64,000 nucleotides of DNA from Tilletia caries. Taxonomy: Eukaryota > Basidiomycota > Exobasidiomycetes > Tilletiales > Tilletiaceae. The stretch covers positions 1 through 64,000 of the forward strand of contig JALUTQ010000039.1 of the NCBI GenBank assembly GCA_032718865.1, given 5' to 3'. Position 1 is the first letter of the stretch. The number at the start of each line of letters is the position of its first letter. A program made the translations under genes and the position numbers. Below the pieces are notes generated by a model, which worked only from the letters and a program-made list of their open reading frames with translations, was not told the origin of the DNA and searched no databases. This document shows, piece by piece, positions 1-64,000 of the stretch.

Positions 1-900
1 ATGCCAAAAATTGACATTTTCAAAAGTAGAACACCGATGGCTAGTATAAGGTTCCAGCACCTTATACATAGAGAAATATCGTCTCGATTAACTAGTCTAG
101 TACAAAGACAGTTCCACAGAGCGATCACCGGTTAGTAACTAGAAAGCCATACACAATCTGATTTGTACTTTCTGTGAATCCATTTATGACTTAGAGTTAC
201 AAATGGAGAATGAACGATGACGCCATCCTATAGCGGACCATCGACATAGACAGAAAGACAAGAAGAAACAAACCTCTCTGAGACCTATATCACATCTCGG
301 CTACCTGAGACTTATGACAGATCACCGACTTAGCTCCGAAGGACCCCCAATTTGGTTGAGGTCCCCACACCCCCAAATTTGGCTGTGGTAATCGGCTATC
401 CGTCGGTCTCCTGATTAAGACCCAGCACTGCCACGTCAAGTACTCGAATGAGAACCCCCTGAAAGAAGCTGGGACTCTCCGGCTGACACTGGGATGAAGA
501 GGTCATACGGATCATTCTGAGAAAAAGGGTACTTCGAATCCAAAGGCCGAGGAGCACTCGAATTTGGGGCACCACAAAAGCCACAACGCCACATCGAAAT
601 TTGAGGGACTCCCCCAAATTGGTTACCCTTCTTTCTTCTGTTGAGGACAAGTTCACTTGGTTTTCTGGGGCGCGATGCGTCTTCGGAACATCGTAGAACC
701 CAACGTAGAAAGCGCACCTTGACAGGGATGCCCAACAGAAATCAGAAGAAAGTCCCCGTAGGGGAATCCAAAAGGTATAAAGACGACGCCTGAAGAGTCC
801 AGTTTGAGGACGAAACAGTAAGCACCTGTAGCCACGTCTTACTCGCCATCCTCGACTCCTCTTCAAGTCTCCCTCAAGTTGTCACTTCACTTCTTACTTT
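1..900 (+). mobile_element. Penelope-like element, outermost copy, 3' UTR only
   Basis: The first 900 bases match, nearly base for base, the 3' untranslated part of the complete copies further in (for example from about 3587 to 4483). No coding sequence of this copy lies in the window, because the window starts inside the element. It ends with the same terminal run (...cacttcttacttt) as every other copy and is followed directly by telomeric repeats. Open frames in it on either strand are chance frames shared by all copies; I see no conserved domain in them. Confidence 0.85.
780..840 (+). ncRNA. Hammerhead ribozyme motif, outermost PLE copy
   Basis: CTGAAGA, GTCC/GGAC stem II, GAAA and ACAG/CTGT stem III. 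The stem III loop is two nucleotides shorter here than in the other copies, which leaves all paired and catalytic positions intact. This is an indel in an unpaired loop, as expected if the fold matters. Confidence 0.72.
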
Positions 901-911
901 AACCCTAACCC
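901..911 (+). repeat. Short telomeric tract between PLE copies
   Basis: Sequence aaccctaaccc directly abuts the 3' end of the upstream element. The C-rich strand on + places the chromosome end to the left. Such short tracts fit target-primed reverse transcription from a G-rich 3' overhang. Confidence 0.8.
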
Positions 912-1184
912 TTCTTTCTTCTGTTGGGACAAGTTCACTTAGTTTTCTGGGGCGCGATGCGTCTTCGGAACATCAATACGGAACTCCCATGAAAGCGCAC
1001 TTGACGGGGATGCCCAACAGAAATCAAGAGGAAGTCCCCGTAGGATCCAAAAGGTAAACAAAGACGACGCCTGAAGAGTCCAGTTTGAGGACGAAACAGT
1101 AAGCGCACCTGTAGCCACGTCTTACTCGCCATCCTCGACTCCTCTTCAAGTCTCCCTCAAGTTGTCACTTCACTTCTTACTTTC
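912..1184 (+). mobile_element. Penelope-like element, short 5'-truncated copy
   Basis: A 3'-end fragment of the same PLE, beginning inside the 3' UTR (ttctttcttctgttggg) and ending with the common 3' terminus. It has a hammerhead fold but no coding sequence. Truncation at the 5' side with an intact 3' end is what incomplete reverse transcription leaves. Confidence 0.8.
1061..1123 (+). ncRNA. Hammerhead ribozyme motif, short PLE copy
   Basis: Complete core and three stems inside the 273-bp truncated copy. The copy retains little besides this motif and the 3' end. Confidence 0.72.
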
Positions 1185-1197
1185 ACCCTAACCCTAA
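1185..1197 (+). repeat. Short telomeric tract
   Basis: accctaaccctaa lies between the 3' end of one PLE copy and the 5' truncation point of the next. Confidence 0.75.
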
Positions 1198-3310
1198 GGC
1201 AAGGGAAAAGGTAAAGCAAAATCGAGTGTCCACAAAGGGAAGAAGCCAGACAACAAAAAGCTAAAGGTTCAAAAGACCAAGGCTAAGTCTAAGGCCCCCG
1301 GCAAAAAGAACAAGTCCAAAGTCCCTAAGGGCAACTGGTCAGTACCTTCTAACTTTGATATAGCAAAGATAAGTACTTACCCAGTAGAATTCTTTACTGC
1401 CTCCCTTTCAGAACGAACGCTGTTCCTCGCAAGACATTCCTCACTGGAATATATCGACTCAAGATCCTTCAACGATCAAGTCCATAACCTTTCGAAGACA
1501 CCGGTCCCACACCCTGTACAGAGAATTATCTCTTACAATATGAAAATTCATTCCCACTCCTAACCCAAAGGAAGAACTTTGGAAGAATTCATATGGGGAC
1601 TTCGTTCGAAGACTAAGATGGAAATGGGCTTACCGTAAGAATCAATACAAGAAAGAATTTAACCCTAAATTCCATATTGTATCTAACACGGAAGCACCTA
1701 AGGGCAATGCTAAATTTGAAAAAGGAATTAGCAAAGGCTATGCCATCTTAGAATCTTTAATGAGTAAGAAACTCACTCGGCCTAACCCACCGATACATGC
1801 CATAAAGACCCTGGACATCTTCTTAAGAGAAGAGTCCTTACTAATTCTACCTACAGATAAGAATATGGGTATGGCAATCGTACCGGTCGAGTGGTACTAT
1901 AAAGAAGCCTTAAGACAACTGACCGACAAGGCAGTTTACAAGGAAGTGGAAGAACCAGATTGGTTAGATGACAGAAGATGGATCAAGGAAACCATTTACA
2001 AACTTGGAGGGTCCTTGACCCTTCAGGAACGTAAGTGGCTACTTGTGAGATCCGATGTAGAATCATCCCTTCCTTACTTTAAGTTACTTCCTAAAGTACA
2101 TAAGAGTCCTGTCCTAGGAAGACCTATAGTGCCTAGCTTTAATACATTCTATACGAATGCATCAATCTGGGTTGCAAGAAAAACTTAAGGTCATAGTCAA
2201 GGACTACCCTTGGATCCTTAAGGACACGACTACCTTCTTACAAACCCTGCCAATGAGATATACTTCCATTGGATCTCCAGACCCTGAAGAGGACATCTGG
2301 CTGATTTCAGGAGACGTTGAAGCAATGTACCCTAGCATCCCTACAGACTGGGGTCTAGAATGCATGGCAAATATACTTAAACGCTCCTCTCTGCCTATAG
2401 AGACCATAACTCTAGTACTAAAATTACTAGAAAAGATTCTTCGTAATAACTACTTTACCTTTATGGGAAAGTACTACCTACAAGTTAAAGGCACAGCCAT
2501 GGGCACCTCGTGTGCTCCCATGTATGCCAACTTGGTTATGGCAGAAGCCGAGTATACTGGGACATCTCAGACTAACTCGGGACAGGGACAGAACATAAAG
2601 TACTATGGCAGGTATCTTGATGACATCTTTGTGGTAGTCAGAGGCAACAAAGACTCTCCACAAAACTTCATCGATAACTTTGAAAGCGAGCATAGTAACT
2701 TTAAGTTCACCTGGAATGTTTCAAAAAGCTCAATGACCTTCTTAGATGTTGAAGTCGTAACTGCTAAAGTTAAAGACAACATTCAACTCCTAACAAAAAC
2801 ATATCAAAAGCCCATGAATGCATACCAGTATATACCATGGTCCTCGTATCATCCACTACATGTTAAGAAAGCATGGATAAAAGCTGAACTGCTACGACAT
2901 GTAAGGAACTGCTCAGAATTGAACAGCTTCTTAGAGATACGGAAAAAAAGTTCTATCTTAGACTGCGTGCACGAGGTTACCCTCACGGGTTCCTCAACAA
3001 AGTCTTCCTAACGGTCGATTATCAGAACACTCGTGCATTCACCTTAACAGGGAAGACAGAGTGTACTCCAACCGAGAAAGACAAGGTTGAAACTCTCATC
3101 TTTAAGAGTACATATAATCCCTTATGGGAAGGTACTAACATGAAGACAGTATGGGATGCTATTCTAACGACTTGGGAAAGTCTAGAATTTCTTCCAACTA
3201 ACACTAGAGTCATACATAGCCAAAGTAAACCTCCCGCTCTAGGAGACTTATTCAACCGTAAGAACAAAGAGACCATAGAAAGGTTTAAGGATAACATTGT
3301 TAACTCTTAA
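1198..3310 (+). pseudogene. PLE reverse transcriptase, copy 1, frameshifted
   Basis: Encodes the RT of a Penelope-like retroelement, with no start codon because of 5' truncation. Visible in order: a Lys-rich basic linker, the DKG-type motif (LPTDKNMGMA, about 1850-1880), the fingers block LPKVHKSPVLGRPI, GDVEAMYPSIP, the GTAMGTSCAPMYANL block and the catalytic YLDD (about 2610-2630). The thumb and a C-terminal tail follow. No GIY-YIG endonuclease follows the RT, which is the hallmark of telomere-associated EN-minus PLEs (Athena/Coprina type). The frame breaks at about 1543 (an extra A), near 2178-2183 and near 2944-2950, all in A-runs. It is therefore dead or the A-runs are miscalled. Confidence 0.85.
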
Positions 3311-3400
3311 CTTAAGAAAGTACCATATGGATACTATAAACTTAGTAGGAATGTAGTATATGAGTGCTTGAGGGTAAGTAGTTTTAACAAATTCGGCGGG

Positions 3401-3473
3401 GACTATGGACCAGTGGTAGGAAGTTTGATTCCTGTATCACTCCAAGTCCCTTGTTCGAATCCGCGTATGGTCG
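3401..3473 (+). other. tRNA-like block in PLE 3' UTR (copy 1)
   Basis: A 73-nt stretch whose ends can form a 7-bp acceptor-like stem (GACTATG with TATGGTC, two G-T pairs). It contains an A-box match (TGGACCAGTGG) and a B-box match (GTTCGAATCC), and a T-run follows. The T and anticodon stems pair poorly, so it is not a working tRNA. It is best called tRNA-derived or a Pol III-promoter-like block. Confidence 0.4.
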
Positions 3474-4360
3474 TCAATTTTTTTCGCCGATTTTTCGACG
3501 ATTTTTGGCATTATTTTCCCGCAGTCCCCTTAGTGGGTCGGTCAGACGGGTATATCCTATTTAGGGAACGGCTTAGGCCTAGTAATGCCAAAAATTGACA
3601 TTTTCAAAAGTAGAACACCGATGGCTAGTATAGGTTCCAGCACCTTATACATAGAGAAGTATCGTCTCGATTAACTAGTCTAGTACAAAGACAGTTCTAA
3701 GAGCGATCACCGGTTAGTAACTAGAAAGCCATACACAATCTGATTTGTACTTTCTGTGAATCCATTTATGACTTAGAGTTACAAATGGAGAATGAACGAT
3801 GACGCCATCCTATATGGGACCATCGACATAGACAGAAAGACAAGAAGAAACAAACCTCTCTGAGACCTATATCCCCACATCTCGGCTACCTGAGACTTAT
3901 GACAGATCACCGACTTAGCCCCGAAAGACCCCCAATTTGGTTGAGGTCCCCACACCCCCAAATTTGGCTGTGGTAATCGGCTATCCGTCGGTCTCCTGAT
4001 TAAGACCCAGCACTGCCACGTCAGTACTCGAATGAGAACCCCCCTGAAAAGGGAGCTAGGACCCATCGGCTGACACCGAGATGAAAGGTCATACGGATCA
4101 TTCTGAGAAAAAGGGTACTTCGATCCAAAGGCCGAGGGCACTTAATTTGGGGCACCACCCCAAAGCCACAACGCCACATCGAAATTTGAGGGACTCCCCC
4201 AAATTAGTTACCCTTCTTTCTTCTGTTGGGACAAGTTCACTTAGTTTTCTGGGGCGCGATGCGTCTTCGGAACATCGTAGAACCCCGTAGAAAGCGCACC
4301 TTGACAGGGATGCCCAACAGAAATCAGAGAAGTCCCCGTAGGGGGATCCAAAAAGGTATA

Positions 4361-4423
4361 AAGACGACGCCTGAAGAGTCCAGTTTGAGGACGAAACAGT
4401 AAGCGCACCTGTAGCCACGTCTT
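4361..4423 (+). ncRNA. Hammerhead ribozyme motif, PLE copy 1
   Basis: The conserved core boxes CTGAAGA and GAAA flank a 4-bp stem II (GTCC/GGAC). A short stem III (ACAG/CTGT) closes on the cleavage triplet GTA. Stem I has 2 bp next to the core, a 2x2 internal loop, then 6 bp (AAGACG/CGTCTT). Short stem III is typical of the minimal hammerheads described in Penelope-like elements. Confidence 0.75.
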
Positions 4424-4515
4424 ACTCGCCATCCTCGACTCCTCTTCAAGTCTCCCTCAAGTTGTCACTTCACTTCTTACTTTCACCCCTCTCCACCTCG
4501 ACAACACCTTTTACG

Positions 4516-7495
4516 ATGAGTACTGTAGTTCCCCCTTCTCCTACTCCTCTCTCCTCTCCCTTCCCCCACATCCCTGCCCCCACGCCGGGAGCGCAAGCGC
4601 TGCGTGACCAATCTGGCACGGCCATGGACGTCGAAGGACTCCATGGTGGCTCAGGCGGTCAGACTACCATCAAGGTATCTGACAAGCAGTATCCCTCGGG
4701 ACCTGCTTCAGCTAAGCTGAGCCTGCCCGACCTTGAGAATATCACGAGAGAGCACCTCGCAAGAGCGTCCTCCGTGTATTCAAAATACTTCAAGGCCAGG
4801 GAAAACTTGGCTGCGTTGGAACGTGCAAAGGCCCTAGGCCCAGACCACTTCCCTCCTGCCATTAAAGGCACAGTGCACTCTCCTCCTCTCCAGATTAGTA
4901 AGGAAGCTTTGGAGTCAAACCCAGATGCTTTCCAAACTCTTCAGGAAAGGATGGCTGAGAAGAAGGAAGAATGCTTGAGGTTCTACCTCAACATTCTGAT
5001 CGATGCTAGGAAGACGGAAGTCGACCAGCTGGTCATTGAGGGCAATACTCAGGCCCTCCTCCTAAACCTTCGTAGTGCACTGGAAGCCAAAGCTGAGGCT
5101 CTGAAGGATCATGTTGGATCAGACATTCCCCTCGTCAGAGGTAAAGTGGAGGTCCTCATGACAACCTTTGCTAAAGATCTCGATAAACTTTACCTTCAAG
5201 CGGCTAACAAGTCACTTAAGGAAAAAGAATTTAAAGAATCTAAGCAACAGAAAGCCTATGAAGCTCAGCTTGCACTCCAAGAAAAAGGTAAATCGCTGCA
5301 ACAAGCAGTTGGTGAACTGGTCAAGGAGTCGCTCGCTAAAGGCACTTCGAAAAAGCAAAGCACCGGCCCAGCCATTCAAAGGCAAGGGAAAAGGTAAAGC
5401 AAAATCGAGTGTCCACAAAGGGAAGAAGCCAGACAACAAAAAAGCTAAAGGTTCAAAAGACCAAGGCTAAGTCTAAGGCCCCCGGCAAAAAAGAACAAGT
5501 CCAAAGTCCCTAAGGGCAACTGGTCAGTACCTTCTAACTTTGATATAGCAAAGATAAGTACTTACCCAGTGGAATTCTTTACTGCCTCCCTTTCAGAACG
5601 AACGCTGTTCCTCGCAAGACATTCCTCACTGGAATATATCGACTCAAGATCCTTCAACGATCAAGTCCATAACCTTTCGAAGACACCGGTCCCACACCCT
5701 GTACAGAGAATTATCTCTTACAATATGAAATTCATTCCCACTCCTAACCCAAAGGAAGAACTTTGGAAGAATTCATATGGGGACTTCGTTCGAAGACTAA
5801 GATGGAAATGGGCTTACCGTAAGAATCAATACAAGAAAGAATTTAACCCTAAATTCCATATTGTATCTAACACGGAAGCACCTAAGGGCAATGCTAAATT
5901 TGAAAAAGGAATTAGCAAAGGCTATGCCATCTTAGAATCTTTAATGAGTAAGAAACTCACTCGGCCTAACCCACCGATCCATGCCATAAAGACCCTGGAC
6001 ATCTTCTTAAGAGAAGAGTCCTTACTAATTCTACCTACAGATAAGAATATGGGTATGGCAATCGTACCGGTCGAGTGGTACTATAAAGAAGCCTTAAGAC
6101 AACTGACCGACAAGGCAGTTTACAAGGAAGTGGAAGAACCAGATTGGTTAGATGACAGAAGATGGATCAAGGAAACCATTTACAAACTTGGAGGGTCCTT
6201 GACCCTTCAGGAACGTAAGTGGCTACTTGTGAGATCCGATGTAGAATCATCCCTTCCTTACTTTAAGTTACTTCCTAAAGTACATAAGAGTCCTGTCCTA
6301 GGAAGACCTATAGTGCCTAGCTTTAATACATTCTATACGAATGCATCAATCTGGGTTGCAGAAAAAAACTTAAGGTCATAGTCAAGGACTACCCTTGGAT
6401 CCTTAAGGACACGACTACCTTCTTACAAACCCTGCCAATGAGATATACTTCCATTGGATCTCCAGACCCTGAAGAGGACATCTGGCTGATTTCAGGAGAC
6501 GTTGAAGCAATGTACCCTAGCATCCCTACAGACTGGGGTCTAGAATGCATGGCAAATATACTTAAACGCTCCTCTCTGCCTATAGAGACCATAACTCTAG
6601 TACTAAAATTACTAGAAAAGATTCTTCGTAATAACTACTTTACCTTTATGGGAAAGTACTACCTACAAGTTAAAGGCACAGCCATGGGCACCTCGTGTGC
6701 TCCCATGTATGCCAACTTGGTTATGGCAGAAGCCGAGTATACTGGGACATCTCAGACTAACTCGGGACAGGGACAGAACATAAAGTACTATGGCAGGTAT
6801 CTTGATGACATCTTTGTGGTAGTCAGAGGCAACAAAGACTCTCCACAAAACTTCATCGATAACTTTGAAAGCGAGCATAGTAACTTTAAGTTCACCTGGA
6901 ATGTTTCAAAAAGCTCAATGACCTTCTTAGATGTTGAAGTCGTAACTGCTAAAGTTAAAGACAACATTCAACTCCTAACAAAAACATATCAAAAGCCCAT
7001 GAATGCATACCAGTATATACCATGGTCCTCGTATCATCCACTACATGTTAAGAAAGCATGGATAAAAGCTGAACTGCTACGACATGTAAGGAACTGCTCA
7101 GAATTGAACAGCTTCTTAGAGATACGGAAAAAAAGTTCTATCTTAGACTGCGTGCACGAGGTTACCCTCACGGGTTCCTCAACAAAGTCTTCCTAACGGT
7201 CGATTATCAGAACACTCGTGCATTCACCTTAACAGGGAAGACAGAGTGTACTCCAACTGAGAAAGACAAGGTTGAAACTCTCATCTTTAAGAGTACATAT
7301 AATCCCTTATGGGAAGGTACTAACATGAAGACAGTATGGGATGCTATTCTAACGACTTGGGAAAGTCTAGAATTTCTTCCAACTAACACTAGAGTCATAC
7401 ATAGCCAAAGTAAACCTCCCGCTCTAGGAGACTTATTCAACCGTAAGAACAAAGAGACCATAGAAAGGTTTAAGGATAACATTGTTAACTCTTAA
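4516..7495 (+). pseudogene. PLE protein with reverse transcriptase, copy 2
   Basis: The start ATG at 4516 is chosen because upstream codons belong to the previous copy's 3' UTR. The N-terminal ~290 residues are Pro/Ser-rich, then helical and Lys/Glu-rich, of no family I recognise. They could be an RNA-binding or coiled-coil part. A very basic linker follows, then the RT core with DKG motif, GTAMGTSCAPMYANL and YLDD, then the thumb and tail to a TAA at 7493-7495. No endonuclease domain is present. The frame breaks in A-runs near 5392, 5440-5495, 6362-6368 and 7130-7136. Other copies carry different run lengths at the same places, so an intact protein may exist elsewhere in the genome, or these are consensus errors. 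Confidence 0.85.
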
Positions 7496-7584
7496 CTTAA
7501 GAAAGTACCATATGGATACTATAAACTTAGTAGGAATGTAGTATATGAGTGCTTGAGGGTAAGTAGTTTAACAAATTCGGCGGG

Positions 7585-7657
7585 GACTATGGACCAGTGG
7601 TAGGAAGTTTGATTCCTGTATCACTCCAAGTCCCTTGTTCGAATCCGCGTATGGTCG
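7585..7657 (+). other. tRNA-like block in PLE 3' UTR (copy 2)
   Basis: Same 73-nt block as in copies 1 and 3: 7-bp acceptor-like pairing of its ends and A- and B-box matches, followed by a T-run. Not a functional tRNA by pairing of the inner arms. Confidence 0.4.
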
Positions 7658-8544
7658 TCAATTTTTTTCGCCGATCGACGATGGCATTATTTTCCCGCAG
7701 TCCCCTTAGTGGGTCGGTCAGACGGGTATATCCTATTTAGGGAACGGCTTAGGCCTAGTAATGCCAAAAAAATTGACATTTTCAAAAGTAGAACACCGAT
7801 GGCTAGTATAAGGTTCCAGCACCTTATACATGAGAAGTATCGTCTCGATTAACTAGTCTAGTACAAAGACAGTTCTAAGAGCGATCACCGGTTAGTAACT
7901 AGAAAGCCATACACAATCTGATTTGTACTTTCTGTGAATCCATTTATGACTTAGAGTTACAAATGGAGAATGAACGATGACGCCATCCTATATGGGACCA
8001 TCGACATAGACAGAAAGACAAAAAGAAGAAACAAACCTCTCTGAGACCTATATCCCCACATCTCGGCTACCTGAGACTTATGACAGATCACCGACTTAGC
8101 CCCGAAAAGACCCCCAATTTGGTTGAGGTCCCCACACCCCCAAATTTGGCTGTGGTAATCGGCTATCCGTCGGTCTCCTGATTAAGACCCAGCACTGCCA
8201 CGTCAGTACTCGAATGAGAACCCCCCTGAAAAGGGAGCTAGGACCCATCGGCTGACACTGAGATGAAAGGTCATACGGATCATTCTGAGAAAAAGGGTAC
8301 TTCGATCCAAAGGCCGAGGGCACTTAATTTGGGGCACCACCCCAAAGCCACAACGCCACATCGAAATTTGAGGGACTCCCCCAAATTAGTTACCCTTCTT
8401 TTCTTCTGTTGGGACAAGTTCACTTAGTTTTCTGGGGGCGCGATGCGTCTTCGGAACATCGTAGAACCCCGTAGAAAGCGCACCTTGACAGGGATGCCCA
8501 ACAGAAATCGAGAGAAGTCCCCGTAGGGGGATCCAAAAGGTATA

Positions 8545-8607
8545 AAGACGACGCCTGAAGAGTCCAGTTTGAGGACGAAACAGTAAGCGCACCTGTAGCC
8601 ACGTCTT
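8545..8607 (+). ncRNA. Hammerhead ribozyme motif, PLE copy 2
   Basis: Identical core and stems to the copy 1 motif: CTGAAGA, stem II GTCC/GGAC, GAAA, stem III ACAG/CTGT and the GTA site. It lies 60 nt before the 3' end of the element. Confidence 0.75.
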
Positions 8608-8667
8608 ACTCGCCATCCTCGACTCCTCTTCAAGTCTCCCTCAAGTTGTCACTTCACTTCTTACTTT

Positions 8668-8756
8668 AACCCTAACCTAACCCTAACCCTAACCCTAACC
8701 CTAACCCTAACCCTAACCCTAACCCTAACCCTAACCCTAACCCTAACCCTAACCCT
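8668..8756 (+). repeat. Interstitial telomeric repeat tract
   Basis: About fourteen tandem CCCTAA units (one shortened) follow the 3' end of copy 2 directly. The next copy starts at an internal, 5'-truncated point. This is the longest telomeric tract in the window. It marks a former chromosome terminus onto which copy 2 was added. Confidence 0.95.
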
Positions 8757-8768
8757 CTTCAGGAAAGG

Positions 8769-11327
8769 ATGGCTGAGAAGAAGGAAGAATGCTTGAGGTT
8801 CTACCTCAACATTCTGATCGATGCTAGGAAGACGGAAGTCGACCAGCTGGTCATTGAGGGCAATACTCAGGCCCTCCTCCTAAACCTTCGTAGTGCACTG
8901 GAAGCCAAAGCTGAGGCTCTGAAGGATCATGTTGGATCAGACATTCCCCTCGTCAGAGGTAAAGTGGAGGTCCTCATGACAACCTTTGCTAAAGATCTCG
9001 ATAAACTTTACCTTCAAGCGGCTAACAAGTCACTTAAGGAAAAAAAAGAATTTAAAGAATCTAAGCAACAGAAAGCCTATGAAGCTCAGCTTGCACTCCA
9101 AGAAAAAAAGGTAAATCGCTGCAACAAGCAGTTGGTGAACTGGTCAAGGAGTCGCTCGCTAAAGGCACTTCGAAAAGCAAAGCACCGGCCCAGCCATTCA
9201 AAGGCAAGGGAAAAGGTAAAGCAAAAATCGAGTGTCCACAAAGGGAAGAAGCCAGACAACAAAAAAAAGCTAAAGGTTCAAAAGACCAAGGCTAAGTCTA
9301 AGGCCCCCCGGCAAAAAAAGAACAAGTCCAAAGTCCCTAAGGGCAACTGGTCAGTACCTTCTAACTTTGATATAGCAAAGATAAGTACTTACCCAGTGGA
9401 ATTCTTTACTGCCTCCCTTTCAGAACGAACGCTGTTCCTCGCAAGACATTCCTCACTGGAATATATCGACTCAAGATCCTTCAACGATCAAGTCCATAAC
9501 CTTTCGAAGACACCGGTCCCACACCCTGTACAGAGAATTATCTCTTACAATATGAAATTCATTCCCACTCCTAACCCAAAGGAAGAACTTTGGAAGAATT
9601 CATATGGGGACTTCGTTCGAAGACTAAGATGGAAATGGGCTTACCGTAAGAATCAATACAAGAAAGAATTTAACCCTAAATTCCATATTGTATCTAACAC
9701 GGAAGCACCTAAGGGCAATGCTAAATTTGAAAAAAAGGAATTAGCAAAGGCTATGCCATCTTAGAATCTTTAATGAGTAAGAAACTCACTCGGCCTAACC
9801 CACCGATACATGCCATAAAGACCCTGGACATCTTCTTAAGAGAAGAGTCCTTACTAATTCTACCTACAGATAAGAATATGGGTATGGCAATCGTACCGGT
9901 CGAGTGGTACTATAAAGAAGCCTTAAGACAACTGACCGACAAGGCAGTTTACAAGGAAGTGGAAGAACCAGATTGGTTAGATGACAGAAGATGGATCAAG
10001 GAAACCATTTACAAACTTGGAGGGTCCTTGACCCTTCAGGAACGTAAGTGGCTACTTGTGAGATCCGATGTAGAATCATCCCTTCCTTACTTTAAGTTAC
10101 TTCCTAAAGTACATAAGAGTCCTGTCCTAGGAAGACCTATAGTGCCTAGCTTTAATACATTCTATACGAATGCATCAATCTGGGTTGCAGAAAAAAAACT
10201 TAAGGTCATAGTCAAGGACTACCCTTGGATCCTTAAGGACACGACTACCTTCTTACAAACCCTGCCAATGAGATATACTTCCATTGGATCTCCAGACCCT
10301 GAAGAGGACATCTGGCTGATTTCAGGAGACGTTGAAGCAATGTACCCTAGCATCCCTACAGACTGGGGTCTAGAATGCATGGCAAATATACTTAAACGCT
10401 CCTCTCTGCCTATAGAGACCATAACTCTAGTACTAAAATTACTAGAAAAGATTCTTCGTAATAACTACTTTACCTTTATGGGAAAGTACTACCTACAAGT
10501 TAAAGGCACAGCCATGGGCACCTCGTGTGCTCCCATGTATGCCAACTTGGTTATGGCAGAAGCCGAGTATACTGGGACATCTCAGACTAACTCGGGACAG
10601 GGACAGAACATAAAGTACTATGGCAGGTATCTTGATGACATCTTTGTGGTAGTCAGAGGCAACAAAGACTCTCCACAAAACTTCATCGATAACTTTGAAA
10701 GCGAGCATAGTAACTTTAAGTTCACCTGGAATGTTTCAAAAAAAGCTCAATGACCTTCTTAGATGTTGAAGTCGTAACTGCTAAAGTTAAAGACAACATT
10801 CAACTCCTAACAAAGACATATCAAAAGCCCACGAATGCATACCAGTATATACCATGGTCCTCGTATCATCCACTACATGTTAAGAAAGCATGGATAAAAG
10901 CTGAACTGCTACGACATGTAAGGAACTGCTCAGAATTGAACAGCTTCTTAGAGATACGGAAAAAAAGTTCTATCTTAGACTGCGTGCACGAGGTTACCCT
11001 CACGGGTTCCTCAACAAAGTCTTCCTAACGGTCGATTATCAGAACACTCGTGCATTCACCTTAACAGGGAAGACAGAGTGTACTCCAACTGAGAAAGACA
11101 AGGTTGAAACTCTCATCTTTAAGAGTACATATAATCCCTTATGGGAAGGTACTAACATGAAGACAGTATGGGATGCTATTCTAACGACTTGGGAAAGTCT
11201 AGAATTTCTTCCAACTAACACTAGAGTCATACATAGCCAAAGTAAACCTCCCGCTCTAGGAGACTTATTCAACCGTAAGAACAAAGAGACCATAGAAAGG
11301 TTTAAGGATAACATTGTTAACTCTTAA
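8769..11327 (+). pseudogene. PLE reverse transcriptase, copy 3, frameshifted
   Basis: The first ATG after the truncation point is at 8769. The frame stays open to about 9764, with an altered linker frame around 9105-9315. It breaks at A-runs near 9730 and again at about 10740, where the RT frame is otherwise continuous from 9773 (DKG motif, RT blocks, YLDD). The C-terminal tail resumes at 10750 and ends at 11327 after a further break near 10960. The domain content is the same as copy 2. Loss of the N-terminus means it cannot encode the full protein. Confidence 0.82.
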
Positions 11328-11416
11328 CTTAAGAAAGTACCATATGGATACTATAAACTTAGTAGGAATGTAGTATATGAGTGCTTGAGGGTAAGTAGTT
11401 TAACAAATTCGGCGGG

Positions 11417-11489
11417 GACTATGGACCAGTGGTAGGAAGTTTGATTCCTGTATCACTCCAAGTCCCTTGTTCGAATCCGCGTATGGTCG
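11417..11489 (+). other. tRNA-like block in PLE 3' UTR (copy 3)
   Basis: Third occurrence of the 73-nt tRNA-like block, unchanged in its acceptor-like ends and its A and B boxes. Confidence 0.4.
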
Positions 11490-12393
11490 TCAATTTTTTT
11501 CGCCGATTTTTCGACGATTTTTTTGGCATTATTTTTCCCGCAGTCCCCTTAGTGGGTCGGTCAGACGGGTATATCCTATTTAGGGAACGGCTTAGGCCTA
11601 GTAATGCCAAAAAAAATTGACATTTTTCAAAAAGTAGAACACCGATGGCTAGTATAAGGTTCCAGCACCTTATACATAGAGAAGTATCGTCTCGATTAAC
11701 TAGTCTAGTACAAAGACAGTTCTAAGAGCGATCACCGGTTAGTAACTAGAAAGCCATACACAATCTGATTTGTACTTTCTGTGAATCCATTTATGACTTA
11801 GAGTTACAAATGGAGAATGAACGATGACGCCATCCTATATGGGACCATCGACATAGACAGAAAGACAAAAAAAGAAGAAACAAACCTCTCTGAGACCTAT
11901 ATCCCCACATCTCGGCTACCTGAGACTTATGACAGATCACCGACTTAGCCCCGAAAGACCCCCCAATTTGGTTGAGGTCCCCACACCCCCCAAATTTGGC
12001 TGTGGTAATCGGCTATCCGTCGGTCTCCTGATTAAGACCCAGCACTGCCACGTCAGTACTCGAATGAGAACCCCCCTGAAAAGGGAGCTAGGACCCATCG
12101 GCTGACACCGAGATGAAAGGTCATACGGATCATTCTGAAAAAAAAGGGTACTTCGATCCAAAGGCCGAGGGCACTTAATTTGGGGCACCACCCCAAAGCC
12201 ACAACGCCACATCGTAATTTGAGGGACTCCCCCAAATTTGTTACCCTTCTTTTCTTCTGTTGGGACAAGTTCACTTAGTTTTTCTGGGGCGCGATGCGTC
12301 TTCGGAACATCGTAGAACCCCGTAGAAAGCGCACCTTGACAGGGATGCCCAACAGAAATCAGAGAAGTCCCCGTAGGGGATCCAAAAGGTATA

Positions 12394-12456
12394 AAGACGA
12401 CGCCTGAAGAGTCCAGTTTGAGGACGAAACAGTAAGCGCACCTGTAGCCACGTCTT
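12394..12456 (+). ncRNA. Hammerhead ribozyme motif, PLE copy 3
   Basis: Same hammerhead core and stems as in copies 1 and 2, again 60 nt before the element's 3' end. Confidence 0.75.
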
Positions 12457-12516
12457 ACTCGCCATCCTCGACTCCTCTTCAAGTCTCCCTCAAGTTGTCA
12501 CTTCACTTCTTACTTT

Positions 12517-12526
12517 AACCCTAACC
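12517..12526 (+). repeat. Short telomeric tract
   Basis: aaccctaacc sits between the 3' end of copy 3 and a 74-bp PLE fragment. Confidence 0.75.
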
Positions 12527-12600
12527 TGTAGCCACGTCTTACTCGCCATCCTCGACTCCTCTTCAAGTCTCCCTCAAGTTGTCACTTCACTTCTTACTTT
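12527..12600 (+). mobile_element. 74-bp PLE 3'-end fragment starting at the ribozyme site
   Basis: The fragment begins TGTAGCC, within 4-6 nt of the predicted hammerhead cleavage point (TGTA/GCC), and runs to the element's 3' end. It was the first PLE sequence added to the healed chromosome end. Confidence 0.8.
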
Positions 12601-12650
12601 AACCCTAACCCTAACCCTAACCCTAAACCTAACCCTAACCCTAACCCTAA
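12601..12650 (+). repeat. Innermost telomeric tract at the healed break
   Basis: About eight CCCTAA units (one variant, aaacct) join directly to the interior of a Crypton-type gene, with no other sequence between. Confidence 0.95.
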
Positions 12651-14108
12651 TCCCGGCAACGAGGACTACTGGTCTCACAGCCGAGAAGCAATGCGTGCTC
12701 CTTCGTCAAGCCTTCGACGATGTCGGCATCATCAGCAGTAACTTCACGCACGCAATGCGCCATGGAGGAGCTCGGTTTGCAGCAGCTGCAGGATGCTCTG
12801 ATCACACGATCAAACAGCACGGACGATGGGCAACCGACGTGTGCACTGAAAGATACATGACTGATGCAAGCCTTCCTCCAGTTCGTGTTCTCGCCGGGTT
12901 TCATAAGGACGGCGGCGACTATTGGCTCCCACGCACCCTTCTGGAGCCGCCCAGTAACCTTGCTTCTCTCCTCTTTCCCTGGGCGGACACTTGGCGCCCG
13001 TCTCTGGCTGGTCGAGCGCCTGCCCACGAGGACAAGACTGCTGGCCTCTTTTTGGATCTCATCGTCCACCTCCGAACCGTCCTTCTTCAAGACGCCGCCT
13101 TCCTTCAGCCGCTCTACCCCACCCTCGCTGTTTGGTCCAGCGTTCCCTTCTCCTCCGCCGAATTTGCCTCGTGGTCGGCTTCGCTGCGCCAGAAGACCGC
13201 TTCGACCCCCGACCCCTTCGAGCTCAGCCTGCACACTATCACTCCAACAATCAGCAATGCCTTGGCCTCAATGCGCGTCGACATCACGGCACTTGGGGGC
13301 GAGGTACGACGCGAAGCACAGGAGACTCGTGCTGCTCTGGGAGAGATGATGGGCAAGCTCGGTCAGCTTATGAGCCAGCATAGTGGAGCCGAGGTAGAGC
13401 TGGAGGAGCTGGAGAGCAGCTGCACCGTAGTCCTATCTCGAGTAAGTCGTTCCTCCCTCTGTCACCACTCGTTGAAGTAGCAGCTGCTGATATCTGTCTT
13501 GCCTTGCGTTTCTGGTCTAGGTACAAGCACTTCGAAGCAGCAGCAGCAACAACAACCACTCCTCAGCAGCAGCAGCAGCAGCAGCAGCACTGCGTCCAGC
13601 CTCTGTTCACAGGCTGCTTCCTGCCCCTGTTCCTCCTTCGCTTTTTCTGCCGCCGACAACCTCAAGTCTCCCCTCCGTCGCGTCCGGCGCATCTTCGGAA
13701 TCTGCTGCTGGTCCACCTGGTCTGCCCTCAGCAGCGGCTATGCGCACACTGTCATGGCCATCTACGGTGGAGGACTTGTGGGTGGAATGGTTGTACGGGT
13801 CCGGCGGGCAAGAGCCTCTGAAGGTGCTGGCGGAGCGGCACGACGACGTTTGCACCAAGGGCAATTCTGCTCGCACGATGATGAAGAGGATCAGGAAGAT
13901 TGTACAGGGCGTGATCGACGTGAGCGGAGGCGACCACAGCAAAGGACGACATGCAGCTCGGATTCTCGACACGATGCGCAAGCGGAGCGAGCATGAGAAA
14001 GACATCGGACTCAGAACCCTATCGGAAATCTTCACCAAGCCGGCCACAAGAACGCAATGGATCGCGGCGGCAAAGGGACAGCTGGCACCTGGATCGGAAT
14101 CTGTATGA
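12651..14108 (+). pseudogene. Crypton/Ndc10-like tyrosine recombinase with GCR1_C domain, 5'-truncated
   Basis: The frame is open straight out of the telomeric repeat with no start codon, so the 5' part of the gene is missing. Exon to 13441, intron 13442-13520 (gtaagt..tag, phase 0), second exon 13521-14108. Visible are the C-terminal catalytic box of fungal Crypton/Ndc10 tyrosine recombinases (HAMRHG with the H-x-x-R residues, then GRW, then a Tyr in ERYMT). A long helical region follows, then a poly-Ala stretch from a CAG-type repeat at 13564-13590. The end is a GCR1_C-type DNA-binding domain (TVEDLWVEWLYG onward, about 13764-14050). Such proteins move Crypton elements or are domesticated DNA-binding proteins. 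Lacking its N-terminus, this copy should be inactive unless an internal start is used. Confidence 0.75.
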
Positions 14109-16490
14109 TGGAAATCTGTATCATGACGATGAAGTGTGTGTATCTGTGTATCTATCATCACCAACTAGGAATTTGTATTTTTGGAACTGTCTACCTACCT
14201 GCCTACCACTGACTGCATCGCCGAGTAAAAGCTAGCCTCCTGCTTCTGTCCCTTCTATCCTATCCCGTCCCTGTCCCCCTCGCACCAACAGCCGAGTCTT
14301 CAATCCGGCTCTGCCGCCTGTAACGCCTGTAACGTAACGTCGTCCCAGCCACTGTGGAGCGAGCGAGAGAGAATCGACGTAAGCTCGTCGTTCACCGGTA
14401 TATCCTCGTCTGTCATAATCGAGGCAGTCTACTCGCCGTCCGTTGCGAGTATGAGAAGGAATGTGTGGAAGTCAGTAGAGTAGGCTGTGGAGAGCGGGAA
14501 GGAAGAGAGGAGAGAAAGACGGCAAGAGGGAAGAAAAAAGAGGATCGGTGCGGTGAGAGACCGCGTAGCTAGCTCGCCGAGTAGATATGCGTCCGCCTGA
14601 GTTAAGGCCTCGGTCCTGTGCTGCGGAAGGATGGCGGAAGGATGTGTGAGCGTGGGCTGTGGAGCGAGAAGTCAGCTCCTGAAATCAAGCTGTATATGTG
14701 TGAAATCAAGCTGTATATGTGTGAAATCAAGCTGTATATGTGATATGATAGCACATCGAGATTCGAGTCCGCGGTAGGGTATGAACGGGGAAGCAGGAAT
14801 TGAGAAGCTAATTGGGGAGTCGTCAGTGGTTAAAAAGCCGTGGTTAGGAAGGAAGAAGCTGCTTAAGTCATTCATGAAGGGAGGAGATGTCTCTGTGATG
14901 CAGAACGAGAGGAAGTTTATCGATTGTCAGCGCACAGTTGGTGAGCTACGGGTGAGATTGTTCAGGATCAGCACGCGTCAGAACAAGGAGCGCAGAGCAA
15001 GCGGTGAGTACGTCGGCTCATGTCGGCGGAAAGGAACTGCGAGATGCTTAAGAGACAGGGCTGGAGGGAAAATAAAAGAAGGGAGCTGGAAAGAATCGAA
15101 AGAGAAGGTGTGAGAGTAGAGTAAACCTGTATTATGTATGAAGCAAAGACGCCATGCAAACTAGGAGATAAGGAGGGTCAGCTACCAGCGAGAGCGTACG
15201 GCGCGATCAGACATCGCCGAGGAGGGTTGCTATGAGAGAGGAGAAAGAAGGACTGGAAAGCGCGAGAAAAAAGAAGTGAGGGACTTTCTGCGACCTGTTG
15301 GGGATGAGTAATGTGTGAAAGATGATTAAAGCAATAGTCAGTAGGTCTCTCACGGGCTACAGCAGCATCTCACAACACAGGTATCAGTCATCGTGACCTT
15401 CCTGTCATCACATGTAGAAATATTGTATCAAGTTGCACCCTCCCGTCGTACTCAGTAATCCGTCCCAAATCCCAACCCGAAAATGGCATGAATTCTCCCC
15501 TATTTCGGCTTTCTTTGCAGGGAGCACACTGCGCAACTGGTGTACTCCCTGAAGAAAGCCAGAGAGCCGGAAGAAAGGGAAATCCTCCTGTGACGGTGGC
15601 GCAGTGTGCTAGAAAGACGGGGGAAGAGGAAAAAATAGTCATCAGTTTTCAGTGCGCTGAGGAGACAGAATAACTGGGCGATGATGGCCACGAATACTCA
15701 CAGCGCTGAGACGATTGCCACAGCGATCCTGGGGTAATGCGCCGATGCGCGCTTCAGTGATCTGTGTAGAACAAGTGAAAGGGTAGAGAAAGGGGGAAGA
15801 TGGACGGAGAAAGATGAAGGGCAGAGAGATCAGGGAGAAGAGAAGGGAAATCAGAGATGTGAGGGTGGCAGAATGGATCAGAGCAGAAGATGGTGAGGGT
15901 GGAACGGAAACGGAGGTGTCAGCAGCAGTGCCATAGCCTGTGAGACCGAAAGAAACGGGAGAGTTGTCTTACCAGTCAGAGAGCGAAGGAGAGAAAGGTC
16001 GGTTGTCCTCTTCAAGTCGGTGTAAAGAGGCATTGGGTTGTGAGGGAGCTGCCTCATCAGGGAACACGTGGTAGGTCGAAGCGGAGTTCTAGGAAGGGAA
16101 AGAGTTCCCCGAAAACAAAGGTCATGGTCAGTTCTGCTGGTGGTTGAAGGGAAAAGTTTCCTCAAACGTTGTGGCCAGTTGTGGCCGGACACAAGTGGCC
16201 GCTGTGTCCGTAACACGAAAACTCTAAAGAGTTCGGGGAAACAGTAAGATCAACGATTGACGCCACCGCCCGATTCCCGTTCCTCATAAGCAATGAATGA
16301 ATGCGGTTTCCCGTCGTAACCCACGCTATGTATCAGTTGAGATCACCGATCACCCACTTCCTTCCTTCCTTTCCTTCCATGAGGTACGATATCCTTCAAG
16401 GCGTCCCCTCCCTACTCGCTACACACATTTTCCCTCGTTTCTTGTTCTTCTGAACGCTCACCATTCAGCGCTCACTCTCAAGCAGAAATC
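14109..16490. other. Intergenic region without a recognisable gene
   Basis: About 2.4 kb between the Crypton remnant and the reductase gene. It holds only short open frames with no recognisable domain, a triple 21-bp repeat at 14680-14742, and pyrimidine-rich sequence just before 16491 that probably belongs to the reductase promoter and leader. Confidence 0.6.
14680..14742 (+). repeat. Three perfect tandem copies of a 21-bp unit
   Basis: The unit tgaaatcaagctgtatatgt(g) is repeated three times without mismatch. No link to a gene is visible. Confidence 0.9.
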
Positions 16491-17612
16491 ATGCCAATCC
16501 CTGCATTCAAGCTGAACAATGGTGAGCAGCCGGTCTTTCCTTGACGTCATTGACTGCCGAACTGACGGACAACGTTATTCAAAGGGGTGGAGATTCCTGC
16601 TGTACAGATGGGTGTCTGGCAAGGTCGATTCGACGGAGGAACGACCGGCTTGGACGACGCAGTCGAGGTTGGATATCGAGCCTTCGACACTGCCATGGTG
16701 TGTAAAAGGGCCCTCTGTCCAAGTTCTCGTCGTCTGTCGCTGAAAAGTCTTCCCTTCCTCACCAGCGTTACAAGAACGAAGCTGCAGTCGGACAGGCGAT
16801 TAGATACAGCGGCCTCCCGCGGTCCGAGTTCTTTGTGACAACCAAGCTTGCGAACGATGATCACCACCGAGTGGCTCAGGCCTTCCAAACTTCTCTTGAG
16901 GAACTCGACCTCGAAGGACCACTTGATCTTTGGTTGATGCACTCGCCGGCTGGACGCAAGGACGATGTCTCCTACGATGGCCCTCCGGATGGACCGACAT
17001 TCAACGAGTGAGTTTGGAGCGAACTCAACGCCGAAAAGAAGCTGACTTTCCAACAGGACTTGGGCAGAGATGGAGCGCGTCTACGACACCAAGCAAGTCC
17101 GCGCCATCGGGGTCTCCAACTTCTCCGTTCGTACTCTCGAAGAGCTCTTCGAAACCGCTCGCATCGTTCCCGCTGTCAATCAAGTCGAGGGACACCCGTA
17201 CCTGCCCGACGAGGAGCTCAAGGCCTACTGCGACGCAAAGGGGATCCACATCACCTACTACAGCCCTCTCGGATCCAACGTCGGCGACAGCGTCTCTCCC
17301 ATCTTGACCGACAACGACCTGACGGCAGTCGCAGAGGAACACAATGTCTCCGTCGCCCAGATCGCCCTCAGTTGGGCCGTCCAACGCGGAGTCTCTGTGG
17401 CGCCACGCAGCACGAACAAGGACCGGATGAAACAGAACCTGACCTTGGTACAGCTCAGCGACGAGGAAATCGGCCGAATCAACAACATCCACAAGTCAGA
17501 TCCGTCCAGGCACACTCGTCTGTGCAATGTTGCCTGGAACAAGGAGAAAGAAACGGCTTGCGGCTGGAAACTGGAGAGGCTTGGCTGGGACGTTGGCTTC
17601 AAGACAGCGTAG
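16491..17612 (+). CDS. Aldo/keto reductase (AKR superfamily)
   Basis: NAD(P)H-dependent oxidoreductase that reduces aldehydes or ketones, probably cytosolic. Four exons: 16491-16521, 16585-16697, 16766-17007 and 17057-17612, all GT..AG, phases consistent, giving 313 aa, the usual family length of 300-330. Seen: [13 protein letters not shown] at the N-terminus; the active-site Asp in GYRAFDTA; Tyr in YKNEAAVG; Lys in FFVTTKL; and His in LWLMHSPA. The family signature [10 protein letters not shown] follows, then the cofactor-binding C-terminal [15 protein letters not shown]. The C-terminus ([12 protein letters not shown]) is a plain tail. It is convergent with the secreted-protein gene. Substrate cannot be told from sequence; xylose-reductase, glycerol-dehydrogenase or general carbonyl-reductase roles are all possible. 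Confidence 0.93.
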
Positions 17613-18147
17613 AAAACCATTCTGATCATTTGCTCCTTCCCTCGCATGAGCAATTCAATCCCAAGCCTCCTTATTGAGATCAATTCCGCCCCTGGTGCAG
17701 TTTCAGCCTCCGTCAGCTTCTTCGTCGACTTACTTGCAACGTTATCCTTGCGTGTGGCACTGTGGCACCAAGGTTCAGTATTCAGTGCACTTGGTGTTGA
17801 CGAAAGCTGGGCGAGGCTCTTAAGTCGTGCCAGGGTAAATTTGCGGAATTCGGCGTCAGCAACCGGCGTTCAGCAAGGAGTCTTAGGTATGTAAGATGAT
17901 TGCCTTTGTGGTGTAGGTGACGGTGCTATACGGTGACGATATACAAACGTTCCGGTGACGATGAGACCCATAAAAATCCTTAAGGAATGTGGCGTGGGAA
18001 GAAAGAGTGGGAGAAAGGCGTTGCGAGCCGAAGGGCCCGTCGGAAATGCAGGCAAACGAGTGGATGGAACCCGAAGGCGATGTAAGGTGCCAAGTATCAA
18101 GCGGATGGGCGGAGGTAGCCGGTTCGGATCACAGATTACCCTCGGTC
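17613..18147. other. Intergenic region between convergent genes
   Basis: 535 bp separating two stop codons that face each other. I see only presumed 3' UTRs and no further gene. Confidence 0.6.
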
Positions 18148-20446
18148 TCACTTGCAGATTCCGCTCACGTCCCCCTTGGCGATGCTGCACGTACCACTCA
18201 AGCATCCCGCGTTCTGGTAGAACGCTGCCCCACTCGCCTTCTTTACTTCGCAGGTTGCATCATTCGAGCGCGTGCCGTCCGGATTGAGCTTGGCGCGGCA
18301 GTAGCCCGACTGGCAGAACGAATTTGAGCCACACGCGGAGCCGTTAGGCAGAGGAGTCGCCGTTGATGTAGTGGTGGGCTTTGAGGTGGTGCTGGTCGCG
18401 CTGATGGGCTTGGATGTGATCGTGCTTGCCTTGGTAGTGGTGGAAGACATGGTAGTGGTAGCTTTGGTGCTTGTGTTACTGGGCTTGGACGTGGTTGCGC
18501 TGCTCGATGTCTTTGTACTCGTTGGCATGGTCGTCGTGGATGAAGTGGTGGCAGCCTTCAAGGTCGTTGATGTCTTCGAAGTGGTCGCGGCCGAGCTGGT
18601 CGTGGCCTTCGAAGTCGTGACAGACGACAAGGTGCTCGCCTTCGAAGTCGTGCTTGCCTTGGGTGTGGTTGTTGTCATCGTCGAGCTCGAACTCGTGGAC
18701 GACTTTGACGTTGTGGTGGAAGACGCTGACGTGGTGGTACTGGACTTGCTCGTTGTGGACGAAGACGTGGTGGTGGCCGACGTCGTGGCAGGCTTCGATG
18801 TCGATGTCGAAGTCGACGTACTTGTGCTCGTGCTTGTGGCAATCGGCTTCGAGGTCGTCGTGGACGAAGACGTGATGGTAGCTGACGTCGTGGCGGGCTT
18901 CGAGGTCGTCGTTGAAGAGGAAGCGCTCGTGCTCGGGCTCGTGCTGCTTGGCGTTGTGGTCGTGCTACTCGACGACGTACTTGTGGTGCTCGTCGTTGTG
19001 GTAGTGCTGCTCGACGAAGACGAGGTCGTGCTTGTGGCAGTCGAGGACGAGCTTGTTGTCGTCGCTGTTGTTGTTGGCGTTGTCGTTATCGTTATCGTGG
19101 CGATCGCGGTCACGGTGCTTGTGGTGGTAGTAGTGGCAAGAGTAGTAGTGCTGGACGTGCTCGTACTGGTCGGCATCGAAGTCGCCGTTGTGGTCGTATC
19201 TGCGGTCGACGTGACCGTGTCTGTGGTCGACGTGGCCGTTTCTTTGGTCGTGGCAGTGCTGGTCGTACTGGTAACAAATGCTGGCGCACATTTACGTTCT
19301 ACGCACCTGTTCGAGTAACAGTCCGAGTTGTAGTAGCACGCGCCAGCCAATTCCGACGCTCCACATGTGCGGCCAAAGTTGCACTTGCTGGAGCCACAGT
19401 CTGCTGGCGCTGAGCATGGTCCACCAACAGGCTGAAACGTACAGAAGGGGCGGCTGCTCGCCGCGCCCTTTGCATAGGAGTAGCGACCCGTCTGGCATAC
19501 AAAGTTCGTAAAGCAGGTTGTACCGACGTCTTCACCGGTACCGCATCGGAGGACGCCATCACCCAAAGTATCAGTGCAGAAGCGGCTCGAACAGTCTGAA
19601 TTGGAGGCGCACTGGTTGCCGGCGTCTCGCCAGCCACAGTAGGGAAGGTTGTATACCTTGGTCGAGAGCGCGAAAGTGCCGCCCAGGAGTTCGGTCGCGG
19701 CCACGTACCGCAGGGATTGCTGTCGAAATTGAGCACCGCAAGTGTAATCGTTGGGAGCTGGGTAGCCGAGAACCTGGTCTAATGCGCAGTTGCCGTTTTG
19801 CTGACAAGTTCCACTCTGGCAGTCGGCACGGTCGGTGCAAGGGTAACCACCGGCTATGAGGCATCTGCCTTGGAGAGAAGTGCCGTCGCTGGGCCTGAGA
19901 AAGAAAAATGTGTAAGCCTTCTGAAAGGTCAGAGGCAGCACAGCCTGAGAATACTCACGTGCGGACATCGCGACTAGTTCCGCATCGACCGACGTCATTG
20001 CAGTCGGTGTCGTACTTGCAGCGTATCATGTTGGTGGGTATCTGGGGACAATAGTCGGCAGTGCAGCCGCCGTCATCGGGGGAACACCGGCCGTAGCTGG
20101 CGCAGTTGTTCGTGGTGCACTCACTGTCAGCGCTGCAAGTGTTGTAGATAGGCGATAGCATACAGATGCGCTGAGGCTGATTGTAGGGTGCGGGCTGGAA
20201 GAGGAAGGGAAACTCGCATGTAGGGGCATCGACACCGCAGTCGGTACTTGTGGTGCACGCTTTTCCCGCCGTAACCGGTGCCGTGAAGGGAATCGTACCG
20301 CGACTGGAGAGAGTGCCGTTGTACGAGGAGTACTTGTGTCCACCCCGGCGGTTGTTGACCGGATCCACGCCTGGATAGGCGGCGGCGAGGGAAATCAGGG
20401 TCGCAGCGGCGGCGAGCGCGCGGGCGAGGAATGCCGAACTGACCAT
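18148..20446 (-). CDS. Secreted Cys-rich protein with long Ser/Thr mucin-like stalk
   Basis: Two exons: 20446-19959 and 19894-18148, with an intron of 65 bp, giving 744 aa. A signal peptide is clear (hydrophobic residues about 5-22, then AAAYPG). The N-terminal ~320 residues hold repeated Cys pairs of the form CxxxxDC..C and GxxCxxNSDCxSxxC, like Dickkopf/EB-type Cys modules. Then come about 280 residues of almost only Ser, Thr, Ala and Lys (STTTSKPATTSAT repeats), expected to be heavily O-glycosylated. A last Cys-rich module (GSNSFCQSGYCRA) ends the protein. There is no GPI-type C-terminus. Probably a cell-surface or extracellular structural protein, possibly an adhesin. I do not recognise a named family. 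The opposite strand of the Thr stretch gives a long Val/Leu frame that is a shadow. Confidence 0.85.
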
Positions 20447-20984
20447 GACGGAGAAAGAAGGGGAGGGGAGGAGATGTGACGGAAAGAGGAAGGTAAGGAG
20501 GTAAAAGAATCGTCAGCTGCGACTCGCGAGGGCTTTCTTTTATGCGTTTCGGTCAGGCATCCTGAAGAGGGAAAGAAGGAAGGAAGCTGAGCGCTGAGCG
20601 CTGAGCGCTGGAATCCGGGATTTGAGAAGAAAACGGTCTGCAGCCGTGTTTCGCGGAGTTTCTGTATCCTGTTACCTGTATGCTGTGTGTGCCTTGCATG
20701 TGAGTACATACGGAACTCGGGAGGGAATAGGGAGCAGCTGTGGCCTGTGGCCTGTTGTCGGAGGTGGTCTGGACTCTGGAACTGTCAGTTGGTGGTGCCT
20801 GTCGTTGCTCGTGAGCGCAGTCGGCCCTTGGGATTTCAGACTCCGAGCGAGCGCCAAGTGCCAGGCACAGCAGATGAAACAAATGCGGATCCGGGTCGGA
20901 TAAACAGACGGCCGTCTCTCTTCCCTTTGTTCTGGTTCTGGGATCTGGGCAGGCCCCAGTCTTGTCGCTGGAGAGCTACGACCC

Positions 20985-21218
20985 GGTCATCGAAGTTCTC
21001 ACCATCTGTATGATAAGTAAGTGCCACTGGCTGGGCCTTGACCTCGAAGATGCGGTCCTCGACGGTACGGCAGTGAGGAACGAGATATCGTGCCTCCTCC
21101 GAGGTCGAAGCTGAGGACGTTCTTCTTGCCCTTGCCCCTTCATGTCGACACCGTAGGCTATGGCGGCAGCGGCGGGCTCGTTCGTGATGCGCATCACGTT
21201 CGGGCCAGTGACCTTGTG
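20985..21218 (-). pseudogene. Hsp70 fragment, copy 1
   Basis: On the minus strand the signature region of Hsp70 is readable: RITNEPAAAAIAYGVD, then, after a frame change, NVLSFDLGGGT, then FLTAVEDRIFEVKA-like residues and ENFDDRVV. These normally form one continuous stretch of the ATPase domain. Here they lie in different frames and no further Hsp70 sequence surrounds them. It is a relic, divergently oriented to the F-box-like gene, and the same relic is in the other copy. Confidence 0.75.
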
Positions 21219-21681
21219 GAGTCAATGAGTACATAACGGGTGATTGTGTGATTACTGAGTCATTGTCACACCTTCCTTCCTTCCTATTCCCTCCCCTTTT
21301 GCTCGTTAGACCACCATCGTACTACTTGCTCTTGCTCGTAGGACACTGCGAAGTGGCACGAGCGGACGATCGTTGCCGTCGTCCCAGAGGCATCGAAGTC
21401 TCCTAGTGGATCTGTGAGTGGTGTGCGAGATGTGTAGCGCTTCCTGCTGCTGAACAAGACCTCGATCATGAAGCCATTCGCTGTGTTATTGGACGCGGCG
21501 CATACATGGACCACGTATGTAGTCGATACTCCTTTCCTCAAAACAGCGTCTGCGTAAGCTTGTACTACTGCGTGCGCGTGAGGCAGCTGCCTTGCTCACA
21601 TTCTTTCTCTTCCACCTTCTCGACACGGTCTTCTATCTAATCTCGCACATCTCACCCTTTGTGCTCAAGATCGTACGCGAG

Positions 21682-23228
21682 ATGGGGCCGCCAACGAGCA
21701 GCCGTGGATCGGCCCTCGACCTTCTTCCGATGGAGCTATGGATGCAGATCGCCCAGGAGGTCGCATGGGCTCGACAGGACACCATTCGGAAAGAGGACGG
21801 CGCCTCGATGGCATGGCAGTACGGACCCAAGGATCACCCGCTCATCGCCCTCTCACAGACCTGCAAGACGTTCCAAGCCATCGCCGCCCCGCTGATCTGG
21901 AGCAACATCACCTTCGGCCAGAACTGGGACGATGGCGGCCTCGATCTTATCCCCAAGCTCATCGTCTGCCTCAAGAACCCTATCGTGCGGGAAACGATCG
22001 AAAGTCTGGATATCGACATGGATTTGAATATCGACTGCCTGGCCCCCTGGGAATACGGTAGCTGGGAGGGGCCAGACAGCGTGCCGACCTACCTCGATCT
22101 TCTTGCGCTCACAACTCAGCTTGGCGATGCGTTGAGAGGGACTGGACTGGTGAGCTTATTTCCCTGCACCCAATGTGCACTTCCTCCACTGACGCCCTTG
22201 TCTTTGCTCACCACAACAGCGTGACCTGCGCTTCTGTGCCAACTGGAATAACCCTTCCGACGCCTTCCTCGAGGCTGTGGGTCAAGGCTGTCCGCAACTC
22301 GAGCACATCGAGCTTGCTTACGGGTCCGATAACGAGCCAAGTGAGTGGTCTGCTGTTCTCATCGCAACACCAATGCAATCGTCCCACGGGTGTTGATCTC
22401 AAAGTCTGTCGTCGATTAAGATGTGCAAGAGATCGACGACGTTGCCGTAAATGGACCCGACAAACTCGACGAGCTTTCACAGGTCCGCAGCGCGTGCATA
22501 GGAATGGGAGATACTCGTGACAATGACGTATTGCGGTTGGCCAACGGCAGCTACCCTTACGCGCTCGAGAAACATACGCCGTTTCTTGTCAAGTGGCTTC
22601 GTGGCGAGGTTCCCAGCGACGCGTCGAAGGAATTCAATGAAGTCGACAACAAGTTGGTGCATATCAAGACGTCGGCCCCTTTCCTTTACCGACACCAGTG
22701 TCTGGCGCCAGCATGGGCTCGATGTGAGTACCCTCGTCCTTGTGGCTCGACGATTTTTCCGGCTAACTGTTCCTGACGCTTTGTCTCATGTCTTACACGC
22801 TTACACGGGCAGTCAATCACATTCTAGAGAAAATAGATGGGGACAATGCCGAGATCGAGATGTCTTTCACGAGCGGAGAAATGTTCGACGAAGACAGATG
22901 TCCCGGAGGCGACAACTACGAGGAAGAGATGAGCTGGGTGCGCGCTGCATCCGCTCTGCGACCAAGCCTCGATCGACTCGCGGCTAAAGAGGAACAACGA
23001 GACCTTTCAGCGGAGGATGTGGTCGGAATGATGCGGACCGACCCTGTCTTTGCACCGTGGCGGAAAGCTTGGTTCGAAGGTCGCACCCAAAAGGTGGAAG
23101 TGGCCCCCTTGGACGGTCCCTCACTGGCGAAGGAGATCTTGCACTGCTGGAGGAAGAGTGCACAGTCGAGACTTGAAAGTCCAGATCCACCGGCAAGATG
23201 GGTTACAGGTTGGCCGGGGGGCTGGTGA
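21682..23228 (+). CDS. F-box-like protein, copy 1 (intact)
   Basis: Four exons: 21682-22149, 22220-22340, 22421-22723 and 22813-23228, phases consistent, giving 435 aa. The N-terminus has an F-box-like helix set (LDLLPMELWMQIAQ, then LIALSQTCKTFQAIAAPLIW) typical of basidiomycete F-box proteins. The remainder resembles a degenerate leucine-rich or WD-less repeat region with no named domain. F-box proteins act as substrate adaptors of SCF ubiquitin ligases. I chose the ATG at 21682 because upstream in-frame codons start with TTG and lack an ATG. It is divergent from the Hsp70 relic. The ending (GWPGGW) differs from copy 2, whose frame runs on for 19 more residues. Confidence 0.8.
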
Positions 23229-23265
23229 AGGTGAGGAAACCAGTCGAAGAAGGCAGCGGGCGAGA

Positions 23266-23868
23266 GCGGGGCCACGGTCTTCCCTCTACATCTGTCTTCC
23301 CCTCTCAACTTCACGACGTCAGCACACCTGGACATGATTCGGGCTCAGGTGTCCGCGCGAGAAGAGTGGCCAGCACCTTGTGTTTGCCTCTCCATGTACA
23401 CATACACGTAGTCTGCTGTCAATTGAAGTCCCTTCCATGTTCTGCCTGTCGATGCTGTCGCTGCTGCCGCCGATGTCATCGCCACTGAGCTCGAGCTCAC
23501 GAAGCGTGGGAGGGGAGCCACGTGGCGAATCTGCCCCGCCCACTTCTCCCCCTCGCCTTGACCACAGCAAGGACTGAGGAAGACTGCGACTCAACGACGA
23601 CAACGACGACGACGACCTCGAGCTCGAGCCTGCGGACCGCTGTGTGCTCGCGCTGCTGACCAGAACACTCTCAAGACGGGCACCGCGCTTTCGCTCTCCT
23701 TTCCGCTCTTTGCGCTTCGCAGACTCGCAGAAAACAAAAGACCAACACTTGCAAAAGACGGGCGCTCCGAACAGGACCGCTGCGGGTCAGGCCCTGGTCG
23801 CGTGAGCCACCGTCGCGCGCTCGACTCGCACTCATTCCAGCACTCGGTCGTGTTGTCCAGCTCCAGCA
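23266..23868. other. Intergenic region upstream of the SPT2-like gene
   Basis: About 600 bp, GC-rich, with no recognisable coding frame. It presumably holds the SPT2 promoter and 5' UTR. Confidence 0.55.
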
Positions 23869-25941
23869 ATGGTGAGTGACCCTGCTCGTGAACAGACATG
23901 CTCAAAGGCAAAGGCTCAGGCTCAGGCTCATGTGTCTTTCTTGTTCCGTCCCGCCTGCGCGCAACAACAGGATCACAAACTCAAGTTCGAGGCCAAGAAC
24001 CGCGCGGAGGCGCAGCGCAAAGCTCTCCTGGCCGAGACGGCGGCAGCGGCCAAGCTCGAGCTCGAACGTCGCCGCGCCGCCGATGCTCGCACAAAGCAAG
24101 AAGCCGAGCTCAAGCGTGTTGCCATGGTCGCCCAGCAGAAGCGCATCGCCGAGGAGGCCCGACTCCGCAAGGAGAATGAAGAGCGCAAGAAGCGCGAGGC
24201 GGACCTTGACGAGAGTCAACTCCCAGATCTCGCCCAGAGCAAGTCGGCGGCAAAGGTCTTACTCAACGGGGCCAGGCGAAACAAAGGAGCCTCCGCAACA
24301 CCTTCTCGACCAGGCGCAGCAAAGGGCTCATCTCGTACCAATGTCGCGTCAACATCAGCTGGCGGGGATAACTCCAATATGATGGCCACCTTCAATTCGG
24401 TGGTGAGGAAAACGGCCAAGAAAAAGTCGGCCTCGGATCTCTCCTTGCTGACCCGGGAAGAGAAGCGGAATCGAAAATTGAAGGCGGCCCTCGGCGCAGA
24501 CAAGCGGGCGGTCCCCCGGTCAGCCAGTATGGGATCTTTGCGCGGTGCTGCTACCTCCCATTCACTTGCGAGGGGCATGGGTTCATCTTCAAGTGGCGGA
24601 GCAGGATCAAGCGCGCATGGCTCCGCTTCCGGCTCGCTCTCCATCGCTGCAGCAGCACAGCGTGCCATTGCATCAGCCAAAGGCCCGGCTCTCCCCAGTT
24701 TCACGCGGAAAGCGGCCGTCATCGGACCCGATAAGACCCTGAATGAGTCCATCACATTGGGACAGAACAAGCGGGACAAGCGCACCATTGAAGAGATCGA
24801 GCGCGATCTGCGGGCAGCCAAAGAAGCCAAGCTTCTCAAAGAAGGAGGATCTAACAACGCCACGCTGGAAGAGCGCAAACGTAGGGAGGAGGAACAGAAG
24901 AAGCTGGAGGAGAAGCGCAAGTTGGCCATGGCGCAGAAACGGAGATTGGACCTCGAGGCACAAGGCATCGTCTTGCCCCCGCCCAAAATCGTCTCGGAAC
25001 CACCGTCGAAGGAGAACGATGCTACCGAACGCGCAAGAGCACGGACGTCCTCCCCAGTCGTCCTCCCCAACCCCAAACTACTCGCGGCCGCCCAATTCTA
25101 CCATCGAAAAGCGTCACCCACGCCTCCTCCCTCCAAGATTCGTAATAGCATTGGGGGAACTAATGAGACCGCCGCTGGTGGCGCCAAAGGGAAACGAGGT
25201 CGGACCGGTCAACGGAAGAGCACAGGAGACAGTCGGGATGCCAGTCCGGCGGTGAATAGGTTGAGCCCTGGTGGAGGCGGCGCAGGCGCCGCTCAGCAAC
25301 CTTCTCGGCCGGAGACCGAGCGAGAACGATTTATCCGGCTCGAGGCGGAAAAGAAGCGCGCCGCGGCTGCCAATCCCTCGGAACCAGGCCCGTCGTCACA
25401 GAAGGGCAAGGCTGTACGGCGCGCCCAATCCGATGCTGAAGACGACGACGAAGGGGGTGAAGAGGAGGGGTATGATGATGACGAGAGTGATGTCGACAGC
25501 TTTATTGTGGACGACGAGGACGAGATGAGCGGGATGGAAGAGGACGACGATGGAGACGACGACGACGATCCGAGGTATCGGAAGAAGCACAAGACGTCTC
25601 ACGCTGCTGTACCCTCCCGGTCCGTCAGTGGCGGAAAGAGCAACGGCAAGAGCAGCAACGGACGGCGTAGTGGAGGTGGAGGCAGTGGCGGAGGACACAG
25701 CACCAACGTGCGTGAAGAGATATGGCAAATCTTCGGTCGGAAGCGTCCCAACTACTCGGACATGGAGGACTCGGACGACGACATGGAAGCCACGGCTGCG
25801 GACATTGCACGGGAAGAGGTGCGCTCGGCGCGGATTGCGAAGAAGGAGGACGAGGTTGCACAGGCGGCTGAGGATGCGCGGGCGCGGGAGAAGGCGGCGA
25901 GGTTGCGCCAGTTGGCGAAGAAGCGGGCGGGGGGTCGGTAA
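23869..25941 (+). CDS. SPT2: SPT2-like chromatin protein
   Basis: Nuclear protein that binds DNA and histones H3-H4 and helps keep nucleosomes in place during transcription. Seen: a Lys/Glu/Ala-rich helical N-terminal region (coiled-coil like), Ser-rich linkers, an acidic stretch of Asp/Glu (about 25440-25575), and at the C-terminus the SPT2 domain. In that domain EIWQIFGRKRPNYSDME is followed by SDDDMEA and IAREEVRSARIAKKEDE, which matches the family's conserved DDMEA..EE.RSA..A..ED pattern. Start uncertain: the ATG at 23869 is followed at once by gtgagtg, and an in-frame 99-nt intron (23872-23970, ending caacag) would give an M-DHKLKFEAK start and 657 aa. Left unspliced the protein has 690 aa. 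I favour splicing. Confidence 0.85.
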   Translation: MVSDPAREQTCSKAKAQAQAHVSFLFRPACAQQQDHKLKFEAKNRAEAQRKALLAETAAAAKLELERRRAADARTKQEAELKRVAMVAQQKRIAEEARLRKENEERKKREADLDESQLPDLAQSKSAAKVLLNGARRNKGASATPSRPGAAKGSSRTNVASTSAGGDNSNMMATFNSVVRKTAKKKSASDLSLLTREEKRNRKLKAALGADKRAVPRSASMGSLRGAATSHSLARGMGSSSSGGAGSSAHGSASGSLSIAAAAQRAIASAKGPALPSFTRKAAVIGPDKTLNESITLGQNKRDKRTIEEIERDLRAAKEAKLLKEGGSNNATLEERKRREEEQKKLEEKRKLAMAQKRRLDLEAQGIVLPPPKIVSEPPSKENDATERARARTSSPVVLPNPKLLAAAQFYHRKASPTPPPSKIRNSIGGTNETAAGGAKGKRGRTGQRKSTGDSRDASPAVNRLSPGGGGAGAAQQPSRPETERERFIRLEAEKKRAAAANPSEPGPSSQKGKAVRRAQSDAEDDDEGGEEEGYDDDESDVDSFIVDDEDEMSGMEEDDDGDDDDDPRYRKKHKTSHAAVPSRSVSGGKSNGKSSNGRRSGGGGSGGGHSTNVREEIWQIFGRKRPNYSDMEDSDDDMEATAADIAREEVRSARIAKKEDEVAQAAEDARAREKAARLRQLAKKRAGGR

Positions 25942-26728
25942 AGGGGGTGAGGGGGGTTACTTTCTTCGGCTGTTCAAATTGGTTTTGGTTCCCTTCGTTG
26001 GCTTTGTTCTTGTGTTCGTCCTCATCGCTGTCATCCCTCGTTGCATCCTTCGCTGTACCCAGTCACAGAAACAAGCACTCGCTCGAATGGACACTTCACA
26101 CTCATGCCTCCTCGTCGCCACCGCGTTCCCATCCCTCCAAGCTCAGTTCGGAGAATTCACACGGCTAAGAAGTTCAAAGGCAAGATGATTGAATTGTTGC
26201 AAGGTGAGGTACAGCGCAGAGAGAACAAAGGGGAGGAAAGGGAGGAAGTAAGGAAAGAACAAAAATTGCCAAGACGCACAAGTGCGAAGTGGACGGTATT
26301 GGTGGTTTATTTTCGATTAAGCAATAGTTTCTCCTCAGTCAAAGACTTCACGGGACGAAACGCCTGCCCATGCATAAAGATGGGGAAGCGGCGGAAGAGG
26401 GGGGGAAGGGGGGAGGCCGCTGCTATTTATACCTTCGAGCTCTGGGCAAAAGAGCGCAGTCGGAAATTAAGCGCAGCGGGTGGAGCGTCGTTGCGCAACG
26501 ATTTCGAGTCACCAGAAGCTGCCGCGATCGAGTGAGTCCCACTTCGCTCTCTTCACACGCTGAATCTCGATGTATACATACTGCTGGATGATAATTGATG
26601 GGGCTTGAATGCATAGAGGTATTATTGTGGAAGGGGTTACAAGTGGAATGCAGAGGTATCGAGTCCTTTAAAAATGCTTGGTCGGAAGGAATGCGGGCGA
26701 CGATTAGAAGGTGCAGTGCGGTGGTAAC
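25942..26728. other. Region between convergent SPT2 and ORC1 genes
   Basis: About 790 bp. Apart from the LTR-like fragment at 26400-26530 I see no gene. The frames present have no recognisable domain. Confidence 0.55.
26400..26530 (-). promoter_or_regulatory. LTR-like promoter fragment shared with the copia 3' LTR
   Basis: On the minus strand the sequence CGAAATCGTTGCGCAACGA with its 12-bp palindrome is followed about 70 nt later by TATAAATAG. The same motif with a TATATAAG at a similar distance lies in the copia LTR at about 37350-37450. It lies between the convergent 3' ends of SPT2 and ORC1, where no host promoter is expected. A solo LTR of a related family is the simplest reading, but I could not set its ends. 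Confidence 0.4.
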
Positions 26729-28981
26729 CTAGAGAACGGACTTGAGCCTCTTGTCCGTCGACGTCTGAAGTGCCAGCCGAACTTCGTCTTCCTGACACGC
26801 CAGCGACAGCCGTCCGTTAATCCCAGCCCGTCCCGGCCCAGCCCCCGACCCGACAGCGGTCACAAGTCCAGCCCGGCACAGCGACGCGAGCGCCCAGTCC
26901 AGGTCGGCGAGGTTCGGGGTCAGATCCCAGTCCGTCCAGCCATTCGCCTGTTCGCCCTTGCTTCTCTTCGTCCCCTTCGCAAGCCCGTGCGCCAGGAGGA
27001 TGTTGCTCTGCTCATTCAGGACGTCGCCCACTCGGACTTCGGCCAGCCCGGAGCGGCGGATGTGTCGGAGCAAGGCGACGAGCAGGGACTTGGCGCTCAG
27101 GCTGAGAGAGGCGATATGACGGACCGTGCCAGACTTGACCATTGAGTCAAAGACGTCGGCCATGTCCTTCACTACGATCTTCTTGCATTGCGCAGAGACT
27201 GCCTTGGCGTGATCGGTCGCAGCTGTTCCGGTCTGTCGATGGTTGCGTCGCGAGACCGCGGCTCTACCAGACCCGTCCAGACTCTTGTCCGCTTGCTCCT
27301 TCTCGATGAGTTTCTCCGCCTTGGCCTCCACCATCTCTATCGCCCTTCGGCAGACGTCCAACATCCTCCGAACGTCGCCCGACACGTTCGCGATCTTGGT
27401 GGCCGCAAACTTGATGGCATCCGGACAGAACAGTTGTGCGCAATCCTTCTTTGATGCTGCCTCGAGTTCGGCCATGGATCGCTGTTCCGGCGTAACGTTC
27501 ACCCTCGGGTCTGCTTCCAATGCTTGCAGGATCTCCGTAGGATCGTGCTTGCCAACGCCCAGTCGGGTGCGAACAATCTCCTGCAACTGATCTGTTTTGT
27601 AAGATTCAAATGGGATCCGAGTCATGCCGAGACGGCTTGCGACTTTGGCCTTTAGAATTCGTTCCGGAAGGTCCATGGTGTTCGCAACAGCGATCACGAT
27701 GAGCTGGCTGTCAGATGCATTTCCCCAGTTGAAGAGGTTGTACATCACGTCTTGGCGTGCGTTGACGAGCTGGTCGAGCTCGTCCATGAGCACCACGGTC
27801 GGCCGTTGAGCGGAGGAAGTGTGGGCGTCTCCGATGCGCCAGCGCCCAGGGGACGGCGGCCCGTGATTTGGCTTCCGCTCCGAGAAGTAGGAGTTGAGAG
27901 CGGCGAGTGCGAACTTGGGACTGGGACGTTTCCCCTCGGGATCCGGTCGAACCGCCTGCCAGAGCATCGTGTATGCCTGAGCCGGATCGCCAAGCTTCAT
28001 GCCGTTGATCTCGACAAAGTTGAATCGACGGAGCTGTTTGAGCTCGACGCGGCGGAAAAGTTCGCGAACGACACCTCGGACCGTGGCCGTTTTTCCGGTG
28101 CCAGGTACGCCAGAAACGTAGAGGCAGGTGCCGACGCGCTCTTGCAAGGCGTCACCGACGGATGTGAAGATCTCGGCGAACTCGTCCTCGCGGCAGGGCA
28201 GCTTGTCCGGTGTGAGACCGACATGGAGCAAGCGTTTGGCACGCTGTTGGGCCGTGAGAGAGGCGTAATAGGCAAGGTTGATGTTGGCGTTTTCGGCATC
28301 GCGCTGGGATGATGCGATATGCGTCGGATCGCACAGCGAGGATTTGGACAAAGGGCTGCTGAATCCGCTGCAGCGTTGAGCAACGAGCTCTTTGGCAAAA
28401 GCGCGCGCCGAAGCTGACGGTTTCCACAACTTTCGGGATCGTGTTGATGATGGAGGCGACGGGAGATCCGCATGACGAGCCTTTTTGGAGGGCGTGTGGG
28501 GAGATCTTGTCGTAGGGGCGTGTTTCCGCTTCCCGGAGCGCGAGGATGGAGTCAGAGGCGGTGTGAAGTCTTCCCACTCGCTCTCGTTCTCGTCCATGTC
28601 GGTGTCTGAATCCTCGTCGGTGTCGACGTTGGGCCGGAACGTGTTTGGATCGCTGTCGCTGTCGTCGCTGTCGTCGTCGTCGTCGTCGTCTGTGAGATCC
28701 GTGATGTCGGAGTCAGAGCTCTCTTCGTCCGAGGCTTCTCTTGCTCTTGCCGCTGCCCGCGCTGCTCTTGCTGTTGCTGCTGCTGCCCGCGCTGCTCTTG
28801 CTGTTGCTGCTGTGTCTCTGTTCGCGGTCGTGGTGGACTTTGGTGTCGTCTTGTTGGCGGCCATCTTTGCTCTCTTGCTCATCTCTGCCTTCTTGCGCTC
28901 GACGAGGGACTGAGGCCTCGACCTGGAAGCTGCTGCCGCTACTGCTGCGCGTGTGGGCCGACCTTGTGCGATGGAAGTCAT
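26729..28981 (-). CDS. ORC1: Origin recognition complex subunit 1 (AAA+ ATPase)
   Basis: Binds replication origins and, with Cdc6, loads the MCM helicase. 750 aa from the ATG at 28981, single exon. Order: basic N-terminal region with Ala/Arg repeats and a long acidic Asp/Glu/Ser tract, then the AAA+ domain starting KLPCREDEFAEI. Walker A is GVPGTGKT (about residues 291-298), the Orc1-typical motif is EINGMKLGDPAQAY, and Walker B is VVLMDELDQL (about 396-405). Sensor-1-like VIAVANTMDLPER and sensor-2 region SGDVRRMLDVCRRA come next, then a C-terminal winged-helix domain. EINGMKL..P..AY favours Orc1 over Cdc6. No BAH domain is visible before the AAA+ part, unlike most Orc1. It is divergent from the SUN gene, 306 bp away, so a shared promoter is likely. 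Confidence 0.9.
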   Translation of the reverse strand: MTSIAQGRPTRAAVAAAASRSRPQSLVERKKAEMSKRAKMAANKTTPKSTTTANRDTAATARAARAAAATARAARAAARAREASDEESSDSDITDLTDDDDDDDSDDSDSDPNTFRPNVDTDEDSDTDMDENESEWEDFTPPLTPSSRSGKRKHAPTTRSPHTPSKKARHADLPSPPSSTRSRKLWKPSASARAFAKELVAQRCSGFSSPLSKSSLCDPTHIASSQRDAENANINLAYYASLTAQQRAKRLLHVGLTPDKLPCREDEFAEIFTSVGDALQERVGTCLYVSGVPGTGKTATVRGVVRELFRRVELKQLRRFNFVEINGMKLGDPAQAYTMLWQAVRPDPEGKRPSPKFALAALNSYFSERKPNHGPPSPGRWRIGDAHTSSAQRPTVVLMDELDQLVNARQDVMYNLFNWGNASDSQLIVIAVANTMDLPERILKAKVASRLGMTRIPFESYKTDQLQEIVRTRLGVGKHDPTEILQALEADPRVNVTPEQRSMAELEAASKKDCAQLFCPDAIKFAATKIANVSGDVRRMLDVCRRAIEMVEAKAEKLIEKEQADKSLDGSGRAAVSRRNHRQTGTAATDHAKAVSAQCKKIVVKDMADVFDSMVKSGTVRHIASLSLSAKSLLVALLRHIRRSGLAEVRVGDVLNEQSNILLAHGLAKGTKRSKGEQANGWTDWDLTPNLADLDWALASLCRAGLVTAVGSGAGPGRAGINGRLSLACQEDEVRLALQTSTDKRLKSVL

Positions 28982-29287
28982 TGCTGTTCGCTGTGACTGT
29001 GGGTTGTGTGTGTGAATGTATGCGGATGTGGTGGTTGATGTCCAGCATTGTGTCACGAATTTTGGTCCACCTTTGTTTACAACGCGTCGCGTTCTGTGCG
29101 AATCGCGTCGCGTCAATGTCTGTCGCGTTGCGCGTCCGGAATTTCTCGCGTCGCGTTCCCTTTCTAAATCGGTCACGTGGCTCGACGCAAAATAAACAAA
29201 CAAAGGAAGCGCGCCTCGAAGTCAACAGGCGTGTCACCGTCGCATCACGACTTTGCATCCGTTCTGTCTTCTTCCTGCCAGCGTAGC

Positions 29288-32200
29288 ATGAACACGCGCG
29301 CCACTCCGACTCGGGAAGGTGAACGTCGCGCGCGTCTTTTGAATTCTGGCGAACTCATCGTGATGGCGCGCTCGACTTCAAGCTCGAGCTCTCCAGCTGC
29401 CCCGACATCCGCGCGCTTCGGAACAGCAGCAGCAACAAAAGGTACGTATACGTCTATGAGCCGATCAGCGAGCTTGGCTAAAAGTGTTGCTGAACGCTTG
29501 ACGCGTCTACATCGGTCTTCAGCTGCCTCGACATCTCGCGGTCCGAGAAAGTCACAATTGTCACAGCGGGCAGCCGCCGCGAATGCCTCGGCGGATGCTT
29601 CCAATGAGGACGCGTCGGCTTCGGCCACGGGAGCCCGTGCCGTCAGCTCCTTCTTTCTCAGCCAGGCACCCAGGTCCCGGGGAGGTCGGAGAAGCAGGGA
29701 AGGCTCGTCAGGACAGCCGGACGAGGACCAGGAGGAAGCACCCGTGCGACAAGCCGGACGGCAGCGAACATCACAGCGCCGCCAGGCTGATCTCAGTGTT
29801 CTCACAAATGCATCAGACGAAGACGATGATGGTCAGCAAGGCGGCCGTAGCTTTACAGGCGAAGCAGCATATGCCAGTCGGCTCGACGCCTCCGCACGGC
29901 ATATAGGCCAATTGCTGAGCAAGAACGGGCGAAATGCAACAGGCGCTCGAAGAAACGGAAAGCAACGACAAACCGATGAAGACGAAGATACCCAGTCTGA
30001 GGGGAATGGCAATGGCGACGAGGAGGAGGAGGATGGTGAAACATCAGACCCCGACGCAGCGAATCGAAAACACGGACACCTTTCTACACCCAACGGCGCG
30101 TCAAGCTCGAATCGATCCGCCAGCAACAAAGCCAGCTCCTCCCGAGTCACCCTCGACACATCCTCCCGACAAAAGGAGGTACCACCAGCGGTACGAGGCC
30201 CCGATCGCGCACATCCAGCTGCATCGTCGGGCCTCCTATCCTCCATGCGGAACTTCGGATTGTCAACCCTCTCATCCGTGCGGAAGCATCCCATGCATGT
30301 CATGCAGGTCGTTCTCACGATCCTGCTTCTGTCTTATTTACATCTCCGCACCTCCGGACTAGAGTCACCACAGGGCTCAGATGCTGCGTCGGCCTTATCA
30401 CGGACGACCTCCAAGCTCTCTCAACGCCTTACCAATGTCGAATCACACATCTCAAAACTCGGCAAGGTACAAGGCCAGCACTCAAACACCCTGGAGTCGT
30501 TGTCGACCCGGGTTTCCACCCTGGAGTTGTCCAAAAGTGAGACGGAGGAACATGTGCGGAGGTGGAAAAAGGAGCTCAAGGGGCGCACACGCGAAGAAGC
30601 CGAGCTCAGCCGCTGGAAGAAGGAGGTCGAAACAGCGTTGAAGGATCAACATACTCTATTGAACAAGCAGGTCGGAAAGGTTCGGGAGGAGCTTGCGGTG
30701 AAGATACAAACCATCGCGGCCGATGCACAGAACGTCACTTTGGCCGCCTCAGCTTCGGCTGCCACCACGAGCGCGACAAGAGAAGCACAGGCGGAGGTCA
30801 AGAAGTATAACGCCGAGCTTCAAAGGTTGGCCGACAGGCTCGACGAGGTAAACTGCGAGCTCGGCAAAACGCAAGACGAGCTCGCTAGCTTGGACAAACG
30901 GTCGACTGCGGCACAAACTCGAGCGGAAGCGGCTATGCGCGCGATTACAGAAGATCCTACCTCATGGCTCAACGACTATCTGCCGAGTTTGGTTCCTGTA
31001 CGATGGGACCGCAGCTCGACTTCGAAGGGTAACAGCAAAGGCGCGGCCGAGCCGGAGCTTCGTATCGACGAGGCCTTCTGGGAAGATCTACGAACACACT
31101 TCGTCTCGCATGCAGAAGCGCTCACCATGGTCGAAGCGCACAAAGCAGCAATGGCCCTTGAAACTCCGGCCCCGCCGACAGAGCGCGATCTCCGGGCGAT
31201 TGCATCACGAGAGGCGAAGCGGGCACTGGACGGTGGAATTGCCGATGGGGTTCTGTTGGGCAAATCTGCTTTCAAGGTTCTGCTGGAGAAGGAGCTCCGG
31301 CTGGCTAGTACAGCCCTTGAGCTCAAGATTAATGCCACGCAGACGGGTCTCGAGCGGGAGAAGCTGGAGCGCCAGGACGCTGTGGAAGACATGCGGGCCC
31401 TGGCTGAGACGGTACGGTCTGCTGGGGGGGATCGGGCCTCACGGTGGTCATTCTCGTGGGGCGGTGCTGGAAGTGGGTCTGGTGCGGCATCTGAAAGTGA
31501 AGGGGCTACTGAAGCGGAGGCGGGGGACGACGACGACAGCCGGGCACGGGTCATCGAACTCATCGACCAAGCCCTCGAGCTTTACAGCCTCGACAAGCTT
31601 GGACGACCGGACTATGCGCTGTACTCGAGTGGTGCTCGCGTCTTGCCTGCGCTCACGTCTCGCTCGCACGGACACCCGGGCGAGCAAGTTCGAGTGGCTG
31701 CTCCCAAGTTCTGGAGCTGGCCTGTCGGGAAGGAGGCGGGAAGTCTTCGGGACGCGGAGCTGGTGAAGGGACGCGGGCGTCCCCCGGTCACTGCTTTGCA
31801 CCCGGACATCTCGCCGGGCATGTGCTGGGCCTTTTCCGGCTCAAGGGGCACACTCGGCATCAAGCTAGCTCGCAAGAACGTCCAGGTTTCGCATGTGACC
31901 ATCGAACATGCGCCCGAGCGACTCGTGACGGAAGCTGCTCACGGATCGCGTGCGTTGTCGTTGTCGTCGTCGTCGCCGATCCGATCCGCTCCGCGACGGA
32001 TTCAAGTCTGGGGCCGGGTTGTGGGGGGGAGTGTGGAATGGGCGCGGGCGCAGGCGTTCAGTGCTCGACGGGCTGCTGAGGAATCTCGTACGCGGCTCTT
32101 GAAGGGCGGGTTGGGCGGAGAGGAGAGGGAGTCGATGAAGCCGGAGGGTGCGAAGACGGGCCGCTGGATTCGGTTGGGAGAGTTCGAGTACGAAGCGGGG

Positions 32201-32467
32201 CAGAGCGAACTTGGCTCGTCAGGCAAGAAGTGGTCGCCACGCAGACAGTCGCACATCCAGACGTTTGCGGTGGACACGGCCGTGGCCGCTCTGAAGATCG
32301 GGGTGGATGCGGTTCAAGTCGGAGTGCTGAGCAACCATGGGAACGAGAGATATACGTGTCTTTACCGTGTTCGGATCCACGGCGAGCCCGAGGACGACGA
32401 TCTGGGTGCGGATGGTACGAATGACGGGGAGGATGTGGGCGCGATCGGGCTGGACAGCTTGGTCTGA
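29288..32467 (+). CDS. SUN-domain protein (Sad1/UNC-84 type)
   Basis: Inner nuclear membrane component of LINC complexes, which link chromosomes or the spindle pole body to the cytoskeleton. 1059 aa from the ATG at 29288; another in-frame ATG is at 29363, and upstream codons lack an ATG. The nucleoplasmic N-terminus is long, Ser/Arg-rich and acidic. One membrane segment lies at about residues 334-353 (MQVVLTILLLSYLHL). A coiled-coil region follows (about 370-560). The SUN domain starts near residue 771: PDYALYSSGARVLPALTS, then PGMCWAFSGSRGTLGIKL, VSHVTIEHAPE, and the end YTCLYRVRIHGEP. No intron is evident. Single pass plus C-terminal SUN is the normal topology. It faces ORC1 across a short divergent promoter. 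Confidence 0.9.
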   Translation: MNTRATPTREGERRARLLNSGELIVMARSTSSSSSPAAPTSARFGTAAATKGTYTSMSRSASLAKSVAERLTRLHRSSAASTSRGPRKSQLSQRAAAANASADASNEDASASATGARAVSSFFLSQAPRSRGGRRSREGSSGQPDEDQEEAPVRQAGRQRTSQRRQADLSVLTNASDEDDDGQQGGRSFTGEAAYASRLDASARHIGQLLSKNGRNATGARRNGKQRQTDEDEDTQSEGNGNGDEEEEDGETSDPDAANRKHGHLSTPNGASSSNRSASNKASSSRVTLDTSSRQKEVPPAVRGPDRAHPAASSGLLSSMRNFGLSTLSSVRKHPMHVMQVVLTILLLSYLHLRTSGLESPQGSDAASALSRTTSKLSQRLTNVESHISKLGKVQGQHSNTLESLSTRVSTLELSKSETEEHVRRWKKELKGRTREEAELSRWKKEVETALKDQHTLLNKQVGKVREELAVKIQTIAADAQNVTLAASASAATTSATREAQAEVKKYNAELQRLADRLDEVNCELGKTQDELASLDKRSTAAQTRAEAAMRAITEDPTSWLNDYLPSLVPVRWDRSSTSKGNSKGAAEPELRIDEAFWEDLRTHFVSHAEALTMVEAHKAAMALETPAPPTERDLRAIASREAKRALDGGIADGVLLGKSAFKVLLEKELRLASTALELKINATQTGLEREKLERQDAVEDMRALAETVRSAGGDRASRWSFSWGGAGSGSGAASESEGATEAEAGDDDDSRARVIELIDQALELYSLDKLGRPDYALYSSGARVLPALTSRSHGHPGEQVRVAAPKFWSWPVGKEAGSLRDAELVKGRGRPPVTALHPDISPGMCWAFSGSRGTLGIKLARKNVQVSHVTIEHAPERLVTEAAHGSRALSLSSSSPIRSAPRRIQVWGRVVGGSVEWARAQAFSARRAAEESRTRLLKGGLGGEERESMKPEGAKTGRWIRLGEFEYEAGQSELGSSGKKWSPRRQSHIQTFAVDTAVAALKIGVDAVQVGVLSNHGNERYTCLYRVRIHGEPEDDDLGADGTNDGEDVGAIGLDSLV

Positions 32468-32636
32468 TTCCAGTGTTACTGGCGTCAAGAGGACTCATCA
32501 TCAATAATTTCGGTTTCCGAACACAACCCTACCCTTTCTCGACCTTCTCAATCCGGCATGGGACAGCAAGTACGGCCGTGGAAGGGGGCTGTCGTTCTTC
32601 CCCTTCCTGACCGATACGAGCTTCAACCCTGCGCTG

Positions 32637-32725
32637 TACGCCATCACCATTGCCGCCCCCATCGCCATCGCCATCACCATCACCATCACCATCGCCGCCC
32701 CCATCGCCATCGCCATCGTTCCACT
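32637..32725 (+). repeat. Hexanucleotide-type simple repeat
   Basis: Imperfect tandem array of ATCGCC/ATCACC units in the intergenic region between the SUN gene and the dehydrogenase gene. It gives His/Pro-rich or Met/Gly/Asp-rich chance frames. No coding role is apparent. Confidence 0.85.
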
Positions 32726-33080
32726 CTCCCATCATGGATACCCCCACCACATTCATCAAGCGCCGAAGGTTCCCCTCCATACATCCGCAACGCATCCGCC
32801 AGCCGCCCTCGGGCTCTGTCCTTGTTCCCACCCACCGCATGTTTGTTTGTTATTCATACCCTCGTCTCGTCATGTCAGTCTCTGTCAGTCAATCTCATCT
32901 GGACGCCGTATGATCCGTGCGCACACAAAACGTTCTCGCTGCTCTCCCCGCTCCCACGAGAAGAAAGGGAAGAAGCGTTCGCCGGTCAGACGACACCCTC
33001 TTGCAGATAGCTGTGGCCTTCTCACTGTACTCGTCCCTCAGCCTGTTCCTCTCCGTCCCGTACACGCAGCAGATCCAAGA

Positions 33081-34657
33081 ATGGCGTCGATCACCAAGTC
33101 TGTCGTTCTGAACGCGATCGACAATGTTACCTTTGAGGAGCGACCGACGGCCGCGCCTGGACCGCACGAGGTGTCGGTCGCGTGCAGACAGACGGGTGAG
33201 TGGGTTGCGAGGAAAGCTGTGCGGCTGAGCTTCTGTCGCCGCTGCCAGCTGACCATGCTTGCGCTCTGCCTCGCTCTTCTGATGCAGGGATCTGCGGCAG
33301 TGATGTGTGAGCTCGAGCTCAATACCCTGTTCGTCACAGAAGACCTGCTGAACAATGGAACTGACGATGCTCTCCGTGCGGACCAACGCAATACACAGAC
33401 ACTACATCAAGCACGGCCGCATCGGCGAGTTCATCCTCACGGGGCCCATGATCCTGGGCCACGAGTCGGCGGGAGACGTCGTCGCGGTCGGGGCCGAAGT
33501 GAAGACGCTCAAGGTCGGGGACCGCGTTGCGTTGGAGCCTGGGATCCCGTGCTTTGGCTGCCACCTGTGTCTGTGTGAGTTGGAAACACTTGCCTATGCC
33601 AGCTGATAGTGGGCGGAACGGCTGACCAGTGCGCGTGTTTGCGTGTGCATTTCGTGCATTCTCGGGCCTCTGCTATGTGACAGCTGGCGCATACAACCAA
33701 TGCCGTGCCCTCGTCTTCGCCGCTACACCCCCGTACGACGGCACGCTCTGCCCGGCATACAACCTGCACGAGAGCTTTGCGCACCCCATCCCACCGAACA
33801 TGAGCTATGCGGCCGGTGCACTCATGGAGCCTCTGGCCGTCGCGGTGCACTCGACTGTCAACCGAGGCAAGGTACGCGCTATGGAGAACGTGCTCGTCTT
33901 TGGAGCTGGTCCGATTGGCCTGCTATGTGCGGCTGTCGCCAAGGCATATGGAGCCAAGCGGGTGTGAGTGTTTCCCTCCTTGGATTATGGGTACAATGGT
34001 TGATTTCCGTCTGACGAGCCCCGGTGCCTTTCTGAATGTCTCTCTTTCCCTATTCTCAATTTAGGATCACCGTGGATATCATCGACTCCAAGTTGGAATT
34101 CGCGGCCTCCTTTGCGGCCTCGCACACCTTCAAGCCGACCAAGCCGAACGAGGGCGAGACGGGCATGCAGGCGGCCGAACGGAACGCGAAGGCCTTGATA
34201 AAGGAGATCGGGGACGACGTTGAGGCTGTGGAAGGATTCGATCTTGTGCTCGAGTGTACAGGCGCTCCGCCATGTATTCAGATGGGTCTATGGGCGACCA
34301 AGATCCGAGGACGTTTCGTTCAGGTACGTCTCTGAGAAGGTCATCCATCTACGGCAGTTTGCGGAAAACATGCTGACATACGATACCATTTCCCAGGTCG
34401 GAATGGGCCAGAACGACGTGGTGCTGCCTCTGCACCTGATCAACATCAAAGAGCTCGACCTGACGGGTGGATTCCGCTACGGCTTTGGCGCGTACCCGAC
34501 CGCGATCTCCCTCGTCTCTGCGGGCAAGATCGACATCGAGCGGCTGATCACGCACCGCTACAAGTTTGCGGACTCGCTCGATGCGTTTGAGGCGGTGGCC
34601 AACGGACAGGGCAAGGACGGCCAGCAGGTGATCAAGGCGCAGATTGCACACGAGTGA
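33081..34657 (+). CDS. Zinc-dependent polyol dehydrogenase (sorbitol/xylitol dehydrogenase type)
   Basis: Medium-chain dehydrogenase that oxidises a polyol to a ketose with NAD+, cytosolic. Six exons: 33081-33195, 33288-33306, 33399-33574, 33684-33963, 34065-34323 and 34397-34657, phases consistent, 369 aa, the normal family length. The second exon is only 19 nt long. Seen: catalytic-zinc Cys in GICGSDVHYIKHG, then His-Glu in [10 protein letters not shown]. The structural region has one canonical Cys pair (PCFGCHLC) and GAYNQC. Next are ATPPYDGTL and [12 protein letters not shown], and the Rossmann glycine motif [10 protein letters not shown]. The substrate (sorbitol, xylitol or arabinitol) cannot be fixed. 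An aldo/keto reductase lies 15 kb away, too far to call a pathway cluster. Confidence 0.92.
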
Positions 34658-34813
34658 AAGGGCCTGTACCTGTAGCATACCTCGCACAATTATTATTGTC
34701 AAGTCACGATTGATTGTTGATCGCTTGCTTCGATGTCATGGTCTTTGTTGAGATGGACCACGTGATGGAAGCGCGCGCTGAGATGGAAGAACAAGACGGA
34801 GAGAGCGAGAGAG

Positions 34814-34911
34814 TATGGAACGCGGAACCCGCCACCTTTTCCAACGTCGATCGTCCAACGTCGATCACCCAACGCCCACCACATTCGACAGGACAACACC
34901 ACAACACACCA
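34814..34911 (+). repeat. Left terminal inverted repeat of the integrase/PHD transposon
   Basis: 98 bp, identical to the reverse complement of 46279-46376. It contains the direct repeat CAACGTCGATC twice, a likely transposase-binding motif. Confidence 0.92.
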
Positions 34912-36962
34912 TAACTTGATCATCTTCTCTTTATTTCTGCAGGCTACATTCTTGTGAGCAAGCGTCAATTGCTTCTGCGCTCTGCCTTCCTCTTCGTGAG
35001 TCTTGACGTTTCTTGCGCTCTCTCGTTGCGTTGGTGTCTGGATCTGTATTCTTTGAACTCTCTCTTACTCTTTCTTTCGCTTCACAGTCGGACTCATCCA
35101 TCGGCATTGCCGTGTCCCTGTGCGCGCTGCGGCGAGCTGCGTGCTCCGTTTGCCGGCCTTTCGACGGACATCTTGAGGACTGTGGCCCATCTCAAGGACT
35201 GTGGCCTGCGCAGCACCTGAGAGGTATCACGTAAGTCTCGCTCTTTCTCTTCCGTTCCCTTGGGTGATTGGGTCTGTTCTCGTGACTGACTCCTCTACTC
35301 CTGATGATCACTGTCCCTCTTTTCTCATTCTCTTTCTTAAGCACAACTCCTACGTTCTGGTTCCTTTCCAGCCTCTGAAATCTGGCTGCTGGCTGTTGTG
35401 TGAGTTCCGGGGGCTATTCGGAGTTGAGGAATGGTATGCCTTACTTCACACCAGTCGGAACATGCTCTCATCCTCTGTTTCTCTCTGTCCAACCTTCGCG
35501 TCTCAGAATCTCAGCTCCTCAATGAACGAATTGCAGCAAGAGGCCCATGTGTTGCTCCCCGCCGAGGTTCTGCAGGGTTTGGAGCAAGCGGAAGAGGGAT
35601 TACTGCCGTTCCGCTCATTCGTCGAAGACGTCGATCGCGATGTCATGGTCATTCCGTCTCACCTCGTTGCCCTCCAGGAGCTCATCGACGCCTTTTCATC
35701 CATCGCTGACGCGATTCCTTCTCGCGAATTCAACTCTATGATGCGTCAAATGTTATTCATTCGTGAACAACTCGACTACTTCGAGCGCACCATGCCACAG
35801 ACATCTGTCCAGGCGACGTTGGAGAGGACGGCTCGCGGTCAATTGAAGATTTCCATCGACAGCAACACGCTCTGCGAACTTGTTGAAAAAGAATTCTCAG
35901 ATTCAACCATCGCAATAATGTTGGGCACTTCTTTACGCACAGTTGAGCGCCGTCGAGCTGAGCTCGGGTTGCGCAAGAGGGGAGGTCCAGCAATTTCAGA
36001 TGAGGAGCTTCATGCTGTGAGTCGTTTTTGTCATGGCACCCACGTCCTCACTATTGACGGGTGTAATTTCACTTTCCTTCTTCATCCAGGCCATTCGATC
36101 CACATACACACAGGGGTTCAGTGCGGGCGAGAGAGGGATGCGCGGTGCTCTTCGATGCGTTGGGGTACGCGTCAGTCGGGAGCGTATGCGCTTGGCGATG
36201 CAAGAAGTCGATCCCCAACAACTTCAAGCGCGATGGGCGAAGACGATCCGACGACGCGACTATTACGTGCCGTTCGTCAACAGCCTCTGGCACGTCGACG
36301 GACACCATAAGCTCATCAGGTACAAGATCGTGATTCATGGGGGTATAGATGGGAAAAGCCGTGTTGTGACATTCATGCAGGCCAATTCGAACAACCGTGC
36401 CGATACTGTTGCCTCCTGCTTCCGAGCAGCAACGCAACAATGGGGATGGCCAAGTCGCGTTTGTGCCGACCATGGCGGAGAGAATCTAAAGATCAAAGCC
36501 ATGATGGAGCATGCTCGTGGTGGGTAGCAATGTAGCGTTGTCACCTAACATCTTCCCGCATCTAAACTTCTTTCCTTTCAGGCCATCACAGGGGCTCATT
36601 TGTTCAAGGACCATCTACCCGGAACCAGCGAATTGAGCGGCTGTGGGTCGATCTACAAGCATGGACGACCGGCACGTACAAGACCATCTTCGGTCAACTA
36701 GAGGCAGACGGGCTCCTCGACACCGCCTCCCCGGTTCATCTCTGGTGCCTTCACCTCGTTTTCTTGCCGTAATTGAACAAAGCTCTCGCTCACTTCCAAG
36801 ATGCCTGGAATCGTCATCCTATGAGGACCGCAGGGAAGAATTGGAGCCCAGAACAGATGCACACTGCAGGTACGAGTCAAAATCAAATGGATTACAATTG
36901 GAGATTATTAAGAAACTGAATGTGCCACTTTTCGGTCTTTCTTCAGGAGTGTTGGAGGCGGA

Positions 36963-37567
36963 TGTTGTAAACACTAGGTGCTCAGTGCTCGACTACTCAC
37001 CTTGGGAGGACCGACAAGGTGGAGGAGAGAGGCCGACGTCGCTTGACGAGTCGCAGGAGCAATCCCAGTATCTCAGGTTCGGTGTCGGACGGTCAGCTAC
37101 GTAGTACCCCCTCGCAATGAGGGCGAAGTGACGTGCTGCCAGAACTCTAGCCTATGCCTGAAGATACGGAAAGGATGCAACCTTTGACGGGGAAGTCAAG
37201 GATGAGGGCGAGAAGGTAAAAGATGAGGAGGACGAGGTCAAAGGTGAGGAGGACGAGGTCAAAGGTGAGGAGGTGACGAGGGAGAGTGGAAGCAGGAACG
37301 TGTGTGGTGAATTTCAATAGGAGCGGGGGAAACAGTGGTGGTGGAAAGTGCCTGCTTATATAGCTTTGTGGGTACAGGGGGAGGACAGCCATTGCGCAAT
37401 GAACAATGTGTGCCACATCGTTGCGCAACGATTTCGTGTCACAAACGCAGGAATCGATGAGACTGGAAGTGGAGTCACAAATGAGACTAAGGGTCTCATC
37501 TATATAGGAAAGACTGTGGAAAGGTCACAACCACGTGGAGGTTGCTATGAAGATGCAATCTTCAACA
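36963..37567 (-). repeat. 3' LTR of copia element 1
   Basis: Begins (minus strand) TGTTGAAG right after a polypurine tract (gagagggag) and ends TTTACAACA. It contains a TATATAAG box, the palindrome CGTTGCGCAACG, a 21-bp tandem repeat (about 37218-37270, GAGGACGAGGTCAAAGGTGAG-like) and a GTGAGT splice-donor-like site near its end. No equal LTR exists at the other end of the element. Confidence 0.65.
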
Positions 37568-37612
37568 CTCCCTCTCAACCGCAGCGTGGTTGCTGAAGTC
37601 GAGTGATGACCG

Positions 37613-40600
37613 TCAGACGACGTTGGCGGGGTCGAGCAGACCAAGACTGCTCCGATGCTTGACGAGGACGGGAGTCGGAGTGGCCTTGGTGAAGATGTCG
37701 GCCACTTGATCCGAAGTACCAACGTATTCAAGCTTGATCGCACCTTCTTCAACTTGCCAGCGGACAAAGTGGTAGCGAAGGTCGATGTGCTTGGTGCGTC
37801 GATGCCATCCAGGGTTCTGTGCGAGGGCGATGGAACCCTGGTTGTCGCCCTTCAGGACAATGCCGACAGCCTGAGGAGCGGTCTGGTCGTACGCGAGAAC
37901 GGCTGTACGAAGCCAGATGGCGTCCTTGACGGCCTCGGTGAGGGCGACGTACTCTGACTCAACTGAGGACAGAGAAACGCATTGCTGGCGAAGGGAACCC
38001 CAGCTGACGGTTGCGCCGTACAGCTTGAAGACGTACCCAGACTGAGAGCGGCGGTCTTCGACGTTTCCGGCCCAGTCGGCGTCGGAGTAGCCAGTAAGCT
38101 CGGGCTGTCCGTCGATCTTGACGGGAGCGAGGACCAGTGCCAAGTCTCGCGTTGCCTTGAGGTAGCGGAGGACGCGAAGGGCAGCTTGGTAATGAGCCTG
38201 AGTCGGGCAGCCATTGAAACGGGAGAGCGCGCTGACGACAAAGCTGACGTCAGGCCTGGTGGAGAGGGCGATCCACATCAAGCAACCGATCAGGGCTTGG
38301 AAAAGCTGGGCGTCCGTCAAAGGCACTCCCTCTGGGACGAGCTTAGTTCCGACCGCCATAGGAGAGGACTCCGGGCGACAGTTGGTCATGTTGAAACGCT
38401 CCAGGACTGTGTCGATGTAATGACCTTGGCTGAGGGCGAAGCCGTTGTCGAGCTGCTGGACCTTGATTCCAAGTACCGAGCTGACGAGACCAATGTCGGT
38501 CATTCTATAGGAGGCCTTGAGGCCCTCGCGAACGGAGTCGATGAGGGCCTGAGTCTTCGCAGCGATCAGGAAGTCGTCGACGTAGACGAAAACGATCGTG
38601 CGGTTGCCGTTGGGTTCGACGCGAACGAAAATGCCCCAATCGGCGTCGCTGTGAACAAACCCGAGGTCGCGTAGTTTGGAAACGACATCGAGCCACCAGA
38701 GGCGAGCTGACTGCTTGAAGCCGTAGAGTCCCTTGCGGACAAGAAGCCCAGTCGCCTTGGGATCTTGCTGCTTCCACCCCTCCGGAAAGCTGATGTAGAG
38801 GACGCGATCCATTTTTGGGGTTGAGAAAGGCTGTCTCGGCGTCCATCTGCCAGACCATAAGTCCCTGGACCGCAGCTTCGACAAAGAAGATCCTCAAGCT
38901 CGTCATGCGTCCGACTGGCGCATATGTCTCGTCGTAATCGATGCCGTAGCGCTGAGTGAAGCCACGACCAACAAGACGAGCCTTGTGCTTGAGGTAGTTG
39001 CCGTCTGCGTCCCTCTTAGTCTTGCAGACCCACTTGGTCGATACGACCTTGGCGCCGGGAGGGAGGACCACCTCCTCGAGCGTCTCGTTCTTGATCAGAG
39101 ACTCCAGCTCCGCTTCGAAAGCCTTGGCCCACTGCTGACGCTCAGGACTCGACATGGCGTCGCCGTAGCTTGTGGGGTCGTCGTCGACGAGGGCAATCTT
39201 ACAAAGAAACCCTTCCGACTCCTGCATGAACGCTGCGTACGTGTCCCGAAAAGCAGACAAACGTTGACCGCGGCCAGCGCGCGCAGGAAGCCGGCGAATG
39301 CCTTGAGGTCGATCGGCCACGGCAGGACTGTTGCCGGGCGCATGATTCACCCCCTCGGGCTCAGGGCGTTTGCGGCCAAGAGGAAGAAGTTCGACATTAT
39401 TGGCGTCGGGACCTGTCTCCGCGTCATCGTCGGAAATGTCTTCCTCGTCGTACTCGAGGAAGCCGGGATCACCAGGCTCCACGTCCAGCTGGACGATGTT
39501 GGAAGGCTCGGAGACCTCGGTGACTTTGGACGAGAGCTTGGGGCCGAAAGAGACGTTGCGGGAGAAGACAATCTTCCCCGTGGTCTCGTTGTGCACCCCC
39601 CAGCCGCTGCGCTGTGTCGGCCAGCTGACCAAACGTCCCTTCCAGGCCTTGGGAGTGGTGAGGTCCGACTTGGTGCGGTTAGCGGCGGGAATATGAACCC
39701 AGCATGGAGAACCGAATGCTCGAGTCTTGCCAAGGGAGGGTTTGCGCTTGTGTACCCACTCCCAAACCGTCCGACCGTCTTTGACGAAGGTTACCTTCAT
39801 GAGCAACACCGCAGCGAATAAAATCGCATGTCCCCACCACTGAACCGGGAGGCCGCTACTGTGAAGCATGGCGGCGGTCATCTCCTTGAGGGTACGATTC
39901 TTGCGCTCAGCCACACCGTTGAGTTCCGGGGTGTGGGGCGTTGTGATGTGGTGGAGGATGCCCTGAGAAGCAGTCCAGGTGGACATGTGCTTGTTGACGT
40001 ACTCGCCGCCGCCGTCGGTGCGAATGACTTGCACCTTGGTGCCGAAAGTCCGTTCGGCTACCTTGACGAACTCAACAAGGCGAGCGAAAACCTCGGCCTT
40101 GGAGCGGAGTAAGTCGACCTTGGTGTAGTCCGTGTACTCGTCAATGAAGGTCGCGTAGTACTGGAAACCACCAAAACAAGTCACCAAGGGACCGCCAACA
40201 TCCGTGAGGATGATCTCCAGCGGAGAACTCGCGTGGAGAGGCGCGTCGTTGAACGGTCGACGGGTAGACTTGGTAGCTTCGCAGCTATCGCACCAAGGCG
40301 TGGCATCGTTCAGCCCAGGAATGGGAGGAAGATGACCCGAACGGACGAGCTTCTTGATGGTGCTGAAGCCCAAGTGGCCGAGGCGAATGTGAACCTCGAG
40401 AGCGGGATCGCGCTGAGCGGGCTGCATTGGTGCCAGCATCGCTGAGGGAGACGATGTGGAGGCCGCAAGGTCGGCGTGTAACAGCAGCCATCGAGCTCGA
40501 CCACGCTTGGTCAAAGGCATGCGCCAAGAGGCGTTGTCCTTGTGCTTGAGGTGGGCGTTGTCATCCTCGTCGATGACTTTGATCCAGCCACGCTCGCGCA

Positions 40601-40988
40601 GCAGTTCCTCCGAAAGCAAGTTGACTCCGGCGCCGGGGAGAAGCACAACGTCCAGGAAAGAGACGCGGCGGCCGGAGGGAAGAAGTCCAGTGACATCGCC
40701 GATGTGGTCGGATGCCTGCTTGGAGCCAACCGTCTTAAAGGTCAAGGTCTTGTCCGCTTTCCGAGAGTTGAGGAGCAGCTCGGGTCGGTCGACAATGTGC
40801 TGTGATGCACCAGAGTCGATCATGAAGGGAATCAAGGTCGACGTCGTGGAGGCGGCAAGAACGGAGGGCTCAAACATGGCTGCGAGCATCTCGTCGGCGT
40901 CTGATAAGACTCGAGGGCGGCGGCAGCCTTTCGGGACGACGAAGTCGACTTGGGACACTCGGACTTGACGTGGCCTTGCTTGTGGCAT
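37613..40988 (-). pseudogene. Copia element 1 Pol (protease-integrase-RT-RNase H), frameshifted
   Basis: Copia order, with integrase before RT. Protease active site DSGASQHIV, integrase zinc motif (HIRLGHLG..CDSCEATK), and integrase catalytic core with Asp in ILTDVGGPL, Asp in IRTDGGGEY and Glu in NGVAERKNR. RT follows from WVCKTKRDADG through FVYVDDFLIA, then RNase H (TGYSDADWAG, SSVESEYVALTEA) to the TKHIDLRYHFVR end. One frame break in a T-run of the + strand (38812-38816) separates the integrase/RT start (38818-40988) from the rest of RT and RNase H (37613 to about 38815). A single-base change there would rejoin them. Confidence 0.88.
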
Positions 40989-41904
40989 GTCCAGCAGATC
41001 GGACCATTGCCGGGAAGAAGGTGGCTCGCGACTGGACAGTCAGGACGTTCGTGGTCGCGAGCACCACAGCCGTAGCAGAGCAGACGCTTGCTGTTGCCGT
41101 TGCTGTTGCCCTTGCCCTTGCTGCTGCCGGAGGTCGCCTGAGAAGAAGAAGGCGAAGAAGAAGACTTCTTCTTGCCGCCACCCGAAGAGGACTTGCCGGA
41201 GCGGGCCTTGTTTGCCACGCCCTTGATGGCGATGTGGAGATGTTGGCTGGCAGCGGCCATTGCCATGGCGTTGGCGCTGCGCTCCGCCGTGTGCTTCTGA
41301 GAAGCGTTCTCCTCGTTGTAGACCCGGACGAGCTGCAAAAAAAGGTCCGCTCGTCCTTCGGAAGCTGCCGCCACTCCGTCCTGACAACCCTGAGCGAATA
41401 AGGAAGGGTGTCGAGGAAACGGTCGCACTTGTCTTTGTCCTCCGTGCCCCAAGGAAGACCCGCCGCGCTCGCCTCAGCCACCAGCTCCATGTAGGAGTTG
41501 AGGTGCTGGACCATGTCTCCGCCCTCGTCGAGAAAGAGGTTCGCCATCTTGCGGTTGATGGCGCTCCGATGATCCGAGGAACCCAAGTCGTGAAGACTGG
41601 CGAGGAGGGACCACATGTCGGCGGACGAGGAGAGGTCTCGAATCATGGCCTTGAGGGCCCCGCTGACCGTCTTGCGGAGGTAGGACATGGCCTTGGCGTC
41701 CCTGTCCTTCCAGGACTCGGACAGGCGCACATCGGTGGAGGTGGCGTTGGGCGGCAGAGTTGGCTGAGTCTCGACGCCGCGGACAATGTCGAACGCGCGG
41801 ATGCCGATGAAGACGGGCTCGATTGCCTCTCGCCAGGCGAAGAAGTTTTCGAGGCCGACGAGGGAAAGAATGCCGGAGATGGCGGAGGAGTTGGTGTCGT
41901 CCAT
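40832..41904 (-). pseudogene. Copia element 1 Gag, frameshifted
   Basis: The start ATG at 41904 gives MDDTNSSAISGILSL, then a copia Gag (LENFFAWREAIEPVF, LHDLGSSDHRSAINRKM). The frame breaks in a run of seven A (41337-41343, + strand) and continues in the next frame. A Ser/Lys-rich region is followed by two CCHC knuckles (CYGCGARDHERPDC, CWTCHKQGHVKSEC), then overlap with the start of Pol in another frame. Gag and Pol overlap over about 150 nt, so a frameshift would be needed for Pol expression even without the A-run break. Confidence 0.82.
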
Positions 41905-42454
41905 GTCGAAGAAGAGAGGCAGAGAAGGAAGAAGACCGAGGGCCGAAGAAAGAAGAGGATCGGAGGTCGAGAAGACTGGAGAGTCGAGGACGAGGCGGGA
42001 GCGATAACGCAGAAACCGCAGGACGAGATCGAAGGCGACGCAGAGCAGAAGAAAGGCTCTCGAAGTCGCGGTCGAGGAGGTCGAGGCCAGCGAGGGCACA
42101 AGAACGAAGAGAGAAAGCCGAAAGGCAAGTCTTGCTCGGGCCTTGGATGCTTGAAGAAAACCTTGGATCCGTCTTGGGAGGACCGACAAGGTGGAGATCG
42201 AAGGTCGAGGTGTGCGAGGAGGACCAGAAGCAGCACCGAAAACAGAGTGGTAGGTTGGCAGGCGGCGGAGAACCAGCGGCAAGCGGAGAACCGACAGCAA
42301 TCGTGGAGAACCAGCGATTCGTGAGGACAAGGTCGAAAATCGAAATCGATGAAGACGAGGTCGAGGATGGCAGAGACGAGATCGACGAGGACGAGGACGA
42401 GGACGAGAAGAAAGTCCACGGACAGGAGCAGAGGGAAGAAAGGAGCAGAGCTAG

Positions 42455-42468
42455 TCAGACTCTTAATC
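42455..42468 (-). promoter_or_regulatory. Putative primer-binding site, half tRNA-Lys(CUU) type
   Basis: On the element's strand GATTAAGAGTCTGA follows directly after the ..TTCACAACA end of the 80-bp terminal unit. Its complement TCAGACTCTTAATC equals the anticodon arm of tRNA-Lys(CUU), as is usual for copia-type elements primed by a cleaved 5' tRNA half. Confidence 0.5.
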
Positions 42469-42897
42469 TGTTGTGAACATTCTACCACTATACTAAAAGG
42501 TGAGACCAGTCTCGACCCAAGTGTCATGGATGATGCATATATCCAACACTCCCTCTCATCATCATGACCCTTTGGTCTAGACTGGTCTCACCTTTTAGTA
42601 TAGTGGTAGAATGTTCACAACAGATTAAGAGTCTGATCGACTCTGTCGTGAGTTCGATTCCCGGTATCTCCAGACTTCTTTTCCGACATTTTCTTGTCGG
42701 GTGCTTGTCGGGTTTTTTCACAGCACGTGCTCCGGGTACTCCGGGCCGAAAGAGTCTCACCCCTAGTCCTATGGGGTCTCGCGTCTCAGACCAAAGGGTC
42801 ATGATGATGAGAGGGAGTGTTGGATATATGCATCATCCATGACACTTGGGTCGAGACTGGTCTCACCTTTTAGTATAGTGGTAGAATGTTCACAACA
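42469..42897. repeat. 110-bp perfect inverted repeat around a tRNA-like spacer
   Basis: Arms 42469-42578 and 42788-42897 are exact inverted copies. Each contains an 80-bp TGTTG..CAACA unit preceded by a polypurine tract. The 209-bp spacer holds a third partial copy of the unit that runs on through the Lys anticodon-arm sequence, then an A-box/B-box pair, a tRNA 3'-end-like stretch (TTCGATTCCCGGTATCTCCA) and a T6 run. It looks like the product of aberrant strong-stop or primer copying at the 5' end of the element. Confidence 0.7.
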
Positions 42898-43283
42898 GCG
42901 GAGAGGAAAGGATTCGATCTGCGTCAGTCGCCGGAGCACTTGGAGGACGTTGAAGCTTCGGATGAGCTTGGACAGTATGCTCTCCGAAACTTCGCCGAGT
43001 ATGGGGATGATGCTGCGCGTGGAGGAAGGGAGCGGAGAGAGGAGGACCCTCATGTCGCAGTGAATCCGGTCGAGCGCCATCTGCCTGCTCCCCTACTTGA
43101 TCCCGATGTTCGTGCGTGGATCGAAGCTCAAGTCCCATCAGTCTGGCCGCCAGAAGAAGACATGGGGGTAGGGAGGTACTCACGAGCGTTGGAAGTAGCA
43201 GTGGAAGCTCTGGAGATGGCAGGTTGGATGTAAATTTGCATAGACCAGACATGAATTAGATCGATCGTGCTCACATGTCTATC

Positions 43284-45679
43284 TTATGGTTTCTTCGGGA
43301 TCAGTCCAGCGAGCTTGCAGACGGCGCATCTCCAGGCCTTTCCAGCACGAGGCTTCTCGTGTCGAAGCCCACCTTGCGCGACGACCTCCAAACAGTCGGA
43401 GTGATACTGTGAAAACAGAATGGGAATTGAGTGAAAAGACGTCGACTGGCGCCTAGCCTATGCCATAGCCGGATACACACCCACTGTTGGCAAGAGATGA
43501 CGTCGCAACAGACCCAGAAAATCTCCTGGAAAACGTAGATAATTTCATCAGCATGATTTCTAATCCCTCCAGGGTCCAGGCCACCAACTACAGTGACGCC
43601 AGCTGCCCGCAGTTCAACATACAGGTGATTTCAGTTTACCATTGCCCTGTCCAGTCTCGTCTTCCGACCATGGCTCCGGCGTCTCTTTCTTGTTGCACAC
43701 TGGGCAGATCTGCTTCTTTGGATCGTTCTTCGGATCGACTTTTACCTTATACTGTTGCTGTGTTGAGCCGCAACCTTTCTTTGACGTAGCAGACGGCGCC
43801 GCATGCCGCTCCTTCCCTGCACTGTCGGAAGTACCTGACAACTTTCGCTGGGATTGAGGATGGAGAAGTAGAAGTAAACATGAGTCAGAGACTCAGCGGA
43901 GAAGATTCATGCGTTTGTCAGTGTGGAAACCCCTCTCACCTTCTTGTCCTTCTTGGCCTTGGCTTCCACCGCCGCAATCTTGCGATTCAGCGGGCCGGCG
44001 CCTTCGGCACCTTCTGCGTCCGGTTCTGCATCACTATGCTCGTCGCTGGAAATCTCTATCTGTGAGCGATGAGCATGAGAAGATATGAGTAACCGGAAGG
44101 AGAAGAAAGAGGAACGTCGTCAGAGGAGTTGCTTTGTTGAAATAAATCAGGCTTATAGAACTCACGATCTCGTTAGTGACCTTTGATGCACCCTCCACCT
44201 TGACACCGCCCCCCTCAACTTTGACGCGTGGTTTGGCGTCACAGCTGTGGTTGGTAAGAAACTTAGCAGGCATAATAGCCCCACAAAAGTCGCATTGGGA
44301 TCCCGCAGCACTCGTGTGGCTCGGCGGGAACGTGCGTGACGAGGCCTTTCCACCGGGGACGTGCTTCACCGTCTCGAACGCAACCTCCAAGGAGGGCGTT
44401 CCATGCGGAAGAGGGGGGAAGATGGTTTCGGGTGGGTGAGGGCGCAGTGAGACCACATAGGCCTGCTTTCGGGCAAAGATGGCTAGAACGCTTCCGGGTC
44501 CAGCATGCCAACAGGCTCAGATGCGTTAATGTTTTGGTCTGTCAGAGAGAGAGTCGCCAAGCGATGGCCCGCGCCGCTGCCATTTGTGGAACACCATCTG
44601 TGAATTTAGCACTATCATTTATCAGAATCATGGAGCGGCACGCAGCGTGACTAGAGAAAGAGAAAAGGAATGTATGATGCTCTCACCGAAACCCATACTT
44701 CAGCAAGTCGTCTTGGTAAGGTCGCAACGATGTAAAGAGGCATTCCCAAACGTCGTCACCGGAGCTACCGCCAGTGATGGACGGTGAACTGATGACGCAA
44801 CACCACTGGGCCAAGACCTCATGGAAGTTGGGCGTAGCAACGCGAGCCCCCACCTTGTGCCAAGGAATGTAGTAGATCTGTCGGGAACAACCCTTATCGT
44901 AACGTTAGCCTATACTGCAACTCGCAGACCCAACGAGCCTCAGCCACACATGACAAACTCACGCGATCGTTGTGGAGTTTGACCTTGACCGGCTCATCAA
45001 CACTAATAGACGCAGTCGACGCAGCCTTCATCGAGGCGTGACGTTGCGTCGGGAAAGAGGTACCAGACGTAGCGTGGACACGCAGCGATGACGGGCCTGC
45101 TTGCGAACTCATTGCTCTGATTCTTTGTGCGGCCTGAAAGGCTGGTGCCGCAGGTGCCGCCGCAGGTCCTCCCCTTCCCGCCATAGATAGCGAGGTCATG
45201 GCCGGACGTGCCGGCATAGTGGTTGCTGGAAAGTGATTGAGATCGCGTCAGCATTGATCAAATCGAAGTATGCACAGAGCCTGGAACTGGAATGACGCGC
45301 AAGCCTATCTCACCGTGGCCATGGGTCTGAGTCTGAGAGGCAGAAGCATGCTGCGGCATCGGCGGGACGGCCAGTCTTTCACTCAATTGCTGTCGCAAAA
45401 ACATGTTATCCTCTCGGAGACCTCTATGCTCCTCGCGCATTATGTCAAAATCACGGCGAGACAGTTGCTGGTAGGGTTGAGATGGAGTGTGATGCTAGTC
45501 AGTGCCCAGCCTCTGGTGAATATCCAGCGATGTATATCTCACGATGACTGGCGACCCGGACGCAAGGGCAGCATTCGTTGCGCGTGCTGTCATGAAAAAA
45601 AAGTGACAACTGTCAATAGTCATCACTGTATGAGAGATGGTGCGTATGTGGGCTCACGGGGAGTATTGGGATCATGCAT
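43284..45679 (-). pseudogene. PHD-finger protein of the transposon, one frameshift
   Basis: Ten exons on the minus strand: 45679-45658, 45586-45543, 45467-45314, 45225-44963, 44877-44687, 44597-44166, 44059-43940, 43847-43623, 43525-43481 and 43406-43284. All splice phases agree except exon 6, which is one base short: the frame hits TAG at 44485-44483, where a +1 change would restore it. The product would have about 530 aa. Seen: a coiled coil (REEHRG..FLRQQLSER), a conserved-looking block (IYYIPWHKVGARVATPNF), and a CxxC..H..C zinc-finger-like segment (CDFCGAIMPAKFLTNHSC). The C-terminal PHD finger is ICPVCNKKE, then WVCCDVISCQQW-YHSDC and WRCAVCK. PHD fingers read histone H3 tails, so it may steer insertion to chromatin, but that is inference. 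Confidence 0.7.
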
Positions 45680-46278
45680 TCCAGATGTTTTCCCTGCCGC
45701 TGCTAGAATTAGAAAGATCCATGTCAAGCTTCCGCGTCGATGACAGAGAGCCAGGCTGACCAGGACTACTCACAAGTGCGACGCGAAAAGGAGAAGGGGG
45801 GCGAGAAGGACGGACGCGAGATGCAGGAATGGTTCTGGAAGCGCAGATGAATGGATGAGCAGGAGTGACCGCGGAGGAGTTGCCGGGTAGACACGCAGGA
45901 CGATGGGATGAACGGAATGGTTGTGCAAGGATAAGGAAGGCGTCAGCAGCTGCCAAGGAAAGAGAACAGGCAGTTGGACCAGAGATACTCACAACGCGCG
46001 CGCGACGAAGACAGCCGCAAAGATAGATGGGTGAGGCGGAAGAAGGAGACAGCACCGAGCCACCGAGGGGATGATGAGCCGAGGAGGACACTGGAGAGCA
46101 GTGAGCCGTCAGCCGGGCACGGGGCAGCGCTGCTTGGTGCTGGAGCGGAAGTGATGCGCGGAAGTAGATATGATATGTATGAGTCAGTGAGGTTTGGAGT
46201 TGATTGCACAGCATGCAGTGCTCACTCACTCAAATGCGGTCGAGAGACAAAGAAGTTGATGGTGAAGTGCTTTGGTGG

Positions 46279-46376
46279 TGGTGTGTTGTGGTGTTGTCCT
46301 GTCGAATGTGGTGGGCGTTGGGTGATCGACGTTGGACGATCGACGTTGGAAAAGGTGGCGGGTTCCGCGTTCCATA
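46279..46376 (-). repeat. Right terminal inverted repeat of the integrase/PHD transposon
   Basis: Exact inverted partner of the left repeat. Immediately outside it lies AGAGAG, and the MPP-alpha gene starts 174 bp further on, so the transposon sits in that gene's promoter region. Confidence 0.92.
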
Positions 46377-46550
46377 AGAGAGCGAGAATCAGGAGGACGT
46401 CCATCACAACACATTCGTTCATTCTTGCGCTCGCATCGCCTTGCCATTCTCGCCTGCCCTCGTCTCTGTGCGCTGAGCTTCTCGTCCTCGCCCCCAGTGC
46501 GCATACACTCGACCCATCAGCTGGAACTCGTCCTTGACCCGGTGGCAGCC

Positions 46551-49004
46551 ATGCAGACCTCCCACATCCTGCGCAGAGCAGCAACAGCAACAGCGGCAGC
46601 AGCGAGTGCCGGCGTGATCCCGTCCTCGTCGTCAGTGCTGCGGCGCGCATTGACTCCGACTTCCACGCTGCTGTCCGGCGCATCGACCGCGAGATTATTG
46701 TCGGTGGCAGGCTCCTCGTCCTCACCACAGCAGCAACAGTCACAACATCGTCGCAGCGGTCGACTGCCGCGCGCGCCCCTCTCTTCACAGCTAGCGCGAG
46801 CGCTCGAAGCGTCGTCAAGGACATACGCATCCGCTGCGGCCGCGTCGGCACCCATTCCGACCTCGGCCCTCGTCGAAATCTCGCGATTGCCAAATCAGGT
46901 CATGGTCGCCACAGAGGCAACTCCCGGCCATTTCTCCTCGCTGGGCATCTACGTCAATGTGGGCAGCCGGTACGAGCGTCAGTACGTGCCCGGCGAGAGC
47001 GGAGTGTGTCACTTACTGGATCGGATGGCATTCAAGGTATGTTTTTCCCGCACCCTCCCCCGTTGCAGGGTCGGCACCTCGCTTGCTGATCGCGCATTCT
47101 ATGTACCTTTTTGATTACCGCCCCTCTGATCCGAGCAGAGTACGTCAAGAAGAACGGCAGAAGACATGACGACGGAAATCTCTCAGCTTGGCGGCAACTT
47201 CTTCTGCTCCTCCTCCCGCGAAACGCTCATGTACCAGGCCTCCATCTTCAACCAGGACCTCGAGGCCGCCCTCGACGTCCTCGCGGACACGGTGCTCAAC
47301 CCACTCCTTTCGGATGAGGAGCTCGCGATGCAGAAGGAAGCAGCTGCATACGAGATACGCGAAATTGCAGAAAAGCCAGAGATGATGTTGCCTGAGATCC
47401 TGCATCACGTCGCCTACGCCAACAACACCCTTGGCAACCCTCTCCTGTGCCCTCCCGAATCACTACCAGTCATGAGCGCTCGGACGCTGCGCGACTTTGT
47501 GGACGCGTGGTATACCCCTGACCGCATAGTCGTAGCAGGCGCAGGCATGTCTCACCAGGCGCTCGTCGACATCGCCCAGAAGCACTTTGGCCATCTCCCA
47601 GCCAGAGATGCCTTCCCCGACGGATCATTACATCTCTCTAGCTCCAGCTCATCAGGTTCAGCCTCATCGCGGTCCGCCAGTCCATCCCCGTCCTTGAGCA
47701 GTAGCTCAGGCACGCTCTCCACCTCTAGCGTCAGTATTGCCGACTTCTCCACTTCCTCTCTACGACCCGCCCAGCACGCCCCAGCATCCGAACTGTCTCT
47801 AGCGGCGCAGGCGAGCGCCTCTGCGATATATACCGGTGGAGAGCAGTACATATCTTCCCCCGAGCTTGAGTTCACCCACGTCTACGTCGCCTTTGAAGGT
47901 TTCTCAGTGCACGACGACGATATTTATGCACTGGCGACAATCCAGATCCTACTTGGCGGAGGTGGCAGCTTCAGCGCTGGTGGGCCGGGCAAAGGCATGT
48001 ACTCGCGCCTCTATTCCAATGTCCTGAACCGCCATCACCAGGTCGACTTCTGCGCCGCGTTCCACCACTGCTACAACGACAGCGGTCTCTTTGGCATCGC
48101 TGCCAGCGTGCACCACAGCTTCGTCGGAAGCGTTCCACAAATCATCGCTCGCGAGCTCGAGTCGCTCATGGATGCCAATTCACGAACGGCTGTAACGCAG
48201 GCGGAGCTCAGTCGGGCTCGCAACCAACTTAAGAGCAGTCTCGTCATGGCGCTCGAGAGTCGGCTGGTGGAGGTGGAGGATCTGGGCAGACAGGTCCAGG
48301 TGCATGGGAAGAAGGTCAGCGTGGAGGAGATGTGCGCTAAGATCGATCAGGTGGACCTGCCCAAGCTACGTCGTGTGGCTGCTCGTGTCCTGAGGCCTAC
48401 GATCACGGCTTCGTCTCGTGGGTCCGGGATGCCGACTGTGGTCGCGCAGGGGTCGCTCGAAGGGCTCGGCGACGTCCGGTCCTACCTTGCGAACAGGGGA
48501 TTGGGTCTTGCGCCGAACAGCACTGACACTGCTGCATCGGCGAGCCCTGGCTCCGTTCCGCGGCAGGGTCTCTTCCGTCGGACATTCCTGGGTAGTGGTG
48601 GTAGCGGTGAGGCCTCATCCTCGCGCGGTCTGCACACATCGGCTCGCGTCGCTGCGGAGCGTCCATCATCAAGTGAAGAGATCCCGAAGTTCTTCCGCCC
48701 ACAAAATCGCGAAGAGCGACGTTCCTCCGAGGGCCCTCCCTCTCGGCACGTCCTCTTCTACCGGGACATCGTACCTCCGCTCTTCCGTGTTCTCGCCTAC
48801 GGTTCCATCGTGTACTTTGGTCTGCACCTGGGCTGGGTCCTCCTCGATCGCGAGGAGCAAGATGCGCGGCATGCCTCTGAGATCGGCACTTTGCAACGGG
48901 AGATTAGCCAGCTGAAGGAGGACACGGAGAGCGGGGTTGCGAGAGTAGCGGATCGAGCGGAGACAAAGGCCAAGTCGTGGTGGTCTAGTCTGGTTGGCAG
49001 ATGA
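46551..49004 (+). CDS. MAS2: Mitochondrial processing peptidase alpha subunit with C-terminal extension
   Basis: Non-catalytic, substrate-recognising subunit of the peptidase that removes presequences in the mitochondrial matrix. Exons 46551-47036 and 47139-49004, 783 aa, longer than the usual ~500. Arg/Ser/Ala-rich presequence, then LVEISRLPNQVMVATE, LLDRMAFKSTSRRTAEDM, LGGNFFCSSSRE and the glycine-rich substrate loop GGGGSFSAGGPGKGMYSRLY (about 434-453). No HxxEH zinc site, as expected for alpha. A Ser-rich insert lies at about 325-385. After the M16 fold ends (about residue 620) comes a segment like a second presequence (SSRGLHTSARVAAERP), then one membrane span (about 708-731, FRVLAYGSIVYFGLHLGWVLL) and a coiled coil. 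The tail looks like a separate small inner-membrane protein fused on. Confidence 0.9.
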
Positions 49005-49162
49005 TGAGCTGGTCCCCTTTCGACATATAGAGATCGTTCTCATTCTCAAGATCTACCTTTGTGCACCTTCGCAATGTGATCTAAGTCAGCACCGCTTCAT
49101 GCATCATATTTGGGGAAAGGGTTGGGTCGTGAGATCGAGAATGTTTGAGAGGAGAAGACAGG

Positions 49163-50748
49163 TTAGAACGGAAGGGACATGCCGCCGGCCTCGCTCCCTG
49201 CTTCGACTGTTTCCTCCAAGGGTACCCAGTCCTGCCAACCTTTGACCCATCTTGCCGGCGGATCTGGACTTTCGAGTCTTGACTGTGCACTCTTCCTCCA
49301 GCAGTGCAAGATCTCCTTCGCCAGTGAGGGACCGTCCAAGGGGGCCACTTCCATCTTTTGAGTGCGACCTTCAAACCAAGCTTCCCGCCAAGGTGCAAAG
49401 ACAGGGTCGGTCCGGATCATGTTGACCACATTCTCTGCTGAAAGGTCTCTGTGCTCTTCGACTGCTGCCAGTCGATCGAGGCTTGGTCGTAGAGCGGAAG
49501 CAGCGCGCACCCAGCTCATCTCTTCCTCGTAGTTGTCGCCTCCGGGAAACAAGTCTTCGGCAACTGATTCTCCCATTGCGAAAGAGTCTTCAATGTCGGC
49601 ATTGTCCTCGTCGATCTTCTCCAGAATGTTATTAACTGCCCGCGTAAGACATGAGACAGAGTGTCAGCAAGAATCAGCAAGAGACATTGTCGAGTCACAA
49701 GGACGAGGATACTCACATCGAGCCCATGCTGGCGCCAGGCACTGGTGTCGGTAAAGGAAGGAGGCCGATGTCTTGAGATGCACCAACTTGTTGTCGGCTT
49801 CCTTCGACGCGTCGCCGGGAACCTCGCCGCGAAGCCACTTGACGAGAAATGGTGTCTCTTCCTCGAGCAAGCAAAGGCACGAGTCGTTCGTCAACCGCAC
49901 TCCGTCAGGATTGTGCCAATCCCCCATTCCGATGCACGCGCTGCGAACCTGTGAAAGCTCGTCAAGTGAGTCGGGTCCATTTACGGCAACGTCCTCGATC
50001 CGCTGCCACCGCTGAATGGACGACAGACTTTGATATCAGCAAACCGTGGGGCGATTGCTTTCATGCTGTGATGAGGACAGATACTCACTTGGCATTCGGT
50101 TGGACCCGTAAGCAAGCTCGATGTGCTCGAGTTGCGGACAGCCTTGACCCACAGCCTGGAGAAAGGCGTCGGAAGGGTGATTCCAGTTGGCACAAAAAGT
50201 GTAGATTACGCTGTTGCAGTGAACGAAGACAAAAGCGTCAGTAGGGGAGGTGCACACCGGGTACAGGGACGCAAGCTCACCAGTCCAGTCCCTCTCAACG
50301 CATCGCCAAGCTGAGTGGTGAGCGCGAGAAGATCGAGGTAGGTCGGCGCGCTGTCTGGCCCCTCCCAGCTACCGTATTCCCAGGGGGCCACCAAATCCTC
50401 ATCCAGGTTCATATTGATGTCCAGACTTTCGATCGTTTCCCGCACGATGGGGTTCTTGAGGCAGATGATGAGCTTGGGGATAAGATCGAGGCCGCCATCG
50501 TCCCAGTTCTGGCCGAAGGTGATGTTGCTCCAGATGAGCGGGGCGGCGATGGCTTGGAACGTCTTGCAGGTCTGTGAGAGGGCGATGAGCGGGTGTTCCT
50601 CGGGTCCGTACTGCCATACCATCGAGGCGCCGTCCTCTTTCCGAATGGTGTCCGGTCGAGCCCACGCGGCCTTCTGGGCGATCTGCATCCAGAGCTCCAT
50701 CGGAAGAAGGTCGAGGGCCGATCCACGGCTGCTCGTTGGCGGCCCCAT
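49163..50748 (-). pseudogene. F-box-like protein, copy 2 (probably broken)
   Basis: Inverted second copy of the gene at 21682-23228. First exon 50748-50281 is intact (LDLLPMELWMQIAQKAAW..). The second exon carries one extra T in a T-run (about 50190) relative to copy 1. The splice acceptor region of exon 3 is changed so that no phase-consistent joining restores the frame. Exons 3 and 4 remain open and similar (VAVNGPDSLDELSQVRSAC; FPGGDNYEEEMSWVRAA). The C-terminus reads past copy 1's stop (WVPLEETVEAGSEAGG). It could be functional if the T-run is miscalled and another splice is used. More likely it is a decaying duplicate. Confidence 0.7.
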
Positions 50749-51605
50749 CTCGCGTACGATCTTGAGAACAAAGGGTGAGATGTGCGAGATTAGATAGAAG
50801 ACCGTGTCGAGAAGGTGGAAGAGAAAGAACGTGAGCAAGGCAGCTGCTTCATGCGCACGCAGTAGTACAAGCTTACGCAGACGCTGTTTTGAGGAAAGGA
50901 GTATCGACTACATACGTGGTCCATGTATGCGCCGCGTCCAATAACACAGCGAATGGCTTCATGATCGAGGTCTTGTTCAGCAGCAGGAAGCGCTACACAT
51001 CTCGCACACCACTCACAGATCCACTAGGAGACTTCGATGCCTCTGGGACGACGGCAAAGATCGTCCGCTCGTGCCACTTCGCAGTGTCCTACGAGCAAGA
51101 GCAAGTGGTGCAAGGGTGGTCTAACGAGCAAAAGGGGAGGGAATAGGAAGGAAGGAAGGTGTGACAATGACTCAGTAATCACACAATCACCCGTTATGTA
51201 CTCATTGACTCCACAAGGTCACTGGCCCGAACGTGATGCGCATCACGAACGAGCCCGCCGCTGCCGCCATAGCCTACGGTGTCGACATGAAGGGGCAAGG
51301 GCAAGAAGAACGTCCTCAGCTTCGACCTCGGAGGAGGCACGATATCTCGTTCCTCACTGCCGTACCGTCGAGGACCGCATCTTCGAGGTCAAGGCCCAGC
51401 CAGTGGCACTCACCTGTACTTGGTGAGAACTTCGATGACCGGGTCGTGGGTCTACGCTCTACGTCGTATACATCCACCGTCCACCATCCAGCGACAAGGA
51501 GGAAGGGCCAGCGAACAAAGGGAAGAACGGCCGTCTATTTATCCGACCGGAACCGGATCCGCATGCATTTGTTTCATCTGCTGTGCCTGGCAGCTCGCTC
51601 GGAAG
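49181..51605 (-). repeat. Segmental duplication, copy 2
   Basis: Inverted counterpart of about 20835-23265. Intergenic DNA, introns, the Hsp70 relic and the F-box-like gene all match with scattered substitutions and indels. Local insertions such as the stretch near 51450-51490 are absent from copy 1. Confidence 0.85.
51217..51447 (+). pseudogene. Hsp70 fragment, copy 2
   Basis: Readable pieces of the Hsp70 ATPase domain (NVMRITNEPAAAAIAYG, FDLGGGT in a second frame, VEDRIFEVKA in a third, GENFDDRVV). The frame changes are the same as in the other copy, so the damage predates the duplication. It lies in the upstream region of MED17. Confidence 0.75.
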
Positions 51606-51686
51606 ATGCTGGATGCGCTACGCTCGAGCTTGCGAACGTCGTTTGCCTGAGACTGCAGATTTCAGATTCCAGAGAGCGAGGCAAGG

Positions 51687-54107
51687 ATGGCGAGCGCAGG
51701 GAAGGACAATAATCTTGAGCTGGCGTTGGAGATCGCAGCGCTTCCTGCGCCTCAGCAGTCAGGAGATGCAGCGGGCGATGGTCATGATCCATTTGCACCT
51801 CGGCCACGGCTGGACGACATCTTGCCACCCGAGCTGGGCGGAGCGATCTACGCTACCGCTGAGCAGTTGTGTCCCTCCCTCGCACAGCGCCTGCATCGGC
51901 TGTGGCACGAGCGAGGCGACTTCTCCAAATTCAAAAGATCAGCTCTGCACCCGCAACAGCAGCCAGCGGAACCACAGCCGCCGCTCTTTGGAGTCCCATC
52001 CCCAGAGCCCTCCCTTCCCTCCTCGCCCGCGCACGAAGGCGGAGCAGACTCGAGGCAAGAGAACGGAAAGACGGCCAGCATCTCGGTGCAAGATGCAGAA
52101 TCGCTCAAGACGGCCATGCTCCAACGCATCGGCAACGCGCATTTCGCCACCTACTTCCTCCACAATCTCGTCGCGCTCTTGCTCCAGTATCAGACTTCAC
52201 AGCGCAAGTCACAGCTCGAACAGCAGTCTGCAATCGCCCAGTCACAGGTACAGATTCTCTCCTCCACTCAGCAGCAGCAGCAGAATGCATCCCGCACAGA
52301 TTCGGATCCAGAACCTTCCACGTCCGCTCCCACACAACAGCACCAGGAACCCTACTTCGATCCCAAAATTCTCGGTCTGAGCGAAGTCTTCCCTGATCCA
52401 TCCTCGTCCTCCCAAAATCAGCAACAGCACGCTTCGCACAACATCGACGACGACGAAGAGGAAGAGCAGCGGAAGGAAGGCAATCCCCAACGACAGCAAC
52501 AACAACAAGAACGCGATCAGCCTGTCAGTGATGAGCCAAACATCCCCATCGACCAAACTGCCTTCCCAGCCCTCGCAACAACCCGCGCTACCCTCCTCCG
52601 TACATCGTCCATCCTCCGCTCAGGATCACTCTCCATCCGACGCGTCGCAGGTTCTTCCCCTTCCACATCCACCTCCGAACAGACACGCTGGACTGGCCTC
52701 GCAGCTCTCAAGACTTCCTCCAGCGCCAGTTGGAAACTCGCCCCCGCGCCTCAGAATGTCGGCGTTGGCTCCGCCGTTTGGTGGGGTGGACTTTCCGCCA
52801 GGGAGGATGGCGAAGCAGCCGGCGCGAAGGATGCTTGGATTGGCTATGGCTTACCTGAGGGTGAGTTTCTCTCTTTCCCCTCTTCTTCTCTTGGCGCCGG
52901 TTTACATGCTCATCTTTTTCTGAAATTTTTAGTACAATCGCGCTTCAGACGGAACGCGATGGCCTATTTCGTAGATGAAGAAACTTCGACTCCCTCGGCT
53001 CCATCCATACCATCGAACCCTCCTGCGGCTGGGACAGGACCACTCGTGTTCCTTCGCAGGCCTGGCAGGCGCTTACGGCTCATACTCATCAGTCCCGATG
53101 GGATCGAGCATGTAGGCGACTCAGACGCTCGGCGGAAAGGGCTGGGTGAAGAGCTAACAGAAGGAGGCAAGGCGGCCGGCATTGAGAACGTCTTGAGGAA
53201 AGCGCAGGAGGAGCTATTGGACGAAGAGCTCTGGAGTAATGTGAGTATTGCTTGAACAGGAACTGGGAGTGCATTCATACATGCGTTCACGAACGCATCA
53301 ATTTGAGCGGAAACTGACGCCCGCGACCGTCACGAAATACTAGCTTCTGGCGCAAGTCCAGAACACGTCCGCAGTCGTGATCCGCTCCTCCTCCTCTCAG
53401 CCCTCACTCAACAAGCCTGCTCAGTCTTCAGCCGGCGGAACGTCGACCGCACTATCGACAACAACAACGCCCGTCTCTACGCCTGCTCCTCAGCTGCCTC
53501 CTCCAGATGCACTTATTGTCGGTGTGGAGGAAGAGAAGGTGGACGGGAAGGACAGAAAGAGGAAGCGTCGGCGGTTCGGAGCTCTGGATGCTGTGGCCGC
53601 TTTGTCCGAGACGGAGAAGATTGAAGTTCGACTGGGTGGTGGTTGGAAGCTTGTTTTGGAAATGGTGAGAATGAACAAGAGTTCTACCATTACATGCATG
53701 CATGTATGGCCTTTTGTGGGCGAGCCCCGAGGCAGAATATGCTGACAAATGTTCTTATCCAAATCTAGGGCCGTGAGGAGCTTTCGTCGTCCGGTCCTTC
53801 CGATGAGCAGGAAGGATCTGAACATACATCGCCGTCGTCGGCCCTCCCACGCATCCTCCTGGCCTACCTCCGACTCTCCCTCCTCCGCTCCATCCGTCTC
53901 CGCCTCCGAGCCCGCGACATCTCCTCTGCTGCTGCCACGTCTTCGACCACCGCCTCCGCCACCGCCACTGCGTCTTCCAACAGCAAGACGGGCGCCAGTG
54001 CCGACCGGGGGAAATCACAGGCCCAGCTCGAGCGCGAGGCGGCGGCTGCGTCGTCGAAGAGGGGTGTAGGTGCGTATGAGCTGAGTGGGAGTAAGTTGAA
54101 ACAGCAG

Positions 54108-54150
<43 letters not shown>

Positions 54151-54981
54151 CGGCCGCGGCGGTTGGAGGGGAGAAGACTGATGCGGGGAAGGAGAAGGAG
54201 AAGGGGCTGGGTAAGGGGACGAATAGGGAGAGTTATCTGGACCCTGTGTTGGGCCTGTTCCGGTATGCGACTGTGAGTTTCGTCTCTTCGTTGCTCTCGT
54301 TTCTCTCTGGCTTTCTTTCTTCGACATTCCAAGAAAACTGACGAGCTTGGGAGGGGGACCTTCCATGATTCACGAGGAAACAGTTCATCGCCGACGTCGA
54401 ACTCGTCTTGGACGCCCTTTCGCGCAGAGGCGCGGATGCCGATACCGATGGCGATGGCGAGCTGACCTCTACTCCTGAACAGAGGGAAGGTGGCAGGGGG
54501 AGTCGGATTTGGTACCGACTGTCCCCGCTCGCCAGTCTGGTCGATACGTCGGCGTGGTTGCGGACACTGCTGGACGAAGGTCCTCAAGCAGGTGGCGCAG
54601 GTCTGGCACCTCCGCAACATGCATCGGCGTCGGTTTCAGGTTCGACGACAGTAGCGACGGCCGCGACGACCCAATCCCATCAGATGGATGCTGTGCGCAT
54701 GCTGAGTGGCGTTGGGACTGTGTTCTGCGATGATAGGTGCGTTTCTCCCCCGAAAGCATATCCCCTTCTGCTTCACCCCGGCCGGGCGCTAGCTGTTCCA
54801 AGCCACTAACATTCCTTCTTTTTGGAACGGCAGTCCGCTGGTGCTCATCAACTTTGGGTATCCAGCCCGGCTGTCGGTCCAGTTTGTACGGCGGGAGATG
54901 GTGCCGAGGTGGACGGGGGAGCTGTCGGTCGATGTGTTCCGCAAGTTCATGGAGAGGGAGGTGGAGGGCGCGTTGGGATGA
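51687..54981 (+). CDS. MED17: Mediator complex subunit 17 (Srb4/Med17)
   Basis: Core subunit of the Mediator head module, which couples activators to RNA polymerase II in the nucleus. Six exons: 51687-52860, 52933-53240, 53344-53664, 53769-54272, 54384-54736 and 54834-54981, phases consistent, 935 aa. Family features recognised: N-terminal LDDILPPELG and the RLHRLWHERGDFSKF block. A helical segment (FATYFLHNLVALLLQYQ) is followed by a conserved central part (LATTRATLLRTSS..RWTGLAALKTSS) and RFRRNAMAYF. RLRLILISPDG is followed by LRKAQEELLDEELWSN, the deELf..L pattern of Med17. Poly-Gln in exon 4 (about 54100-54150) and acidic, Gln-rich linkers are insertions. The assignment is by motif memory, but several family blocks occur in the right order. 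Confidence 0.8.
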
Positions 54982-56834
54982 CTTTGGGCGTGGGGAGGTG
55001 GATGGACGTGCCCTGTCATGCACTTACCTATCATGTCCACAGGCAAGAACCTGTTCCATGCAGTTGGAGGAACAAGGGAGACCACGACCATGGCTTTCGA
55101 TCGATACGGCGGCCAACACGTATTTCCTCCGCGTCCCTGTACAGCTCGCAGCTCAAGACTCTACATACCAACTCGATCAACGTCGCTTTGAATGTTTCTA
55201 AAATCTTTTACACTCGTGTTTTGTGTTCGTTTGGGTGTCTTCGGGAAAGCGCTGCACAAGTCGCTATAAGAGATGCACAAGTCGCTATAAGAGAGTTTCG
55301 CACACGTCCGCATCGATGAGGTCCCGCATTCGCGGCATTCAAAAAGCTTCTCAGGAACGCTTTGAGGTCGTGCGTGCGAGGCGGCGGACGGCGGACGTGT
55401 GTGAAGGGTGAGGCGGACGAAAGCGCGTACCGTAGCACCTCAACGCATCAGCGCTGAACGTTTGCAGTGACACCCGAACGATCCAGAGCCAGCGAATGCT
55501 TACTTACACCACCGGCTGTTCTTAAGTCTTCACAATAGTTGGGGCAAGTCTTCCCCAATGATTGGCCGCCTCGAGAGTCAAAGTCTTCCCGAAGGCGATC
55601 GCCGCATGGGGAAGACTTCCCAAATAGTTGACTCAAATACTTCCCCAAGACTTACCCAAATGCTTGGGCAATGGTTAGGTCAAGTCTTCTCAGGTGTCTG
55701 TCCCTATGAAACCCCACTTTCAGGATCTCCTCCTTTCACGATCACGCCCACAAATATGTATGCAGGAATCGATCGATGCGCGATGCGGTGAATGACTACT
55801 CATACATTATACATAACAAAAAAAACAAGGATAGAGGAGAACTGAACCAGCCGGCACAGCGCGTTCGTGTCTGTTCGAGGGCTGTGACTGTAGGCGGGAC
55901 GAGGACGGAGCGCAGAGGTGAGAGGGGGGGAGGGGGAAAAAAATGTGCGAGAAAAGAGAAAAATCTGCGCATGAGAACAGGGTGTGTGAAGAAAAATCAG
56001 CGGAGGCGAAGGGAAGAGGGAAGTCAGCAGTCAACGCCGGAGGAGAAGAGGACGAAGGCAAGCTGTGCTGACTGCTCTGGAAAAAGAGAAGGATGAGTGA
56101 GTAGTCAGACGGCGGTGACGCGGTGTGAAAAAATCAGTGATAGTGTCAGTCAGATGGCGGATGCGGGTGCGGATGGGAGTGGGTGGGCTAGGGAAGAAGC
56201 TGGTGCTGCTGTGGGCGAGCGCAGGGAGGACACTGATGCTGGGGTGCTGATGCGCATGCGCATCCTATTGCCCGGGTGTACGGGATGGGGGATGAAGAAT
56301 GGTGAGCGGAGGTCTGAGGCTGTGGAAGAAGGTCGGGGTGAGTGGGTGAGAAGGTGAAAATTCTCTAAAGGCAGAAATTCTCGCAACGCCGGGTCGCGTC
56401 GTTTTGGAGGAGGATCCTGGGTGTGGGGTGTGGGCTGCTGCTCGAACGTGCGATGATCAAAGAATGATCACTCTATCAAGGTCACGTGCCAGGGTTTTTC
56501 TGTGGGTGCGCTGGAGCGGCTCTTTGGGACGTCTTCCCGAACTATTTTACACCTTTCTCTTCCCGAACTCTCAGTCTGGACGTCTTCATGAAGCATTACA
56601 TGCAGTAGAGTTGTTCCATACTTCAGTCATAAGCCTTCTCTGAGTTCCTCATCCCCACTATTCCGCAATCATTCCCCAACTCTTCCTCAAGTCTAAAGCC
56701 TCCAATACTTCAGAACCACTTGAGACCAGCCGGTGGTGTATGTAGTCCATACATAAAGGAGGTGTTTGGGTGAGAATGAATCAAGACGTAACCAGGTGTT
56801 TGCTCAGAGCGATCCTGATAACTGATCGCTGACC
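54982..56834. other. Intergenic, repeat-containing, no recognisable gene
   Basis: Contains a 22-bp direct duplication (cacaagtcgctataagagatg-like) at about 55253-55295. Scattered AAGTCTTCCCC/GGGGAAGACTT inverted words lie at 55525-55690, and an A/G-rich stretch at 55810-56350. Open frames here have no recognisable domain. Confidence 0.55.
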
Positions 56835-58613
56835 CTCAGTAAAAATTTAAATGGATCCCCTGTGTATCAAACCTGTTTTTGTGTATCCGCTGTGTATTTT
56901 CTATGGATCAGTGCACGAAATGTCGCCGATCTGCACGCATCACGAGTACACGACACGCATCACATGCATAACATTCATGACATCCGTGCGTGACATGCGT
57001 GAAATGCGTGCGTGACATGAATGAATGACATGAATGACATGAACTCGTGCTTCGAGTCGGCTGTCGTGCAGTCGTGACAGCGTGACATGCATTACTCTCT
57101 GCTGCCCGCTGGCCTCTGGGTGAGAGATGAGAAATGCGTGCCCCGTTTGAATTACGGCTACCACACTACTCGCTTCCCACCATCTCATTCCCCCCTCTGG
57201 CCTCTGCCTGGAAGATGAGAAATGCATACTCCGCTTGACTTACGGCTAACGTGCTCGCTTACCATCGTCTCATTCCTTCTCAGAAAGGGTGACATGACAA
57301 GTGTGGCCGGGGCGTTGGCGTCGCCGCGTTCTCATCTTCCCAAGGGCCTCGAAAATTTTCTTCTCTTCCTGCTTCTTCTCTCTCCCTGCTCTTCCTTCTT
57401 CTCTCCCACCACCATCCTTCTCCTCTCCCACCATCATCTCTTCTCCCCCCACCAGAATCGTCACAGCACCCACACAGTCCACATCACATCAAGATCAAGG
57501 CGATCAGCAGCTTCAGGTGAGTTCTGCCCCCTTCTCCCCTCTGCCTCTGCCTCTGCCTCTGCCTCTGCCTCTGCCTCTGCCTCTGCCTCTGCCTCTGCCT
57601 CTGCCTCTGCCTCTGCCTCTGCCTCTGCCTCTGCCTCTGCCTCTGCCTCTGCCTCTGCCTCTGCCTCTGCCTCTGCCTCTGCCTCTGCCTCTGCCTCTCG
57701 CGCGTTACGCCTATGTCCTCACCTGGGCACGCGCGCTTTCTTTCTTCCCTGTCTCTCTCTCTCTCTCTCTGAGTCTCTGCAGACCTCTCTCCCTTTCTCT
57801 CTCCCTCTTTCTCTGCAGCCCTCTCTTTTTCTCTCTCTCGCAGTGACGGCGACATCAGGACCAGCCAGCGGGTAAGTCTGACATTGTCTCCTCTCCCACG
57901 TTCGTCCCATCCATCCGTGCGACTGTACGAGCTGACCCGCTTCTGCCGTTGTCGTTCCTCTGCAGTTTGCTTCCCCTCCACCAGCTCCAGCCAACGTCTC
58001 TCCCCGCAGCAGCCTCGGTCCTCTCGCCTCCAGGTCTTCTTCCCGTCAGTCCTGCATCCCCTTCCCAACAACTGCTGCTGCTGGTGCTGCTGCTGATCCT
58101 CTGACTCCGTGCTGACTCTGTTTCCTCCTCCTCCGATGCACTGCAGCACTTGGTCACTGCCCCTGCCCCGAAACCCCTCCACCTCCGCAGGCCCGTCGAG
58201 CACCGCAGCTCACTTGTTAGGCTTCCCAGTCCGAGAAATACACTCATTGATCCCTGCTATGCCTGTCTGATTCCTGTGCGTGAGTTAATGGTACACTAAT
58301 GACACACATACGATACACGAGTGTGTATGGTCCGTGTATCCCGAGCGCACAATCACAGCGGCACGACACACGCGCGTGTACGTCCCGTGAATTTTTGGCA
58401 CACGGCCGTGTACTGCCTGTGTATCGACGATCCACGACCGTGTACTATATGTGTATGATGATCCACAGGCGTGTAGCACATACACGCACGATACACACAT
58501 GGCACACAAAGCTGTGGATCCTCCGTGGTTGAAACCTGATTTTTGTGTCCAATGTGTATCGTGCGTGTGTCAAGAAGAGGATACACGGGGGATCCATATT
58601 AATATTTACTGAG
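56835..58613. mobile_element. 1.78-kb TIR element with 7-bp target duplication
   Basis: Both ends begin CTCAGTAAA and match as inverted repeats over about 34 bp (30 identical). They are flanked by GCTGACC on each side (56828-56834 and 58614-58620). Both subterminal regions are filled with short words of the type acacNNNcgtgta and gtgtatc/gatacac, in both orientations, as in non-autonomous DNA transposons with transposase-binding arrays. No transposase is visible. The middle is a C/T-rich stretch with a large hexanucleotide repeat and several splice-like sites. Superfamily unclear: a hAT-like element would normally give 8 bp. Confidence 0.65.
57538..57699 (+). repeat. (CTCTGC)n hexanucleotide microsatellite
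   Basis: About 27 near-perfect tandem units. It yields long Ser-Ala, Leu-Pro or Arg-Gln frames on both strands, which are artefacts of the repeat. Confidence 0.97.
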
Positions 58614-58647
58614 GCTGACCCTTGAAAAACGTTCGCTCACCTTTCAG

Positions 58648-59552
58648 GCACTCGCAGTCCATCAAGATACGGACACGAACCAGCCAACCCAACGCCATAG
58701 CCCAAATATGAGTTTTATCACAGGATGGGCCAGTATTATGAAAATTATCACAGGATGGGCCAGCTGGAAAATTATATCACAGGATGGGCTGGGAGCAAAA
58801 ATGAAATTTTTGATTGAGTAAGCTGGAAAGATTGAGAACATAAGAGGAGTCAGGAGAGCATAGGAGATGGGTTGGGGACTGTTTGCTCATTGCTGAACGC
58901 TAAGCGTCTGCGCGCTGAAGGTTCTAGTGGGAGGAGCTCCCTTGACGAGTTCAAGGACGCTATTCGCTTCTACGCGTTGAAGCTGAACTTCAATCCCACT
59001 TGGGAGTGATCCAAGGCTGGTCTTTGTGTGGCAGTCTGTTTCCTTCTGCCGTTCCTGCGGTGACACTGCGCACACTACCAAGCAGTGCAGCTGAAGGTGC
59101 TGTCGGCGGTGACCTCCTGCAGAGGCACGATGGCAGACATCTGGGCGAGGGGAAAGACTGTTGGGATGCCGGGGCGACGAGAGTGTATGTATGTGTCTTA
59201 GAAACACTAAAGCTTAGCATGCAGCCCTGCAGGCTGCAGGAATCAACACGCTAATGAGGCGAAGGAAAATTTCATTTTTGCTCCCAGCCCATCCTGTGAT
59301 ATAATTTTCCAGCTGGCCCATCCTGTGATAATTTTCATAATACTGGCCCATCCTGTGATAAAACTCGCCCAAATATATCGTGCCGATCCACACCTACACC
59401 TGTCACCAGCCCACTTTCCCCGACTCGCCCGCGGGTATTGCTCCGGTTACTCGGCGCAAATTCTCTCATTAGTTACAGCATCGTGGGCAACGCCTTCCCC
59501 CTGACTTCGAATGCCGGGCTCCCAAACGTTCCAACAGCAGCGATACTTTGGG
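58648..59552 (+). pseudogene. Possible host exon interrupted by the MITE
   Basis: After removing the MITE and one copy of its duplication, 58648-58709 joins 59377-59552 as one open frame of 238 nt. It is bounded by an acceptor-like tttcag and a donor-like gtgagt. No domain is recognisable and no neighbouring exon is certain, so this is a weak call. Confidence 0.25.
58710..59366. mobile_element. Mutator-like MITE, 657 bp, 101-bp perfect TIRs
   Basis: Arms 58710-58810 and 59266-59366 are exact inverted repeats. They are flanked by the 10-bp duplication GCCCAAATAT (58700-58709, 59367-59376). Each arm carries three copies of a TATCACAGGATGGGC-type word. Long TIRs plus a 9-10-bp duplication point to Mutator-like elements. 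Inside, a short frame resembles the start of a MuDR-type transposase (SLDEFKDAIRFYALKLNF). A second one ends in a CCHC knuckle (CRSCGDTAHTTKQC). The element therefore looks like an internal-deletion derivative that kept both ends of the transposase gene. Confidence 0.82.
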
Positions 59553-59598
59553 GTGAGTGTCTCCATTATTTCATTTTCCTCCTTATAGACCTTTTAGT

Positions 59599-59890
59599 TG
59601 TGAGAAGGGGTCGAGCGTGAGCTCCCAGCCCGGACTCCAACGGTAAGGGACGCGCCCACTCACCTTCTTGTATGGTTGAATGGGTGCTATGCGCAATATG
59701 AGTCTTGTTACCAGCTGAAGCAGGTGTATGATTGAGAAAAGGTAGTGGTAGCTAAGTACAGAGTGAACGCGAAGAAGATTTTCTTCTTCCCTCACTGCTG
59801 CCACGCGGACATAGGACAGCAGCTTGACACTCCGGCACTTCCCAGTCACCCGGACACCCCGTGTCTGCCGGTGGCCAGTGCCGTCTCACA
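59599..59890 (-). repeat. 3' LTR of copia element 2
   Basis: 292 bp with matching ends TGTGAGA..TCTCACA, preceded (minus strand) by a polypurine tract gaggtgggagag. The flanking pentamer TTAGT (59594-59598) would be the target duplication; its partner lies outside the window. Confidence 0.7.
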
Positions 59891-59943
59891 ACTCTCCCAC
59901 CTCGAAGTGTCTGTCCGCTCCCAGTTGCCATGGTCCGACTTGA

Positions 59944-62900
59944 TCAAGGTTCCGATGGTTGTGTGAAGTTGGGTGGCAGGATGTGCAGTCTGAGTCGGGC
60001 GTCATGCAGCTTTACACCTGTAAATGCCTTCGTGCATACGTCGGCCGGATTCTCCGCCGTATCCACCCTGTCGACTACCAACCGACCACTCTCCACCGCC
60101 TCCTGCACCGCGTGGTACTGGATGTCGATATGTTTCGTCCTCCGGTGGTCGTCTGGGTTGAGGGCCAATGCTCGGCATCCCTCATTGTCGGTACGGAGGG
60201 GGATCCGCTGGCCTGCCTCCCACAGTCCCAGTTCTTCGAGTATCGTCTTGAGCCACAGTCCTTCCCGCATTCCCTCGCACAGAGCCATGTATTCCGCCTC
60301 TTTCGTACTGAGAGCGACCGTAGGTTGAAGTCTTGATGACCATGTGACCGGGTTACCGTAGACGTAATAGACAAAGCCAGTCGTGCTCCTGCGTGTGTCT
60401 GGATCTCCTGCGTAATCAGCATCGCAGAAACCTGTAAGCACAGGTAGACGTCGCCGGTCAGGGTGCAAGACAAGCTCGTGATCCGCCGTCTTCCGAAGAT
60501 ACCGTAGGACTTGAGTCACCAGCTCCTCGTGTTCCTCAGATGGCGCTGACTGGAATCGACCAAGCAGATTGGCTGCAAAGATCAAGTCCGGTCGCGTTAT
60601 GAACGCAATCCACTTGATGCAGCCGGTCCGCTGAGCGTATCCCTTGGTGCGATCAGGGTCGAAGAGGGGGTCCTCCATGTTCTCCGAGTCTGGCTTCGAA
60701 CGTGGCGGGATCTTGAGCGGCAAAGGGGTCTTGCTGCCCGTGCTGCGATCGAGACCAAAACGAGCGAGAGTTGCTTCGATGTATGCCTTCTGGGAGAGGT
60801 GAATCGCGCCGGTTTCCTTGTTCTTGGTGATTTTGATTCCGAGAAAGTGTCGAACCGGTCCGCCATCGACAATGTCGACTTGACTTGACAAGTATGCCCT
60901 TTTCAGACACCATGATGTCGTCTGTTGGTGCACAAACCAATAAGTCATCAACGTAGACCAAAACGATGATTGGCTTTCCACCTTTGCTGTACCGAATGTA
61001 TAAGCATCGATCAGCCACACATCGCTTGAACCCCCGAGCCATCAGAATGCTGTGCAACTTGTCGTTCCAAACCTTTCCCGCCTGCTTGAGTCCGTATAAG
61101 GGACGCAGAAGCTTGAGGACCAGGTTGTTACCGACCGCACCGGCTCGTTCTGCATATTCCGGGGGAAGGCGCATGTAGATCTCGTCCTTGAGATGGCCTT
61201 GGAGGTACGCGACGACGACATCCATTTGGTGCACGATGAGGTCGTGCTGTGCGCAGATGGTGAGGACTAATCGCACGGTGTCCATTCGAGCTGTTGGTGC
61301 ATATGTCTCGGTGTAGTCGCGGCCTGGTACCTGCGAAAACCCTTGCGCCACCAACCTCGCCTTGTACCTGCTCGCATTGCCGTCTTCGTCCAGCTTGAGC
61401 TTGTACACCCAACGACACCCAATCGACGCCTTTCCTTTCGGAAGCTCGATGACCTTCCACGTCTGCATCTCCTCCAACGCCTTCAGCTGCTCGTTCTCCG
61501 CTTCCTTCCACTTGCCCCAGTCTGATCGCTGCCTTGCTTCGTGCCTGAACGTTGGCTCAAGCATGAGACCGTCTGCGCTGGTCCGCATTCTTGAGCTTGC
61601 CACCGAGGACAGCGCCTGCCCAAAGATCTTGTCGGCGCCTACAACCGTCTTCGCTAGGCCTTGGCTCCGAATCTCCCGTGCCTCAGCCCGAAGATAGCGG
61701 GCCGAGCGTAAAGGTGCCTCTGGCGGCTCTGACCTGTCTTCTTCAAACACAGGCTGAGAAGGCGGTAAGAAGGCTGTTGCTGGTGTTGGCGCCCGCACTG
61801 CGTTTCTGATCGGTTCGAGCTCAGGCGTATCACGCATGAGGTCAAGCAGCATGGGTGGTTCTTGATTGCGAATGGGAGAAGCGAGCAGATCGGTCAAAGG
61901 GAGGTCGTACATGAGATCATCCAGAGCTTCGGATGGTGCTCCCACCGAAACCGCATCCTGTAGGTCGACAGTCCCATGTGCTCCCACCGATACCTGGTCG
62001 TCCTGCTGCGTTGGTGGTTGATGAACGACTGGGCCGGATTCGTGAGCTGGTGGAGGTGCTGCGTTTGAACCGAGGTACGTGTCAACGTTGACCGTTTTTA
62101 GGGTCCTCGCCCGTGACCTCGTGCCAGTCCACCTCTTCAGGCTCCTCCGGGCCGAAAACCTCCGTTCGCTGCCTACTGAGGACGATGTCCCAATAGTTCC
62201 GATTCTCGTCAAACCGAACATCGCGAGAATGCCGAAACTGCTTTCCCGTATTGCCAGGGGTCCACACCAGCCACGTCTTATGCTCTGTCGAGTAGCCTAA
62301 GAACATGCCTCGCGCTGCTCGAGCAGACAAGTGCTTGCCGTCCTCGCGTTGGGCCGGATGAATCTTGACCCACGCCACACATCCCCAGACCCGTAGCATC
62401 GAGAGATCCGCCGGCTTGCCCAACCATTTGGTCTCAGGAAGGGCTCCACCGATGGCCGTGCTAGGTGTCCTGTTGTACTGATAGATGGCGGCCATGAACG
62501 CGAGGACCCAGAGCTCTGCTAACGCCTTGGCTGAGAGCATCATCGACCGCATGCGATCCTGGAGCGTGCGGTTGATGCGCTCGACGATTCCGTTCTGGAC
62601 GCTGGTGTATGGAGCCGTGATCTGTCGAGTGATTCCTTGCTCCAGCACCCAATCTTGCATCGCGTGGGATGAGAACTCGCCACCGCCGTCCGAACGAAGA
62701 GTCTTCAGCTTCTTCTCCGTTTGGACCTCCTGCTGTTTGGTCCATTCCTTCAGGCGCTCGAACGCCTGTGATTTGGATGAAAGGACCACCCCCCAAGCCT
62801 TCCGAGAAAAGTCGTCGACTATGACCATCACATACGAGAATGGGCTCGTAGTGCTGACTGGGCCGAGCAGGTCAACGAATACGAGTTCGAGAACAACGAG

Positions 62901-63773
62901 AGATCGGTGCAAAGAGTGTGGGAATGGCAAACGTGCCATCTTGGTCTCAACGCACGTATCGCAGACTTGCATCGCTCGGTATAGTCGTTCGACTTGCTTG
63001 TAGGAAATCTTCAGGTAGCTAGCGACCCGCGCTAACTGCCTAATTGCTTTGACGCCGGCGTGGCCTAGTCGTCTGTGCCACAAAAGAATCAGTGCCAGCA
63101 CACCCCGCACAATGAGTTGCTGCTGATCTGCCGCCGAGGTCGGATCTGCGTCGGTGCCAACAGATTCATTTCGCAAATCTTGCTGCACCGCAGCCTCCGG
63201 CTCGACCGAGCTGCCACCTGTGAAGAGCGACTCCATCGTGGCCTCACGCTCGCTGCCGCCTACAGGGAATGACCCTGCCAATGCTTCTGCCGCCAAGACC
63301 ATCGCTGATGAGGTCCCGGCCGAGGTCCGCGCTTTGATGACGCTGACGCCCGCTGCCGCATCCAGCCATGCACGAAGCTGGTTGCCTGCAGAGTCGGTGA
63401 TCACCGCGCCTTTCTTATCAAAGGTCACCTTGATTCCGCCCTGCCGTTGTAAGGTTGGGACCGAGAGCAGGCTTACTGCTAACCCGGGGACCCAAAGAAC
63501 GCCCATAAGCGTGGTCGTCCTTCTGCCACTCGTACCCACAGAGAATGTAACCGCTCCGTGTCCGAGTACATCGAAGAATGCACCGTCTGCTACCTTGACT
63601 GCTTGAACAGGTGCATCGCTCGAGAATTCCGTGATGATGTCCTTCGACGGAACCATGTGGTGCGTCGCACCCGAATCCAATATCCAGTGCCACTCTTTAT
63701 GTATGAGCGACGGCCCAGCTCCTGTACAGTAAGCTGTTGCTGTTGCTGCTGGGCTGATCGTCGCTCCGACATC
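59944..63773 (-). pseudogene. Copia element 2 Pol, two frameshifts
   Basis: Protease DSGATHHMV, integrase zinc motif (LWHRRLGHAG..CDTCVETK), integrase core with Asp in VFVDLLGPV, Asp in LRSDGGGEF and Glu in NGIVERINR. RT follows (WVYKLKLDEDG, QMDVVVAYLQG, VLVYVDDLLV) and RNase H (TGFCDADYAG, STKEAEYMALCEG, TKHIDIQYHA). Breaks: in an A-run at about 62095-62099 after the integrase, and near 60900 within the RT. Pol is in the same frame as Gag, directly after a single TAG. Confidence 0.88.
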
Positions 63774-64000
63774 CTATTGGCTGTTTGACGCCGATGCTTC
63801 GCCATCTGCCGCAGGATTAGGGCAGTTGTATCGCTTGTGCCCGACCTTTTGGCATCGATAGCACTTGCCTTTGAAGGCTTGCTTCTTCGATCCTTGCTGG
63901 CCACCGCTGTTCTGCTGAGGGGCTCCGCCATACAAGGCGACTGCAAACGCTTGCGCGCTCCTGTCGACCTTGCGTGACTCGGCGTCTTCTTGCCAGAGTC
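63774..64000 (-). CDS. Copia element 2 Gag, C-terminal part
   Basis: Only the last 75 codons are in the window. They hold one CCHC knuckle (CYRCQKVGHKRYNC) and end SNSQ at a TAG (63776-63774). The frame goes on open after the TAG through the protease, so Gag-Pol could be made by read-through. Confidence 0.8.
   Translation of the reverse strand, partial: LWQEDAESRKVDRSAQAFAVALYGGAPQQNSGGQQGSKKQAFKGKCYRCQKVGHKRYNCPNPAADGEASASNSQ

What the first reader, a model, noticed from the sequence alone, without database searches (positions are those of the whole stretch)
34814..46376. Complete TIR transposon pairing an IS3EU-like integrase with a PHD-finger gene
Seen: 98-bp perfect TIRs, a 6-bp duplication, and two convergent multi-exon genes that each start near a TIR and end 50 bp apart. 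One is an integrase-core DDE protein with an HTH. The other ends in a PHD finger and has a coiled coil. Fungal genomes carry many integrase-core genes, usually annotated as host genes without element boundaries. A defined element with a chromatin-reader partner would explain them and suggests histone-guided targeting.
Basis: partly seen in the sequence, partly recalled or inferred. Interest (0 to 1): 0.88.

Follow-up and report, generated by a model that had tools for sequence, protein, structure and literature searches.

The report
Fungal jumping gene with PHD-finger partner
A wheat-bunt fungus carries DNA transposons that pair a cut-and-paste enzyme with a separate protein ending in a PHD finger, a two-gene layout resembling the ancestor of our antibody-gene recombinase that might steer the element toward gene starts.

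Summary
The anatomy holds: perfect 98-bp TIRs (TATGG..CCATA), 6-bp flanks AGAGAG, an rva_4 integrase and a convergent PHD-finger gene about 50 bp apart. "Complete" does not: the integrase has an in-frame stop and is split by a 5,935-bp copia-type LTR element, and the partner has a 22-bp gap against a sister copy. Best protein match is Tilletia laevis. The element belongs to a mobile IS3EU-like group: 184 and 11 terminal motifs of two types; of 20 TIR pairs examined 15 have 6-bp and 3 have 7-bp exact duplications (0 of 306 mismatched pairs among the first 18). The partner is a stable component: 18 of 19 partner loci lie beside and convergent to an rva_4 locus, and exons show far more silent than amino-acid change between families. 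One multicopy family has no PHD that I could find. Histone-guided targeting is suggested, not shown: nearest reading frames point away from insertions in 24 of 34 flanks (exploratory) but 5 of 8 in a small fresh set (inconclusive). I file it as IS3EU-like with a new partner.

The parts
34808..34813 (.). left copy of 6-bp target duplication AGAGAG
   Evidence: GA-rich flank
34814..34911 (+). left TIR, 98 bp, begins TATGGAACGCGG
35522..36016 (+). integrase exon 1 (model), HTH-like end
   Evidence: coordinates; model by eye, relatives
36090..36519 (+). integrase exon 2 with first part of rva_4 core
36582..36869 (+). integrase exon 3, rest of core; in-frame TAA at 36770-36772
36947..36962 (+). start of integrase exon 4, cut by LTR element
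36963..42897 (-). inserted copia-type LTR retroelement (5,935 bp), TG..CA ends, GCGGA duplicated; later passenger, not part of the transposon
42898..43233 (+). integrase C-terminal exon resumes, stop 43231-43233
43284..43406 (-). partner last exon, PHD second half (YHSDC..WRCAVC)
43481..43525 (-). partner exon, PHD middle (EIFWVCCDVISCQQW)
   Evidence: same splicing in annotated P0123
43617..43853 (-). partner exon with first PHD cysteines (CPVC)
44157..44300 (-). partner segment with CxxC..H..C motif
44686..44883 (-). partner N-domain exon shared across families
45421..45440 (-). start of coiled-coil-like N-terminal segment of partner
   Evidence: P0123; judged by eye
46279..46376 (-). right TIR, 98 bp
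46377..46382 (.). right copy of target duplication AGAGAG

Best explanation
This is a broken copy of an IS3EU-like cut-and-paste DNA transposon of a Tilletia bunt fungus. The rva_4 DDE protein is inferred to bind the TIRs, cut the element out and insert it with a staggered cut that leaves about 6 bp duplicated. A second, convergent gene encodes a partner protein with a conserved N-terminal region, a CxxC..H..C motif and, in most families read, a C-terminal PHD finger. I infer that the partner joins the transposase complex and tethers it to histone H3 tails, probably methylated at lysine 4, which would bias insertion to gene 5' ends. Shown: TIRs, duplications, multiple insertions, gene pairing, conservation. 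Inferred: catalysis, complex formation, histone binding, targeting. This copy is probably no longer autonomous but may still be mobilised through its intact TIRs.
For: TIR and duplication; rva_4 domain and D227, D284, E319 in the relative P0001; 2,150-bp deletion derivative with the same TIRs and GTCGAC duplication; sister copy with both genes at 94-96% nucleotide identity; 18 of 19 partner loci beside an rva_4 locus; near-identical copies at different sites, 99.4% between C15 and C36; silent sites far more changed than amino-acid sites in partner exons, 9 comparisons; weak best PDB matches are PHD fingers of ALFIN-LIKE and ING proteins, E 0.0051 and 0.044, which I recall as H3K4me readers; frames point away from insertions in 24 of 34 flanks, window control 45%.
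Against: The seven-copy C36/C11/C23/C27/C39/C5 family shows no PHD in the one copy read in full, so the PHD is dispensable there or was missed. PF00628 finds 21 places in the genome, only 1 within 3 kb of an rva_4 locus and 1 about 10 kb away, because these PHDs are divergent and split by introns. Several ING-like ones score below the Pfam cut-off. Structure models were useless (mean pLDDT 38.5 and 32.2). 2 of 20 TIR pairs have no duplication.
Confidence: 0.85

Rival explanations
1. The partner's PHD finger is not a targeting device but blocks silencing or binds the transposase or DNA; the element simply lands in open promoter DNA.
For: Retroviral-type integrases often favour open chromatin (recalled); one family seems to do without a PHD; rust IS3EU families carry other partner types, alpha-kinase and TET/JBP (passages).
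Against: PHD cysteine/histidine pattern kept across diverged families, weakly nearest to ING and ALFIN-LIKE PHDs.
Confidence: 0.45
2. The two genes are host genes that merely sit between two unrelated inverted repeats.
For: The databases list them as hypothetical or PHD-type proteins of Tilletia.
Against: Multiple copies at different sites with TIRs and duplications, and the gene pair travels together.
Confidence: 0.02
3. The PHD gene was captured recently by this one element.
For: PHD relatives were found only in Tilletia by two searches.
Against: Convergent PHD partners in families whose integrases are only about 35-80% identical in protein and saturated silent sites.
Confidence: 0.05

Closest known systems
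IS3EU superfamily (fungal TET+ families of rusts, PMC12730594, passages seen; PMC10045372, passages)
   Same: TAYGG..CCRTA termini, TIRs over 30 bp, 6-bp duplications, DDE transposase with a second gene in opposite orientation.
   Different: There the second gene is an alpha-kinase, with a TET/JBP gene between; here a PHD-finger protein. An alpha-kinase search of this genome found nothing but its control was silent too.
Styx of Zymoseptoria (PMC10853768, passages)
   Same: IS3EU-related fungal element with extra coding sequences; ancestor proposed to encode two proteins; degenerate copies still move.
   Different: 'PHD' does not occur in its main text; sequences were not compared here.
RAG-like (RAG1L-RAG2L) transposons (PMC7204232 and PMC8355894, passages)
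   Same: TIR element with two convergent genes, DDE enzyme plus a partner ending in a PHD finger after an acidic stretch; RAG2 PHD reads methylated H3K4.
   Different: Different DDE family, 5-bp duplications, kelch propeller in RAG2; none found here. Resemblance of layout, not membership.
Ginger1-9_HM and Rehavkus (PMC2836005 and PMC6446971, passages)
   Same: DNA transposons that encode a PHD finger.
   Different: There it is reported inside the transposase, not in a separate convergent gene.

Membership tests
IS3EU | Termini TA..TA, in rust families TAYGG..CCRTA | tested here: met
   TATGG..CCATA
IS3EU | 6-bp target duplications | tested here: met
   15 of 20 pairs exact 6 bp, 3 exact 7 bp, 2 none; one of the 15 rests on reading a nested insertion
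IS3EU | IS3-like DDE transposase core | tested here: met
   PF24764 rva_4; D-D-E with 56 and 34 residues between. That rva_4 equals the IS3EU core is my inference
IS3EU | Transposase groups with reference IS3EU in a tree | not tested
   No Repbase sequences at hand
IS3EU | Alpha-kinase partner (rust TET+ families only) | tested here: inconclusive
   0 matches, but the control genomes were silent too
RAG-like transposon | 5-bp target duplications | tested here: not met
   6 bp, some 7 bp
RAG-like transposon | Partner with kelch propeller plus PHD | tested here: not met
   No kelch family in P0121-type partners scanned P0122, P0123, P0127, P0128 at E up to 1
RAG-like transposon | Convergent DDE and PHD genes inside TIRs | tested here: met
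H3K4-methyl reader PHD | Binding to methylated H3 tail | not testable with these tools
   Only weak sequence likeness

The most novel reading that the evidence does not exclude
Tilletia IS3EU-like transposons independently evolved the RAG1/RAG2 logic: a DDE transposase plus a convergently encoded partner whose C-terminal PHD finger reads H3K4 methylation and delivers new insertions to gene 5' ends.
Probability: 0.3. Interest if true: 0.85.

Novelty: new variant of a known kind. Interest (0 to 1): 0.62.

Why it matters
It gives element boundaries to a class of fungal integrase-core genes usually listed as host proteins, adds a chromatin-reader-type partner to the IS3EU group, and offers a fungal parallel to RAG1/RAG2 in which it can be tested whether a transposon-encoded PHD finger steers insertion. 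The families with and without a detectable PHD in one genome form a natural comparison.

Tried and rejected
Structure prediction of two partners gave unusable models, so no fold search was run. tRNA scan of the window found none. Pfam PHD alone does not reveal the transposon PHDs. An alpha-kinase partner was looked for and not found, with a silent control. The L011 and C35 scores are circular because both were in that profile; the independent values are 0.036 and 0.0006. An integrase dN/dS comparison failed to find its segment. A host-gene explanation and a recent-capture explanation were rejected (see rivals). The pair C7:1276967/1305943 was left out of the duplication count: 29 kb apart, and its flanks are reverse complements of each other, as after an inversion.

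Targeting: the idea came from the same 36 flanks that give 24 of 34, so that number is exploratory; the two flanks of a site are not independent, and the control is one 52-kb region. A larger test on 18 fresh sites was written down first but could not be run.

Full report
Observation. The window holds two 98-bp arms, 34814-34911 and 46279-46376, that are perfect inverted copies, with AGAGAG on both outer sides. Between them lie an rva_4 integrase gene on + and a convergent gene on - whose last exons form a C4HC3 PHD finger. Their stops are about 50 bp apart. A separately annotated Tilletia laevis protein, P0123, named PHD-type domain-containing by a source, has the same PHD splicing.

This copy is broken. 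A copia-type LTR element of 5,935 bp (36963-42897) with TG..CA ends and a GCGGA duplication splits the integrase; the sister copy on C25 is uninterrupted there. The integrase has an in-frame TAA, and the partner has a 22-bp gap against the sister copy. The sister copy itself lacks the left end and holds another insertion. So 'complete' is not right.

Organism. The integrase of a relative at C21 equals a Tilletia laevis protein over 500 residues; 575 proteins passed the threshold among 7,996 scored, 120 were listed, with other Tilletia next and then other basidiomycetes, and later Rhizophagus and animals. The species of the window is therefore Tilletia, probably of the laevis/caries/controversa group (inference).

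Family and mobility. The 98-bp TIR has three further matches outside the window. One pair bounds a 2,150-bp deletion derivative with GTCGAC on both sides. The related end TATGGAACGCCGTT occurs 184 times against 1 for the reversed control pattern, TATGGAACGCGGAACC 11 times against 0. Of the 184, 100 were listed; they give 42 adjacent facing pairs, 30 under 3 kb with no rva_4 inside and 12 of 3.5 kb or more, 9 of them with rva_4 inside (positions typed). Duplications: of 18 pairs, 12 have exact 6 bp, 3 exact 7 bp, 3 none, against 0 of 306 non-partner combinations. One of the three is explained as a 6-bp AACGCG duplication once a nested element is recognised; the undivided target is the TIR of the C5 copy, a within-genome empty site. 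Two further pairs around nested elements have exact 6 bp. Total: 15, 3 and 2 of 20. Some copies at different places are 99.4% alike; C11 and C23 copies share their flank and are a duplicated segment, not two insertions.

Gene pairing. The rva_4 search gave 82 matches, which I grouped by hand into 39 loci. Three searches with partner pieces hit 19 distinct places; 18 lie 0.9 to 10.4 kb from an rva_4 locus and convergent to it, and one, C21:613600, with two stops, has none near. About 2% of the genome lies that close. The PHD cysteine pattern itself was read at 19 of 39 loci: 12 by searches and 7 by weaker means, namely C6, C22, C35, C5:1769380 and C1:235309 by profile or eye and C7:192640 and C5:1424376 by pattern. 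The family at C36:554544, C11, C23, C27, C39:794287 and C5:2003148 showed none; one copy was read in full and has a CxxC..H..C motif but no PHD that I could see. The remaining loci were fragments or not read. In nine exon comparisons between families silent change is near saturation (proportion 0.76-0.89 in five, against 0.19-0.41 for amino-acid change) or dN/dS is 0.07-0.47 (four), so the partner appears selected.

Mechanism. The DDE core and termini point to cut-and-paste movement (inference from family). The PHD finger's weak nearest solved relatives are ALFIN-LIKE 1 (E 0.0051) and ING2 (E 0.044); that these read methylated H3K4 is recalled. In 36 host flanks the longest frame of at least 100 residues points away from the insertion in 24 of 34 (window control 45%, p 0.003); for frames of at least 200 residues 12 of 14 (p 0.002); 11 of 36 flanks have such a frame starting within 350 bp, 5.0 expected (p 0.008). 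In 11 fresh flanks, 8 had a frame and 5 pointed away, control 34-46% by length: no decision. So promoter bias is a lead.

Known relatives. Passages of PMC12730594 give TAYGG..CCRTA ends, 6-bp duplications and an alpha-kinase gene opposite the transposase for rust IS3EU. RAG-like transposons share the convergent DDE-plus-PHD layout but differ in duplication length and partner core. PHD fingers inside transposases are known in Ginger1-9_HM and Rehavkus. Full-text searches for IS3EU with 'PHD finger' and for PHD finger, DNA transposon, integrase core domain and fungi found no paper; two other searches gave no IS3EU case with a PHD in what was listed. This library is open-access only, so absence from print is not shown.

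Verdict. A real, IS3EU-like transposon group with a conserved PHD partner; the copy in the window is degenerate; targeting is open.

Noticed in passing
46376-46551: The element ends about 175 bp upstream of the ATG of a host gene (46551) whose start looks like a mitochondrial processing peptidase subunit, named by eye only.
   Followed up: partly
42446-42898: Palindromic repeat structure with 111-nt perfect arms at the end of the LTR insertion; parts of it recur beside the rva_4 locus C1:1707500 (L019).
   Followed up: partly
L080, L081 (C7:1276967 and 1305943): Two facing TIR ends 29 kb apart whose outer flanks are reverse complements of each other, as if an inversion or duplication joined them.
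   Followed up: no
C1:311709, C1:1751282, C1:468682: Three non-autonomous copies have exact 7-bp rather than 6-bp duplications.
   Followed up: partly
L037 2418-3118: About 700-bp insertion with 21-bp inverted ends in the sister copy, MITE-like.
   Followed up: no
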